Shown: positions 1 through 64,000 of the stretch, piece by piece
Position numbering within the stretch: position 1 is the stretch's first letter
How the letters are laid out: the number at the start of each line of letters is the position of its first letter
Source of the DNA: Hypericum androsaemum
Taxonomy: Eukaryota > Streptophyta > Magnoliopsida > Malpighiales > Hypericaceae
Length of the DNA stretch: 64,000 nucleotides
Direction: 5' to 3'
NCBI GenBank assembly: GCA_963995505.1
Contig: OZ023197.1
Span: 293,001 to 357,000, forward strand
The notes under the pieces: generated by a model
Told to the model about the DNA's origin: nothing
Databases searched by the model: none
Seen by the model: the letters and a program-made list of their open reading frames with translations, nothing else
Made by a program: the position numbers and the translations under genes

Positions 1-142
1 CCTCAGGATGATGGCCTAGACTTCTATGAGCTACGCATTTTCATTCTGTTACAAGCTAGTGGAAGGAAGCCAAGCGGAAGATGAAAAGCCACGTCAACAC
101 TTCTCGCCTGACCGTACCGAAGCGTTAACGTGCGGGGGGCAT

Positions 143-1457
143 TGTTGGAGCACGAAATTAATGTCTCGGATTGATGACGATCTATCTTCGGATTTGCAGG
201 AATTGGCTCGGGCTCATCGGTACGTAGAGCCCGGGCGAGAGGCCCCTCTCTCTCACGTAGGAGAGTCCGAGCGAGAGGCTCCTCTCGCCCATGTAGGCTA
301 ATCTGAGCGAGAGACTCTTCTCGCTCACGTTGGTGAGCCCGGGCAAGAGGCCCCTCTTGCCCACGTAGGCGAGTCCAGGCGAGAAATATTTCTCGCTCAC
401 ATAAGGTGAGAGGCCGAGCGAGAAGCCGAGTGGAGAGGCCGAGTGAGAGGCCGAGTGGCGAGAGGCCGAGTGAGAGGCCAAGCGTGATGCCTAAAGCAAG
501 AGACAGAGCGAGAGGCCTACGGCGAGAAGCCTACGGCGAGAGTCCGAGCAAGAGGCCGAGTGGCGAGAGGACGAGTGAGAGGCCGAGTAGAGAAGCGGAG
601 TGAGAAACCTAAGGCAGAAAGCCTAAGTCGAGAAGCTGAGCGAGGAGCCTAAGGCGAGAAGCCGAAGGTAAAATGCCAACTTGGACCCGAGCGGGAAGCC
701 CATTTGACTTTTGCAGGCGAGAAGGCGATTCCGGGAATAGGTCCACTTTGGTTGAGGAGGCCATCAACTTGAGCCCATTTTGAGATTCACTTTGGGCTTT
801 GCGAGATGTCCATTTTGGGCGATGACGGGCTTAAGACGAGATTTTGCGTGAGAGATTCGAGAAGGTCGAGTCGATCTATATTTTCCTAACTTGAGCCGAG
901 ATTCTCAATATTTAGTAAGACTTGGTAAGTCCTTCTTTAGGTCTCGATTGCTTGGTCGTCACGTTTTGAAAGCTTCCTATTCGAGGACGAGATTTGCTCA
1001 TTCAAGGAAGATTGCTTGTACTGAGCCGAGAGGATCCCGTCATATTAGGAATAAATCAGTTGAAGCAGGTCTCTCGGGATTGAGACTTGGAGCTGAAGGT
1101 CTTGGAGGCAGTTTGGGATTTCCTATTTTGAAGGCGTTGAGGCTAGGATAAGGCACTCTATATAAGGGAGACTCGGGCAAGGAAGACGATCATCACCAAC
1201 ACAACACAACTACACTTTACTTATCTTGTTGCTTTTCCTTTCCGTAGCCTAGCGTAGCCCATACCCTAGCTCTAGTTTTAGCATAGTATAGACCGACCTT
1301 GGGACGACCACTTCAGATCCGTCTTGGGTTACTTATTCACTTATTTCCACAACACCAAGAAACAGAATAACCTTGTAATCTTGAGTTTATGAAGTATGCA
1401 ATAGACGAACAAAATTGTCTCTGGCCCTTTGAATTGAATGGGCTGGAGCCCACAACA
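143..1457 (+). repeat. 3' LTR, 1315 bp
   Basis: The LTR is bounded by TGTTG at the left and CAACA at the right, a 5-bp perfect terminal inverted repeat. A TATA box (TATATAAGG) lies at 1159-1167, followed by a CA-rich leader, as expected for the U3/R boundary. The left 500 bp is made of short degenerate GC-rich repeats. Confidence 0.6.
200..680 (+). repeat. Degenerate GAGCGAGAGGCC-type minisatellite inside the LTR
   Basis: Units of about 10-20 bp built on GCGAGAGGCC and GAGCGAGAAGCC recur with variable spacing. The first part (about 215-400) has longer units with CTCACGTAGG, the second (400-680) short purine-rich units. Open frames on both strands here are by-products of the repeat and are not genes. 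Confidence 0.75.
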
Positions 1458-1827
1458 GTATGTTTTCATTCCAGGCTTCAGCCTCATTCTCCCGTACTTC
1501 TATCTAATTTAATAAATAGATCTCAAATTTATGTATTTTGGATTATTAAAAAATTTGAGTGTGGATAAAAATAAAAATAAAAACAAGATTAAACATTACC
1601 TAAAGGAATTTGGAATTTTTCAAAACTATCTAATTTAAATCTGACTATGCTAACTTATTACCTTATTTGAAGAAATTTAAATATTTTACCCCTCTCTTAG
1701 TCTTACCTTAAACCCCTATTCCATCTTAATTAACTTCTGATCCCAAAAATAATCAACGTTCCAAAATCCGCCACGTGACCATCCCTTCCCGCCAAAACCC
1801 AACAACGGTCATCCCCTGTTTTCCTCT

Positions 1828-1833
1828 TATAAG
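1828..1833 (+). promoter_or_regulatory. TATA box of the first FLA gene
   Basis: TATAAG lies about 65 bp before the FLA start codon in a pyrimidine-rich stretch typical of plant core promoters. Confidence 0.5.
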
Positions 1834-1896
1834 CCCCTTTCTTCCCTTTCCCATCTTCACCCTTTCACAACCCAAAACCAACTCCCTCCTCTCAAG

Positions 1897-2932
1897 ATGG
1901 CAAACAACCGCCGCCTCCTCCTCCTCCTCGTCGTTGGCCTCACGGCCGTCACCCGCCCCACCACGTCGGTGACCACCGAGACCATCAACGCCGCCGCCCA
2001 GACCCTAGTCAACTCCGACCGCCTGTCAATGTCAATGACCCTCCAGCTGTTCACCATCAACTCCTCTGTAGTAGCAGACGCCTCCAGCCTGACCATATTC
2101 GCCCCGAGCGATGCCGCATTCTCGCGCTCCGGCCAGCCCTCTCTGTCCCGCGTCCTCTATCATTGCTCCCCAGTCCCGTACCCTCTCCCTTCCCTCAATT
2201 CCCTCCCTGTGGGCTCCAAGATTCCCACCCTCCACCCCAACCACACCTTAGTCATCACTTCCAACGCCAACTCACTCAACGGAGACACTTCCCCCTCGCT
2301 AAACGGCATCAAGATCGATCAAGATCCGATCTTTGACAGCGGGTCCTTCTTAATTCTCGGAGTTGATGAGTTTTTTGACATGGGAGGCTTCGGCCCATGG
2401 GGCGTGTGGATTCGATGTTTCCTCTGCTGGGTACTACTCATTTGGCGGAGCGATTAAGGCGCTGAGGTCCAACGAATACGGGATCATGGCCTCATTACTT
2501 GATCTCCAACTGCCCGTGAGCTTCAAAGAAGGGACTGCTTTAACCATCTTTGCACCCGCCGATTGGGCGGCTAAAGATACTGAGAGAAAAGAATACACTT
2601 CCTTTATCTTTAGATACATCGTTTCGTGCAAGTATCAGTGGCAAGATCTGGTGAATCTGGAAGACGGGTTCGTTTTGGAGACGCTCTCGGAAGGGTTCAA
2701 TATCAGCTTATCGAACGCAAGTGGTGGTAAAGTCCTGCTGATTAATGGCCTTCGTGTGAGCCATCCAAACTTGTACACGAGCGAATGGCTCGTCGTCCAT
2801 GGCCTCCACGGCCTGTTCGCTGAGGATCCTCGGGTGGGCAACGGAGCCGCTGGCGTTAATGACAGAATCTTGATTGGCGCAGGCAATTTTCTAGTAATTG
2901 TTATCACCTCTTTGTTTCTGTACACTTTCTGA
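1897..2932 (+). pseudogene. FLA: Fasciclin-like arabinogalactan protein, frameshifted copy
   Basis: FLAs are secreted, often GPI-anchored cell-wall or plasma-membrane glycoproteins with FAS1 adhesion domains. The first frame (1897-2457) starts with a signal peptide (MANNRRLLLLLVVGL) and a first FAS1 domain with LTIFAPSDAAF and the FFDMGG end. It then runs into unrelated residues and stops. The second frame, open from about 2363 to 2932, continues with IMASLLDLQLPV, LTIFAPAD, the RYIVSCKYQW segment and WLVVHGLHGLF. Aligned to the intact paralogue at 20831-21790, the switch falls near 2400 and needs a single-base indel. A hydrophobic tail (FLVIVITSLFLYTF) could be a GPI-type signal that the paralogue lacks. 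It is either a young pseudogene or carries a sequencing error. The segment 2606-2638 is the proposed target of the hairpin at 4431-4552. Confidence 0.85.
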
Positions 2933-3473
2933 AGCGTTATAGGTCTAGGTTACAGCTGCAAGATGGGCTAAAATAGCTCTAGAAATTACTTTTGGTTTGT
3001 TGTTAAAAGATATTTTCCAGACCATCCTCCAGTTCCTCTGCTATAGATTGACCTCATTGGGTTTCTGTTATGATATGATGATATGGCTTGTTTAGGAGGA
3101 GAATTATTAATGTTGGGATAATTTTTGGCTGTAGGATGAGATTCCTGATTCGGTGAAAATTCTATGTGCCACCAATTCCTGATTATTGCTGTTCTTCTGC
3201 TGTAGGGACTGTTGGCTTTCTATGCCTCTGTTTTCATTTGATTCTTAGTTTAGTTGGAGATAAGGATTGAGATTCTAATGTAGAAATATTTTCTGGGTTT
3301 TGTTAGTTGGCCTTAAAGGAACCACTACTCGACTCAGTCATTAATTGTTAAGGCCTAATTCATGATTGGCATTGATCTGGGTTCTATCTGGTTTTTGGTT
3401 TTATTAATTTATCAGAGTTCTTTATTAGGTATTTCTTGCATTTTGGATAGCTTACCTAGTTCTAGTTAATGCC
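2933..3473 (+). other. FLA 3' UTR and downstream unit
   Basis: No gene. This stretch supplies landmarks that recur through the cluster: TAGGTCTAGGTTACAGCTGCAAGATGG-like sequence, GATTCTAATGTAGAAA near 3270, TTGTTAGTTGGCCTTAA near 3300 and CTTACCTAGTTCTAGTTAATG near 3450. The same blocks reappear near 5230-5450, 6110-6380 and 21870-22030, which defines the tandem unit. Confidence 0.6.
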
Positions 3474-4071
3474 AATGTTTTAAAAATTACGGTCCGACCG
3501 GTGGTTGGACTGGTCAGATAGCTACCCAGGATCAAACCCGGGTCGATTTTTACCTAAAATCCAACCAGCAGTTCGACCGGCTAAAATCCGGTCAGACCGT
3601 CTGGTCAGGTCCTTCCGGGTGACCCAGCTCACCCATATCATAAAATTTTGTGTTTATTTTTTCATTTTATCAGATTTAATTTAGAAAAAACTGTAACTTC
3701 CACGCTCAGAGAGTATACATCACTTTTGGATCACAATAAAATTATTTTTTTAACAATTCTCGATAATATGTCAACTAAGTTAAACGAATTGGACTAATAT
3801 ATCGAACAAAAAAACTTGTATAATCATCTTCTTGAATTTCTAGACTTGTTTAATTAATATTTGATGACTTTGTTTGGATAAATTATATTAGAAAGTTGCT
3901 AAATATTTGAATTTATTTGGTATTTTATCATTTTTAAGCTAAATTAAATTTATTAAACCTTATTTTATAATATTAATATAAAATAGAAGTTCCGCTCCGA
4001 CCGATGGTCTGACCGGTCGGACTGGACAAACCAGAAATTTTAAAAATTCCGGGTCGGTTTTAAAAATATTG
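3474..4071. mobile_element. MULE-type MITE with GGTCCGACCGGT subterminal repeats
   Basis: A 598-bp noncoding element flanked by a perfect 9-bp duplication, GTTAATGCC (3465-3473 and 4072-4080). The ends are inverted (AATGTTTTAAAAA and TTTTAAAAATATTG). Just inside are repeated CCGACCGG/GGTCGGAC words. It sits inside the FLA-unit sequence CTAGTTAATGTCTACTACT. A relative lies at 35541-36004. Confidence 0.75.
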
Positions 4072-4223
4072 GTTAATGCCTATTACTCAGAGGATAATAT
4101 TGGTTTTTTACGTTTTCTAGTTAATGTCTAGTTCTAGGGTGATAAGAGTAGGATTATCCTAATTATGTCATTATCATCGAATTTCCGTCATGATATTGTT
4201 AATATTATCTTCCGTCACTTGCT

Positions 4224-4230
4224 TATATAA
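4224..4230 (+). promoter_or_regulatory. TATA box of hairpin locus A
   Basis: TATATAA followed by CGGGAGCCTC and CAGCTCCTT. The same block precedes hairpins B, C and D, so the four loci share a core promoter. Confidence 0.55.
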
Positions 4231-4430
4231 CGGGAGCCTCCCAGCTCCTTCATTTTGTATAGACAAATAGCCTCGTAGAGAAAAATCTGGAAGGAAGCAA
4301 AATAAAGAAAAATAGCCTCCTTCATTTTGTACAAATAGTACTTCAAACTTGGAAACAAGCATAAAGAAATTAACGATAATTTTTTATCTTTTGAGCTGTA
4401 CTACCGGATCAGTTGTTCAGTCTTTTCTGG

Positions 4431-4552
4431 ACTACACTTATTATCACGAGGCACATCGCCCCTTGCAAGTATCATATATATGGAAATATTATATATCCTA
4501 ATTTTTTGATGCTTGCATGAGACGATGTATCTCAAGATAATGAATTGTAACA
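4431..4552 (+). ncRNA. Hairpin A, candidate MIRNA precursor
   Basis: About 122 nt that fold into one stem. The 5' arm (4434-4475, with TTATTATCACGAGGCACATC) pairs with the 3' arm (4508-4550, with GATGTATCTCAAGATAATGA) almost throughout, with a few single mismatches and an AT-rich loop. The 21-nt 3'-arm product most like a miRNA (5' U) would be 4513-4533. The 3' arm is antisense to the frameshifted FLA at 2606-2638: 32 of 33 positions pair, three as G:U. I do not recognise the sequence as a conserved plant miRNA. Stem pairing was checked by hand only. Confidence 0.7.
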
Positions 4553-4966
4553 ACCACATCATATACGTGGAGAAAGACTTATTTTTACTTGGAATGAACA
4601 TGAAGAAAGACTTATTTTGCGTCCTCCAGGAGGAGACTTTTTTTCCTTTTCTTGCGGGGTTTTCTTTCATTAGGGGCGAAATTTGGGTACCAAGGTACTT
4701 ATTTTTACTGTTTGTTTATTAATAAAATTTAATTATAAAAAAAATTGACATGGAGAAAGACTATGGAATTCAGTTCTTATGCTTTAGATTGAAGTTATTA
4801 ATTTGATATCTTATAACCCTGATGGGTTGTTTTTTAAAGATTGATAATGTATCTTGTGTTTATACATTTTCAAAAGATTGGTTAAAGATAGCACTGCAAA
4901 TTCTTAGATCAAGAAGCGGCCTCGATGGGCTGTTTGTCAACCCTCAGACATTCAATCGAGAAAATG

Positions 4967-5251
4967 TTTCTACATTAGAATCTCATTCAAAGGTAAACTG
5001 GGAAATCGAGAGCAAACTAGTCAACTGGACGTTGTCGTCCCGCTGGAGATGGAAAAGAATTCTACAGTTCGGACTATGGCAGCACCTCGATTAGGCATGT
5101 TTCATTGAGCCACTCTGCTCAAGTGAGAGAGTGGACGTGATTTCGCACGACCAGACACTGCCATAGTCCGGAATGTAGTATTCTTTTCCATCTCCGTCGA
5201 GCTTGCTCTAGATTTCCCAGTTTGCCGTTGGATGAGATTCTAATGTAGAAA
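4967..5251. repeat. Long imperfect inverted repeat in an FLA remnant
   Basis: Left arm 4967-5082 and right arm 5158-5251 are reverse complements over about 90 bp. Shared blocks are TTTCTACATTAGAATCTCAT, AAACTGGGAAATC, GGAGATGGAAAAGAAT and CGGACTATGGCAG. The left arm holds about 22 extra bases. The spacer is 75 bp. The outer end is the FLA 3' UTR block GATTCTAATGTAGAAA, and the sequence just before (4920-4960) is a remnant of the FLA C-terminal coding part. A transcript would form a hairpin of about 285 nt. Confidence 0.75.
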
Positions 5252-5610
5252 AATTTTCTGGCTTTTGTTAGTTGACCTTAATTGACCTCTCCATGATGTT
5301 GATTTTGTAAGTTCTTCGCAACCACTACTCGACTCAGTCATTAATTGTTAAGGCCTGATTGATGATTGGCCTTGATCTGGGTTCTATCTGGTTTTTTAAT
5401 AGTAGTATTATCCCATGCCTTGTATTTAGGATAGTTGACATAGTTCTAGTTAATGTCTACTACTAAGGGGATACTATTCCTTTATTTTTTCTGTTTTTAG
5501 ATGACTGCGTTAATGTTAAGCAAATTGCTGATTAAAAAAAAAGAAAGAAACTAGCGGATTTTCAATTGTTGTGATATTGTTAGTATTATCTTTTTGACTT
5601 GATACTTGCT

Positions 5611-5617
5611 TATATAA
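5611..5617 (+). promoter_or_regulatory. TATA box of hairpin locus B
   Basis: TATATAA in the conserved block TTGCTTATATAACGGGGAGC. It lies about 90 bp before the hairpin, the shortest spacing of the four loci. Confidence 0.55.
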
Positions 5618-5699
5618 CGGGGAGCCTCTCAGCTCCTTTGTTTTGCATTGGAAAATCATCCCGGAGAGAAAAAAAATTTGCAGAATATAGAATTCAAGG

Positions 5700-5822
5700 A
5701 CTACTCATATTATCCCGATGCACATTGTCCCATGCAAGCATCATATATATGGATATATCATATCCTCATCTCTTGATGCTTGCTTGGGACGATGTGCCTC
5801 AAGATAATGAAGTGTAATAACA
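5700..5822 (+). ncRNA. Hairpin B, candidate MIRNA precursor
   Basis: Second copy of the stem-loop. The 5' arm has TTATCCCGATGCACATTGTC, the 3' arm GACGATGTGCCTCAAGATAA. The arms pair over about 40 bp with scattered mismatches. Substitutions relative to hairpin A occur in both arms and largely keep pairing. The candidate 5'-U product on the 3' arm is 5780-5800. The 3' arm is antisense to the intact FLA at 21555-21581, with 22 Watson-Crick and two G:U positions of 27. Confidence 0.7.
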
Positions 5823-5984
5823 ACCAGAAGACATTGAAATTTAGATTGAAGTTATTATTAATTCAGTATCTTAATCCTTATGATTGCTTTTTTAAGGAAG
5901 CCTTAGGAATGATTAGAGGATAATGAATCCTCTGTGTGTAGATTTTCTAATGACTTGGTTGCGACTGTGATTCTGAGATTGGTG

Positions 5985-6180
5985 AAAGATAGCACTTTAA
6001 ATTGTTAGATCAACAAGCGAGGCCAGGAAAGGCTGGTTGAAAGAATTGGTCAATCTCGAAGACAGGTTCCTTATGTTATCAGCTCTTTGTTTCTCTACCT
6101 TTTCTGAAACTTTATAGGTCTAGATTACTGCAATTGTAAGATGAGATTCCTCCTGAATCCTAATGTTATTTAGGAGGACA
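5985..6180 (+). pseudogene. FLA 3'-end remnant
   Basis: AATTGGTCAATCTCGAAGAC near 6045 matches the FLA codons for DLVNLEDGF. It then jumps by an internal deletion to TTATCAGCTCTTTGTTTCTC and CTTTATAGGTCTAG, the FLA C-terminus and 3' UTR. There is no open frame. Confidence 0.6.
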
Positions 6181-6999
6181 AATATTCAATGTTTTTACTT
6201 TCGAAACGAGTTGATGTTAATGTTGGAATGAAAGTTGGATGTAGGATTAGGTTCCTGATTTGGTGAAATTCTATGTTCCACCAGTACCTGATTGATGATG
6301 ATGTTCTTCTGCTGTTAGATTGAAGTCATTGAGCCGTATTATATTAGCCAACGTTAAGCTTGTGGCTTAGGAATTGTTGGCTTTCTATGCCTTGGAGTTC
6401 TTGGGTCACACCGTCTGGGGTTTACATGTTTTTGCTTCTGGAATGGTAACCTGCATGGGTTCTAAGGTTTTAGGTAAAATTTAGGAGTTGGGTGGTCATG
6501 ATTGATGATTGATTCTATATGGTATGGTTTTTTGTTATATTTTTTTTTTTCCAGGGCTTTTTGGGTATTAGATGTATTCTTTCGATTGGGTCCAGAATAA
6601 GTCCAGCAGCACCCACACGGACAAGAAAAAATGAGTCGTGCGCCTTAAATGACAATTTGGAATATATGAGATTACATTGGAAATTTATAATTGTTACAAT
6701 GTAAATGACACTCCAAATATATGATCTAGTTAATGTATGCTGCTTAGAGGATAATATTGCTTGATTTTTTTACGTTTTTCGATGACTGCGTTAATGTTAG
6801 GCCAATTGCCGATAGTATAGAAATTAGGCGCAATTTCAGGTCAGGTATTCGATTAGCTTCCCATGGAATTCCTGATTAGTAGTAAAGTTCTAGGGTGATA
6901 AGAATAGGATTATCCAAATTATCATTGCCATTTTCATTGAGTTTATGTTGTCATGTGTTAGTATTAGATGTGACAAGGTTTCTCGTGATTGTGAGATTG

Positions 7000-7330
7000 G
7001 TTAATAGATAGAACTGAAAATTCTTAGATCAAGAAGCGAGGCCAGGAAAGGCTGGTTGAAAGAATTGGTCAATATCGGAGACAGGTTCGTTTTGGAAGGT
7101 GTATGGTCAGCCTAAGAAAGGGTGCAGGCAGGTGGAGTGAGTGTTCCTCCTGGTTAATAGCGGGAACGAATGGCATGTCGTCGTTCATGGTCTCGACGGG
7201 CTGTTTGTCAAGCTTCGGACGTTCAATGGAGCTGCTGTTTGACAAGTTCTTGATTGGTGCAGGGAGTCTTCTAGTTAATGTTATCAGTTGTTTGTAAATT
7301 TAAGGTTTCTGGTATCCGTACAATGGGCTA
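7000..7330 (+). pseudogene. FLA 3'-end remnant
   Basis: Contains AGAATTGGTCAATATCGGAG, GGAACGAATGGCATGTCGTC, CATGGTCTCGACGGGCTGTT and TTCTTGATTGGTGCAGG. They match, in order, the FLA1 codons for DLVNLEDGF, SEWLVVHGL, HGLF and ILIGAG and then the 3' UTR. The frame is lost. Unlike the intact FLA, this copy keeps the ILIGAG-type tail seen in the first FLA gene, so it descends from that type. Confidence 0.7.
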
Positions 7331-7894
7331 AAAATTGGTAGTGATCTGTTGTTGCAATGATTTTTCCGGGCCATCGCCCATTATGATCGAGTATATGTTA
7401 AAGAAGTGATTGGTAGTGGTCAGTGGTTTATTCCAAGATTAAAAAGCTCGGATTATTTACAAGATGAGAGATTAGTGATTAATGAGGAAGATAGTTGTTG
7501 GGGAAGAGAGACAAATCTGCAGAAGTGCTGCAACTTTCTGCAGCAAAACAGGGGAGGTTGCAGACTCGCGGTTGATCTGCTGCTGCTGCTGCATAATTCT
7601 TCACATGTTCTTCTGATTCTTCAACACCATTCCTTGTGTTTTACGTTTTTAGAAGATTGCGTTAATGTTACACACACCAATTTTCGACATGATAAGGATA
7701 ATCTAATATGGATGATCTAGGATTCTTGTTGGTATTATCTCATTCCTTGTATTTAGGATAGCTTACTTGTTCTAGTTAATGTCTACTACTTTGAGGATAA
7801 TATTCCTTAATGTTTTTAAGATTACTGCGAGGATTAGCTTCGCATGCAATTCTCTATTAGTAGTAAAATTTTATAGGATTATCTTAATTATGAT

Positions 7895-7959
7895 CATGTT
7901 ATTGTTAGTATTATCTTTTTTTTTAGGGGTTAAAAAAAGATAATACTAACAATAACATG
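7895..7959. repeat. Perfect 28-bp inverted repeat
   Basis: CATGTTATTGTTAGTATTAT plus a T-run (7895-7922) is exactly repeated in reverse complement at 7932-7959, with a 9-bp loop. The repeated word is the unit's own TGTTAGTATTATC block, which occurs again at 7971-7986 just before TATA box C. Confidence 0.85.
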
Positions 7960-8004
7960 ATTATCTTGCTATTGTTAGTATTATCTTGTTATCCCTTTTC
8001 ACCT

Positions 8005-8011
8005 TATATAA
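8005..8011 (+). promoter_or_regulatory. TATA box of hairpin locus C
   Basis: TATATAA followed by CAGGAGCCTC, in the same context as loci A, B and D, about 140 bp before the hairpin. Confidence 0.55.
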
Positions 8012-8142
8012 CAGGAGCCTCTTTATTTTGTATCAGAAAAGCGTCATGGTGAAAGAAAAGAAGGAAGCGAGATAAAGAAATATATTTTCGGAGTTGATGT
8101 CGTTCAACGAGGGAGGAAAATCTACGGATGCAGAATTCAAAG

Positions 8143-8272
8143 GACTACTCTTATTATCCCGAGGCATATTCCTCCCTGCAAGCATCATATACATGGATGT
8201 ATCATATCCTCCCTTCTTGATGCTGATGCTTGGAGGGAGGAAATTTGCCTCAAGATAACCAAGAGTAATAGC
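8143..8272 (+). ncRNA. Hairpin C, candidate MIRNA precursor (diverged)
   Basis: Third copy. The 5' arm has GAGGCATATTCCTCCCTGCA and the 3' arm GGAGGGAGGAAATTTGCCTC. The central part differs from A, B and D, yet the two arms changed together and still pair. The candidate 3'-arm product is 8230-8251. Match to either FLA gene is weaker here than for A and D, so this copy may have drifted to other targets or lost function. Confidence 0.65.
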
Positions 8273-8399
8273 AATATTATACAGACGGAGCTAAAGACTC
8301 TGAAGATTAATTTTTTTTTATATCTTAAGTTTATGATTAAAGGAAGTCTTATGATTGATTAGGAGGACGTGATTGAGTGACTGGTTAAAGATAGATTGT

Positions 8400-9420
8400 T
8401 CAATATGATAATTAAGAGAATGGGGTTTATGATTTGATGAAAACTTCACGTTGCACCGGTTGCTGGTACATAGAAAACTATTGCACTTTTAGGCCACCAA
8501 ATTTGGCTTCTTCAACAACTATATCACAAGGAATACTCCATATTTAGCATTGGAATTCAGTCTAATTTCATATTTATCGTGAAAAACTAATAGTTGTGTT
8601 ACAAAGTTTTTTAGCCCAACCATACAAGGCGTCGTAAATATTTAGAAGGTCTGGATTTCAAACTCTAACATATGTCATAGTATCAAATATACCTTTTTAA
8701 AAAAACTAATAGGTATGTCTCGATAGTTTGGTCACATGAACAAACATATTATTAAATCTGAGAAATTAGACTCCAAATCGCACATACCAACTACTAAATC
8801 AAATAACATTCCCTTTTTTAAAAAAATCAAATAACCTTCAGAAAAACTATTAAATCAAAAGGAGTAACATCTTGAAGCTTGTGTGTAACGAAGTTGAGCA
8901 GATTGTTTTAACATCTTCTTCTTCTTCTTCTTTTTTTGGACAAAAAATGACATCTTTTTTTCATTTTTTTCGAAAACCTGTGACATCCTAGTCTTCATTT
9001 TCTGGAAAACGGTAACGCCATGTTCTTCATTTTCCAGAAAAGTAGTGAAATCTTCTCCATCTTATCTCCACGCGTATTTGTTACGCTAAAATCTTAATTG
9101 GCTACTAATTTTTTGGGTAAGCAATGAGATAAGTTAGTTTGCTTCTCTTAATATACAAAGGGGGAATCGAGAGCCATGAACTTTAGTACAAGTCACTGTA
9201 TTTAATACAACTAATCAATTAGGACGACTAATAAGAAAAAGTTTAAGAAGGTTGAATTAAATATTGTATTATCGCCGACCACAAAGATTTGATAAGAATG
9301 GTTAAATCATGAACCTGCCTATAAATCAAACAAAATAAATAAACAAATAATACAGAGCTATATATATTTGTATTTCGAAAAATCTTTCCAGTCTGCCTTA
9401 TATTAAAGGTACTAAAAATT
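8400..9420. repeat. Duplicate of the FLA upstream region
   Basis: No gene. Blocks match, in the same order, the region 18890-20460 upstream of the intact FLA: TTGCACCGGTTGCTGGTAC (near 8455), a TTCTTCTTCTTC/TTTTCCGGACA-like block (8920-9030), GCTTCTCTTAATATACAAAG (9140) and CCACAAAGATTTGATAAGAA (9280) with CCTGCCTATAAATC. A whole promoter-plus-gene unit was therefore duplicated, and the FLA remnant at 9528-9830 is what remains of its gene. Confidence 0.65.
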
Positions 9421-9527
9421 CAATGGTAACAAAGTTAAAGATTACTTGTGCAGAATCTAAACTGCTAGTTGTTGAGAAAGTCAACACTATGGAAAGAATA
9501 ACAATTACCAACTCCAAAAACAAACCC

Positions 9528-9622
9528 GTCTTCGAAATTAACCAATTCGCGCCGCCAATGCTGTCAGATCAAGAAGCAAGACCACGAATGGCTGGCGGCG
9601 CGAACTGGTCAATCTCGAAGAT
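9528..9622. ncRNA. FLA-derived hairpin, second inverted duplication
   Basis: Left arm (about 9528-9560, CGAAATTAACCAATTCGCGC then CGCCA) pairs with right arm (about 9589-9622, TGGCGGCGCGAACTGGTCAA then TCTCGAAG) over about 30 bp with few mismatches. The right arm and its continuation correspond to the FLA codons for DLVNLEDGF, directly after the segment used by hairpins A-D. The left arm is the antisense of the same stretch. The loop has TCAGATCAAGAAGCAAGACC. There is no evidence of transcription. Confidence 0.6.
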
Positions 9623-9830
9623 AGGTTCTTTTTGGGGAGCTATATGATCAGCCTAGGAAAGGCTGCAGGTGGAGTAATCATTGGGTTTAGGAAGCACCAT
9701 ATATATTTATAAAAGAAATTCCTGGCCATCCTCCTGCTGGAGATTGAAGTCATTGGGTTTCTATTATGATATGGATTGTTTCTAGACGAAGTGAATGTTA
9801 TCTGATCTGGGTTCATTGATGATTTGGTCA
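9589..9830 (+). pseudogene. FLA 3'-end remnant with deletion
   Basis: CTGGTCAATCTCGAAGATAG is followed by GGAGCTATATGATCAGCCTA and a 3' UTR-like stretch (GATTGAAGTCATTGGGTTTC). It matches the remnants at 7070-7140 and 22130-22200. Confidence 0.55.
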
Positions 9831-10125
9831 TGATCTAGTTTCTATCTGATTTATTTATTTATTTTTAGAATAGAATATATTTATACGGTCCAAATTACGA
9901 ATTGCGTGGAGCATGATAAGGATGGCATAATATTGGATTATCAAGGATTCTTGTTGATATTATCTCATGCCTAGTATTTAGGATGGCTTACTTGTTCTAG
10001 TTAATGTCTACTACTTAGAGGATGATATTATTTCTTTAATGACTGCGTTAATGATGGTATTAGGCTGATAAGAATATGATTATTGTCTTAATTATTGTCG
10101 TAATATCCTTTTTTACTTCATACTT

Positions 10126-10134
10126 TATATATAA
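10126..10134 (+). promoter_or_regulatory. TATA box of hairpin locus D
   Basis: TATATATAA followed by CGGGAGCCTCTCGGCTCCTT, the shared core promoter, about 130 bp before the hairpin. Confidence 0.55.
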
Positions 10135-10258
10135 CGGGAGCCTCTCGGCTCCTTTATTTTGTATCAGAAAATTGTCATGGAGAAAGAAAAGAAGAAGAAA
10201 GAAAAGTATTTTTAAAGTTGAAGGCCTTCAACGAAGGAGGAGGGTTCAGAATCCAAGA

Positions 10259-10378
10259 ACTACTCTTATTATCACGAGACACATCATCCCATGCAAGCAT
10301 ATATTATATATATATGATATGCTAGCTTTTTTATGCTTGCAGGGGATGATATGCCTCAAGATAATGAAGTGTAATAGT
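10259..10378 (+). ncRNA. Hairpin D, candidate MIRNA precursor with best FLA match
   Basis: Fourth copy. The 5' arm (TTATTATCACGAGACACATC then ATCCCATGCAAGCATA) pairs with the 3' arm (TATGCTTGCAGGGGATGATA then TGCCTCAAGATAATG) over about 40 bp. The 3' arm 10335-10361 is antisense to the intact FLA at 21555-21581: 26 of 27 positions pair (23 Watson-Crick and three G:U), and the one mismatch is terminal. The candidate 21-nt 5'-U product is 10338-10358. A 16-bp perfect palindrome (GTTGAAGGCCTTCAAC, 10217-10232) lies just upstream. Confidence 0.75.
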
Positions 10379-10497
10379 CGCATCATATATATAGAGCTAA
10401 AAAGTATGAAATTCAGTTCCTGTATTACAAATTGAAGTTACTGTTTCGATAACTTATGATTGCATTTTTTAATGAAAATATTATTATTGATTAGGAG

Positions 10498-11084
10498 TGA
10501 CGGTTTTGACGCGTAATTAACAAGTAATTACGTGTTAAATCCGTTTAATTAACAAACTAATTCGTTAATAATAAATCACTCACTTCTTGAAACAAGAGGT
10601 CCACAGGCTCGGGTCCACAATTTCTTCGTGCTAGTCGAATTACGATCACGATTTAACAGATTCGTAATTGATTTTCACGAGATTTCCTCTATAGAAAATC
10701 TGATCAAAATTCAGGAACTAATCCGGAATTTTTCCTTTCTTATTGAGTGGTTGTGGGAAAAGTTACAAATTGGTCCAGCCAGATTTCCCTTTTTATAGGG
10801 AAATCCGGACAACCAAAATGCGCCACGTGGCATGCCACGTGTCGCGCATGGCTGCCACATGGCACTTTTAGGCCACACGTCTGCCACGTGGCAAGGCTAC
10901 CCCTAGCTTTGCCACGTGGGCTGTCACATATGGCGTCAGTGCCATATCACGCTGACGTGGCGCTTACGTGGCTTCAGGCCAGTCAATGCGGGTTGACCGG
11001 CCCATTCGACCCAGCTTATGGGCCTAATGGGCCCGGGCCCAATTAGGCACAATAATAATTGCCTAATGGGCCCAAGGTCCAACA
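10498..11084 (-). repeat. Copia 3' LTR, 587 bp
   Basis: Left LTR in window coordinates. It holds a block absent from the other LTR, which includes a minus-strand TATAAAAAGGG (about 10786-10796), and several CCACGTGG words (10824-10920). Confidence 0.9.
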
Positions 11085-12021
11085 TCTCCCACTCAATTAT
11101 TATTGACCTTGATCAACAGTTATCAGATTTCTTTAAAGGATTTCGTGCGACCAGCACACGTCGAGTATGTTAAGCCAAATTCAAGAGCATAGACACTCAG
11201 GCTACTTGAATAGTAGCATCTTGACAACCTTCTTGTATAATGTATGCTATTACCCCAGGACTCATGTCACATTCCATTGTTCAAATCAGTGATTTCAAAC
11301 AATTATATTCGGGTTCACTATTGTACTTTTCAATACAATTGGTGCACCTGAACCACAAAACTTAGAATGTGATGAACAGAGTTCCTTCTCCCTTAACTGT
11401 ATTCCTTTCATAATGATACAGCCTCCTTTTCTGGTCAGCCCTGTCAGGTCGAATCGCTATGCCATAACCTTTTCATGAACTTTCCAAATACTTCCAGAAT
11501 ACGTTTAGGATCTTAAAGGTAGGTTTCGAGAATCACAGTTCTCAAAAATTGGTCTCACACCAGGGATTGTGAAATCACTCAACATTTTTATCCCATCCAG
11601 TGGTCGAGTAGCACACATGATACTGATCACGTGTTACGGTGTATTTTCCTTTTTAAAGGAACACATGTCATTTAACACCATACTAGAGTATCAGTCTTAG
11701 CTTAACTCTAGGCTAATAGGACAGACAGTATGATAAGTTCCACTTATATCTTATCATATGGATTGTAGAAAATCCAAATGCAGCAACTTATTCCTGTATC
11801 CCATAAGGAAACTTGCTCTTAAGCAAGACGGCATTCTGTCATAGGACATGCACTTATGTATGTCCAATAACTGCCTTATCTCATCTAGGAATCAACTTCT
11901 TGACTCCCACTGAGGTAAACACCCGTGTGAGTGGGCTACTTCTCTGTCTGACATGTTTCACATTTAACTCATATTGCCAAATAAAAATCTTTTATTCCAA
12001 CTAATTAGATTACAAATGAAA
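11085..12021 (-). other. Copia 3' untranslated region
   Basis: About 940 bp between the RNase H stop codon and the 3' LTR. I see no coding frame or gene in it on either strand. The purine tract next to the LTR is at 11085-11096. Confidence 0.6.
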
Positions 12022-13500
12022 TCATCGTAAACCCAGTGACTTAACATATTTTTCGAACACTTCTTGAGGTAATGCTTTAGTCATTGGATCTGCGGCCATA
12101 TCTCGTGTAGATATGTGTTTCATACACAGTTCTTTATATTTTATTAAATTTCTCACAAAGTAAAATTTAATATCTATATGCTTAGCCCTGCTATGGAATC
12201 TAGGATCCTTAGCATATGCTATAGTTGCCTGGTTGTCGCAGAATAGACTCACAGGCTCCGTCGAGTTGATCAGGGAGAGATGGCTTAAGAATCTCTTCAA
12301 CCATACCGCTTCTTGTGCAGTATGAGCTGAAGCTACATATTCTGCTTCCATTGTTGACAGGGATACACATGTTTGCTTCTTACTGCTCCATGAGACAGCA
12401 CCCCCGTTCAACAAAAAAATGAATCCAGATGTAGACTTTTTCTTATCCACATCACCTCCCCAATCAGCATCAGTATAGCCACTCAATATCAGGTCACGGC
12501 ATTGATAGCACAAGGAGTATTCTGCAGTAGTATTCAAATATTTCAAAATCCCTTTGACATTCTTCCAGTGAGCACTGCCTGGATCAGACTGATATATGCT
12601 TGCTATCCCAACAGCATACCAAATGTCAGGTCTAGTACACAACATTGCGTACATCAGGCATCCAACTGCATTGGCATAAGGAATCTTCTCCATGTCCCTA
12701 CGTTGTTTAGCTATTTTTGGGCACATTTCCTTACACAAATTATGACCTTTAACCAATGGGACATACTTTGGGTTACTGTGATCACAATTGAAATGTTCTA
12801 CTACTTTGCGAATATATGTCTCTTGTGAAAGAGACACTATTCTTTTCGAACGATTTTTCGAAATCTTAACTCCGAGTATGTAATCTGCTTCACCCATGTC
12901 TTTCATTTCAAAGTTGGAAGATAACCAATCTTTGATTTTGACAAGAAATCCCATGTCATTTCCAGCTAAAAGTATGTCATCAACATACAAGGTGATGATA
13001 ACAAATTTCTTTTCTGGTCGCTTAACATACACACAGTGATCTTCGTCTATCTTTATAAAATCATGCTGCATGATCGTATTATGAAAGCGAATATACAGTG
13101 TCTAGACGACTGCTTAAGGCCATAAATTGATCTATTCAATTTGCAAACTTTGTGTTCGCAGCCTTTTTGAATGTAGCCCTCAGGCTGAATCATATAGATT
13201 TCTTCATCCAGTTCTCCGTGGAGAAAAGCAGTCTTTACATCCATTTGATGTAATTCTAGATTCATGTTAGCAACCATAGCTAAAATGACCCTAATTGACG
13301 TAAATCTAACAACAGGTGCAAAAGTCTCCTCATAGTCTATCCCAGCCTGTTGTTTAAACCATTGGGCAACCAAACACGCTTTGTATCTTTCGATACTGCC
13401 ATCTGCATTGCGCTTGATTTTAAAAATCCACTTATTCCCAATTGCCCTACGCCCCTTAGGTAGGTCAACCAGATCCCAAACCTAGTTTTTGATCATAGAA
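12022..13500 (-). pseudogene. Copia reverse transcriptase and RNase H, broken
   Basis: The upstream part (13053-13373) has FAPVVRFTSIRVILA, the MDVKTAFLHG motif and YGLKQ of the Copia RT. After a frameshift near 13065-13100 the second part (12022-13071) carries the catalytic YVDDILLAG motif and SKKQTCVSLSTMEAEYVA of the RNase H domain. It ends near the normal family C-terminus. The N-terminal RT codons (13374-13500) are recognisable (lysine/arginine-rich KWIFKIK region) but contain a stop. Confidence 0.88.
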
Positions 13501-13706
13501 GACATTTCTTCATCCATTGCATTCATCCATTCATCACGTTTTGGAGATGACAATGCTCCAGATACATTTTTAGGTTCATCTTCATCCTGCAGGATGGCCA
13601 GAAGAATTTCACTTTGACCACCAAATTTCTTTAGTGATACCAAGAATGCATTAGCCTCGCCTTCGATGTCAAATCGTCGGTGTGGTATGCTTGTTCTGCT
13701 AGACCT

Positions 13707-14048
13707 TCAGTATTCCCAGTTTTGATAAACATCTCTCATATATTCATCATATTCAGGAATCGCACTCTCACTGGGTAGAAATACCGTACTCCCACTGGAA
13801 TAAGGAATTACCTCCCTTTCAGGACTTAGATCACGACCTTCCGGATCATTTTGAGTTGGAAAATCTCTATCTTCCTCCTCAATTCTCCCACTCGGAAGAA
13901 GTGATCCAGATGATTCTGGTTCATTTGTCTCATAAAGGGTAAGGTCACTACTAACCTCCCCCAATTTTGGAAATTCATTCTCCAAAAAAGTGACATCGCA
14001 TGATTCAAATTCTGTTACATGTCCATTGTCCAGTTCACCCACGAACAC
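13707..14048 (-). pseudogene. Copia integrase-RT linker fragment
   Basis: An acidic, Ser/Pro-rich frame of 113 codons between the integrase and RT parts. It matches the poorly conserved connecting region of Copia polyproteins and has no motif of its own. It is separated from both neighbours by frame changes. Confidence 0.6.
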
Positions 14049-14096
14049 ATACCCTTTAGATACCTCTGGGTATCTTATAAAGATACTTTTTCTACC

Positions 14097-15606
14097 TCAC
14101 GGTCCTAATTTACCGAAAGTACTTGAGGTAGAATGGACATAGGACGCACACCCCCATGGCTTAAAATAGGACAAATCGGGCTTCCGATCTGTCCATATTT
14201 CGTAAGGAGTGGCTGTAACAGACTTAGAGGAAACACGGTTTAGAACATATGCAGCAGTCAGGAGCGCATCTCCATAGAATGATATAGGCAAACTTGCCTC
14301 TGCCATCATTGATCTAACCATATTCAGCAACTCCGTTTTGCTGTGGTGTATAAGGAATGGACAACTGATGTTCAATTCCTTTTTCAATGCATAGAGCTTT
14401 GAACTCATCAGAAAGATATTCACGGCCACGATCAGTTCGTAAGGCCTTTATCTTTCTGTCCTTCTGATTCTCAACAAAACTCATGTATGTCATGAAGCAG
14501 TTTAAGGCTTCAGACTTGTGAGAAATCAGGTATATCAGACCATATCTAGTATAGTCGTCAATAAAGGTGATGAAGTAATATGATCCATGCCTTGCCCTCA
14601 CGTTCATTGGACCACATATGTCTGAATGGACTAATTGTAGTAGAAATTTGGCTCTAGCCCCAGTACCGAAAGGTTTTCTAGTACTTTTCCCTTCTAGACA
14701 GGATACGCAACTAGGTAATATATATCTCTCTATATTGCCCAACAGTCCTGCCTTAGCTAGACGGTTTAAACGATCTTGACCGATATGGCCAAGTCTAGAA
14801 TGCCATAGTTTAATATCATCCTCTGATGAGTTTGAACTAATGACAAAGGAAAAACTTTCACAAGGATCAATATCCAGAATCAAAAAACCTTCCGATATAT
14901 ATCCAAGGCCAAAATAGGCATCATCCAAAAACAATCTAACAGTGTCGTTCTCAAACGACAACCGAAAACCTAAAGACATTAAGGCCGAAATTGAGATCAG
15001 GTTCCTTCGTATGTCTGGAGCAAATAACACGTCATGTAAAAGAAGGGCACGACCACCACGAAGGTGTAATCTACAAGTGCCTAGGCCTTTCACATCCACA
15101 CATGAGTTGTTACCGATAAAAATGGTTTTTGCTCCAGCCGACAACCGCCTATACTCAACGAACGAACCACGGTCTCTAGCTATATGGTCTGTCGCTCCTG
15201 AATCAATCACCCACATAGAATGTGACTCAGTTAGAAGGGTACAAGAGGATACATACAACTTACTCACACTTGAGTTTAGATGTACCTGCTTAGGCATCTT
15301 GCAATCTTTTGTAAAATGTCCCTTCTGTTGACAGTTAAAACATTTCACTTTTGAAATGTTAAACCGCTTGTTCTTTTTAGCCTTGGAGCCATCCAACTTG
15401 GTTCCATGGTTTTCAGCTTTTGGAGTTTGTTTACACTTACCCTTCCCTTTACCTTTCTTCTTTTTCCCACCATTCTCAGTCGAACAAATCGAATGGGCTT
15501 CAGGGTAGGATTTCATAGCTAGGAGGCGATCTTCCTCCAGCTCAAGGTGTCTGGCAACATCATCAAATGTTACCAAATGATCGGAATGGGTAAGATTCAT
15601 CTTCAT
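14097..15606 (-). pseudogene. Copia gag zinc knuckle, protease and integrase, frameshifted
   Basis: The main frame (14314-15606) has the CCHC zinc knuckle CFNCQQKGHFTKDC, the aspartic protease motif DSGATDHI, the pre-integrase HSRLGHIGQDRL with CxxC (SCVSC), and an integrase core with SDICGPM and TPQQNGVAE. It shifts frame at about 14320-14340. The C-terminal integrase part continues in the 14097-14429 frame (ELLNMVRSMMAEASLP, LNRV, TPYEIWTDRKPDLSYFKPWG). Confidence 0.88.
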
Positions 15607-16127
15607 CTGTTCCCACTTGGTGGTAGAGAACGGATGACAGCTTGAATTTGCTGCTCGTTGCTGAGTATGTGACCAGTCTCTGCCAGTTCACTGATCATAT
15701 TGGACATTACTCTCAAGTGTTTCCTCATGGGAACCTCCGGACGCTTTTTAAAGGTGTCAAACCTTATGGTCAAAGCACGCAGCTTCGACACTGAAAGCTT
15801 TCCGAATTTCAGTTTGAGAGCATCCCATAACTCTTTCGCGTTGTCATGCACGCGAAATTGTCTGGTGATATCATCCATCATTGAACTCAACAAGATCAAT
15901 CGAGCAGTAGTATTTTTTCTCTTCCAAATAACATAAGCTTCCTTATCTCGCTTATGTTGAGCAGTTGTGCCTTCTTCAGGCTCATCCATTATGACATGTA
16001 TGTGCTCCAGAACCTCTTGTTCCTCAAGCACATATTGGATTTTCATACTCCAATTGTCATAGTTTTCACCGTTGAGTTTTAACTCACGGTTTAGCTCAGC
16101 TATGATGGATCTAGAAGCGACTGACAT
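15603..16127 (-). pseudogene. Copia gag (UBN2-type capsid)
   Basis: 174 codons beginning MSVASRSIIAELNRELKLNG with NYDNWSMKIQYVLEEQ and AKELWDALKLKFG, typical of Copia gag proteins. It ends by frameshift after IQAVIRSLPPS and overlaps the following frame by 4 nt. In active relatives gag and pol are one frame, so this is a mutation. Confidence 0.88.
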
Positions 16128-16491
16128 CTCTATAGGGATTTTTAATATGAGAACATATTAGAAATTTGATTTGGCAATATGATTCAATTTACTAATCACT
16201 CATAACTTTTAACGATATGGAGTTCTTGATTAATCTCAAAATCGAAGTGGGTCGCGGGCATGCTTCCCCTCACCATTCAAGTATTAATCTTAAACTTCAA
16301 CTGTTTAAAGTTCATCGATAGTAAATTTAAGTGAAAGTAAGTAAACAAACATTTTTATTTAATTACATGTATTTGTACATTCTGAGCTTATACACACATG
16401 TACAAAAAACTCAGATAAGGTCTCAACCTATTGTACAAAAATCCCCCAAAAATAATATATGTACATGGGGACAGTTAAACATAACATGTAA

Positions 16492-17073
16492 TCACACAGG
16501 GATCGGATGTCCAGGCGATCCGGTAGGAGAATCCAGATAAATATCTGGATCCTGGTCCGAGGACGATCCTGTCGGGACCGTGTGCGAGGACGATCCGGCG
16601 AGAAGTTGCAGGGTACTTTCCGGAACTGGAATTGAATCCATGATCCAGATGATCAGAAGCAGAGGAAAACTGTAATAGTAATCCTTAGCGAGGGAGCGGT
16701 TCAAGATCAAACCGCTTCGCAGCTCCAGAACCGGAGAAGGTATCATTTCTCTGCGAAGACCCTTATCCTCAAGATAATGGATCAGACCATAGAAGGCATC
16801 TCTATGGGTATTGAACTCGGGTGCCGAGAAGACACACATATCTTCTCGAATTTTCATCGTGACCAGGAGGTCTCGAAACATAAAGGGCCAGTCCTCTCCA
16901 TGATCGTAACCTCCGGCCCAGATGCACTCTTGCATCTCCCGGTGAACAGTCTCAATGTGCTCGACGATAACATACATGTCATTCTTAGGCACACGCAGCG
17001 GTAAACGGCGCTTCAGAATCTTCTGTCGAAGTTATGTTGCACAGAAGTTCAGATACCTTCCTCCAGTAGCCAT
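16492..17073 (-). pseudogene. Extra ORF between 5' LTR and gag of the Copia element
   Basis: A 166-codon frame (16492-16992) lies upstream of gag on the same strand. Reading back in frame, it extends to a likely start at 17073 (MATGGRYLNFC) broken by one stop at 17032-17034. It contains IVEHIETVHREMQECIWAGG, WPFMFRDLLV and a C-terminal Ser/Pro/Asp-rich tail. I do not recognise it. It is not part of the usual Copia polyprotein. It could be a captured host fragment or an accessory ORF of this lineage. Confidence 0.5.
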
Positions 17074-17375
17074 CAAATCTTGGAACAATTGCAATTCAAT
17101 TTTGGGTTAATACTCATATTTTCCCAAAATAGGATTGAAAAACTTATTTTCCAATCTGTTGATGATCATACTATGGATCAATTTATGTGATTTTAGTTTA
17201 ACTTTTACATATGTCGGAACTCGTTCCAAAATATTTTTAAGTTTATTAAAATATCGTCATAATTTTAATAAACCTAATTGACAAAAAATTCTCAACATTT
17301 TTATCAATTTATTGGATTTTAATTGAATAAAAACTGATTTTATCCAATTAAAAGAGAAAAAATCTAATATTTAAG

Positions 17376-18234
17376 TCAAAATTGGCCGTAAATCGGGTTG
17401 GGTCGAACCAAAAAACCAGGCCAATCCGTCCGGTTTTTTGATTTTCTTGACACGGGTATAAATATTTTCGGGAAAAATCGTGAAATTACGATTTTGCCCC
17501 TCGCATATTTCCCCTTTCTCTTTCTCTCTCCCCGACCGCGAAGGCGAAATCGCCACCGCATCGCCCACCTACGACCGCCGCGTAACGGCGGCGAATCAAT
17601 GGCCGAGACCGGTCGCAATCGACTCGTCTCGGCCTCGCGAGCACCTCTGTAGCAGCCTCGCGGCCCGTCGTCCAGCCGTTCTCCGTCGCGATCATCTTCT
17701 CCGTTCCGCGCCTCTCCGCCGTCGTCGTCCTCGATCTCGCGATTCCGGCGACGTCGATCCACAAACGTGGTATCGGGACGTCGGGGAGAAGCCGGAGAAT
17801 CGACTATCGTCGATTTACGGCGTCGAAATCGTCTGATTTCCGACGAAATCGGCGGAATTCGATTTCGGGCGAAATCGCCCAAATCGCCCGATTAGGGTTT
17901 ATTTTCGATTTGGGGATTTTTGGGAAAATTTCCAATTAATCCCCAAGTTTTCTGAAAATTGCACCGAAGTCCATGACACGCAGGTGCCACGTAAGCGGTC
18001 AAATTTTAAATTGGTACCTTAAGGTTTCGCGCGTGCACGAATTTGCCCGCGTGGTTAGGCAAAATTTAATTTAGTCCCCCTGGTTCTAAATTAATTAAAT
18101 TAAAGTCCAACAGATTATGATTTTCCATAAAATCATGATTAATACTATTTTTAACTCAATAAATCACATAATTACTTGAATTAAAATATCATATCATCAT
18201 CAAAACATGGTTTCAACCATGCTCTGATACCAAT
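17376..18234. other. GC-rich Copia leader, possible captured gene 5' region
   Basis: The leader between primer site and gag is about 2.1 kb, far longer than usual. Its part at 17500-17880 is CG-rich and CpG-dense, in contrast to its surroundings. On the plus strand a TATA-like TATAAATATT (17457-17466) precedes a pyrimidine-rich stretch (CCCCTTTCTCTTTCTCTCTC, about 17510), like a plant gene promoter and 5' UTR. Frames are open on both strands here because of base composition, so no CDS is called. Confidence 0.4.
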
Positions 18235-18771
18235 TGACGGTTTTGACGCGTAATTAACAAGTAATTATGTGTTAAACCTGTTTAATTAATAAACTAATTC
18301 GTTAATAATAAATTACTTACTTGTTGAAGCAAGAGGTCCACAGGCTCGGATCCACAATTTCTTCGTGCTAGTCGAATTACGATCACGATTTAACAGATTC
18401 GTAATTAATTTTCACAAGATTTCCTCTATAGAAAATCTGATCAAAATTCAGGAACTAATCCAGAATTTTTCCTTTCTTATTGAGTGGTTGTGGGAAAAGT
18501 TACAAATTGGTCCGCCACGTGGCACTTCGGACCACGTGGCACTTTGGGGCCGCATGTCCGCCACGTGGTAAGGCTACCCCTAGCTTTACCACGTGGCGCC
18601 ATGTGGACTGCCACATATGACGTCAACGCCACGCCACGCTGACGTGGCGCTTGCGTGGCTTCGGTCCGATCAACGCGGGTTGACCGGCCCATTCAACCCA
18701 ACTTATGGGCATAATGGGCCCGGGCCCAATTAGGCACAATAATAATTGCCTAATGGGCCCAAGGTCCAACA
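18235..18771 (-). repeat. Copia 5' LTR, 537 bp
   Basis: Right LTR, next to the primer binding site, so this is the promoter LTR. It lacks the block with TATAAAAAGGG present in the 3' LTR; the flanking sequence joins directly at about 18513. G-box-like CCACGTGG words are present (18514-18600). Confidence 0.9.
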
Positions 18772-18776
18772 AGGAG

Positions 18777-19330
18777 ATATTGTATCTTCTGTTTGTAAAT
18801 TTTCAAATGGCCTGGCTATGATAAGGTTTCTCTTGATTGTGAGATTGGTTAAAAATAGAACTGCAAATCATTGGATATGAAGATCGAGAAGGATGGGATT
18901 TCTGATTTGGTGAACTTCATTTTGCACCAATTGCTGGTACGTAGAAACTAATGCAATTTTGCCACCAATTTTGGACGTCCGATTGGCTTCACTAACTAAG
19001 AAATCCTCAACATACAGTTGGAAAATGTGCACTGATAAAAACATAGAAACCACATTTATCGCGAAAGCTACTTGTGTCTGAATTAAGTTCTTATATTCCA
19101 ATTCAAATTCAATCTTGGTGATTGAAATCATCAGATTATTATTATGATCTTTGACTTTATCTAGATTGAACAAATGGCTCATCGCTCATGGCCCCGATTA
19201 GCTGTTTGTCAAGCCTCAGACGTTCGATGGAGCTGCTGTTTGCAGACGTTCAAGAGACAGGCTCTTGATTGGTGCAAGGATTCTTCTAGTTAATGTTATC
19301 AATTGTAATTGTAAGGGCTTTTTGGTATTT
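18777..19330 (+). pseudogene. Right half of the Copia-split unit with FLA 3'-end remnant
   Basis: AGGAGATATTGTATC continues the unit interrupted at 10497. From 19165 an FLA remnant is clear: AAATGGCTCATCGCTCATGG, GATTAGCTGTTTGTCAAGCC, TTCTTGATTGGTGCAAGG and GTTAATGTTATCAATTG. There is no open frame. Confidence 0.6.
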
Positions 19331-20830
19331 GTAAGATGGTCAAGGACTAATGTATGCGGCTACAACGTTTCTGTTGGAAGTTACATTGAAGTTATTGGGT
19401 TGGTGTTCAGTTATTATGTTACAATGTCGTGCTCGAACTCGATGTGTATTCAATTGGTACGTGCAACTCCATCCCAAGCAATTCTACATATAACAGACTA
19501 TTTCTAATAGTATCAGAACTATACTAGAAAACAAACAAAATGTAGAAATCAGATTACAGAAATAAAACACTAGAGTACCAACTACCCTCATTATCAACAG
19601 ACAAACTGCTGAATTAGTGAAACCAAGAGCTGCAAGCCGATGTGCAATGGAGTTGAGAAGAATGTTTAACCTCTTCTTCGGTTTTTCGACAATCTGGGAC
19701 ATCTTATTCTTCATTTTCCTTCTTCGTTTTCCGGACAAACTGTGACACCTTGTTCTTCATTTTCTGACAAAATAAAGACATCTTCTCCGTGAATCCCATC
19801 TTTGGAGAACACCAAAATTCTTTGCAATTCAGTAAATTGTGTGTAAGGAATGAGAGATAAGTTAGATTGCTTCTCTTTATATGCAAAGGGGGAATCGAGA
19901 GCAATGACGTTTAAAATTCACCCCATTAATTTTTGTGGAAGAGTATTCAATGTATCTATTAATTTGGCTCTCGGAAATTGTAAGAGGACTTTAATAAAAT
20001 AATAATCAAGGAGAAGTCAATTCATTTTTTCCCTATTTACTCGGCGCAAATTTTTTTTTTGAGGATCGCGCAAATATTTATTTCACTCTCTCCTTTTCAT
20101 GGTTTCCTCGACAATTTTAATTCCATATTATTTAATGCCTGTACCTGAAATCTGCAAGAAATAAATGAAACCTAACTGGACCTATCATTTACCCCCTTTA
20201 ATAACTAATCAGCGAGGTTGAACATGGAGTAATTTTATCAAGTCATAATATTTAGATCACTCACTTTTGAATAAAACTTAAGATAAAAAGTAAACCATGT
20301 AGACTTATTATAAAATTACCATTCGATAAATCTTAACAATTTGGTATACCTTGGTGTAGTTAAATAAAATATTGTATTTAAACCTACCACAAAGATTTGA
20401 TGAGAATAGTTAAATCATGACCCTGCCTATAAATCAAACAAAATAAATAAATAATTCATGAGACTTTCATTTGTCTACTTGGGAACTTAATTAATTATCA
20501 CAACATCGCATATTTTTACATGAAAGCTTCCCCATTATTAGGATAATATTTCAGTCGGGAAACTTTTAAACTCAATGTGTCATGTCACAAAGAAAAATGA
20601 AAAATCAAATATGTTTATAAAAAAGCAGGGTCAATTTGGTCATTCAACTCTAATCGCGCTTAACCGAATCCCCAATCCAGACTCTTAACCGCCTAAGCCC
20701 ATCAACGGATCAGATGCATCCACGTGTTCTCCAGTTCCCGCCAAAACCCATCTCAACCAAAATACCGTTAATAAACTCCTTTCTCATCTCCAGCTTTCCC
20801 AATCCAAAAGGAAAACTGTCCCCAAGAAAA
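19331..20830 (+). other. Upstream region of the intact FLA
   Basis: No other gene is seen. The part to about 20460 matches the duplicate at 8400-9420. A possible TATA box (TATAAAAAAG) lies at 20617, about 210 bp before the start codon. The stretch 20640-20830 is unique and pyrimidine-rich. Confidence 0.45.
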
Positions 20831-21790
20831 ATGGCAGCAACCAGAAGAACTCTTCCCCTTCTCCTCACCTTCCTCCTGACCCCGGCCGTCCCCTTCACAG
20901 CCTCCATCCCCATCGAGACTCTTCGCGCCGCCACGGATTCCCTCCCGGGCTCCGGCCACCTCTCCATGTTCCTAACCCTGCAGCTCCTCTCCAACTCCAT
21001 GATAGTCTCCCGCTCTCCTTCCCTGACCATCTTCTCCCTTTCCGATGCCGCCTTTTTTCGGTCCGGCCAGCCATCCATCTTCCTCCTCCTCTACCACTTC
21101 ATCCCCTTCTCGTTCCACTCCACTTCCCTCCAATTCCTCCCAATAGGGTTCAAGATCCCCACTCTTTTGGCCAACCATTCCCTAGTGGTCACCTCCAATG
21201 CCGCCAACTCACCACACGACACTACGCTCTCGATAAACGGTGTCAAGGTCAATAAAGTTCCGATCTTTGACAATGGCTTCCTTGTCATTCTCGGAATTGA
21301 CCATTTTTTCGATATGGGTTTCGATCTGAGGCCTAATGGGAATCTTGGCTGCCCTCTGAGCGTTTCTAGAGACGTTTACTATGCGCTTAAGGATGCTAGC
21401 CAGGAGCTGAGAACAAAAGGGTTCTCTATTGTGGCCTCCTTGCTTGATCTCCTTGTGGTGGGGTTCAAGGAGAACGGTACAAGGTTAACTATCTTTGCAC
21501 CTGCTGATGAGGTGATTAGAGGATACTATTTCAAGGACCACTCGTCGTCGGCTTTCTTGAGGCATATCGTTCCTTGCAAGGTTACTTGGAGCGATTTGTT
21601 CGGTATGGAAGACGGAGCAGCTTTGAAGACTTATCTGCAAGGGTATGAGATCAGCATGAAGAGATCCGGTGACGCCCTTTTCCTTAATGACGTCCCTGTT
21701 GCTTACCCGGACTTGTACCACAACGATTGGCTCGTCGTTCACGGCCTCCTCGGGATGTTTCAGAGCAGAGAAGATGCTGTTTATGGCTAA
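20831..21790 (+). CDS. FLA: Fasciclin-like arabinogalactan protein (FLA19/20/21-like)
   Basis: An intact intronless gene for 319 residues. FLAs are secreted wall or plasma-membrane glycoproteins thought to act in adhesion and wall assembly. The frame opens at 20714, but the Met at 20831 is preferred: it sits in AAAAATGGC and starts a signal peptide (TLPLLLTFLLTPAVPF). FAS1 domain 1 (about residues 30-165) has LTIFSLSDAAFF and VILGIDHFFDMG. Domain 2 (about 195-310) has LTIFAPADE, FLRHIVPCKVTW and WLVVHGLLGMF. No C-terminal hydrophobic GPI signal is seen, and the proline-rich AGP glycomodule is weak. It is paralogous to the frameshifted gene at 1897-2932. Bases 21555-21581 (codons for FLRHIVPCK) are nearly perfectly complementary to the 3' arm of hairpin D and strongly to hairpin B, which implies possible small-RNA control. 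Confidence 0.88.
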   Translation: MAATRRTLPLLLTFLLTPAVPFTASIPIETLRAATDSLPGSGHLSMFLTLQLLSNSMIVSRSPSLTIFSLSDAAFFRSGQPSIFLLLYHFIPFSFHSTSLQFLPIGFKIPTLLANHSLVVTSNAANSPHDTTLSINGVKVNKVPIFDNGFLVILGIDHFFDMGFDLRPNGNLGCPLSVSRDVYYALKDASQELRTKGFSIVASLLDLLVVGFKENGTRLTIFAPADEVIRGYYFKDHSSSAFLRHIVPCKVTWSDLFGMEDGAALKTYLQGYEISMKRSGDALFLNDVPVAYPDLYHNDWLVVHGLLGMFQSREDAVYG

Positions 21791-21869
21791 TATGGCGATA
21801 AGTGTGGTGTTCTTTGACGAAGAATTAGTCTAGCTACCATGTTTCGTTTGTTCTCTGATTCTATTGTAG

Positions 21870-22420
21870 AGAAGTTTTCTGGTATTGTTAGTTGGCCTTA
21901 TTGGTGATTGGCATTGATCTGGGTTCTATCTGGTTTTTCGTTTTATTAATTTTTCAGGGATATTTGGGTTCTTTATTAGGTGTGCCTTACATTTTGTATA
22001 GCTTACCTAGTTCTAGTTAATGTCTACTACTCAGAGGATAATAATGATTGTGAGATTGGTTTATATGATAGAACTGCAAATTGTTAAATCAAGAAAGAAG
22101 GGCAAGAAAGGCTCGTGGCGTGAATTGGTCAATCTCTAAGACAGGTTCGTTTTGGAAGGTACATGATCAGCCAAAGAAAGGCTGCAGGTGGAGTGGTCCT
22201 GTTGGTTAATGGCGGGAATCGAATGGCTCGTCCCGGCTCTGAAACATCCCGAGGAGGCCATGAACGGTGAGCCAATCGTCAGCCGGTATGCAAGACGGTG
22301 CAGCTTAACGAAGAATTAGTCTAGCTACTCTGTCTCGTTTGTTCTCTGATTGTACTGCAGAAACGTTTTCTGGTTTTGTTAGTTGGCCTTAACGACCTCT
22401 TCACGATGTTGGTTTTGTTA
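21870..22420 (+). repeat. FLA-derived unit downstream of the intact gene
   Basis: Repeats the array blocks GTTAGTTGGCCTTA, CTTACCTAGTTCTAGTTAAT and GTCTACTACTCAGAGGATAA, then an FLA remnant (AATTGGTCAATCTCTAAGAC near 22120). It ends with a second copy of the FLA 3' UTR (AACGAAGAATTAGTCTAGCT, near 22310; compare 21817). It lacks a TATA-hairpin block. Confidence 0.65.
22237..22279 (-). repeat. Inverted copy of the FLA C-terminal exon segment
   Basis: This 43-bp segment is the reverse complement of 21723-21765 in the intact FLA (40 of 43 identical; it covers the codons for NDWLVVHGLLGMFQS). It follows directly on a sense fragment (GAATGGCTCGTCCCGG). A read-through transcript of the FLA gene could fold back on itself here. 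Confidence 0.8.
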
Positions 22421-22539
22421 CTTTAGCTGCCGGTTGACTCTAGTTTACTGTTCCACAATTAGTTTGGTTTTCTCTTCACTTTCAAGCTGCTGTAAGCTAA
22501 TGGATGAAGGGATTCTGGTCAGGTCAGGGTAGACTGAAA

Positions 22540-22590
22540 AATTGAAAATTTTCGGGTCGTCTCGGTTCGCTTTTAAAAACATTAGTTGTA
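22540..22590. repeat. End fragment of the GGTCGG MITE family
   Basis: AAATTTTCGGGTCGTCTCGG then TTCGCTTTTAAAAACATTAG resembles the right end of the element at 3474-4071. Only this end is present. Confidence 0.4.
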
Positions 22591-22847
22591 ACTTCCAACG
22601 ACTTGAATTTAAATCTGACGTGCCAATAGAAAATCATCCAACTTGCAAATGTTCAGACACTTATTAGAGCCTATCAGTAACGGCCCAATTCTTGGGCTTC
22701 CCAGAACGTAAAACAAAAGCATTTTAACAACAAAAATTATGAGCTCCTTATTGCAGAATGAGGATTGGCACTGCAACAATTTGATGAGATTCTGGTAGCT
22801 TAAGAACAGTTCTCGAAGCATTCGAGGCATCGATACGAGCGGAAACA

Positions 22848-24215
22848 TCAGATGTAAGCGAGTAATTTGAAGTAGACGACAATGTACAAGGTAAGGGAGA
22901 AGAGAGCAAACACATGTTGCCAGAACAGAAGAGCAGAGGCCTCCTTAACTGCATATCCCCTCAGGCTTGCAATGGCTCCCAGCAATATCGCGCTCGGTGA
23001 CGTGTACTGCAGCAGGAGCACGAATCGGTACATATGGTCGTCTTGCACGAGAAAGTTCAGCTTACCAGCCAACGCAACAATCCCGATTCCCACAAGAGGC
23101 AGCACCAGGAGCCTCGCCACCATTACGCCAAGCGTGGTACGGAGGCCGAGTGCAGTCTCATTTGGCCCCTCGGCAAGCATTCCCCCGAGAATAAGCATCA
23201 CGGATGGGACCATAGCCCCAGCGATAATTTCTAAGCTGTCTGTGGCGAACGCAAATGGAGCGTCATGTCCAAAGAAGAAAGCTTTAACCTGAGGCACCAT
23301 TCCTATTCCGATGGCTAACAAGGAGGCAATAGTTGGAGGCTGAAGTATGTGCCGAATTGGTGTCTGTTCAGCGACTATTCTCATCCTCCTCACAACTCTC
23401 GGTTCAGCCAGACACGTGATGGACCTGGGACTGCTGCTGCTGCCACCGCCGCTTTCGGCTGCATTGAGATCAAGATCGGGGAAGTTGGTCTGGGACATGC
23501 TAGAGATGCTGTTGAAGATCCTAGCAATGAAGGGTGTCTTAGAATGCTCAGTTTCCTTATCCGCCATGCCTGGCCATTCAGCTTCCACAAGGAGAGGCCT
23601 ACTGATATCGCCAACGGTTGGCTGTTCCACGATCTCAACTCCTTCCTCGACAATCTCATAAAACTGCAGAGGAGGCTCCATCATGTGATAGACAAGAGTG
23701 TATACAAGGATCACGGCAACCCATTGCGCGAAAGACACGTAAGCCACTCCCCTGGAGTGGCAAGAGTGTCCAAACGGAGTATCTTTAGAATGACAAACCG
23801 ATCCAACAATAGCGAGTGGGAGATTCCCGGTATTCCCAAACGCGGTCATAACGATGGTGAACCTGTTAAACTGAGGAGGGGGCCGGCAAATCGCCACCAC
23901 CAACACCCCAAGCAAGAAACCGACGGCCGTGCTAACCAACACATTAACCGGAATAAACCACCAGAGCCTGATATTCTCCAGAGTCATGGATTCCCCGAGC
24001 TCGGTGAAGATCAAGCACGGCAAGAACAAGGCGAAAACCAACTTGCTGAGGAGCTTAAAGGTCGCCTTGGGGATGATCTGAGTCCTTGGATGCGCAAGGA
24101 TCAACCCAATGGTGGTCAGTGACAAGAGCTTCATCAAAGGCACCACTGCAGTTACCATGGTCGCACTACTGGACTCCATCTGCTGCACATACAGCTCGCC
24201 CAAATACCGAAACAT
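22848..24215 (-). CDS. PILS: PIN-LIKES (PILS) auxin carrier
   Basis: 455 residues, one coding exon. PILS proteins are ER membrane carriers of the auxin efflux carrier superfamily (Mem_trans domain) that limit nuclear auxin signalling by holding auxin in the ER. The N-terminal half has LLSLTTIGLILAHPRTQIIP, LSKLVFALFLPCLIFTELGE and FNRFTIVMTAFGNTGNLPLA. A hydrophilic loop (about residues 195-285, EAEWPGMADKETEHSKTPFI) separates it from the C-terminal half with LQPPTIASLLAIGIGMVPQV, MVPSVMLILGGMLAEGPN and LLLQYTSPSAILLGAIASLR. About ten membrane segments are expected. The start at 24215 is chosen because an intron acceptor (CTTTACAG) lies 8 bp upstream; the longer frame to 24257 would read through the intron. 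The layout fits the PILS2/PILS6 clade, but I cannot separate the two. Confidence 0.92.
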   Translation of the reverse strand: MFRYLGELYVQQMESSSATMVTAVVPLMKLLSLTTIGLILAHPRTQIIPKATFKLLSKLVFALFLPCLIFTELGESMTLENIRLWWFIPVNVLVSTAVGFLLGVLVVAICRPPPQFNRFTIVMTAFGNTGNLPLAIVGSVCHSKDTPFGHSCHSRGVAYVSFAQWVAVILVYTLVYHMMEPPLQFYEIVEEGVEIVEQPTVGDISRPLLVEAEWPGMADKETEHSKTPFIARIFNSISSMSQTNFPDLDLNAAESGGGSSSSPRSITCLAEPRVVRRMRIVAEQTPIRHILQPPTIASLLAIGIGMVPQVKAFFFGHDAPFAFATDSLEIIAGAMVPSVMLILGGMLAEGPNETALGLRTTLGVMVARLLVLPLVGIGIVALAGKLNFLVQDDHMYRFVLLLQYTSPSAILLGAIASLRGYAVKEASALLFWQHVFALFSLTLYIVVYFKLLAYI

Positions 24216-24610
24216 GCTTGCTTCTGTAAAGGACGGAACCAAACCAAACCAAACCAAACCAAACCAATTGTTAGGACAACAGAACCGATTACAAACGCCT
24301 TAACCCGCGACGATCATCAATATAATAACATAGCCACGGGCAACACCTAACTCCAAACACAACACAACACAACACAACTAGGGTTTCTACGAAATCAGAG
24401 AGAAACACAGATTCTGGGTCTCATCTATCTCAACGAAACAAGTACATAAAGCTCAGAAACTACAAGGAAATAGTAATTTAAAAAAAAATTAAGAAGAGGG
24501 GAAGCAAAGGAAGAGCTTACTAATCACTCGGTAATCAGATGAGGAGGAGAGAAGTGGGAGTAGCACAATCAGGAGAGAGAAATGGGAACTAAAGCTATTT
24601 ATTGCCAACT
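24216..24610 (-). other. PILS 5' leader with intron and TATA box
   Basis: On the minus strand a donor GTAAGC begins at 24520 and an acceptor TTTACAG ends at 24224, giving a 297-bp 5' UTR intron. The intron contains five GGTTT repeats near the acceptor (about 24238-24266). The leader exon (about 24521-24575) is pyrimidine-rich, and a TATA-like AATAAATAGC lies at about 24594-24603. Confidence 0.6.
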
Positions 24611-25014
24611 GACAAAATTTGTGTTTTGTCGTTGCCGGAATGAATTATTTCGAGCTTACTGATTTTAATGCTTATCCTTTTCTGTTAGAATTACTTTTAT
24701 CTTAAATGTGAAATTCAAATTTCGATTAGCGGCTTCCGAAAATTAATATAGAATACCTGGCCACGTGAGATGCACCTGGAGAATCCCACGTTATTCGATG
24801 TGGATGTTGTCGTTTCGTAATTAAAAAAGCTTGGCGTTACACCAATCAGATATTATAAGCACACTTTCGGCCAATGGACTTTCACATGGTTTGGTTTTCT
24901 CTCCCTCAAATTTCTCATACCGATTTTTTGGTTTATACTATCCAAATTCAAGTCGTGTAAAATAATTTAGTTAAGCTAGATTTAAGCGTCTGTTGATTTT
25001 TTATCTTATAATTT

Positions 25015-25260
25015 TTTATAACTAAATTGTATTAAACTCACCAAAAAGTAATTATAAAATAATTACATCCTATTGTACATAAGAGTACAAAACCCCGGCA
25101 CCAAAAAAGCTATCAAAAAGAGATACATAAAAACGCATCTAAACAAAGTAGAGATAAAATTTATCTACCATTATTCCAAAATAGACACCACCAAAAGAAA
25201 CACAACTTCCCCAAAATACACCTAAGAAGTGCACAAAGTAACTACAAGTTATGGAGGGTC
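25015..25260 (-). mobile_element. Possible LINE 3' end remnant
   Basis: On the minus strand the sequence reads TTTTTGGTGCCGGGGTTTTG then TACTCTTATGTACAATAGGA before an AT-rich end, similar in style to plant LINE 3' UTRs. No coding part is attached. Weak call. Confidence 0.3.
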
Positions 25261-26180
25261 AAAGCTCCAATAGTTTTTTACTTGGTTTTTAGACCATTTT
25301 CCTCCGTTTAGGCACTAATCAGTTTTACTTCCCACAAAAAGCAACTTTTGGTATATTTTTATAATCATTTTATTTTAGTGGTCACAAGAATTGCAAGAGC
25401 TTAGTTTCAGGGTTTTTTTAGATTTCATTATTTTTGTTTCTTGTAACGTTAAAAAATGTTCATTTTATTTGGTTTAATTATTCGGATTTTCTTTCTATTT
25501 TTCTGATTTTTTGGCCTAACATGCCCGTTTACATTTGTATGGTCCCGAGAAAAATAAATTTTAACATAGGGTTAAATATCTTGCATTGAAATTTTACGAA
25601 TGAAACACTTTTTTTAACCACGGATGAAACACCATGGTTACAGATTGTAGTCCACTTATAAATGGGCTGAATTCTGAAACCCACCAGAATAGACCAGACA
25701 CCGACCGTACTTTTTGGGCCTGTCTGAAGATGGGCCCTAGTAAGAATTGCATATTTCGGATGCCGGGCCTTTTATCCTGTCTGGAGATGGGCCCAATATT
25801 ACAGTCTGTTCCATTTTGTTGAATTGAATTGGAAGTTGGAACTCTTCAATTCTTTGTGTTTGTGTTCACTTCCCATTTAAATTGATGTTACAGTTGCGCA
25901 AAACGTATTAAAAAACCTCAAATCTTAATATTTAAAATTTTCAAAAAAATTAAGAGAGAAGCCAATCATGCTAAAGTTTGTACAGGTTTGATACTGCCTC
26001 TCGTGCTTTCAAACGGGATCGTACCAGCACAACATGTCATAGATCTCGTTAGAACAATTATTTTGATTCCATGTTGGAATCTCTATATCCAACCTAAAAC
26101 TTTTAAAAATAGGTGGGCAAATTTTCAAAATTTGTGAACAAACTCACCGTAATATTTCTGAACAAATTCCTTAGCAGTCT
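25261..26180. other. Intergenic, no gene seen
   Basis: AT-rich sequence. A short stretch at 25630-25830 has scattered GGGCC words but no convincing coding or RNA feature. Confidence 0.5.
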
Positions 26181-26204
26181 TTTAAGAATGTAACTAATCC
26201 ATGT

Positions 26205-27418
26205 TTGATGAGCGTTGAGAAAGAAAACATTTTTCAAATGACGAATTCGAGACTAAATAGATATCTTTCGATTATACTTGAAAATTTTAGTGCCGAGGTC
26301 GTGGAAAAGTGGAGGTTGTGCTTCTTCAATTCCTCCTATAGATCAATGTTTGGTCTAATCAGTGGTTACCGACTCTGCCCCGGTCGAAAGTCTCTTCCCG
26401 GAGACCAGACAATGATTCGGTGCAGAAAGCTGAAGATCTTCTCGATCCCTCTTCGGGCCAGTGGAATTATCCTTTACTGGAAGAAGTCTACGATGTTGAG
26501 GAACAAGAAGCCATTAGTTGTCTAAAGCCACCTTGTGATTTCATTATTGACAAAATTGTGTGGCAAAAAGCCAAGAATGGAGTTTATTCAGTGAAAGTAG
26601 GGTATCAAAACCTGAAATTATCAAGTAATACTTTCTGGAGATGAATCTGAAATTATTACTCCTCTCATTCTTCGCTGCCCACATGCTGAACTAACTTGCT
26701 TCCTTTGCAGATTTGGTTACAAAGTTGATCAATCTAGTAACTTGGATTTTAAAGATTGGTTCATCATGATGCTTAAAGAGCTTAACTCGCAAAATGCTGG
26801 TGAACTTTTACTTATCCCTTTGCTATGTTTCTTGTGTTGGCAGATTTGGAAAGCGCGTAACAAGGACGATCAACGTTCAAACTCTTATCAACATCCGAAC
26901 CCTGTACGGGGGAAGGTTATTAGAGAACATTGGATCCCACCTCCAACAAATAAGGTGCTCGTAAACTGTGACGCGTCGTGGCTTAAAGTCGATCGTACTA
27001 CCGGCGTCGAAGTGATTGCTATAAACAACATTGGTCACATGCTAAATGGCCTTAACCGAAGGTTGCAAGCTGATTGAGCAGTAGAGGCTGAAATCCATGC
27101 AATCAATGATGCACTTAATATGGTGCGAAGCTGTTATCATGACGTAGAATCCGCGATCCACTCAGATTGCAAATATGTTGTGGACTACATCAGTGGTGAA
27201 ACCACCTCTTTGGAGTGGCAGGCGGAGAACGCAGCTCTCCGGTCGCGTCAAGCCCTCAAACAACTTCTTAGATGCAGGTTCCAATTCACTCGACGATTGG
27301 CGAATAAAGCCGCCAATTGGATAGCATCCAAGTCTAGACTAGGACTACGTGCAGCTAACTAGTTGTTTCATCTATCAGATGAACTTATTGTACTGTTGTT
27401 GAGCGATTATATGTCGTG

Positions 27419-27420
<2 letters not shown>
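26205..27420 (+). pseudogene. LINE (L1-type) 3' part: zf-RVT and RNase H remnants
   Basis: Broken frames carry the hallmarks of plant LINE ORF2 C-termini. The first piece includes DKIVWQKAKNGVYSVKVGYQ (about 26550-26620), the zf-RVT region. The second (26742-27077) has WQIWKARNK and the RNase H start VLVNCDASWLKVDRTTGV. The third (27120-27362) has ESAIHSDCKYVVDYI and the end FTRRLANKAANWIAS. In-frame stops (for example TGA at 27075) and frame changes separate them. The upstream RT core is missing, consistent with 5' truncation, and an AT repeat follows the stop. Confidence 0.8.

Positions 27421-27462
<42 letters not shown>
27421..27462. repeat. (AT)n microsatellite
   Basis: About 20 uninterrupted AT units directly after the LINE remnant; probably the expanded tail of that insertion. 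Confidence 0.9.
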
Positions 27463-27463
<1 letters not shown>

Positions 27464-29640
27464 TGATCCTTTTGTTTCTCAAAAACAATTCCTCCTATCG
27501 ATGTTGAGTACAGTGGCTAGTTGTCTTCACTCTCTTTACAATCCTCGCAATGTCATATCCTTGAGCTAAGTATGTGCAGACCTGCATAAAGAGTAAAAGG
27601 ATTTGACATCAAAAATAAGCAAACCCAGGACGCCTCATGAATTGTACCGGTGAAAATTAAGTGAAATGACAAGACTAAGGTTATTTACAACCAGCAAAAA
27701 ATACAATCATGAATTTTCGTCAATTTATTTGCTATCTTGTACAACGATACAACTATTATTTGTACCAGGGGGCGTACAGTTCTGTTCAAAATATCAAGTA
27801 CTATGGTAGACTAAGCTCATAGATTTTTCCTTTTATGATGACTTCAGGGTCTGGTAGATTTAGATTCGATCTGGTTCTACAATTTCCTCCTATTGCATCC
27901 AGTACACACACCCACATGTAGTAGAATATTTTAGTACGAACTCCATGTAATATGATTTGATACGTCTTTTGATAGTTACAATGTTATTATTTTTACTATC
28001 ATTTTCTCACATTTAATCTAATGTTATAAGACATCTACAAAATTCAAAGAGGTCATGAGTTCAAATTCTAAAAATTTACCTTTCAACTTTTCTTTTTTTA
28101 AAAGTAAATTTTTTACATCATGACATTACCAGAGTTTGAACCCTGGACTTTCTAGATATTTACAATATTTTGTGTCGTTAGGCTACATTCTCTTTAACTT
28201 ACCTTTCAACTTTTTTCCTCTTTTCTCTTATATTTTATTGATCTATGTTGTACCACTTTGTACATGGTGCCAACAATAAACTTCGGCATATTGATAGAAT
28301 CTCTATATTATATGCAAAATTTTAAGAAAACGAATAACTAAAATTTTCACATTTATAAATAATTTTATCACACAACTAACAATATACTAATATTAACATG
28401 CCTCCCAAACGAAGTCTATTAGACCAAAGTTTGTTAGAAATATGACTTTGCCAACGTGGCATACATGGTCAAATTATGATAATAATGAGTCACGAATCTC
28501 ATATGAGCAATTGTATATGATATCGTTCAGACCACTAGTAAAAAAGTCATGTAAAACATCAAAACCTCGAAAGAACTTAAAACTGAGCCCTTTTGGCACG
28601 ACGAGAGATGTCATCAATTCTTGTCCTTTTTAACTGTTCTAAGGATTCATTGATGTATATGTCACTAGCTGGTTCCAACGGAACTAGCTAGCTAGCTGGC
28701 CCGGTTCATTTTTCGTAATATTGTCCTCATCAAGCAATATCCATAATTAGTTAAATATGTAAGCTCTGACTAACGGAGAAGCAGAGGTGTAAATGGGCCA
28801 CAATAGGAAATTTGCTGGAAGGGTGTTTTCTGTGTTTTACTGGGCAATTTCTGGGAGGGTTTTTCCTGTGTATAGTAATAGTCTTGCTGATTGTTATTGC
28901 AATTGCTCTTTCTGGTCAATTGCCTTCAAAGATTTTTATCCCGCTAAATTTTAGCTTCAAAGATTTTGATGAGGCCTACTGCATCCAAAGAGGAGATTCC
29001 ACATTCTAATATGTAATACGTATAGTTTTGATAAAATTTATCTATTAAAAATTGTTCAAGTTCGAACGATGAGATTTCACATTCTATATATAGTTGATCT
29101 TCTATTTCATGACAGCCGATACAAATTGTGTAAGTTCTATTGAATCATGATACAAACTGCTTAAACTTCGATCCAATCTTTTAAATGTGATTTGTTTGAG
29201 GGAGCGTTGAGATATGAATCTCGGGTTGCTTTTAGAATTACTGAATTTTCATGGATCATAAGCTTCAATTACGAATTGAGTTGCATTTTACTATAAGCTA
29301 TGGGGCGGGATAGAAAAAATGTGGCAACTAGAAAGTAGAAAAGTTTGGCTCTTGTATTTTGTTTTGTCCTCGCTTAAACATTTTCGAACCAAAAAGTTGG
29401 ATGGGATTTCTCAGAAAATTGTACGACAATTGAAGAATTGTCTCTCCTCCCCTCCCATATTGAATAGGTCAAAAAACAACAACTGTGCTAAAATCTATAC
29501 ACTGACGTTGCACTGCTCTAAAATATCTACTTTTGAGTTCACTACATTTTACATCTTATTTATTTTCATTAATTTGAAGGCAATTTACGTGTTCTTTTAT
29601 TAGTCCATTAATATCCACAATTACAATTTAATCCCCCTTT
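27463..29640. other. Intergenic, no gene seen
   Basis: AT-rich sequence without convincing coding frames. Degenerate SINE-like words (TTTGAACCCTGGACTT near 28131) occur, but ends and duplications cannot be found. Confidence 0.5.
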
Positions 29641-29647
29641 TGTGGTG

Positions 29648-29655
29648 TATATATA
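29648..29655 (+). promoter_or_regulatory. TATA box of MIR319
   Basis: TATATATA followed by GACGCTTTGCTCTTCAG, about 170 bp before the stem-loop. This fits a Pol II MIRNA promoter with a start near 29680. Confidence 0.6.
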
Positions 29656-29814
29656 GACGCTTTGCTCTTCAGTTTCTCGCACTCTTCCTTCTGTTATCAA
29701 AATAAGCAATATCCTCTCTTCCATCCACAAATATAAGTTGGCCAGTTGCATGTTTATAAACTTCTCCTAACTTCATTACACAAAATTTTTGATTTGCCTT
29801 GGATCGAGTGAAGT

Positions 29815-30057
29815 AATATAAAGAGGGAGCTCTCTCTCAGTTCAGTACGAGGCGACCATTGGCTGAAACGCGGCTACTGACTCGATGGTTCAAGAGCTCA
29901 TCACAAAGTTTATATGCACACGAGAGAGAGCCAGAGAAATTAAGGAAGAAGATTACTTGAGATGAGCCTTTTCTTGATCCATCGGAGCAGGAGCTATGTG
30001 TTAAGCTATGGCTGTCACGCCTTGGACTGAAGGGAGCTCCCTCCCTTAATAAACTTA
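29815..30057 (+). ncRNA. MIR319: MIR319 precursor
   Basis: The 3' arm carries the canonical miR319 at 30022-30042 (TTGGACTGAAGGGAGCTCCC plus T). The 5' arm has the expected opposite strand (GAGGGAGCTCTCTCTCAGTT, from 29824), and the long stem between them (240 nt overall) is typical of MIR159/MIR319. miR319 is known to guide cleavage of CIN-class TCP mRNAs (leaf growth, petals, senescence). The upper stem holds a second well-paired region (GGCTGAAACGCGGCTACTGA near 29860), as in known MIR319 genes. The transcript is on the plus strand; a TATA box lies upstream. Confidence 0.96.
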
Positions 30058-30307
30058 TACATAATGTTTATATATTTAGTGTGTGTATAACTTTTCTCTT
30101 TATATTTATCGCACAAATATTGTTTACTTTTGCAGGTTCGTAGGTTAATGATAACCTTATGGGAGAGCAATATTTAAGTTAACATATAAAGAATTAATAT
30201 GCTTATTCAGATATTTCAAGTACAAATTCGGTTTTAATCCATATCATTGACTCGTGTAAGTGCTCGAATATTATATAATTTTGACACAAAATATAATCAA
30301 TAAGTTA

Positions 30308-30790
30308 TCAAATATGTAGCATCTGTGTGGAGATCACCTTAGAAACTTCCATCAACCGGAAGAACACAACAGCCGTAGAGAATGGGACACTGAGGGCGAC
30401 CAGAGCCATGAACCCTAGGGCTAGGACAGGCCTTGTGTTTATCATCTGGACTTGCAAGATCCCCACCAAGTTGCACACAAGTCCGTCCCACCCCGTGAAG
30501 CACTCCTTCTCCCACCGCATCCAATCCGAGGGCGGCTCGTAGTTCCTGTCAGCCACCTTCATCTCGTGGATTCTCCTCCTCAGGACGATCATGTTCTCGT
30601 CCACCACCCGGCCGCCTCCATGCGAGTCCTGGCCGTGTGCATCATGGTCCGACGATCCTCTGGCCGCGGAGGTCCCGAGGTTGGTTTTCTTCTTGATCCA
30701 CGTCGGAAGGGTTGCTCTGGATCGACCGGAAATCGGACGGAAGAAATCAGCTGGTCTGATTAGAGAAATGGCTGATGAACTCGATGTCAT
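30308..30790 (-). CDS. Small plant membrane protein of unknown function
   Basis: 160 residues in a single exon. The N-terminus (1-45) is Ser/Arg-rich without acidic residues until later and may be a plastid or mitochondrial targeting sequence. A conserved core follows: DENMIVLRRRIHEMKVADRN, PPSDWMRWEKECF, VCNLVGILQVQMINTRPVLA. One hydrophobic segment (about 122-145, LALGFMALVALSVPFSTAVV) is likely a membrane helix. I recognise the core as a plant-specific family that I cannot name. A paralogue lies at 33268-33741 on the same strand with the same architecture. A TATA box (TATAAATA, 30839-30846 minus) is about 50 bp before the start and supports it. Confidence 0.75.
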   Translation of the reverse strand: MTSSSSAISLIRPADFFRPISGRSRATLPTWIKKKTNLGTSAARGSSDHDAHGQDSHGGGRVVDENMIVLRRRIHEMKVADRNYEPPSDWMRWEKECFTGWDGLVCNLVGILQVQMINTRPVLALGFMALVALSVPFSTAVVFFRLMEVSKVISTQMLHI

Positions 30791-30838
30791 TTGTCCCTAA
30801 TTAAAGTTTGATTATGAAATTATTGAGATGATGTGGTC

Positions 30839-30846
30839 TATTTATA
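30839..30846 (-). promoter_or_regulatory. TATA box of the 160-residue protein gene
   Basis: TATAAATA on the minus strand, 49 bp before the start codon. Confidence 0.6.
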
Positions 30847-30849
30847 GAC

Positions 30850-32140
30850 TTAGGATGAGATTATAATTTGATCCGGGAATTATTATTTTACTATTAATAT
30901 TAGGGAAGGTGATCCAAAAAATTGTTGCTCGGAAATTGACATGTTCAAGCAGAGGCGAAACCGTGTTTAATTAGCAGATTTGGTGACATGTTGAAGTAGA
31001 TACGGTGACATTATTATACGAATATAGTTGACCTCGTTTTAATTGTGTATTAATTTGGATTGTACACTTTATTTTTCTCCAGTTTTTGAAATTATCACAA
31101 CTAATTCACTATTGAGTTGCATTGTGAATTTATTTATAATTCATATATATAGCTTGTTGTTTATCGCGAATCCCTCAAATAATCCGCGACGTATTTGTCT
31201 CTTCAGATATTAATAAAAGTTAAAGAAAAAATTGTCGATAATCCTATGTTGCTTTTTTTAGGGTAAATTTTAAACAATAAGAATGTCATGTTTGAATCTT
31301 GAATCTCTAGGTACTTACAACACTTTATTATTGAGTTACAAACCTTTTTGGCCTGTAGTCATGGTAGGATTTGATCGAGATCGAACATTCAAATCTCACG
31401 TGTAATTTTTTGGTATAAAATTTGTCTATTGAAAAATATGCAAAATAAGTGTGAAAATTTTATCAATTTATTATTTTAAGATTTTAGGTTAGATACAAAA
31501 AAATTAACATGAGACCAAATCGGTTTGGGCTCTTGATGCATTGGTAAGTACAAAAGTGATATAATTAAAATTCTGGGTTAGATAGAAAATTATAATCACG
31601 TGATTCGACATAGTAGGGAAATTAGATTGCGTGGTACTTTCTCCTGGTTAATATCTTAGCAACTAATCTTCAGATTTGACGGTTCAATTAAGAAAAAGCT
31701 TTTTCTTGAAACGACGTCGCTATTCGCCACGCAAAGAGCATTTTTAGGTCATTTTACCACAGAAGTACAAAGAAGCAACCGAGAAGGTCGGGTTTTGGCA
31801 AGAGAAGAACGTGTTGCTCTTTGTTCTTCAATCCGACACGGTGAGCTTCGCGCATCAATTTAACTGGACCGTGTATCAACTATTTTTAGCTTAAAGATTA
31901 ACCCGATGTATAGTTTAAAATATGTTTCAAATTTTAACTTAGCATTCAATCAAAATGGATACCGTAGAATACTTGGTGGAGATATAACGAGTGCAACATG
32001 CATGGAGGCTGGTATACGTCGAATATCCTTGATGTTATTAAGGATTAGTAAATACGTACGCCCGACGCGAATGCTGTTCTATTTCAAAATCTGCAAAACA
32101 AATCGTTCAATAATTTTCTTTTTTAAGCTGTACAAAAAAT
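30850..32140. other. Intergenic, no gene seen
   Basis: AT-rich sequence. A frame from 31906 runs into the minisatellite and has no recognisable content. Confidence 0.45.
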
Positions 32141-32144
32141 TAAA

Positions 32145-32760
32145 AAAAAATGGGTCCGGGGTTCCGGGAGTCGGTGTGCGTGGTCGATTGGGGGGTCCGG
32201 AGTCGGGGAGTCAGGGGTCTGGCTGTCCAGTGGTCCGGTGGTACGGGAGTTCGGGGTTGGGGGTCCGGTGGTCCAGAATTTGGGATTCCGGGGCCTGGCG
32301 GTCAATTGGTCCGAGGGTCTGGTGGTCCGGGGGTCTGGTGGTTTGGGAGTTCGGGGGTCAGGTGGTCCAGGGGGTCCATGGCCCGGTGGTCCGGGGGTCT
32401 GGTGGTTTGGTGAGTCCGGCGGTTCGGGGGTCCGACAGTCCGGTGGTCCAGGGATTCCAGGGTCTGTGGTTCGGGTCCATGGCCCAGGGGTCGGGGTCCA
32501 TGGTTCGGGGTCCCGGGTCTGGAGCCTGGTGGTCCGGGGGTTTGGCGATCTGGTGGGCCAGGGGTCCGGGAGACTTGGTGGTCTTCGTGGTCCGGGGTTT
32601 GGGGTCCGTGGTCCGGTGGGCCGGGGGCCTGGGGTCTCAGTGGTCCGGGGTCCGAGGGTTCGGGGTCGGTGATCCCGACGTCTCAAAGGTCCGGGGGTCT
32701 GCGGCCCAATTTTCGTGGTCGGGGGGTCCGAGTCCAGAGGTATAGTGGTTCGGGGTTTGA
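32145..32760. repeat. G-rich degenerate minisatellite, GGTCCGGGGGTCTGGTGG type
   Basis: About 600 bp of variants of GTCCGG(T/G)GGT and GGGGTCTGGTGGT in units of about 9-18 bp. G-runs lie on the plus strand. All six frames stay open because the unit length is a multiple of three; these frames (Gly/Val/Arg- or Pro-rich) are not genes. It is preceded by an A-run and followed by TTTGGGTTTTCAGTTTTGGG and an inverted pair TAACACC/GGGTGTTA (about 32860-32890). Confidence 0.85.
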
Positions 32761-32889
32761 GGTTGGGGTTTTTAGGTTTGGGTTTTCAGTTTTGGGTTTG
32801 GAATTGGAATTGGGTTGAAGGCTTTAATGTTTAAAGGTAATTTTGACATTTTTGAGTGTAACACCAAACTACCTAAAAAGGGTGTTATA

Positions 32890-33267
32890 GGATAAAATGA
32901 AGTGATTGAGATGCAATTTTAAGTGGCCCTTGCGGGCCGATTTGGATATGATTCTTCGTTGTTATTCGAGATGTGTCGTATCTTAGGTGGTCGAGATAGG
33001 AGACATATTCTAGGCTATACATTTTTGGAGTTGCAAGTTGTATCTTTACTTCTGGCATTCATAGTATAACCCTATTATTTAGAGTAATACATTTTCAAAA
33101 CAATATTTAACTTACATTGAAACAATGTTAGACTGCCTATAATTAAAGTCTTGGCTTTTATAATTAATACAAGTTTGTTTCATTCCGACAGTTGCATTTT
33201 TTCAACGGAACTGAAAATATAATATATACCAACATTAGAACATTAGATTAGACAATACACAACAATC
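32890..33267. other. Intergenic and 3' UTR
   Basis: No gene is seen. It probably holds the 3' end of the minus-strand gene that follows. Confidence 0.4.
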
Positions 33268-33741
33268 TTATCTCATAGCTGCAAATATTACCCATTTAGC
33301 CAACTCCCAGAATTGGTAAACAAACACCATCCCACTAGTTACCATCATCATAAAGAGAAGAGCAACAATCCCAAGTGCAAAACTAGGCCTCGTGCTCATA
33401 AGAAATATCTGCAAGTTGGCCACAGCATCGCACACATCGGACCCATATCTCCCACCACGGTAGTACTCCTTCTCCCATTGCATCCACCCCGCAGAGACCT
33501 CCTCCTTCCTCTCCGCCTCCTCGATCTCGTGGATGCGCCTTCGCAGGACAACCATGGCTTCGTCCACTGATGAATTGCCCTCGAAGTAGTCGCGATCGTG
33601 CCCGTGATGATCCCTTGCCGAAGCTGAGATCATGAGGAGATAAGCCCTTGATCTTCTGTTTGCCTGAAATGAGTTGGTGTTGCTCTTCCTAATTGGAAGT
33701 CGCAATGGCAACCGGAGGAGTTGGAGAGATGCTGCTTCCAT
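33268..33741 (-). CDS. Paralogous small plant membrane protein
   Basis: 157 residues. The frame opens at 33801, but the Met at 33741 is chosen: a TATA box (TATAAAC, 33775-33781 minus) lies between the two candidate starts. The N-terminus (MEAASLQLLRLPLRLPIRKS) is Arg/Leu-rich and could be a targeting sequence. The core VDEAMVVLRRRIHEIEEAER, WMQWEKEYYRGG, VCDAVANLQIFLMSTRPSFA matches the neighbour at 30308-30790. A membrane helix follows (LGIVALLFMMMVTSGMVFVY). Tandem duplication of one gene is the simplest origin. Function unknown. Confidence 0.72.
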   Translation of the reverse strand: MEAASLQLLRLPLRLPIRKSNTNSFQANRRSRAYLLMISASARDHHGHDRDYFEGNSSVDEAMVVLRRRIHEIEEAERKEEVSAGWMQWEKEYYRGGRYGSDVCDAVANLQIFLMSTRPSFALGIVALLFMMMVTSGMVFVYQFWELAKWVIFAAMR

Positions 33742-33801
33742 TTGATCTTTGTGTTGGAGACACCCGAGTGGCGCGTTTATATGGACGAAGAGTTGTTCCA
33801 C

Positions 33802-35540
33802 CTTAACAAAAAATTTTGAGTCCGACCCAATTCAAATTTGCATTAGATGTCTCGGACATAGGATGATTTTGACCTAAAACTGCTCTGAAAAGAATATTTG
33901 GGTTGGCTGAAAATGGAGGAGTGCAAGGATGAATATCAACTAGTTGAAGCTAGAAAGGAAGCCTAATGGTGACGTGGAACTAACAATCGAAAGTTGTTGC
34001 GATTGTTTTTAGTGTAGTTTCTTTCGTGACTCTATTTGTAGGAGTCATAGGATAGGGAGATTTACTATATTTATATATAGGAATATCAAATTGATAGGGT
34101 AGCTTTTAATTAGTTAAGCGCGTTAGGGGATATAATGCGTTGGATTTCGAAGAAGATGAGGTATAATAGTTGTGTATTTGGTTATTTTTGTATCATATGA
34201 TATTCGAATTTTTATATCATCTAGTATTTAAATATTTATTGTATTGATTAATCCAAATTTAAAATAATATTCCAAAACCTAACATGTCAGTTTTTTTATA
34301 GAAGTCGTGTCAATTGATCCTAATTTAAGAATATGACTCTATTAAATAGTAGCAAAAATTTCGAATTTAAATCAGCTGTGGCCGTGTGGGGTAGCTTTTA
34401 ATTTAGTTAAGCGCGTAGGGGATATGATGCGTTGGATTTCGAAGAAGGTGAGATGTAATAGTTGCGTTTCGTAATTGGTTGGCTTAGGAAAGTTTCCTCG
34501 TGCATTAGGGGAGGCTGTTTTTTCAAGAAATTATATGTATTTACTAATAAGACCGTAATAACTGAAAAAATCATTATATAAAATATGGTCTAACAGAAAT
34601 TCAAAAAAAATTATACTTTTGGTAGTATCTTCAAGAAATAATTAAATTTAACGAGAAGAGCCTTAGTTGATTTGTAACGTTATCAAGTTGCGGCGGCGAC
34701 GCTACTTTTAGATTCTTGTAACTGCCTTTTTGATTTGGGGGGTTTGGAGAAACTTGTAAGCTAAGCGACTTAACGTAGACATGTGGCTTATAATTTTTTA
34801 TAGTTATTTTAAAATCCCATTTTTTATACCAATTATACATTGTTTTGGAACTTTTTGTCATTTTATACAGCATTAAATTCTTTAAAAACAAGTATAGTTC
34901 AAATTATGATCTCAAATTTAAATTAATTAATCTAATAAATATTTCAATATCGAGTAGCTTGGAACTCTAGAAATAACCAAATTGTATTTTTTTTATAGAA
35001 AATTGTATTATATATTGGCAACGTTGCTAATCGATAAAGTACTAATATAAACTTCACCCTAAAGTTTATTAATCTGGGAATTTAATTTTCATGCAAGTAT
35101 TAGATACCATGTATAATGAATCTCCTGTCATTTTCAAGGAACTCTCACATGTCCATTAATTGACTTCTCTCGTCTGAATTATGGGGATATCATATTATAT
35201 AATAATAATATATTAAGAAAACTTCATATGATATATAACACCGAAAGAGATCAAGATAATAAAAGGAAAATAAAAGAAAGCTTCAAATTTGAGGAAATGT
35301 AAATTCGTTATTCAGTCCATGTGCATGTATTGACTTTGTCACCAATGCTTAAATTGCTTAATATTTAATTAGCGACGACGAAATAACATTTTCATATTAA
35401 TTAATCCTAATCAATTATATCGACATGATGTTTTCAAAAAAAATTATTTTTCAATTTGATTGATAGATCAAATAGTATCCGTCTAGAAGAAACCGTCCTC
35501 GAGACTAATAAGAAAAACTCAAGGCATTTAAGTTTAAACT
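33802..35540. other. Intergenic, no gene seen
   Basis: AT-rich. It contains a duplicated segment (see 34099-34470) but no convincing gene. Confidence 0.5.
34099..34470. repeat. Direct duplication of about 85 bp
   Basis: GGGTAGCTTTTAATTAGTTA then AGCGCGTTAGGGGATATAAT, GCGTTGGATTTCGAAGAAG (34099-34160) recurs with few changes at 34390-34450. About 210 bp of different sequence lies between. Confidence 0.75.
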
Positions 35541-36004
35541 ATAGTTTTAAAATACGGATTTTAGTACGACCCAAAAATTTGTCATTTTTCATTTTTTCTA
35601 GTCCGACCGGTCAAACCACCAGTCATACCGAAAGTTTTTTATTTAAAATATATTATTTTTATAGTATTCAATTATAAATAGTAGGGACTATTTTATATTT
35701 TTTCCCTTCCCCACCCACTTACCTACCCAAGTTTTATTAAAATTATTTTATTTTAAACATCACTTACCAAATTCAACTTAAAAAAAGCATAACACAAAAA
35801 ATTGAACCAAATCAGGTAAATTTCGAACCAAATTGGGTAAGTTTTGATCGAACCGACAATTTCCGGTCAAAACGAGGCTGAAACCCACCCAGTCCGACCT
35901 AAAAATGGACGGTTCGACCGGAGCCCATGTTTGACCCTAAAACGAGCCGATATAGAGGACAATTCGTGATCTGACCGGTCGGACTATGTTTTTAAAAAAT
36001 TATG
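35541..36004. mobile_element. MULE-type MITE, second family member
   Basis: 464 bp flanked by a perfect 9-bp duplication GTTTAAACT (35532-35540 and 36005-36013). Ends are inverted and AT-rich (ATAGTTTTAAAA; TTTTTAAAAAATTATG). Subterminal GTCCGACCGGTCAAACC and GACCGGTCGGAC match the element at 3474-4071. Confidence 0.75.
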
Positions 36005-36311
36005 GTTTAAACTGTGTTTGAACCGGTTCAAACCGAACCAGATTAGTTGACAACCGCAACGTTGTTGTGTGTTTGCTCGAAAAGTCGACGAATTCTGATA
36101 TACACAGAACATGTCCTCAGTGTCCCGATGCCATTACAAGAGCTACATTGGAGCAAGTGTTTCCTAAAACGCTTGCAGCGGCAGGTATATGGAGCTGGAT
36201 GAGACGTACCTTGTTTGTGCATAATCCCATCTCCTTTTTACTTGTCACCTGTACGAGACAAACCGATAAATGATGGTTCGTCTAAGAATGATCCCCTTAA
36301 TCCCCAAATGA

Positions 36312-39300
36312 CTACAAACCTTCTAAGATAAACGGACGAATCTCGTCAACGGTAGGTGAATCGAGCAGCTCGTTTGGTTTGTCTTGGGTCGGGGAAGGAG
36401 GATCGAGTTGCTGAAGCTGGTCAGGTTCCGAGGGCTCGAACTGTATAGCATGGTGGGTATGTGCAAGAGCTGGAGGCACAAGTTGCTGGTATTTTGGCTT
36501 GTTTCTTTCAAGAAGAACGCAAGTTGTGCAATACCAGAACAGTAGAATTCTGCTCTGAGCTATTACCGTATCCTTGATCTGACCTCCTCCAAAAGACAGT
36601 CGCTCGAGTGCCTGAAATGGAGAAAACGAATGCGGAAATGAAAGTCCAGAATACGAATATTCAAATGCTGATTCGTGTCAGCTTCGGGTTCTAGCTGAGT
36701 GAGTATAGGATGAGATTACCTGTTCCCCAGTTTCAACGTCAAAAGGATTTTGACGATCAAAACAAAGCCCTCTAAACTCGTTCATGCACAGCCCTTGGAA
36801 AGCCCTAACAGAAGGATAAGAAGTAAGAACTGGTGCACTCAGGACAGACAAAAATTGCAATCTTCCAAACCAAAGGAAAAATGAAATGGAAGTTACCATC
36901 GTATCAGAGAAACACGAGGAATCCATCGGAAGATTATTGGTGTGTTATCGGAATTGACATAGTAGCCACCAAAAACAATAAACACTGTCATAAGGGACGG
37001 TCCTACAGCCATTGCAGCTTCAGTAGTAGGAACCATAGCCCCAACTGTAAGACCCATTGCAGATGCAGCAAAAGATTCAGCTGTCACAATTCCACAGAAC
37101 TTGCCAAACCTAGAACAGGAAAGCCTTCAATCAGTACTTTTTAGTTGTCGTTATTGGGAAAAACTTGTAATTCCTCCGTGTTAAAAGCTAAACAACTTAT
37201 CTAATTAGTTTCAATGGCTCAAAAGGTAACTTGAGGAGCAGTTAACTTCGCCAGAAGGTTCTAAGATATGTACTTGAGTTATAAATGCGGAAACAATTAA
37301 AGAAACAGCATAAAATAAATACCATTCTTAAGCCAAAGCTTGCCTCTTGTAAAAAAAAAACTGGACATTACAACATTCTCATTGGCCCCAATATGTGGAC
37401 TATGAAACTATACCTGGACAAGTTCGGATGCAGACGAGCCATAGGGTAAACGACAGCACCAAATAATAATGGAAATGCTGCTCCAACAGGAACTTCAGCT
37501 ATCAATTTAGACAGTAGGTAGGGTCCCAATGCATACGATCCTTTTGCACGTTCTCGATCTACAATTGCACGTTCCTTGGGAAAGACTCCAACAGTTTTGG
37601 TAAGAGCAGCCATTGCCGTGTTTATTGCTGCAACCTGAGGACGTATGACCAAACAAAAAAGGGACAGTCCTCTTCAGCAAAATAAAAAATACGGCATTCA
37701 AATAGTTGGACTATCGCAAGCTTCGAGGGGATCAACGTGAAAGTTGCACGGATTACAGGAATAACATAGCTACCTGAAGTAGTCCCATCCTATCTTGTAT
37801 TGATGACTGAGATCTTCCCATCCTCCAAAATACTGATCCAAATATGATAGCCGATGCGATAGACATTCTTGCTCGAACTTTGTTTGTTGGGCCATCCCGA
37901 GAAGCCTAGTGAATCATGTAGAGTGACCAAGTCAGCAAAAGAAGAATTTCATTACCAAAAAAAAGGAGATTTTATATCAGTTCCTCTGCATACTTTTCCG
38001 CCTGTAAATTTATCTTAAGGGACTATGCAGGATAAAGCTGTACTTTAGGTTAATCTATTAATTCATTGTAAGTAAGTCATCAGCTAGTATCAGTCAATCT
38101 TGATTTTAAAAGACAGATATTCCTGCTAGGTATAATGCATCTTCTTCATCCTACAAATAACATAAACAATGAAACAAGTAAACACTTGAAACATAAACAC
38201 TAACCTGCATCCATGCCCGCTTTAAGAGCAACCAAAATTGCCTCCACCATGGCCCCTTCCTCTGCACCACAATTTTCTTTTTGAAATTGAAGCCATCTTT
38301 TGAGCTCTCTCTCGTGATAAGTGGAGTTGCATAAAGAGTACGTGTTAACTGTTGTGAAAATGATTCCACGAGAGCATCTATCCTTTTCCTAGAAGAGTAT
38401 ACACTTTCAGCAGAAGTGTAATCAATGGATATGAGATCCGCCAAAAATTCGGCAGGATTTACATGATCTGGGCAAAGATACCTGTTGAATCACAGTCCAA
38501 GGATTGAAAATCAAACAGCGACTAAGCACGGACAAAGACAAAATTGTAATGTGATGTCCAAAACATACATTGAGAGTGAAATCCAAGAATGCTGAATAAG
38601 CAGAAAGCAAAACAAAGATGGCTAAAGTAGCAAAGGAATATGGCTAACCCAAATTTTGAGAAGTATGCTAATGCTTCATCATGCGCAGGACCAGCATAAA
38701 TGAGTGAACCCTCTGATAGCAGCACAATGTCGTCAAACTTAATATAAACTGAACTTCTAGGCTGATGTATCGAACAAATAACAGTATGGCCATCTTCTGC
38801 AAGCTGTCTGAGAGTTTCCATCACTCTCTCAGCCTGGAAAGCATCAAGACCTAAAAAGACAACATCTCAGAAGATCGCATACAATACTTTTCAATGGACC
38901 AGTATATCACAAGTAAGGACCCAAATTAGGAAACTTACAAGTCTAAGGCAAGAAAAGCACACTGTAAACCAACAAACTTCACCTTAGTATTTTACAAGGG
39001 GTCTTATATGGCTTCTCCTTGAAAGCTGGCATGTCTCGCATGCCATGCTTTGGAGAAGAAATGCACAGCCTATCAAAACGTGCAAAAGACTCACTTTTGG
39101 ATCCAATGACTTCTAATTATGATTTGGCATACTGCTGATTCATTGCACTATTTTGGATTGTCAATGTAAGACCGCAAGGCAAAGTTTAGATCCCAGACTA
39201 CAGATTATATCGAACAGAAGTACTAGATGAGAATGAAACAACTAGAACTTTGCAGTCACTCACTCTTCTTTAGACACTCTTTACTATTTTCAGCATTATC

Positions 39301-40753
39301 CATCTGAAGTTATTGTGACATAAAAAAACCTAGACCTTTATCTCCCACAAACCCATTGCACAAAAGAGCTATGCATCTCGGCTTGACCTTTTTTGTTGAA
39401 TAATTGTACATAAATGAGCAAGAGAGGGAATTTGCATCACATGTTTGAGAAGACATTCCAAATGAAAATTAACAACATAATGAAATTATCTATAGATACA
39501 ACTTCCAAGAGGCAAAAGGGCATGAATCTCTTGCATACCGGTGGTAGGTTCATCAGCAAATATGACAGATGGACTGGCAATAAGTTCGCATGCCAGTGAT
39601 AGACGTTTCTTCTCACCACCACTTATGCCCCGAACTTTTGCATCACCAACAATCGTATCAGCACAACTGACCTTTAAGGTAGATAATCAGAGATTAAAAT
39701 CAAACCACAAGACAGCCCTCGAGAGCAACTCGAGTAATTGAGGGTCAATTCTCAGACAAGTGGCTTGAGAGAGCGTAAAACCAACAAGTTCATACAAACA
39801 TATAAACGTTTAAGCTGATTGGATTCAGAAACAAGGAAACAAGCTTGTGAAGCAGTTTTCTCTTACCAAGCCCAACTTGAACAACAGACCATTCACATAT
39901 TCATCCCTATCTTCCACTTTAGACAGCTGGGGAAGCTGAAGCTCCGCGGCAAGAGAGAGCGTTTCCCTCACTGTAAGCTGCGAGAAGAAGAGATCCTCCT
40001 GTCGCACAAATGCAAATCTGAAACAGCAAACACGAGACTCAACCAACAAATCTTGACCTCGTAAACACATCAACAGAACACGAATACAAAATCGTCTGGA
40101 GAACACGGAACTGAATAAACATTAAACTACGAGGCACCATCGAGAAATTTTCCATAAAGAAATTTGCCACGTGGACACTAAAGTTGGAGCTAACATTAAC
40201 ATGCACGGCATTTTGGTAACTTACTTATAGCCGGCGGCGCCCTTGGAACCGAGCCTAACGCCGTTAACCTCCAGCAAGCCGGACAAGCTGAGGCGGGGGG
40301 ACGCCGTCAGCTGGCCCGCGAGGACGTTAAGTAACGTCGTCTTCCCCGACCCCGACGGCCCCATAATCGCCAGCAACCGCCCCGGCCTCGCTTCCCCGCT
40401 CACCTCATTTAGCAAGAACCTCACCTAATAGACAGACCATGCAGTGTGTCAAAATTACCAAAAAGGACAAACTCAGATTCCCCGACCACCGATGATGAAC
40501 TCACGGATTTCGAGGACTTGTCGGAGAGCGCGCAGCTGATGCTCCTCCACCGGATAGTCACCGGGACTACGCTCCCGGCGGCCGGAGCCGCGTCGATTCC
40601 GTCGTCCTCCTCTTCGGAGACAGGGAGGGCGGGGCCTGGGCCGGAGAAGAGGCGGAGGAGGAGGGCGACGGCGGCGGCCGCCACCACCTGGCCGATCCTG
40701 CTCCCGCCGAAGCTCACCACCTGTCCCACCGCTTTCCCGCCAAAACGCACCAT
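36312..40753 (-). CDS. ABCG7: ABC transporter G family member 7 (WBC half transporter)
   Basis: Eleven coding exons on the minus strand: 40753-40505, 40424-40225, 40017-39867, 39671-39539, 38850-38649, 38481-38205, 37905-37774, 37634-37414, 37109-36897, 36804-36720, 36611-36312. They sum to 2163 nt, or 720 residues, with GT-AG introns and no frame break. The nucleotide-binding domain comes first: Walker [10 protein letters not shown] (about 105-113), signature ISGGEKKR (216-223), Walker [12 protein letters not shown] (235-245), then the ICSIHQP H-loop. A C-terminal ABC2 membrane domain follows ([80 protein letters not shown]). The order and wording fit ABCG7. Substrate unknown; half transporters act as dimers. 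The Met at 40753 (MVRFGGK) is preferred to the one at 40765. The long Pro/Gln-rich tail after KPKYQQL is longer than I expect. Confidence 0.95.
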
Positions 40754-40769
40754 TATTCCCTTCACTTCG

Positions 40770-42120
40770 TAACCGCAACGGCGAGACGATGTCGTTTAGT
40801 TCGCAAGCAAGTGAAGTGGGAAAGGCTGCACACACTTTTTTTTTCCTTTTATCTTTGGAAGTGGCGTTTGTTTGGTCCTCCTGGTTGTTACGTCGTCGTT
40901 TTCGGGGCTCTGCGATTTTCACTTTGTCCCGGTCGAGGATTTTAAGACGCGTGTACAATGGAAAGGATAAGATTTTTTTGAGCTGGACTTGTGTTTAGGT
41001 TGGGCCAGGTTTGTGCTTTGGGCCCTTACTTTGGACTTCTTTTAACAACTCGTTAGGGATTGATTAGTTCTGAGAATTTGTTTAAAAAATGGAAAATAGA
41101 ATTTCATTTCTCAAAGTTTGGGTGGTTTGTTCAGAACTTAACATGAATCGGATTCTATGACCTGGAATTATAATGTGGTTTGATATTGTGTCAATTGTTA
41201 TTTTTGCTCGATCTCGTTTCATCGCGGTGAAGTTAAACTCTGTGCAAATTTTAACAGGTTACATCTTATTTGAGAAAGCAAATTAACATTACCACATTTT
41301 TAATTGCGAGTATAGTAGATTTTTTTTATACATTGAAATCTACCAATTCATTAATTTAAATCTTGGTTTGAGATGCCCAGCTAAACAAGTGCCAAATCTG
41401 TTATCAGTTGTCACATTTATCGTGCTCCATAAGTTACACAGTCTTAAAGCAAGCCCATACGTTACGGTTTCTTCTTTTTTAGAAAGTAAGGAAGTCCATA
41501 CGTTATACTTGTTTATAATTCGGTATGAATTTCGTATCAAATGTGAAATGTTACCCATCTATTGTCACGTTTATTGTTCCATTTAATTCGAAACCTTACT
41601 TTGTCATGCTCTATATAGGAGAGGTGACTCTTCAAATAAAATTAACTGAAGTTTTTTATAATTCAGTTAGCTACAGTGGATTCGTTCACGCTAGCCGTTT
41701 TTCTTTCTTGTTGTCGGCGGTAAGATTTTTTATAGAAGTTGTGGCTGCAACTTCATACGTGTCTATATGAGAATCAGTGGGTGCATGTGTCTCCCCATAA
41801 TTACCTAGCCTATGAGCTTGCATGGCGAGGTTTAGGTATTGTGTGAGTTTCTCTCGAGTACTCATTGTAGGCTAAGCTCAGAATAAATGTAGGTTGCCTC
41901 TCGACTACTAAACTCGTGGGTTTAGCATGTAGATGTATGGTTTTCTGTTTTGGGTTTTTTGAAATTTTTTTCCACCTTTCTTTTCTTTTTCTTGATATAA
42001 TAATAAGAGGTACTGGCTATTTATTAAAAAATTACGGTGGATTTGTTAGATTTTTTAATATAAAAATAAAGAGTATACCAACTCTTTTAAATCATCCAAA
42101 TACTTATCAAACATGTGAAA
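40770..42120. other. Upstream of ABCG7, no other gene seen
   Basis: The first 200 bp is the ABCG7 promoter side and leader. The rest is AT-rich without convincing genes on either strand. Confidence 0.5.
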
Positions 42121-42129
42121 ATCGAGATG

Positions 42130-42380
42130 ATCAAAGAAAAAGGAAATGACTTGCTTTGAGATAGCATCGGCAATGGGATTGCCCTCCCTCTTGTATCTTC
42201 CAATCCCGATCTAGGAGCTCTCGTGCTAGTTGGACAGGACTTTAGCGGGTGATCACTCACAATATCTCAGCCAACATAAAGTATGACGAGAGAAGAATCG
42301 ACTTCGACAAGTAGTTGTGAAAAAGAGCAGTCTAATGCAAGCTCAATCCCCAAAATGAATGTCCAAAGCTCGGCAACAAG
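42130..42380 (-). pseudogene. LINE RNase H fragment
   Basis: On the minus strand 42376-42270 reads AELWTFILGIELALD then QLLVEVDSSLVI, the conserved core of the plant LINE RNase H domain. It runs into a stop soon after. It is cut by, or abuts, the hAT element at about 42525. Confidence 0.6.
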
Positions 42381-42523
42381 AACTATACAAATATCAATAC
42401 CCTTCATGAATCTATGCTTCTCGAATTTATTATATTTCATCTTGCTTAACTTGAATTATTTATTACTTGTAAAATTAACCGCAGACATCAGAAGCGTATA
42501 TCAATTATTGAAAAGTCTATAGC

Positions 42524-45500
42524 TAGACCTGACCATGAATTGAATTATATTCGTAATTCGATTCGATTCGATTCGTCCTAAATTCGATTCGATTCGTCCC
42601 AAATTCGATTCGTTTAAAATTTGATTCGAATTCGTCATGATACGAATTGAATATGGTTCAAGATTTTTATAATTCGTCAAACCGGTGAATTTAATTCGAA
42701 TTCGATTCGAGTTGAATTCGAGTCAAATTCGATTCGAGTTGAATTCGAGTCAAATTCGATTCGAGTTGAATTCGTATCAAATTCGTGTATATATAATATA
42801 ATAATATATGTTAAAAAATAAATTAAAAAAAAGTGGGGGAGGCGGGAATGGATCGTGACGGAAAACGGGGGGGAAGAGGAGGGAAGGAATTTTAAAAAAT
42901 TGGGGGGAGGTGGGGCCCACAAAAAAATTAAAAAAGGGGCGGGCCACGGGCGGGGCGGGAGTTTTATTTTTTGGTTAAAAGATGATGACGTCATCGCCTG
43001 CATCATTGATGACGTCATTGCCTGCGTCAGCGATGGGAAAATTACCGTTGGAATCTGCCCTTTTTTTTTTTTTGCCGTTTTAATACCCAGGTTACCATTT
43101 TTTTTACTGTTTGTCCTTTTTAATTCAACATTTTTTCCAAACTCTATAAATACCACCTTTTATTCTTCAAATTTTACACATTCCAATCTCAACTCTCTAC
43201 TTCTCTTATTAAAAATTTAAGCTATATACATTCTCCCTCAAGTTTACTAATTAGATATATTAGTCATATTTCTCATATAATTACTCATATTACTATATAA
43301 CTATGTCATCAAGCAGAGCAAATAAGGGTAAGGAAAAACGTGTGGAACATCACGATTCTATTGAATCAGATTTTCCACCGATTTCTACTTATCCTATTCC
43401 GGAAGAAATGATGAACGTCCATGATGAAGCTCAACGGAAAAGTGTTGATTCAATATTCAACAATCCACAAAAGGTAAAAAGATCACCTTCATTACTTTTT
43501 ACTAAGCATTTCACAAAAATTTCTACCGGAGAAAAAGGTATCTTCAAAATTACATGTAATTATTGTGGTAAAAAATATGAATTCAAAACCGGGAATGGAT
43601 ATGGTACTTATACTATTCATTTGAATACTAAACATCCACACGAAGTTGGTTTTGAAAAATCACAAACTCAATTATCTACTACACCTAATGTTTTATTTCA
43701 TTACACCGATCAAAATAATGGAGAGGAATTAGCTAAATTAGTTGCTACCGAACATTTATCTTTTAGTTTTGGTAAAAAACTTAATTTTATAACTTATTGT
43801 CAAAATGCTTTAAATCCTAGTGCAAAAAAATTTCACGAAGTACATTAACACGATATGTAAAAGATTTATACAAGAAAAATAAAGAAAAATTACAAACTTT
43901 TTTTTTTGATTTTGATGGTCGAGTTTCTATATGTTGTGATATATGGAGTGATCATTGGCAAACACATTCATATTTTGGTGTTACATGTCATTGGATTGAT
44001 AATGAATAGAATATACAAAAAAGAATAATTGCATATAGAGTTTTTGATGATAGTCATAGTGGGAATAATTGTTATAAAATATTGCATACTATTTTACAAG
44101 AATATAATCTAGTTCAAAAAATATTTTCAATTTCTCTAGATAATGCAAGTTCTAATAATGTTATGGTTAAAGATTTAGAAATTTGTTGTACACGATTCGG
44201 AGGAAATTTTTTTCATATTAGATGTGCATGTCATATATTTAATCTTTGTACCGAAGATGGAATTAAAGCTTTAGACTCTACATTAGGACCAATTAAACAA
44301 GCACTTAATTTATTATGGGCTCGCCCAAAATTGCTAAAAGAATGGAAAAATTTTTGCAAATCAAACAACATGAAACCAAAACGTTTTCCACAAGATGTTC
44401 AACATCGTTGGAATTCGACTTATGAATTGTTAAAAGAAGCTCTTCCATACAAAGAACTTCTATGTAATTTTTTTGCATCTAATGATCAAACTAATAATAT
44501 TATGTTACAACCTTACCATTGGGACCTTGTAGAAAAACTAAATGAGCTTTTAGAATGTTTTAATTATGCTACACATCTTTTATCGGGTGTTTATTATCCT
44601 ACATCTCATTTACTATTTTTGGAATGTTGTAATATATCGGAGGCAATATGTAGCGCTTATCAAGATTTTGCATTGTCATCATGTGTTTCGGAAATGGCTA
44701 ACAAATGGTTAAAGTATTTCAAGGAGATTCCCCAACTTAATTTAATTGCAACCGTTTTTATGCCGAACATTAAAATTGATGGCTTACAAAATTTATTATA
44801 TGCGTATTACACAAATTTGAAATTTTTTTTGCAAGTTCCTAATCTAGAAGATCATGTTGTAAAAATTACAAACAATGTAAAAAAAGATATTTTGGATTTA
44901 ATGAGTGATTATAGTATTAGGAATAATGCTTCTACATCTAATGAACCAACTCACTCTCCCTCACAAGGTGAAAAATTAAGTTTTACGGAAAGATTGTTAA
45001 TGAAAAAATAAAAAAGACCCCGAGGAATAAGTTTAACCAATTCGGAATTTGATTTATATCTTAACACACAATTTGATATTCCATTTGTCAAATCTTCTAG
45101 TTTTCCTTTATTAGAATGGTGGAACAACCATGTAGAACAATTTCCGGTTATGTCAATTATTGCCAAAGAATTGCTTGCTTGTCCGATTTTGACGGTTGCC
45201 GTGGAACAAGCATTTAGTGCAGGAGGTAATATTTTGGATGAACACCGGTACTCAATGACACCGCAATCTTTGGAGGCACAAGCATTACTCGCCGATTGGA
45301 CCAAGGCGGAAACACGACAACAAGAATTGGTCCGGGAAAATTCCGACCAACTATACGACCTCGATGATGCCACAACCGGTGAAAGCACAAACACATCCGA
45401 CTAAGTGAGTTAGCTCCATAAAGGTAAGAGAACTACGTGGGCTTTGATTCCTTCGGAGCTAAGGATACGTAGGCAACTTAATTTGGTACATTAAGTGCAA

Positions 45501-45806
45501 GCCCAATCTTTAGTTTATTTCTTTTTCCCAAAAAATGTTAAACACTAATTCCTAATTTTTTTTAATATTTGAAGCAAAAATCAAAGTTTTTAAATTTTTT
45601 AAAAAATATCAAAACTTTTTAAACTTTTTCAAAAATATTACAAAAATATTCAAAATATTCAAAAAAAAGTAGAAGTTTTAGAATTTTTTAATTAAGTATC
45701 AAAATTATAGAATTAATTCGAATTCGAATTCGAATTATAATTCGATTCTAATTCGAAAATTCATAATTCGTATTCGATCGTCTAAATTCGAACCGTGGTC
45801 ACCCCG
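42524..45806 (+). mobile_element. hAT transposon, degenerate
   Basis: Both ends carry dense ATTCGATTCG/GAATTCGAATT subterminal repeats. The terminal pair is imperfect: left TAGACCTGACCATGAATTGA, right (reverse complement) GCGGGGTGACCACGGTTCGA. No 8-bp duplication could be found, so the limits are approximate. It encloses a broken hAT transposase. A TATA box (TATAAATA, 43145-43152) lies about 150 bp before its start codon. Confidence 0.8.
43303..45404 (+). pseudogene. hAT (Ac-like) transposase, broken
   Basis: The N-terminal frame (43303-43848) has a BED-type zinc finger: CNYCGKKYEFK with HLNTKHPH. It shifts frame near 43840. The next frame has the RNase H-like core start CCDIWSDHW, a TAG in DNE-NIQKRII, then (44082-45011) SISLDNASSNN, IRCACHIFNL and QHRWNSTYELL. 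After a stop at 45009, FPLLEWWNNH and the 45150-45404 frame give the C-terminal dimerisation part (ACPILTVAVEQAFSAGGNIL, HRYSMTPQSLEAQALLADW). Three or more lesions mean that it makes no active enzyme. Confidence 0.88.
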
Positions 45807-45881
45807 CACAATTTTCAAACCTATGGTATGGTTTTGACTTTTGATTAGGTGCGTTGATATTAGTAGAACGAAAGGTCTAAA

Positions 45882-45894
45882 AATAATAATAATC

Positions 45895-45933
<39 letters not shown>
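45882..45933. repeat. (AAT)n microsatellite
   Basis: About 17 ATA/AAT units with one interruption (AATCAT), just outside the hAT right end. Confidence 0.9.
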
Positions 45934-45935
<2 letters not shown>

Positions 45936-46040
45936 CCGACACAAATCCGTCGTAACCATCGCAAGTCCAACTTGCAGTTTTCACGATTTGCACCGCTCAT
46001 CCCACCTCAGAGCACATAATAAATAAGTAAATAAAATATT

Positions 46041-47118
46041 GAGTAAATTGCCCTCAGGTCCCTAGAATTTACTTAAATTACTATTTTAGTCCTTTGCTGT
46101 TTCAAAATCGAAATTTTGATCCCCTAATTTATTTTTATTGTACTCTAAGATCTCTCAAGGTCAATTGCTGATGTTATCCAATCAACATAATTTCAAAATG
46201 ATAATTTTACCTTTACAATAAAAAAATGGAAAATTTTATTTCCCGAGTCATCTTCTCCGTTCTAAATTTCCATCGTCGGTCAGACCCAACATCTTCTCCG
46301 GCCGATTTTTCGTGACTCTCTCTTCCATCTCCTCGACGTCGCCACGACCAGGGCGACTCTCTCTAAATTAAATCTGTTCCAAAGCGAAATCCATCTACTT
46401 CCTCCTTGTCCAAGCCCCACCCTTTAGTGTCCTTCCAGATCTGAAAGGGTTAGTTGGCAACGGTGCCGGTCTTGTTGGTTTCGAATCGCCAAAAAATTTA
46501 GGGTTTTTTTTCCCGAATCCGTCACCGCCACAGCCGTGTCGTCGTTCTTGATGGTCGGAATGCAAAGAAGTTTGAGAATGGGGAAATGTTGGGCAAGTAA
46601 AATTGTCTTGCGAAGATGATTCAAAGAATGGTGGCTACGAATGTTCTTGTTTGCGAAGGTTCTTAAAATCAAAGAATGGTGGCTACGAATATTCAAAGAT
46701 GATTCAAGTTTGCGAAGGTTCTTAAAATCAAAGAATCTGAGTATAATTGTTTTGTTGGAATTCTTCAAAGATGATGTTGGATATTCTTGTCTACGAATGG
46801 GGGCTTTTGTTTTTGTTGAATTGTCTTGTTAGAATTCTTCAAAGATGGGAACTTTGAATCTGGGTATAATTATTTTGAATATGATTCAAAGGTTGAAGAT
46901 GATTAATGGTTGAAGAAAGAGTATTTTTTTTATTTTTTTTATTAGAAGGGTATAATTATTATTTAAAATTATGTTGACCAGATGACATCAGTAATTGACC
47001 TTGAGGGACTTTAGAGTACAATAAAAGCAAACTAGGAGGATTAAAGTTTCGATTTTGAAACAGCTGGGATTAAAACAGTGATTTAAGCAAACCCTAGGGA
47101 CCTGAGGGTAATTTACTC
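46041..47118. mobile_element. Non-autonomous Mutator-like element (Pack-MULE candidate)
   Basis: 1078 bp with long inverted ends of about 150 bp (GAGTAAATTGCCCTCAGGTC and GACCTGAGGGTAATTTACTC) and a perfect 9-bp duplication TAAAATATT (46032-46040 and 47119-47127). The interior (46230-46560) has gene-like, CpG-bearing pyrimidine-rich sequence (CCTCGACGTCGCCACGACCA) quite unlike the ends. Then come repeated GAATCTTTGATT/GAAGGTTCTTAAAATC words. It could hold a captured gene fragment; no frame is convincing. Confidence 0.8.
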
Positions 47119-47127
47119 TAAAATATT

Positions 47128-48311
47128 TGAATCTCTCTATACAAAATTATTGACCTAAAATTTTGAGACCCATATAAAAAATTTAATATAATATTAGAAT
47201 ATGTTTATCATGTGCTCAACTCATATTTTCTCGTTTTACTATATGTTAGTGAGTCAAAATTTATGCACTTTCGGATGGATGAACATCATTTTAAAGATGT
47301 GTTGTGATTACTACATTAGTTGATTTTGTTTATAAATATCGCAAAATAAATTGTCATAAAATTTTAAATTAATGCAACTCTAACATAATATTGAAACTGT
47401 GTAAAAATTATAAGAGATTTATTCCCTTTTCTCCGCAACATATTATAGATTTAATATGTACTCATGCGACATTAATAGCAAAGAAAACAGAACAGATTTG
47501 TTATAGCATTCATCAGTTAAGATTCTCATAGCAGTATGGTCTAACAATTCAGACAATAGAAAATTCATATTGAAGCAAATAAAAGGACTATTGTCGGTCA
47601 AAGGAAGGTAACTAACTTTACCTTGAAAACTCAAAATTAATGAACACCGTCGACATCCACCGTGTAGCGCGTGCACGTCACAGACATGTGTCATTTTCTA
47701 CTGATCCCGTGATTTTATTCATTATTTTTTAAGGGTGTAATTGATTATCACTAAATCAAATAGATCAGAGAACATGAATTATAAATTACTTATTCTAAAA
47801 AACAATCAAATTTAACTTCAATTCCTTTATGTTCTTTCACAAAAAAAACATGAGTTATTACTAGTGCCCACCGAAATTAGTTTCGGACAGACACGTAATA
47901 GATGTGAAAGGCTTGTCCCACGCTTTCTCCTCTTACAATCAAATCAAAGCGCTTTTTCTTCCTGCCTCAGCATCCCTGGGAAGAGTGAAAAAGATTTGTG
48001 CTTTAAAGATACAAACAAGAATTTAGAGAGAGAGAGAGAGAGATTTAGCAGTTTCATAATTTAAGATCCACCCTGTGAACTTTTTGGATTTTGGGAGCTA
48101 CCCATTTCACCTTTTGGCCTGGGAATTGGGAATCCATGTTAAAGTTCCAATCTTTATTGTTTCCCATTTGGTGTTTCAAAGAAGGTAGATTGTGGAAACC
48201 TGGAAAGTCTCCATTTTGATGCCAACCCATTAGTCTCCTCCCCACTTAAGACCCAAATTTAGCTCCAAGTTTGGAGCTTGATCTGATTTTGGAAGCACCA
48301 TTAGGAGTATT
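47128..48311. other. Intergenic and GT14 5' leader
   Basis: No gene is seen to about 47900. A GA-repeat (about 48025-48042) lies in the probable 5' leader of the following gene. Confidence 0.45.
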
Positions 48312-50547
48312 ATGGGAGCAGAGAGAAGGTGGCTTTTCACTCTCTTCTCTGCTACTTTCCTCTCCCTTCTCTTCCTTGTTCTTTACTCCCTCTCTATCTG
48401 TAGCTACCCTAGGCCTCTCCCTTCTGTGGTTCACCATGGAGCCCATTACCCGCCCGCTTTCGCCTACTATATATCCGGTGGCAAGGGCGACAAGGATCGG
48501 ATCTTGAGGCTGCTGCTCGCCATATACCACCCGCGGAATAGGTACCTGTTGCACTTGGGGGCTGAGGCATCGGATGAGGAGAGGATGAGGCTTGTTGCTG
48601 CTGTTGATTTGGTGCCCGCCATTCGGAGTTTCGGGAATGTGGATGTTATAGGGAAGCCTAGCCGGCTAAACTATATGGGGGCATCTCATATAGCTACTAC
48701 GCTGAGGGCAGCTTCCATGTTGTTGAGGATGGACGGGGTTTGGGATTGGTTTGTCGAGTTGAGCGCTTCGGATTATCCGTTGGTGACGCAAGACGGTATG
48801 TTTATCTGGTAATTGTTCATTTTTGAATGGCTCTGATTTGATGGAATGAGATGGTGTTGTTGTTCTGCTTACGCTTGCACAATGCTTTGGGTAGATGCTC
48901 TGCTTCATTTGCAGTTTATTTTCATGCCCTTCGTGTTTTAAAAAAAAGTGATTTTGAATTGGTGAATCGGCTATCTGGACATTCTAGTGAACTCGACCAT
49001 CTATTAGATAGATTTCGTCAGCTGTGTTTGGGAATTGTTGTATCTCCATGTCAGGTTCGCTCGACCATTATAGCTTCAATTGTTTCCAGTCACGAAATTG
49101 ACTCTTGGTGTGCTTTAAATCCTGAGTTAAATTCATATCGCAAAAGAGGCACTGTTGTCTCAGAATTGAATTTAGAGAGCCTAAGCGTGACAGAGTTGTG
49201 GGACTCTTGAGTGAGCGGGATGTGGAGTTGGTTAGACTTGACGCTCCGCAGCTTTCTATTTGATGGGGAGGATTTGAGCTTTCATATGCTATATACGGGA
49301 TGCGGTGGCTTGTACGATGATCTTGCTATTGATACTTGATTGTTTTTTCTTGGTTCTGTGATTGTTTGAGTGGACCACAAGTTTCTTCTTTAAGTGGGCC
49401 ATTACTTTTGGTTTGCTTTGGGACACAGCACCCATGAGTGACTTCAGTAGGCAACCACAAGCTCTTAGTGTAGCTGGGCTTGTTTATGCTATTGGCTTGG
49501 CATGGTTTGTCGAGGCTTCTATGTCATCAGAAAAAAATAGAGAATGTGGCTTTAAAACGTTCGTGATGTTTCTTAGCATTATCTGGTTTGTTTTTCTTCG
49601 GTTATTTTAAGGACGCTGTTCTAAGCAATCACTATTTCCACCGTTTTTTGGCATGCAGATTTGTCCTATGTTTTCTCTTCTGTCGGCCGAGACCTTAATT
49701 TCTTGGACCATACCAGCGACCTTGGTTGGAAAGAGTATGAAGGCTTTCTTTGCCTTATATAATTCTATTCTGTTTTGCGGAGATTTTACCTATTTGGACC
49801 CATTGTCTAATTTGGGTGCAGAACTCAAAGGTTCCAGCCTATTATTGTAGACCCAGCAATATACCTTGCCAGGAGGAGCCAGATTTTTACCGCTACGGAG
49901 AAAAGGCCAACACCCGACGATTTCAAACTATTCACAGGCAAAGTCCACGCTTGAGCATATTCACAACTCGAATCTTGCAAGTTTGTTAATCAATTGCTAA
50001 TTATGGTAACAAAGCTTATACTTGAAGTGCAGGTTCCCAATGGGTCATCTTGAGCAGGTCATTTCTTGAATTTTGCATTCTAGGTTGGGATAACCTTCCA
50101 CGAACACTTCTCATGTACTTCAACAACGTGATGTTATCCAAAGAAAGCTATTTCCATTCTGTGATTTGCAACACGCTTGAGTTCAAGAACACGACAGTGA
50201 ACGGTGATCTCAGATACTTTGTCTGGGATAATCCTCCAAAAATGGAGCCCCATTTCCTGAGTGTCTCGGATTACGACAACATGGTTCAAAGTGGAGCTGC
50301 TTTTGCAAGACAGTTCCATAAAGATGACCGTATTCTAGACATGATTGACGAAAAGATCCTGAAACGTGGAATCAATCGAGTTGCACCAGGTGAGTGGTGC
50401 ACTGGTCGAAAGAGCTGGATGATGGATGCTTGCTCGCAATGGGGAGATGTCAATGTTTTGAATCCAGGACCCCAGGGTAAGAGACTCGGGGACACGGTGA
50501 AAACCCTTCTGAACGAGTGGAATTCACATTCGAATCAATGCGTATGA
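48312..50547 (+). CDS. GLCAT14: GT14 beta-glucuronosyltransferase (GlcAT14-like)
   Basis: Four exons, 48312-48795, 49659-49734, 49822-49937 and 50033-50547, give 1191 nt, or 396 residues, without frame breaks. Known relatives are Golgi type II membrane enzymes that add glucuronic acid to the galactan chains of arabinogalactan proteins. Residues 9-27 (FTLFSATFLSLLFLVLYSL) form the signal anchor. The GT14 (Branch) domain follows: YYISGGKGDKDRILRLLLAI, VDVIGKPSRLNYMGASHIAT, DWFVELSASDYPLVTQDDLS, GSQWVILSRSFLEFCI and YFNNVMLSKESYFHSVICNT. Conserved Cys and Trp occur in EWCTGRKSWMMDACSQWGD. Intron 3 has a GC donor (G at 49938, GCAAAG) in place of GT; it is needed to keep the conserved FTGSQWV junction. 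The other introns are GT-AG. Confidence 0.93.
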
Positions 50548-50718
50548 TATTGGACTTGGTGTACAGTTGGTGCCTCCAGGCAACCCTTCGTCATCTGATC
50601 GTATGTCGACCACTAGGTGGAATGGTTTTATTCCTGGAGGCATATTCTTTGTTCAGTGAATCCATTCTTTTGGACTTAGGCGATCACAAGGCTCTATTGA
50701 TACATGTGGAAATGGCAG

Positions 50719-50838
50719 GCTGAAGATGCCGGAATTTTGTCGCGAGAGGCTTACACGCAGGCTGCCGAGGACCCTTGGGGTCCGAATTTTGTTACCAAGC
50801 TACCGAATTCAGCCGCTCGGCCTTCTCCCGTCAATAAG
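50719..50838 (+). other. Orphan exon-like open segment
   Basis: Exactly 40 open codons (beginning AEDAGILSREAYTQAAEDPW, ending SAARPSPVNK) lie between a good acceptor (AATGGCAG) and a good donor (AAG then GTAATC). No partner exon was found nearby, and it is downstream of the GT14 stop codon. It may be a fragment of another gene carried in by duplication, or chance. Confidence 0.35.
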
Positions 50839-50839
50839 G

Positions 50840-51109
50840 TAATCGCCTCCTAATCCGCTGCTTGCTGTTAACCTGTACCTGTATTCCAATGCCTGTTGTT
50901 TAGCATGCTTCTTTCGATTATTTTGGATGTGATAGCAGAACAGAATCTCATTTAATTAATTCAAATTTGTTTGTGACTTTGAGCTACCATTGGAAAGGAT
51001 CTTCACCACGGTGCCCTTTGAATTCGAGTTTGTCGTCCGAAATGTCTCCTCTGGTGTTTAAACTATGCTGCTACGTTTTAGCAATGTTACTTAGTGTTAC
51101 AGCCAAGCT
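50840..51109. other. Intergenic, no gene seen
   Basis: AT-rich, no feature supported. Confidence 0.4.
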
Positions 51110-51124
51110 TTGATGTGGATATAA

Positions 51125-51314
51125 TTTTTTTTGGTTTAACCGATTGGTATCGGGCCCATCTGGCTGATTAATCCAATTTCGAGTCGGGTGGGATCGTTAA
51201 AAGGTGGCAAAGTTCTTCCAACAAGTATTTAACTTCTGCATACACAAGGGTTCGAACCCGAGACCTGGTTAAGCTAGAATAATTTTCTTACCAGTTGATC
51301 TAAGTGTCTATTTG
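51125..51314 (-). mobile_element. tRNA-derived SINE (Au-like)
   Basis: On the minus strand a Pol III box A-like TAGATCAACTGGTAAGA is followed by box B GGGTTCGAACCC about 35 bp later. Then come the plant SINE body (GGATTAATCAGCC) and the tail ATACCAATCGGTTAAACC with a short A/T-run. A 15-bp duplication with one mismatch (TTGATGTGGATATAA, 51110-51124; TTGATGTGGATATGA, 51315-51329) frames it. Confidence 0.85.
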
Positions 51315-51329
51315 TTGATGTGGATATGA

Positions 51330-52670
51330 TTATATAATGGTGAGGCGTAGGAGTCCTGATGATAAATTAATTATATTTTGTGGATAAACCTCCCTATTAA
51401 ATATCTCCATAATCAACATTAGTTAATTATATATAGGGCCTAAATTAAAGCCTTCCTGGATATATCTTTAGATTAATTTGAATGGAAATACTCGCATATC
51501 CGTATAAGATATAGTTTGAGTATGAATCTTATTGTGTTTACGGAATAAGATACATTAGCTACTACGAATTCAAGTCGGCGAGTGCTCTTGACAAATACAA
51601 AATATTCAACTTAGAATTCAAGTCAATAGTGTATCAATAAGCATTTAGAGATAAGAAATTTGTTTTATTTTTTAATAAAATAATGTCAAATATTTGTTTA
51701 AAAATATGTCTATTGTTTAAAAAATTTATACAAAGTCGAACCTAAATTATAGTTTGTCTATCCCTCAAAAAAAATAGTTTGTCTTTCCTCAAAAAAAAAT
51801 TATAGTTTGTCAAATTCCAAGACCCTATAAAGCAAAACATTCAAGAAAGAGAGAAGCAGGGGCTTTCAAAAAAAGAGAAGCAGGGGATTTCAAAAAAAAG
51901 TTACGGGACACGTAAGACTGTACTTTTTTTAATATTTTTTTCCAGCTATCTTGTTGTCCTTCCATTCCTCGTTGGATACCAACCATCGACAAACTGAATC
52001 CATAAAAACTCTCTTTACCACTTCTCCCAATGAAATTAGTTTATTTTTTATACTGTAGTCAAATTAATGTTTTTACAAAATGATCTGAAAAATGAACAGT
52101 GTAACTTTCTAGGTTACTGGTTACGTGCTGGTTATTAATTTATAGCTAACATCTTGGTACCACGCCTTCCAAAAAATTTAGAGAACTCAATTAGAACTTA
52201 GTAGACTTTTTTTTTCACAAATCTATTTGAAACTTTTGCTAAGCTCAAATCAGGATCAATCAGCAACGTAATAGATTTTCAAATACCATAATTTTTTTAG
52301 AATTAGAATATCATGTAGTTTGGACCTAAAAAGTTAACATAATAGTTAACATCTTTTTGAAGGTTCCCAGCCCGAAAATTCTGACCAGAACTATATTTTT
52401 GTAAACATAAATAAAAGTTGGAGAACTAGAAAAACGATACTTGTTTGGGTAAGAAACTAGAAAAAATGTTTGGTTAGTGCAACTTCCAACAATTTGACAA
52501 AGGGTACAGGCTAAAGAGTTGCAAAGTCGGCCTGTCAAGTCGCTGTTCTTGTTTTAACGTTAAGTCAAATCACCTGCGGATTTCAGATACCATACCAATT
52601 CTCAACCAGCTTCCCCTTTTTCCCTTTTCCTATAAAGAACATCTATCTCCTTCCCGGACTAATTTAAAAA
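51330..52670. other. Intergenic, no gene seen
   Basis: AT-rich sequence with short duplicated words (AGAGAAGCAGGGG near 51851 and 51885). No gene on either strand. Confidence 0.5.
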
Positions 52671-52677
52671 AAAAATA

Positions 52678-52930
52678 GGATAAATTATTTTTAAGTCTCT
52701 CGGATTTACTTAAATATACTCAAAAGTTTTTTCTGTTTGAAAAATGTACGCCAAAGTCTCCCGTGTTTGATTTAATTTTATTATACGTTCGGGTCCATGG
52801 TGCTAACGTACGCCAGGGACCCGAAAGTATAATAAAATCAAACACGAGGGACGTCGACGTATATTTTGCAAACACGAAGGACTATTGAATATATTTAAGA
52901 AAATTTGAGAGACTTGAGAGTAATTTACCC
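52678..52930. mobile_element. Foldback MITE, about 253 bp
   Basis: Nearly the whole element is one imperfect palindrome: GGATAAATTATTTTTAAGTC at the left answers GACTTGAGAGTAATTTACCC at the right. The inner part pairs CGTGTTTGATTTAATTTTAT with ATAATAAAATCAAACACGAG, and the centre is near 52805. Flanks are A-rich (AAAAAATA on both sides), so the duplication length is unclear. Ends resemble the Mutator-like elements nearby. Confidence 0.75.
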
Positions 52931-53789
52931 AAAAAATATTGGGAAAAAATTCTGGTATGACAACTTGACATATATTATATTTTGATTTAAAAATATCAAA
53001 ATGTTCCTAGTGTTTTCAATGGGCTGACATTTGTCAATGGTATATTCATGGTTCTTATGAATCACAGGGACTATTTTGGTCATTTTCAAAACACAACACT
53101 ATATGTTTCAAATTGACAAACTAAGAGGTACTAAAGTATACTTTTCTCAAAAAATAACTCTTTAAAATGGAATATATTATTTGGAGCACTGATTATTATT
53201 GGTCCAATACACTTATATCCTACATTTAAATCTTAAGAATGTAAAATATATTATTAAAAGAATCAACTTCTAAATAACATCTAAATAACTACTATAAATT
53301 GCCCGATATAAATATTTTTTAGTTCATTAAAAAAAATATTATTTGATGCATGCTGAACAAACACAGACTTTGTGGTGGCATTTCCTAAAGCGCTCTCTCT
53401 CTCTCTCACACATTTTCCAAGGGTTTTGGATTGAGTGGGGACAACATAAAAATCGTCCCCACGGAGGGGATTTCGTTTGGACCATCAAATTTTATTAAAA
53501 ATCGTGTCTACAGATCTGACATTCATTAAAAATCGTATCTATAACCAAAATTACTTGATCCATTTCAGTAGGGACAAGTCTTGTCCCCACTGAATCTAAC
53601 CCTCTTTCCAAGCATTGGTTTCGGAAGGTTTCAGAAAGTATTGGTTATGTGCCACTGTTGTCCATGTTCCTCCTTCTAAACTTTTTCCTTGAAGATTGTT
53701 CCTTCCCTATAACAATCCCATGTGCTTTTGTTTTGTTTGCTCCTGAGAACTGAAAGAAAGAAGGAAGAAAGTTCAAAAAAATAAGTGAA
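52931..53789. other. Intergenic, no gene seen
   Basis: AT-rich. A CT-repeat (TCTCTCTCTC) lies at about 53393-53406, and an imperfect inverted word GTGGGGACAA/TTGTCCCCAC at 53436 and 53580. Confidence 0.45.
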
Positions 53790-53798
53790 TATATTATA

Positions 53799-54942
53799 GG
53801 GTAAATTGCCCTCAGTTTTCTGGTTTATAGTGAAATCACCTCTAGGGTCCTTGTTTTTTTTTAAATTATTTAGCCATTCCTGCTTTATCAAAAAATGTTG
53901 ATCTCAGGTCCCTGGCTGACGTCATCACTCTTTTTTTATTTTTGTCATGAAAATGACCAAAATACCCTTAACAAAAAACAAAAAAATCATCTTCTTCCAA
54001 TTTGAACATCTTCAACAATGAAACCCAAAATTTATCTCAAACTAAATAACATAATTAATTAATTTTAACCAAGAACGTGAGAGAAGCCCTAAAATCCCTA
54101 AATCAACGAAGATTTTTACCCTAATTGGCTAATTCATAAGAAGCCCTAAAATCTCTCGCAAATTGATGGATTAGGGCACAGAAGAATGGGGGAGGAGGGT
54201 CCAGGTGGGTCTTTGGCATGGGTGGGTCTCCAATCAAAAGGCAGAACTGTCTATTGGAGCAGACATCTACGACGCCAAGACCGTCGTCGACCACTTCTCC
54301 GATTTCAACATCGCCAACTGCCTCCTCCAGGTCAAAGTACGACGCCAAGAAGAAGAAGGACGAGCTCGCTCGCCTCCAGGAGAAGTATGACGTCGACGCC
54401 CCTCCGCCCCCTCCAGATCGAAGTTCGACGCCAAGAACATTGGATCCTTATATTCAATTTTGATTAAAACTGTTTTAATTTTAGGGTAAATTGCCCTCCG
54501 TTGTCGAGGAGGAGGGGGGACGGAGACCGTGGCTGTCGCCAAGAGAGGGAGACGTGGTCGTTCACCGGAAAGCGGCCATTGATTGGGCGTTCTTGGTTTT
54601 TATCGATTAGGTGTGGGTGTTGTTATGGTGTTCTTACGGTTTCTTTAAGTGTTGAATATGGTGTACATAATCTTGGTGTTGTAATTTCTGGGTTGGGAAT
54701 GAATTTTAGTGTTATTGTGTTCTTGGCTTGAGGTTGAAGATGATGATTTTTGTTTTATTTTTTTGTGTAAGGGTATTTTGATCATTTCACGTAACAAAAA
54801 TTGAAAAAAAGACTGATGATGTCAGCCAGGGACCCGAGACCAACATTTTTAGATAAAGCAGGGACGGCTAAATAATTTTAAAAAAAGCAGAGACCCTATA
54901 GGTGATTTCACTATAGACCAGGAACTTGAGGGCAATTTACCC
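53799..54942. mobile_element. Non-autonomous Mutator-like element with captured gene fragment
   Basis: 1144 bp, inverted ends of about 150 bp (GGGTAAATTGCCCTCAGTTT and CTTGAGGGCAATTTACCC), and a 9-bp duplication TATATTATA (53790-53798 and 54943-54951). The interior 54180-54470 is GC-rich and codon-like on the plus strand: one frame reads IGADIYDAKTVVDHFSDFNI then ANCLLQVK, another KYDAKKKKDELARLQEKYDV. Such content inside MULE ends is the Pack-MULE pattern. The parent gene is not recognised. Confidence 0.85.
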
Positions 54943-55342
54943 TATATTATATTATAGAGATAATTACTCTCAGGACCCCAGGGTATAGTCAAATAGACTC
55001 TGAGGACCCTGTAGTTTTTCTACTAATTACTGAGCTCATGTAGTTTGGTTATTATTATACACTCGGGTCCCTATAGCCGGAATCGTCTATTTTTCTGGCG
55101 AACTCCCCACCTGAAATATCTAAAATTTCCCTAGGCCCTTTTTTACCACTCAGTTAAAAAAATTATGTTCACATTCACTCCTCCCCTCCCCCGACTCCTT
55201 CCTCTCCCCCGACTCGTCAAATTTCTCCTCTCTCCAAACCGTTTCTCCCCTCTTCCGACTCTCCCCATTCTCGTGATATAGTGTTCTCCTTCTTCGTGTT
55301 CCCAGGGTTTCGGAGAAACCCTAATTTCAAAAATTATCTACC

Positions 55343-58300
55343 ATGTCAGAGCCAAAATTATTCACTCTTGAGTTCGTGCTGCATGGTAAGTCGCAATTTT
55401 ACGACAATATCGACCCAGATCGTTATTGTTTTATCAATATGGTGAAAGATGTTTACAATGCATTTTCAATAAAGTCGTCAGTTTGCTGTTATAGAATGAA
55501 ATATGGGTTGGAAATAAATTGTGATGATGATCTTATGTTAATGTCTGAATTCTACCACTCTGAAGATGTGCTTAGAGGTTTATGTTGAACCTAAGGAGAT
55601 AGGAATACCCCTTCTTGTTATTAGCCCGAAAGGGAAGGTGTTGTACTGTCGTCAGTTCCCAAGAGATAGGATTCCTATAATTGGTTTGGGTGATGGTGGT
55701 GTGGAGGCTGGTCGTGAAATGGAGGCTGGTGGTGAAGTAAAGAGGGATGGTGGTGATCAAGAGGGTGATGTAGAGGGGGATGGTGGTGATCAGGAGGGTG
55801 AAGTGGAGGGGGATGGTGGTGATCTGGAGGGTGATGTAGAGGGGGATGGTGGTGTGGAGGTTGGTCGTGAAGTGGAGGCAGGTGGTGAAGTGGAGAGGGA
55901 TGGTAGTGATCAAGAGGGTGATGTGGAGAGGGATGGCGGTGATCAGGGGGGTGAAGTGGAGAGGGATGGTGGTGATCAGGAGGGTGATGTTGGTGATCTG
56001 GAGTCTAATGACAGTGAGGTGGCTTACAATGGGGTACCTGATTGTCATATGACAGAGAGTGATGAAGATGTTGAGTCTGAAGCTGGTGGAGAAAGTTCAG
56101 ACAATGACGAAGTCAACTACAATGATTTAAATTTGCATAGTGAGACAGATAGCGATGCAGAAAAAGGACTTGATCGAGAAGCACTTAGGAGGGCAAGGAA
56201 GAAGATCAAGATGGATCTGATTCATGATTATGGTGGCATACCAGTTACGTCGAGTGGAAAAGATATCTCCTTCTGTGTGAAGCATGTTTTTAAAGATTAT
56301 TATGAGTTCAGGTCCACCCTGAAAGATTATGCTATAGCGGGTGGTTATAACATAAAGATCATAAAGAATGAGAAATCAAGGATCACAGTATCTTGTAGGG
56401 GAACAACTTTTGAAGGGAACTGTCCTTGGAGGATCCATGCGTCAATTTTATTTGGTCAAATGACATTTATGGTGAAGACGTTGAATGAAGAGCACACTTG
56501 CCTAGCTGTAGTAAACGACCATTGTGTCACACCTAAATGGATCTCAAACAAGATTCAAGAGCTTCTACGAGCAAATAAGAACTTGGATAATGACACGATT
56601 CGAGCTATTTTGAATGTATGGGGTTTGGAGCCAAAAAATTGGAAGATATGGAGAGCAAAGCAATATGCAAGGAAGGAGACAAAAGGGTGTTACGTTGAAA
56701 GTTATTCCCGTCTCCATGTTTATTATGAACTACTGCTTGGGTTAAATCCTGGATCAGTTGTGAAGCTACAAGGGCATCTGAGGAGTAACATGAATGAGCC
56801 TCTTCAATTTTGGAGAGTGTTTATTTGCCTTCATGCTGCAAAGTGGAGATTCATTAATGGATGTAGGCCTTTCCTTGGTATTGATGGATACCACTTAAAA
56901 GGCCCATTTGGAAGAATTTTATTGGCTGCAGTTGCACTGGATGCAGACAATGCCATTGTTCCAGTTGCTTGGGCAATAGTTGAGATAGAGAATGCTGCCA
57001 ATTGGTATGGTTTATGGAGAATCTATACGATTGTGTAGGAGCACACTCAAGTGGCAAAGTAGTGACATTCATGAGTGATGGACAAAAGGTAAAGTTAACA
57101 TAAAATTCACTTTCTGGATTTAACTTGTTTAGTAGGATTCTGATATTTTATTTTAATTTTAGGACCTTGGGGAGCAGATTGAATCAACCTTTCCAAGGTC
57201 AAGACATAGAAGGTGTGCCAAGCATGTTGCAGCTAACTTAGTGAATGCTTTTAGAGGTGTAAAGCTGGAAAAATACTTCTGGGAGATGATATTTGCTACG
57301 ACAAGGCCTGATTTTAACAGGGCAATGGCACTTCTGAAGGAAGAAAAAGTTCTACCAAAGATGTTTAATGGAGAAATGCTAACTCCATCAGCTTGGCTTA
57401 ATAGGATACCTCATGAGAAATGGTCAAGGTACGCCTTTGATAATTATGTCAAGTCTATGGATGTCACAAATAATTTGGTAGAATCTTTGAATGCTTGGAT
57501 TAAGAAGGAAAGAGATTTGCCTATAGTAGAGCTACTTGACAGGTTAAGCAAAAAATGATGGTTAGGCATGAAGAAAGGTATCAAAAGGCTTGTAGATGTA
57601 CCTCAGGTGTTGTTCCAAATGTAATGAAGGAGTTGCAAAGGCTGAGCGATGGATGTAGGAAGTGTAAAGTTCTAGCTGCAAGGAACATGGAGTTTGAAGT
57701 TCTATAAGCTGAAAAAAAGTTTGTAGTTGAATTAGAAGTAGGTACATGTTCCTGTAATGTGTGGCAACTCAGCGGTGTTCCGTGTGTCCATGTCGTAGCT
57801 TGTGTGGCTTCCATTGGAGGTGATATCAAGTAGTATGTTCATGAATACTTTAAGGTAGAGATATGGAAGAAGACTTATCAGCTGGGAATTGCGCCATTTC
57901 CTGAAGCAGAATTAGATCCAAGGAATGATTTTGACACATACCTACCTCCACCCTGACTGGGAGAGCAGGCAGACCCAGAAAATTGAGGAACAACAATATA
58001 ATGAAGAAATTACACACATAGGCCAAACACAGTTAAATATGCTGCATGTGGGGAGTTGGGCCATAATAAAAGGTCATGCCAAGGAGGACCTACTAAGGCC
58101 AAAAGCAAAAGACCTTTGGTATGTGCTATTTTATATCCTAACCTAACTTGGATTTTTTACATGTTTTAATAGTGTGATGACACTTTTGGTGCAGGGAAAG
58201 GGTAGCAAAGGAGAAAAAGTTGGTCAGTCACATGCAACCTATGAACCACAAGTGCAACAGGAGGTTTGATCTTTCAAGAAATTTCGAAAGCTGTGTTTAG

Positions 58301-58718
58301 TAATTTAAAGTTTGACTAAGATATCTTTATTTTGTAGGCATTTAGTGGACCAATGGGTCCCGGTGATCTGTCATCGCAAACAAACCCGTTGTTTGAGCAA
58401 GCCTCTTCCAATAGTGGAATCAGACCTCCAAAATTGCCAACTCAAAGGGGGAGAGGACCTACAACTGTTGGAGTTCGAAGAGGAGCACCTGTTGAACGTG
58501 AAGGAGGCCCTACTGCAAGTGCAAGTGCTCGTGCAATGGCAAGTTCAGGTGCGCGAGCAAGAACAAGTACAAGTGCACGTGCAAGAATAAGTTCAGGTGC
58601 GCTAGCAAGAACAAGTTTAAGTGCGCGTGCAATAATAAATACAGGTGCAAGTGCAAGTGGAAACGCAGGCCTTAGTGCAAGTACAAGAGCCAGTGCAAGC
58701 CAGTCCTGGACAACATGA
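55343..58718 (+). pseudogene. MULE transposase (mudrA-like), multiple lesions
   Basis: The N-terminal MuDR-type domain (55343-55588) shifts frame by one base near 55574 into 55566-57038. That part has an acidic Gly/Asp-rich repeat (EGDVEGDGGDQ type, 55690-56000), the zinc-binding CPWRIHAS region and the start of the DDE core FLGIDGYHLKGPFG. A frameshift near 57010 leads to VGAHSSGKVVTFMSDGQK, then an intron (about 57090-57163), then HVAANLVNAF and NNLVESLNAWIKKERDLP (to 57558). Further on are the SWIM zinc finger CSCNVWQLSGVPCVHVVACV, stops at 57705 and 57830, and a zinc-knuckle remnant (KRSCQGGPTK). The C-terminal frame 58353-58718 is an Ala/Ser/Arg repeat (SASARAMASSGARARTS). Confidence 0.88.
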
Positions 58719-58959
58719 CAGAAAATGGGACTTCGAACACAAACTGTCCTTAGACAACATAAGGGATTTGCTTTTGGTAGTCGTATCAGTTTGGTCAGGA
58801 TGGATTTGAACACTATCTACTTTTGAAATCGGGCTTTGAACACCATGTCGGATTTTGTATTTTGTAATTTTGAGCAGAAACTCAAGTATTCAAAATCAGA
58901 CAACTTTATTTCATTGATTTGATAGTTGCCAACTTACAAGAGATAAGAATATGCTTGTT

Positions 58960-59337
58960 CTATCTTGACATCAAATGAACATAAAGTACAACATTACAAA
59001 TAATCAAAGCATACACAAATTTTTTCAAGAACTTGAATGATTTAATAGCCTCTTTCAATGTCGTCATTATCATCTTTACTTCTTCAGACACCATTTCATT
59101 AGAAGTCACCGGTTGCTCATGCGTCTGGACCATTGAAAAATGATAACAACTAGTAACTTCCCATGGTACACACCAACCCAACCACCCACAACTGTTTGTG
59201 GCACAACAATAATACAAACGCCCCATATTTTTTTCACTCTCGGCAATCTTCACCAGGGCACGAACTCGGCAGCTGCATACCATATTGATGTACCTCGAAC
59301 CATCGTCCATCCCATACGAAGCATTGGATGAAGACAT
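58960..59337 (-). CDS. GRF-type zinc finger protein inside the MULE
   Basis: 125 intact codons on the minus strand, convergent with the transposase and within the element's ends. The N-terminal zinc finger is CSCRVRALVKIAESEKNMGR then LYYCCATNSCGWLGW, the GRF pattern (Cys-x-Cys, Gly-Arg, Cys, Cys-Gly-x-x-x-Trp). A short coiled stretch (EEVKMIMTTLKEAIKSFKFL) and a C-terminal hydrophobic segment (FVYALIICNVVLYVHLMS) follow. Plant GRF-finger proteins of this shape are common; their role is not established. It stays open while the transposase is heavily damaged. Confidence 0.65.
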   Translation of the reverse strand: MSSSNASYGMDDGSRYINMVCSCRVRALVKIAESEKNMGRLYYCCATNSCGWLGWCVPWEVTSCYHFSMVQTHEQPVTSNEMVSEEVKMIMTTLKEAIKSFKFLKKFVYALIICNVVLYVHLMSR

Positions 59338-59845
59338 GGGTTAACTTCACAAAGCTCCTTCGACCTATAAACCCTAGAACCAAGCTCTTACTTGCTGTAA
59401 ACTCTAGAACCCAGCTCTTTCGACCTATAAACCCTAGAACCCAGCTTTTTTGACCTATAAACGCTAGAACCCAGGTAGATACTACTCCTTCGATCTATAA
59501 ACCCATCTAGATAACATCGATTTATTCTTTCGGTGACAGTTGGAGAAGAAGGAGGAGGAGAAAAAGAAGAAGAAGAAGAGAGAATTTTGAGGGAGGAGAA
59601 AGTAAAGGGAGGTTGGTGTTAATATGGCTTTAAAAAAGGGACTGTGTGGTAAAAAGGGGCCTAGGGCATTTTAGACATTCAAGTGGGGAGTTCGCCAGAA
59701 AAATAGACGATTCTGGCTACAGAGACCCGAGCGTATAATAATAACCAAACTATATGTGCTCAGTAATTAGTAAAGAAACTACAGAGTCTTCAGAGTCTAT
59801 TTGACTATACCCTAGGATCCTGAAAGTAATTATCTCTATATTATA

Positions 59846-60167
59846 AAGTGGGAAACCATAACACCAAGCAAGTCTTTTCCCCTGAAGAACAAAACACAAG
59901 TCTTTTTAAAAAGTAAAAACCCACACACAAACAGTGGACAGGAGATGTATAATATAATATTATACTATAGCATAGTTGGTGTTGTTCACTAGAAGTGAGA
60001 GATAAAGCTTGCCACTTTCTAAGACCCTTTTTAATTCCCTACATCACCTTGTAGTTTTTAGGCACTGGGCGTTTTAGAGATAAGTGTCATTTTCACTCTC
60101 ATTTTTACACCTCTTTAGGCCCCCAATTTCCAAGCTGAAGGAAAGTCTGTTCCTTTGTGAAGGAGAA
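59846..60167 (+). other. HIPP promoter and 5' leader
   Basis: No other gene. The leader from about 60080 is pyrimidine-rich before the start codon. Confidence 0.4.
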
Positions 60168-61915
60168 ATGACTAAAGACGAAGACTTTAAGCTCCTCAAG
60201 ATCCAGGTGTCTCTCTCTTTCCACATCTCTCCTTGCATTGGTCACATTTGTCTGTATCTTTTTCCTCTAATTTTCTTTAAAAATTTTCAAGTTAAAGCTC
60301 TTTAAAGGCATTGTGTTTATGAGCATTTTTTGTACTTGTTTGTTGTTTTGGTTTTTGTTTAATTTGTTGGGTTTTTTATATATTTATTTTCAACAGACAT
60401 TTGTTCTCAAAGTGAATATACACTGTGATGGGTGTAAGCAGAAAGTGAAGAAACTGCTTCAGAGGATCGAAGGTTCCAACTTTTCCTTTTTTCCCTTCCC
60501 TCTTCTTTATTGATGATTTAAACTGCCTCTAGAGGAAGAAATATAGTAACTTTTAATTCTCCAACATTTTTTATAAAGGATATTTCTCCAAAAAGCTAAT
60601 GTGCTAAATGGCCAAGCATGTAGCTTTGGTTTGGGAAGTTATAGTTAAAATTGTTTATTTTGGACTAAAATAGAAGGAACCAACTTTGTTTGAAGTAAAA
60701 GGGGTAAACATAGTTCAATGAGATATAAGTGGACAAAGAACCTTAAGCCAATATCTATAATATGTGCTCTCTCATTGACTTTATAAAGAACCTTATGCCT
60801 CCTCCATCCTTGTGCACTTTTGACTTTTCTAACATGTGTTTTTGACTCTTACAATTCTTATTTTGTGTCCAACCTATTATTCTTTTCCATTTCCAAACTT
60901 TTAATTAGGTGTCTACCAAGTGAACATAGATGAAGAGCAGCAAAAGGTCACAGTGTCAGGAAGTGTAGATGCTCCAACCCTGATCAAGAAGCTTGAAAGA
61001 GCTGGCAAACATGCTGAGTTTTGGTCCTCCTTGAAGACCAACCAAAACCAGAAGCAGAACAACATTTGTATCAGCAACAAAGGACAAAAGCAGCAGCAAA
61101 AGTTCCCAGCTGCATTCATCTCTAAAGATAATGACGATGATGACTATTGTGATGATGACGAGGGGGACAATGACGGGCTCAACGAGGAGGAGCTCAGGTT
61201 CCTCGGGGCAACCCAGCTAGGCCTCCTGAATGGCAAGAAAGGAATGGGAGCAAATGTCTCTAACGTTGCTTCCGGTGGCAATAAGATGGTGAATAATGTT
61301 GGAAAGAAAGGGAACCCAAGTCAGAACCTTGCGGGTGTAAAGGCCAATCCAGGAGGAATGCTGGATCAGCAGAGACTTGCAGCTATAAGAAATGCACAAT
61401 TAGGAGATGCCAAGAAGGGTACTAACACCAACGACATTGCTGCCTTGATGAACCAAGGTGGTTTCCATGGAGGAAATGGGACTAACCCTGCCAATTCTGC
61501 TGCTGCTCTAGGAGGCAATCCCAATGGATTAGTTGGACTTGGTGGTGGGTTTCAAGTCCAATCCAATCAAGGGTTCCAAGGAGGAGGACAATTCCCTATC
61601 ACTACTGGTCAATACCCTCCAACCATGTTGATGGACATGAATGGCTACAACCATCCATCTGCTGCTGCCGCCACATCGATGACGATGAACCGGCAAAACC
61701 CGCAGACGATGTACCACAGGTCACCTGTCATCCCACCAACCACTGGATGTTACTACAACTACAATCCAGGAGGAGGGCCTTATAGCCCCAGCATCTACTA
61801 TCCTCCTCCACCTGAGATGTCCAATTACAGTGGTTATGGTGGTGATAGATCTGCAGTTGGTGCAACCCATATGTTCAGTGATGATAACACTAGCAGCAGC
61901 TGCTCAATTATGTGA
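60168..61915 (+). CDS. HIPP: Heavy metal-associated isoprenylated plant protein (HIPP32/33/34-like)
   Basis: Three exons, 60168-60206, 60397-60472 and 60909-61915, give 1122 nt, or 373 residues. An HMA domain (about 13-80) begins [19 protein letters not shown]; Cys23 and Cys26 of CDGC bind metal. It continues through [20 protein letters not shown] to [15 protein letters not shown] long low-complexity region follows, with an acidic [15 protein letters not shown] stretch and then Gly/Asn/Gln- and Pro/Tyr-rich sequence. The protein ends with CSIM, a CaaX farnesylation motif. HIPPs are thought to buffer metals or scaffold proteins at membranes and in the nucleus. Exon phases and GT-AG sites keep the HMA intact across both introns. 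The domain order fits the large HIPP32-36 type. Confidence 0.94.
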
Positions 61916-62565
61916 AGACAAGGTAGGAGAGTTGAATAGTATATTTGATGTTCAACTCGGAGTTGTAATTTTTGCCGTTGCAGCCGTTTTGCTTAGCAGC
62001 ACGATGTTTGTATTGCTCTATCACAACTCTGTTTTCTCATGGTTTAGACTATTCCTATCGACGTGGATGTCCCTGTGGATCTTATTAAACTTTGTAATTT
62101 TTTTGGTAGAAATCAAACTTTGTAATTTGTGTAGTGGTCAAGAAGGTTGGATGGTATTCATTTTTTTAACACGAATTCGAAATCTAATCAAAATATTAAA
62201 TCTAACCATCATCTTCTTGATTCTACTTGGTTTATTCTTAGAGCAATTCGAATTCAAAATCTAAACAAAATAAAGAAATAAACAAAATATACCAATCTAA
62301 ACAAATTATACCATACTTCTTTCTTTACGTTCTAAAATAATTATAACTTTATGAGTGCAAGGTAAATAAAGAAATAAAAATAGCAAAGTATGCATTTAAC
62401 AATTTTTTTCCTTTCCAAATAAAGGAAGCCAGAAACTATGTAATTAATCGCCGACAATATGTAATTGTAGTTTATTCCCCTCAGAGACACAGCGTGACAT
62501 TGGTCACTGTACATACACAGAGTTGGTGAAAATGCCGTGCGACAGTGAATAAAGTAACAGCTTCG
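61916..62565. other. HIPP 3' UTR and intergenic
   Basis: A small inverted or repeated word AATTCGAAATCTAATCAAAA/AATTCGAATTCAAAATCTAA occurs near 62170-62265. No gene is seen. Confidence 0.45.
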
Positions 62566-62573
62566 GTGTAACC

Positions 62574-63850
62574 GGGTAATTTTCCAAAAGGGGGTTAATT
62601 CCCCCGACAATTCCCTGAATGGGGTTGTCAGGGGATGTTTTCCTTGTCTGGGGTCGAGCCAGAAACCGCTCAGTGGGGAGCGTTTTCTGTTTTGCCAAAA
62701 ACCTCTCCACCGGGAGCGGTTTTTGTTTTGCCAAAAACCTCTCCACCGGGAGCGGTTTTTAGTTTGCCAAAAACTTGCCAAAAACCTCTCCACCGGGAGA
62801 GGTTTTTGGTTTGCAAAAAAAAACCAACCTCCACAATTTTAAATAAGCACTCTAACCAACCAATCTACAAGAGCCTATTGACTTATAACTTTGTAATAAA
62901 TAATATATTACATATATACGATTTCTATGAAATATGTAATATATTACATAAATACATATTTATATAAAATAATATTTATTACATAAATACGTATTTATGT
63001 AATATTTTTTATTACATAAATATGTATTTATGAAATACATATTTATGTAATATATTATCTATATTTATGTAATATATTATTATTTATGTATATTATATAT
63101 ATTTGTATTTATGTAATATATTATCTATATTTATGTAATATATTATTTGTATTTATGTAATATATTATTTATGTAATATATTATTTTTAACCAAAAACTG
63201 CTCCCGGGGGAGCGTTTCCCTTTTAACCAAAAAATGCTCCCGGGGGAGCGTTTTCTTTTTAAACAAAAAATTTTGCATGTGGAAATATATAATATACACA
63301 AATAATAATATATTACATAAATATAGATAATATATTACATAAATACAAATATATATAATATACATAAATATAGATAATATATTACATAAATATGTATTTC
63401 ATAAATACATATTTATGTAATAAAAAATATTACATAAATACGTATTTATGTAATAAATATTATTTTATATAAATATGTATTTATGTAATATATTACATAT
63501 TTCATAGAAATCGTATATATGTAATATATTATTTATTACAAAGTTATAAGTCAATAGGCTCTTGTAAATTAGTTGGTTAGAGTGCTTTATTTAAAATTGT
63601 AGAGGTTGGTTTTTTTTTTGCAAACCAAAAACCTCTCCCGGTGGAGAGGTTTTTGGCAAACCAAAAACCGCTCCCGGTGGAGCGGTTTTTGGCAAAACAA
63701 AAAATGCTCCTGGTGGAGCGGTTTTTGGCAAAACAAAAAACGCTCCCCACTGAGCGATTTCTGGCTCGACCCCAGACAAGGAAAACATCCCCTGACAACC
63801 CCATTCAGGAAATTGTCGGGGGAATTAACCCCCTTTTGGAAAATTACTCA
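62574..63850. mobile_element. Giant palindromic foldback element, 1277 bp
   Basis: The two halves are near-exact reverse complements: GGGTAATTTTCCAAAAGGGG at the left and CCCCTTTTGGAAAATTACTC at the right, meeting near 63212. An 8-bp duplication GTGTAACC flanks it (62566-62573 and 63851-63858). Each arm has a terminal GC-rich part (CCCCCGACAATTCCCTGAAT, GTCTGGGGTCGAGCCAGAAA), then several copies of a 30-bp motif (AAAAACCTCTCCACCGGGAG), then a long ATTACATAAATAC/TATTTATGTAAT array. The centre carries CTCCCGGGGGAGCG twice. Frames such as MERFLAKQKPLPVERFLAKQ are repeat by-products. There is no transposase. Confidence 0.9.
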
Positions 63851-63858
63851 GTGTAACC

Positions 63859-64000
63859 AAACAAAAATAACAGATTCGGTTAAGATATAAAAATAAACCT
63901 TTCAAAAATATATAAATATAAAACTGGTGGACATAATAATAAAAGATTGGAATAATAAATATGTGGTGAATTTCGACGTGGGCCATGCTCCAAGGTCTTT
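63859..64000. other. Window end, no feature
   Basis: AT-rich sequence, nothing supported. Confidence 0.4.

Follow-up and report, generated by a model that had tools for sequence, protein, structure and literature searches.

A tandem array of four microRNA-like hairpins with arms resembling a neighbouring fasciclin-like gene in Hypericum androsaemum

Fasciclin-like genes and hairpin units at the locus

The window analysed here is a stretch of 64,000 nucleotides of the Hypericum androsaemum genome (contig OZ023197.1, positions 293,001 to 357,000), and all coordinates are positions within it. Two fasciclin-like genes, FLA1 and FLA2, and four hairpins, H1 to H4, are found together with the following features:

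1897..2932, plus strand: FLA1, FLA20-type gene of the parental lineage, with ORFs 1897-2457 and 2363-2932
2591..2637, plus strand: FLA1 segment, the ancestral form of which is the source of the hairpin arms, with the predicted target site 2609-2630 inside
4224..4260, plus strand: TATATAAC/GAGCCT block, a putative core promoter 5′ of H1, with homologues beginning at 5611, 8005 and 10128
4431..4552, plus strand: H1; predicted 22-nt 3p product 4514-4535, opposite strand 4448-4469
5700..5822, plus strand: H2; predicted 3p product 5781-5802, opposite strand 5717-5738
6036..6107, plus strand: FLA fragments after H2, alignment starting at FLA1 2638
6725..7029, plus strand: unit without TATA block and hairpin; pre- and post-hairpin flanks meet near 6966/6971
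7055..7295, plus strand: FLA fragments, alignment starting at FLA1 2638
8143..8272, plus strand: H3, both arms diverged; predicted 3p product 8232-8253
9514..9636, plus strand: separate 44-bp inverted repeat from the next FLA segment (FLA1 ~2640-2685)
10259..10378, plus strand: H4; predicted 3p product 10338-10359, opposite strand 10276-10297
20831..21790, plus strand: FLA2, FLA20-type with an open frame from an inferred start at 20831; target site predicted at 21557-21578
21857..22227, plus strand: hairpin-less unit 3′ of FLA2, its pre- and post-hairpin flanks meeting near 22043-22050

FLA2, taken as the ORF from 20714, matches the Pfam Fasciclin domain (E 3.3e-08), and several of its homologs are annotated as 'putative fasciclin-like arabinogalactan protein 20'. 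The frame of FLA1 is broken near 2385-2405, marking it as either a pseudogene or an assembly error, and at E 0.001 its two ORFs are without a Pfam match. These ORFs share 48% and 46% protein identity with FLA2 (Ka 0.42, Ks 1.05 between the two genes), and FLA1 lacks the RH-VPC histidine that FLA2 shares with 36 of 36 aligned homologs.

Each hairpin lies within a tandem unit composed of FLA fragments, FLA 3′ flank and the conserved TATATAAC block, and four of the six plus-strand occurrences of TATATAAC in the window belong to these blocks. Pairwise identities of the block (33/37, 27/29, 34/37, 26/29, 34/37 and 28/29) compare with 28/50, 60/109, 45/93, 30/50, 33/50 and 71/93 for the leader in the same pairs. 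The lower stem and the TATA block are more conserved than the leader and the downstream sequence, which argues for a working miRNA. The hairpin is missing from two of the six units counted. Likeness between units also varies along their length: the flanks 7688-7804 and 9912-10029 are 89% identical, compared with 72% for the segments 8005-8304 and 10128-10410, which run from the TATA block to past the hairpin.

Folding and mutual homology of the hairpins

The first-pass annotation had reported four stem-loops of one layout at the positions of H1 to H4, and both their coordinates and their homology are borne out. All four are stable imperfect foldbacks of ~120-130 nt sharing a common layout, with the predicted duplex on opposite arms and few mismatches. 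The fold energies of H1, H2, H3 and H4 (-40.2, -55.4, -57.0 and -42.9 kcal/mol) lie far below those of dinucleotide shuffles (z of -6.0, -8.9, -7.3 and -5.6 against 300 shuffles each), and in each case the real energy was reached by 0 of the 300.

BLAST aligns three of the six pairs as whole-hairpin pieces (H1-H2 83%, H1-H4 79%, H2-H3 82%). Identity of H1 and H3 is 79%, confined to 85 nt, and the pieces joining H2 to H4 (67% over 459 columns) and H3 to H4 (72% over 309) span promoter and leader as well. The consensus of H1, H2 and H4 has a main helix of 38 pairs and a loop helix of six. A covariance model built on these three, from which H3 was kept out to serve as its test, recovered H3 at E 1.7e-22, with no further convincing copy in the window. 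Covariation within the model is weak: three pairs changed on both sides, a number matched by 45 of 500 shuffles. As proof of selection, covariation was set aside, the observed values being reached by 28 to 47 of 500 shuffles with only three sequences. Among the four hairpins, pairwise identities are 16-23/27 in the 3p core, 17-22/27 in the 5p core and 18-23/26-28 in the loop; these figures rest on a MAFFT alignment that misplaces the 3′ arm of H3 and thereby lowers the 3p-core values in the three H3 pairs. The guide region is thus conserved no more than the loop, which counts against a working miRNA.

Further inverted repeats are found in the cluster. Judged from its sequence, the repeat at 9514-9636 is a further proto-hairpin, and its best antisense 22-mer scores 4.0 on FLA1. 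The 3′ end of FLA2 is present in inverted form (22228-22279 against 21723-21774, 52 nt, 88%), and the region of a nested inverted repeat at 4954-5264, whose arms reach 88% and 92% complementarity, has a fold energy of -172 kcal/mol for 321 nt.

Origin of the hairpin arms

In Smith-Waterman alignments with FLA1 2591-2637, the 5′ and 3′ arms of H1 show 34/47 and 37/44 identities, respectively, the 3′ arm matching 2594-2637 over 44 nt at 84% (E 2.5e-6 in the window). As a control, 3,418 60-mers taken every 30 bases on both strands outside the FLA region were compared with FLA1 or FLA2. Controls scoring as well as the 3′ arms numbered 0 for H1, 0 for H2, 1 for H4 and 127 for H3; the corresponding numbers for the 5′ arms were 2 (H1), 6 (H4), 47 (H2) and 47 (H3). 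The claim that both arms of each hairpin resemble FLA consequently needs trimming: in these alignments, the likeness is clear for both arms in H1 and H4 but for a single arm in H2, whereas H3, whose 5′ arm passes one of two tests, is tied to FLA mainly through its homology to the other hairpins.

Following Fahlgren et al., we also asked for arm similarity beyond the miRNA segment, with a threshold of p<0.001. With the predicted miRNA removed, shuffles aligned to FLA1 as well as the 5′ arms did in 0 (H1), 2 (H3), 13 (H2) and 15 (H4) cases per 1,000, and as well as the 3′ arms in 3 (H2), 12 (H4), 32 (H1) and 127 (H3). Similarity thus extends beyond the miRNA, a single arm in each of H1, H2 and H3 remaining FLA1-like, although only H1 passes the threshold on its own. 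None of the eight arms is convincingly FLA2-like after the same deletion (best, the 5′ arm of H3, 21/1,000 shuffles). Since three arms retain similarity to FLA1 (0, 2 and 3 per 1,000) and none to FLA2, FLA1 rather than FLA2 represents the parent lineage. In addition, FLA sequence resumes at FLA1 2638 in two units, where the hairpin arms stop. Collectively, the arm alignments with and without the miRNA, the resuming FLA fragments and the tandem units give good support to inverted duplication of an FLA1-lineage segment as the source of the arms, in agreement with the origin first proposed.

Predicted small RNAs and their complementarity to FLA1 and FLA2

Annotation of a MIRNA gene rests on precise excision, in small-RNA reads, of a 20-24-nt duplex with 2-nt 3′ overhangs, and in base-to-loop cutting by DCL1 the lower stem measures ~15 nt. 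Base-to-loop cutting is treated in PMC5322449. The product register was derived from structure and yields 22-nt 3′-arm products antisense to FLA. In the folds of H2, H3 and H4, 15 nt separate the stem base from the 5′ end of the opposite strand, compared with 20 nt in that of H1; it should be noted that the register was picked with the ~15-nt distance in mind, so that the agreement is a matter of consistency, not proof. Three of the four predicted 22-mers begin with U. Each duplex strand has 2-4 unpaired bases across the four hairpins, and the four in H1 count against a working miRNA.

On both strands of the 64 kb, the best match of the H1 product outside itself is FLA1 2609-2630 and that of the H4 product is FLA2 21557-21578, each with a score of 3.0; the latter pairing comprises 19 Watson-Crick and three G-U pairs and no mismatches in 22. 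Among 2,000 shuffled 22-mers, none scores as well on the two FLA coding regions as either product, and both fit these sites better than their own opposite arms (9.5 for H1, 6.0 for H4). The H2 product finds its best FLA match, a weak one, at FLA2 21557-21578 (5.5; 4.0 in another register), and that of H3 fits neither gene, its best scores of 11.0 and 11.5 lying inside the shuffle range. Parent and possible targets are linked to the hairpins, as had been suggested; the predicted fit to a target is close for H1 and H4, weak for H2 and absent for H3. Equal or better scores are obtained in alternative registers (2.5 for two further 22-mers of H1 that begin with U, 4.0 for H2), and complementarity therefore does not single out one product; some of it would be expected through descent alone.

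The two arms differ in their fit. In the 22-nt core, with the 3′ arm of H3 excluded from the counts, the antisense of the 3′ and 5′ arms shows 1 and 4 mismatches, respectively, for H1 on FLA1, 0 and 2 for H4 on FLA2, and 2 and 3 for H2 on FLA2. This bias towards the best-fitting FLA argues for a working miRNA, whereas its reversal on the other gene (H1-FLA2, 3 and 1; H4-FLA1, 4 and 2) argues against it. At 2615 and 2624, FLA1 differs from FLA2 and from the remaining hairpins, and the two bases found only in the 3′ arm of H1 agree with FLA1 at these sites; of the two found only in its 5′ arm, one is of this kind.

Relation to known miRNA families

None of H1 to H4 reaches the gathering score of any Rfam 15 family, in keeping with the initial failure to recognise a known miRNA family. 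The sole passing match in the window is that of the MIR159 model at 29815-30053, a conserved, MIR319-type locus which provides an ordinary MIRNA yardstick that H1 to H4, unlike it, fall short of. In a search of 4000-10600 with E up to 5, 0 of 29 matches reach the gathering score. The best at the hairpins has 40.8 bits against a gathering score of 84, those overlapping them stay below half of theirs, and the nearest to its cut-off (54%) is a phenylalanine leader at 7898-7956. Several of the 29 lie on both strands and belong to animal or viral families; we read them as structure-only chance and discarded them. None of 12 mature strings from the 3′ arms (15-21 nt; H3 represented by one string, in the U form only) is printed in 5.39 million open-licence full texts, and searches of the open-licence literature yielded no FLA-derived miRNA. 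Other miRNAs are reported to target, or are paired with, FLA15, FLA3 and an unspecified FLA in PMC8369265, PMC4956657 and PMC5811567.

Apparently, H1 to H4 are a new family of a known kind, exemplified by MIR161, MIR163 and MIR1444. MIR161, MIR163 and other Arabidopsis foldbacks with similarity to genes likewise stem from inverted duplication of coding sequence with arm similarity beyond the miRNA, and their three possible fates, according to Fahlgren et al. 2007 (PMC1790633), are drift, stabilisation on the family of origin or acquisition of a new target. In contrast to the Arabidopsis set described there, in which nearly all 48 non-conserved families are single genes, four hairpins and two hairpin-less units here form one array with two FLA genes. 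MIR1444 of Salicaceae, as described in PMC5223194, is likewise young, with arms resembling a stretch of its polyphenol oxidase (PPO) targets, a 3′ arm more target-like than the 5′ arm (as in H1, H2 and H4) and paralogous copies that differ in their regulated targets, a further likeness. However, its parent is PPO and it spread by whole-genome duplication, whereas H1 to H4 have an FLA parent and local tandem duplication beside it; moreover, small-RNA reads are reported for miR1444, and the same article has a section on 5′ RACE validation of its cleavage.

Possible function and alternative explanations

We consider it probable, though far from assured, that H1 to H4 are a young, working plant MIRNA family. 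A truncated copy of an FLA1-lineage gene would have acquired, in inverted orientation, a second copy of a segment matching FLA1 2591-2637, and the hairpin would then have spread in tandem with a TATA-type promoter. Each unit would be transcribed by Pol II; a DCL1-type enzyme, measuring ~15 nt up the lower stem, would precisely release 22-nt duplexes; and the 3′-arm strand, antisense to FLA, would be loaded into AGO and guide silencing of FLA1 by H1 and of FLA2 by H4 and, weakly, H2, with H3 having drifted away from FLA. The broken frame of FLA1, the best target of H1, counts against such a function. If functional, the hairpins suggest a regulator of FLA20-type cell-surface arabinogalactan proteins.

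Alternatively, the array might be at a proto-MIRNA or hairpin-siRNA stage, at which mixed 21-24-nt siRNAs silence or methylate the FLA cluster and no miRNA is fixed. Such stages are reported for new MIRNA loci in PMC1790633, and the additional FLA-derived inverted repeats and the strongly folding nested repeat would suit one; we nevertheless regard it as unlikely, H1 to H4 being short, imperfect and of one layout, with a lower stem and TATA block that outdo leader and downstream sequence in conservation. Quite unlikely, in our estimate, is a decaying relic, namely, an inverted FLA fragment tandem-duplicated with its surroundings, now neutral, its complementarity inherited. The hairpin-less units, the misfit of H3 to either FLA, the broken FLA1, a loop as conserved as the guide region and flanking repeats that can exceed the hairpin part in likeness are all compatible with decay. 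Nonetheless, the 3′ arms of H1, H2 and H4 are biased to their best-fitting FLA, the two unique bases in the 3′ arm of H1 are FLA1-specific, and H4 still folds although its unit predates the insertion of a retroelement with LTRs that have diverged to 81% identity. Insertion of an unrelated foldback transposon (MITE) into both FLA and the array is extremely improbable and was rejected: plant MITEs form hairpins and are the source of many rice MIRNAs according to PMC3237417, but the shared FLA segment is coding and its peptide conserved down to the RH-VPC histidine, FLA sequence resumes at the end of the arms, and only four copies occur in the window.

For many MIRNA families, the trace of birth is no longer visible. 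Within ~21 kb, this locus combines the parent and its paralogue with broken copies of the donor, two hairpin-less units and four hairpins that have reached different stages. The sequence of steps, from inverted copy through promoter capture, tandem spread and retuning to loss, is therefore readable and testable, and the birth, copying, retuning and loss of one microRNA family may be legible at a single spot. A further, doubtful possibility is that the hairpins divided the parent family among themselves, the H1 guide having followed the changed site of FLA1, that of H4 fitting FLA2 and H3 having left. The opposite arm of H1 mostly did not follow the changed site. If true, miRNA-target co-evolution after duplication would be on view where the family arose, selection for pairing with the target having prevailed over pairing within the hairpin.

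Separately, an 11-nt string is common to the altered core of H3 (8233) and the leader of H3 itself (8109), possibly a copied patch.

Four hairpins in a tandem array

The region is framed by two FLA20-type fasciclin-like genes, FLA1 and FLA2, and carries four stem-loops (H1–H4). The first-pass annotation had proposed these as miRNA-like hairpins, and folding against 300 dinucleotide shuffles per hairpin confirmed all four as stem-loops, with z-scores of -5.6 to -8.9.

Features of the window (forward-strand coordinates)
1897-2932: FLA1, FLA20-type fasciclin gene in two frames, identified by similarity to FLA2
4431-4552: H1, fold -40.2 kcal/mol, z -6.0
5700-5822: H2, fold -55.4 kcal/mol, z -8.9
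8143-8272: H3, fold -57.0 kcal/mol, z -7.3
10259-10378: H4, fold -42.9 kcal/mol, z -5.6
10498 to about 18771: LTR retroelement with direct LTRs, TG...CA ends and a 5-base duplication, AGGAG
20831-21790: FLA2, FLA20-type fasciclin gene, Pfam Fasciclin on the ORF from 20714
22848-24257: PIN-LIKES 2 gene
29815-30053: MIR319-type precursor, Rfam MIR159 model (75.5 bits), fold -94.3 kcal/mol

A covariance model trained on H1, H2 and H4 and searched against the window recovered H3 (E 1.7e-22) and matched all four hairpins on the opposite strand too, as expected because they are near-palindromic. Its only other matches, an AT-rich inverted repeat at 7900-7957 (E 0.006) and the segment 18712-18774 (E 0.42), are unconvincing as further copies. 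No Rfam family matched the hairpin array at cut-off. Overall, H1–H4 are likely candidates for working miRNA genes.

Self-comparison of the window showed that each hairpin is embedded in a repeated unit rather than free-standing, in the order FLA 3′ fragment, FLA 3′ flank, TATATAAC/GAGCCT block (TATA block), leader, hairpin, spacer and next FLA fragment. The alignment of the FLA fragment starts in two units (6036 and 7055) at FLA1 2638, the base following the end of the arms (2637), and in two others at 2640 and 2630. The simplest reading would be that a 5′-truncated FLA copy was interrupted here by a stretch of its own codons copied in inverted orientation, with a promoter acquired from the 3′ flank of the preceding FLA copy. 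TATATAAC occurs six times on the plus strand of the window, four of these being the blocks upstream of H1–H4 (4224, 5611, 8005 and 10128). In six pairwise comparisons the block retains 26/29 to 34/37 identities (90-97%); pairwise identity is 48-76% in the leader, 37-65% in the downstream flank and 48% to 88% over the 36 bases preceding the block. We infer that the hairpin units are transcribed.

In the units at 6725-7029 and 21857-22227 (behind FLA2) there is no hairpin and the pre- and post-hairpin flanks join, for which loss is likelier than never having had one. The retroelement split the unit behind H4, so the H4 unit predates the insertion. The two LTRs share 81% identity over 597 columns, with 41 mismatches and 70 gaps, and the ORFs of the element, by eye, look Copia-like. 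A nested inverted repeat at 4954-5264, with a fold of -172 kcal/mol across 321 nt, contains inverted FLA 3′-flank sequence and would be a likely siRNA source if transcribed.

Origin from the FLA1 lineage

The arms resemble one short coding segment of FLA1: the H1 3′ arm (reverse complement) is identical to FLA1 2594-2637 at 37/44 positions and the 5′ arm to 2591-2637 at 34/47. As controls we used 3,418 60-mers drawn from other parts of the window: none scored at least as high as the H1 or H2 3′ arm, one reached H4 3′, two H1 5′ and six H4 5′; the numbers were 47 for H2 5′ and for H3 5′, and 127 for H3 3′. We then cut the predicted miRNA segment from both arm and gene, following Fahlgren et al. 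2007 (PMC1790633), and compared the remainder with 1,000 shuffles. Similarity to FLA1 was kept by H1 5′ (0 shuffles as good), H3 5′ (2) and H2 3′ (3), weakly by H4 3′ (12), H2 5′ (13), H4 5′ (15) and H1 3′ (32), and not by H3 3′ (127). Against FLA2 none of the eight arms was convincing, the best being H3 5′ (21/1,000). Since similarity outlasted the deletion for FLA1 but not for FLA2, the sequences identify FLA1 as the parent lineage and confine the FLA2 likeness to the presumed guide segment. Together, alignments, controls and deletion test support well the proposed origin by inverted duplication of FLA.

The reading frame of FLA1 breaks near 2385-2405, leaving two frames; the gene may be a pseudogene or the break an assembly error. 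Neither frame alone has a Pfam match at E 0.001; both were recognised through FLA2. Between FLA2 and both FLA1 parts, Ka is 0.42 and Ks 1.05, pointing to constraint on the protein after the genes diverged, though not to constraint on FLA1 at present.

Predicted products and targets

If the first cut falls about 15 nt above the stem base, as is typical of base-to-loop processing by DCL1, the opposite-strand 5′ end would lie at a GAGGCAC-type sequence in all four hairpins, at a height of 15 nt in H2, H3 and H4 and of 20 nt in the fold of H1; the paired 3′-arm 22-mers, antisense to FLA, end in CTCAA and three of the four start with U. We scored the products against both strands of the 64 kb under plant-type rules, charging 0.5 per G-U pair and 1 per mismatch and doubling these penalties at positions 2-13. 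Outside itself, the H1 product best matches FLA1 2609-2630 and the H4 product FLA2 21557-21578, each with a score of 3.0; to its own opposite arm the H1 product fits far worse (9.5) and the H4 product less well (6.0). For the H2 product the best FLA match is FLA2 (5.5), and antisense H1 sequence fits it better (4.5). In the respective coding regions, no shuffled 22-mer out of 2,000 reached any of the three FLA scores. The H3 product scored 11.0 and 11.5 against FLA, no better than shuffles (543/2,000 and 976/2,000 as good). Other registers score equally or slightly better (H1 2.5, H2 4.0); the product register is thus not defined by target fit.

The H3 leader (8109-8119) and 3′ arm (8233-8243) have an exact 11-nt string in common that occurs at no other plus-strand site in the window; copying of this patch may have altered the H3 core. 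A further FLA-derived inverted repeat at 9514-9636 (44-bp stem) derives from FLA sequence immediately 3′ of the stretch that matches the hairpin arms; its 5′ arm reads antisense to FLA1, with a best 22-mer score of 4.0.

Possible selection on the arms

Within a 31-base core, five FLA1 bases are absent from FLA2, the H2 and H4 arms and the H3 5′ arm; the H1 3′ arm has two of them (2615 and 2624) and the H1 5′ arm one (2633). Across seven arms, H3 3′ being excluded because of its insertion, 2615 and 2624 are the only bases unique to H1 3′; H1 5′ has two unique bases, one equal to FLA1. The codon of 2615 encodes histidine in FLA2 and all 36 aligned homologs and tyrosine in FLA1; that of 2624 encodes proline in FLA2 and 32/36 homologs and serine in FLA1. 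As far as the protein tells, both FLA1 bases are derived, and the H1 3′ arm therefore seems to have tracked the changes in FLA1 at the expense of pairing within the H1 stem. The same pattern would arise from a short gene-conversion tract, the counts are low and the FLA1 frame is now broken. Mismatches to the best-fitting FLA over the 22-nt core, 3′ versus 5′ arm, are 1 versus 4 for H1-FLA1, 0 versus 2 for H4-FLA2 and 2 versus 3 for H2-FLA2; against the other FLA the order is reversed in H1 (3 versus 1) and H4 (4 versus 2) and held in H2 (3 versus 4). This agrees with a division of targets, but not with a general constraint on the 3′ arm.

Three observations argue against selection. Among the hairpins, conservation is no higher in the guide region than in the loop (3p core 16-23/27, 5p core 17-22/27, loop 18-23 of 26-28); H1, H2 and H4 show weak covariation; and H3 and H4 are 89% alike in one upstream stretch versus 72% from the TATA block past the hairpin. 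The lower stem is conserved above the loop (12-16/16).

Relation to known loci

H1–H4 follow the plan of MIR161, MIR163 and MIR1444, a kind of locus already known, and the local record is unusually complete. In MIR1444 the arms show similarity to 78 nt of the PPO targets, and more so in the 3′ arm than in the 5′ arm (PMC5223194). Fahlgren et al. distinguish three fates for loci of this type (PMC1790633): they drift and die, become stabilised on their family of origin, or gain a new target. The second fate seems to apply to H1, H4 and perhaps H2, and the first or third to H3 and the hairpin-less units. Unlike those systems as described in these papers, the stages here sit within a single array together with the parent gene and its paralogue. 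Open-licence full texts did not contain the predicted mature strings, and the open-licence papers retrieved on FLA together with miRNAs yielded no FLA-derived MIRNA.

Neighbourhood

FLA2 is at most 46% identical to its 36 homologs. A 52-nt inverted copy (88%) of its coding 3′ end (21723-21774) lies at 22228-22279. Among the best 120 of 829 matches, the proteins closest to PIN-LIKES 2 are from Manihot (83%), Hevea (82%) and Euphorbia (81%), all Malpighiales, followed by Tripterygium, Corymbia and Eucalyptus (80% each), with none above 83%. This points to a plant source that is probably a rosid in or close to Malpighiales and has no near relative among the database entries. The FLA20-type gene adjoins PIN-LIKES 2 (20714-24257), and, judging from the locus numbers of their homologs, the two genes seem to be neighbours also in Hevea (P3X46_031439/031441), Erythroxylum (K2173_012760/012748) and Rhododendron (RHGRI_026790/026796); this site may therefore be ancestral. 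Within the MIR319-type precursor, TTGGACTGAAGGGAGCTCCCT, which we take to be miR319, starts at 30022.
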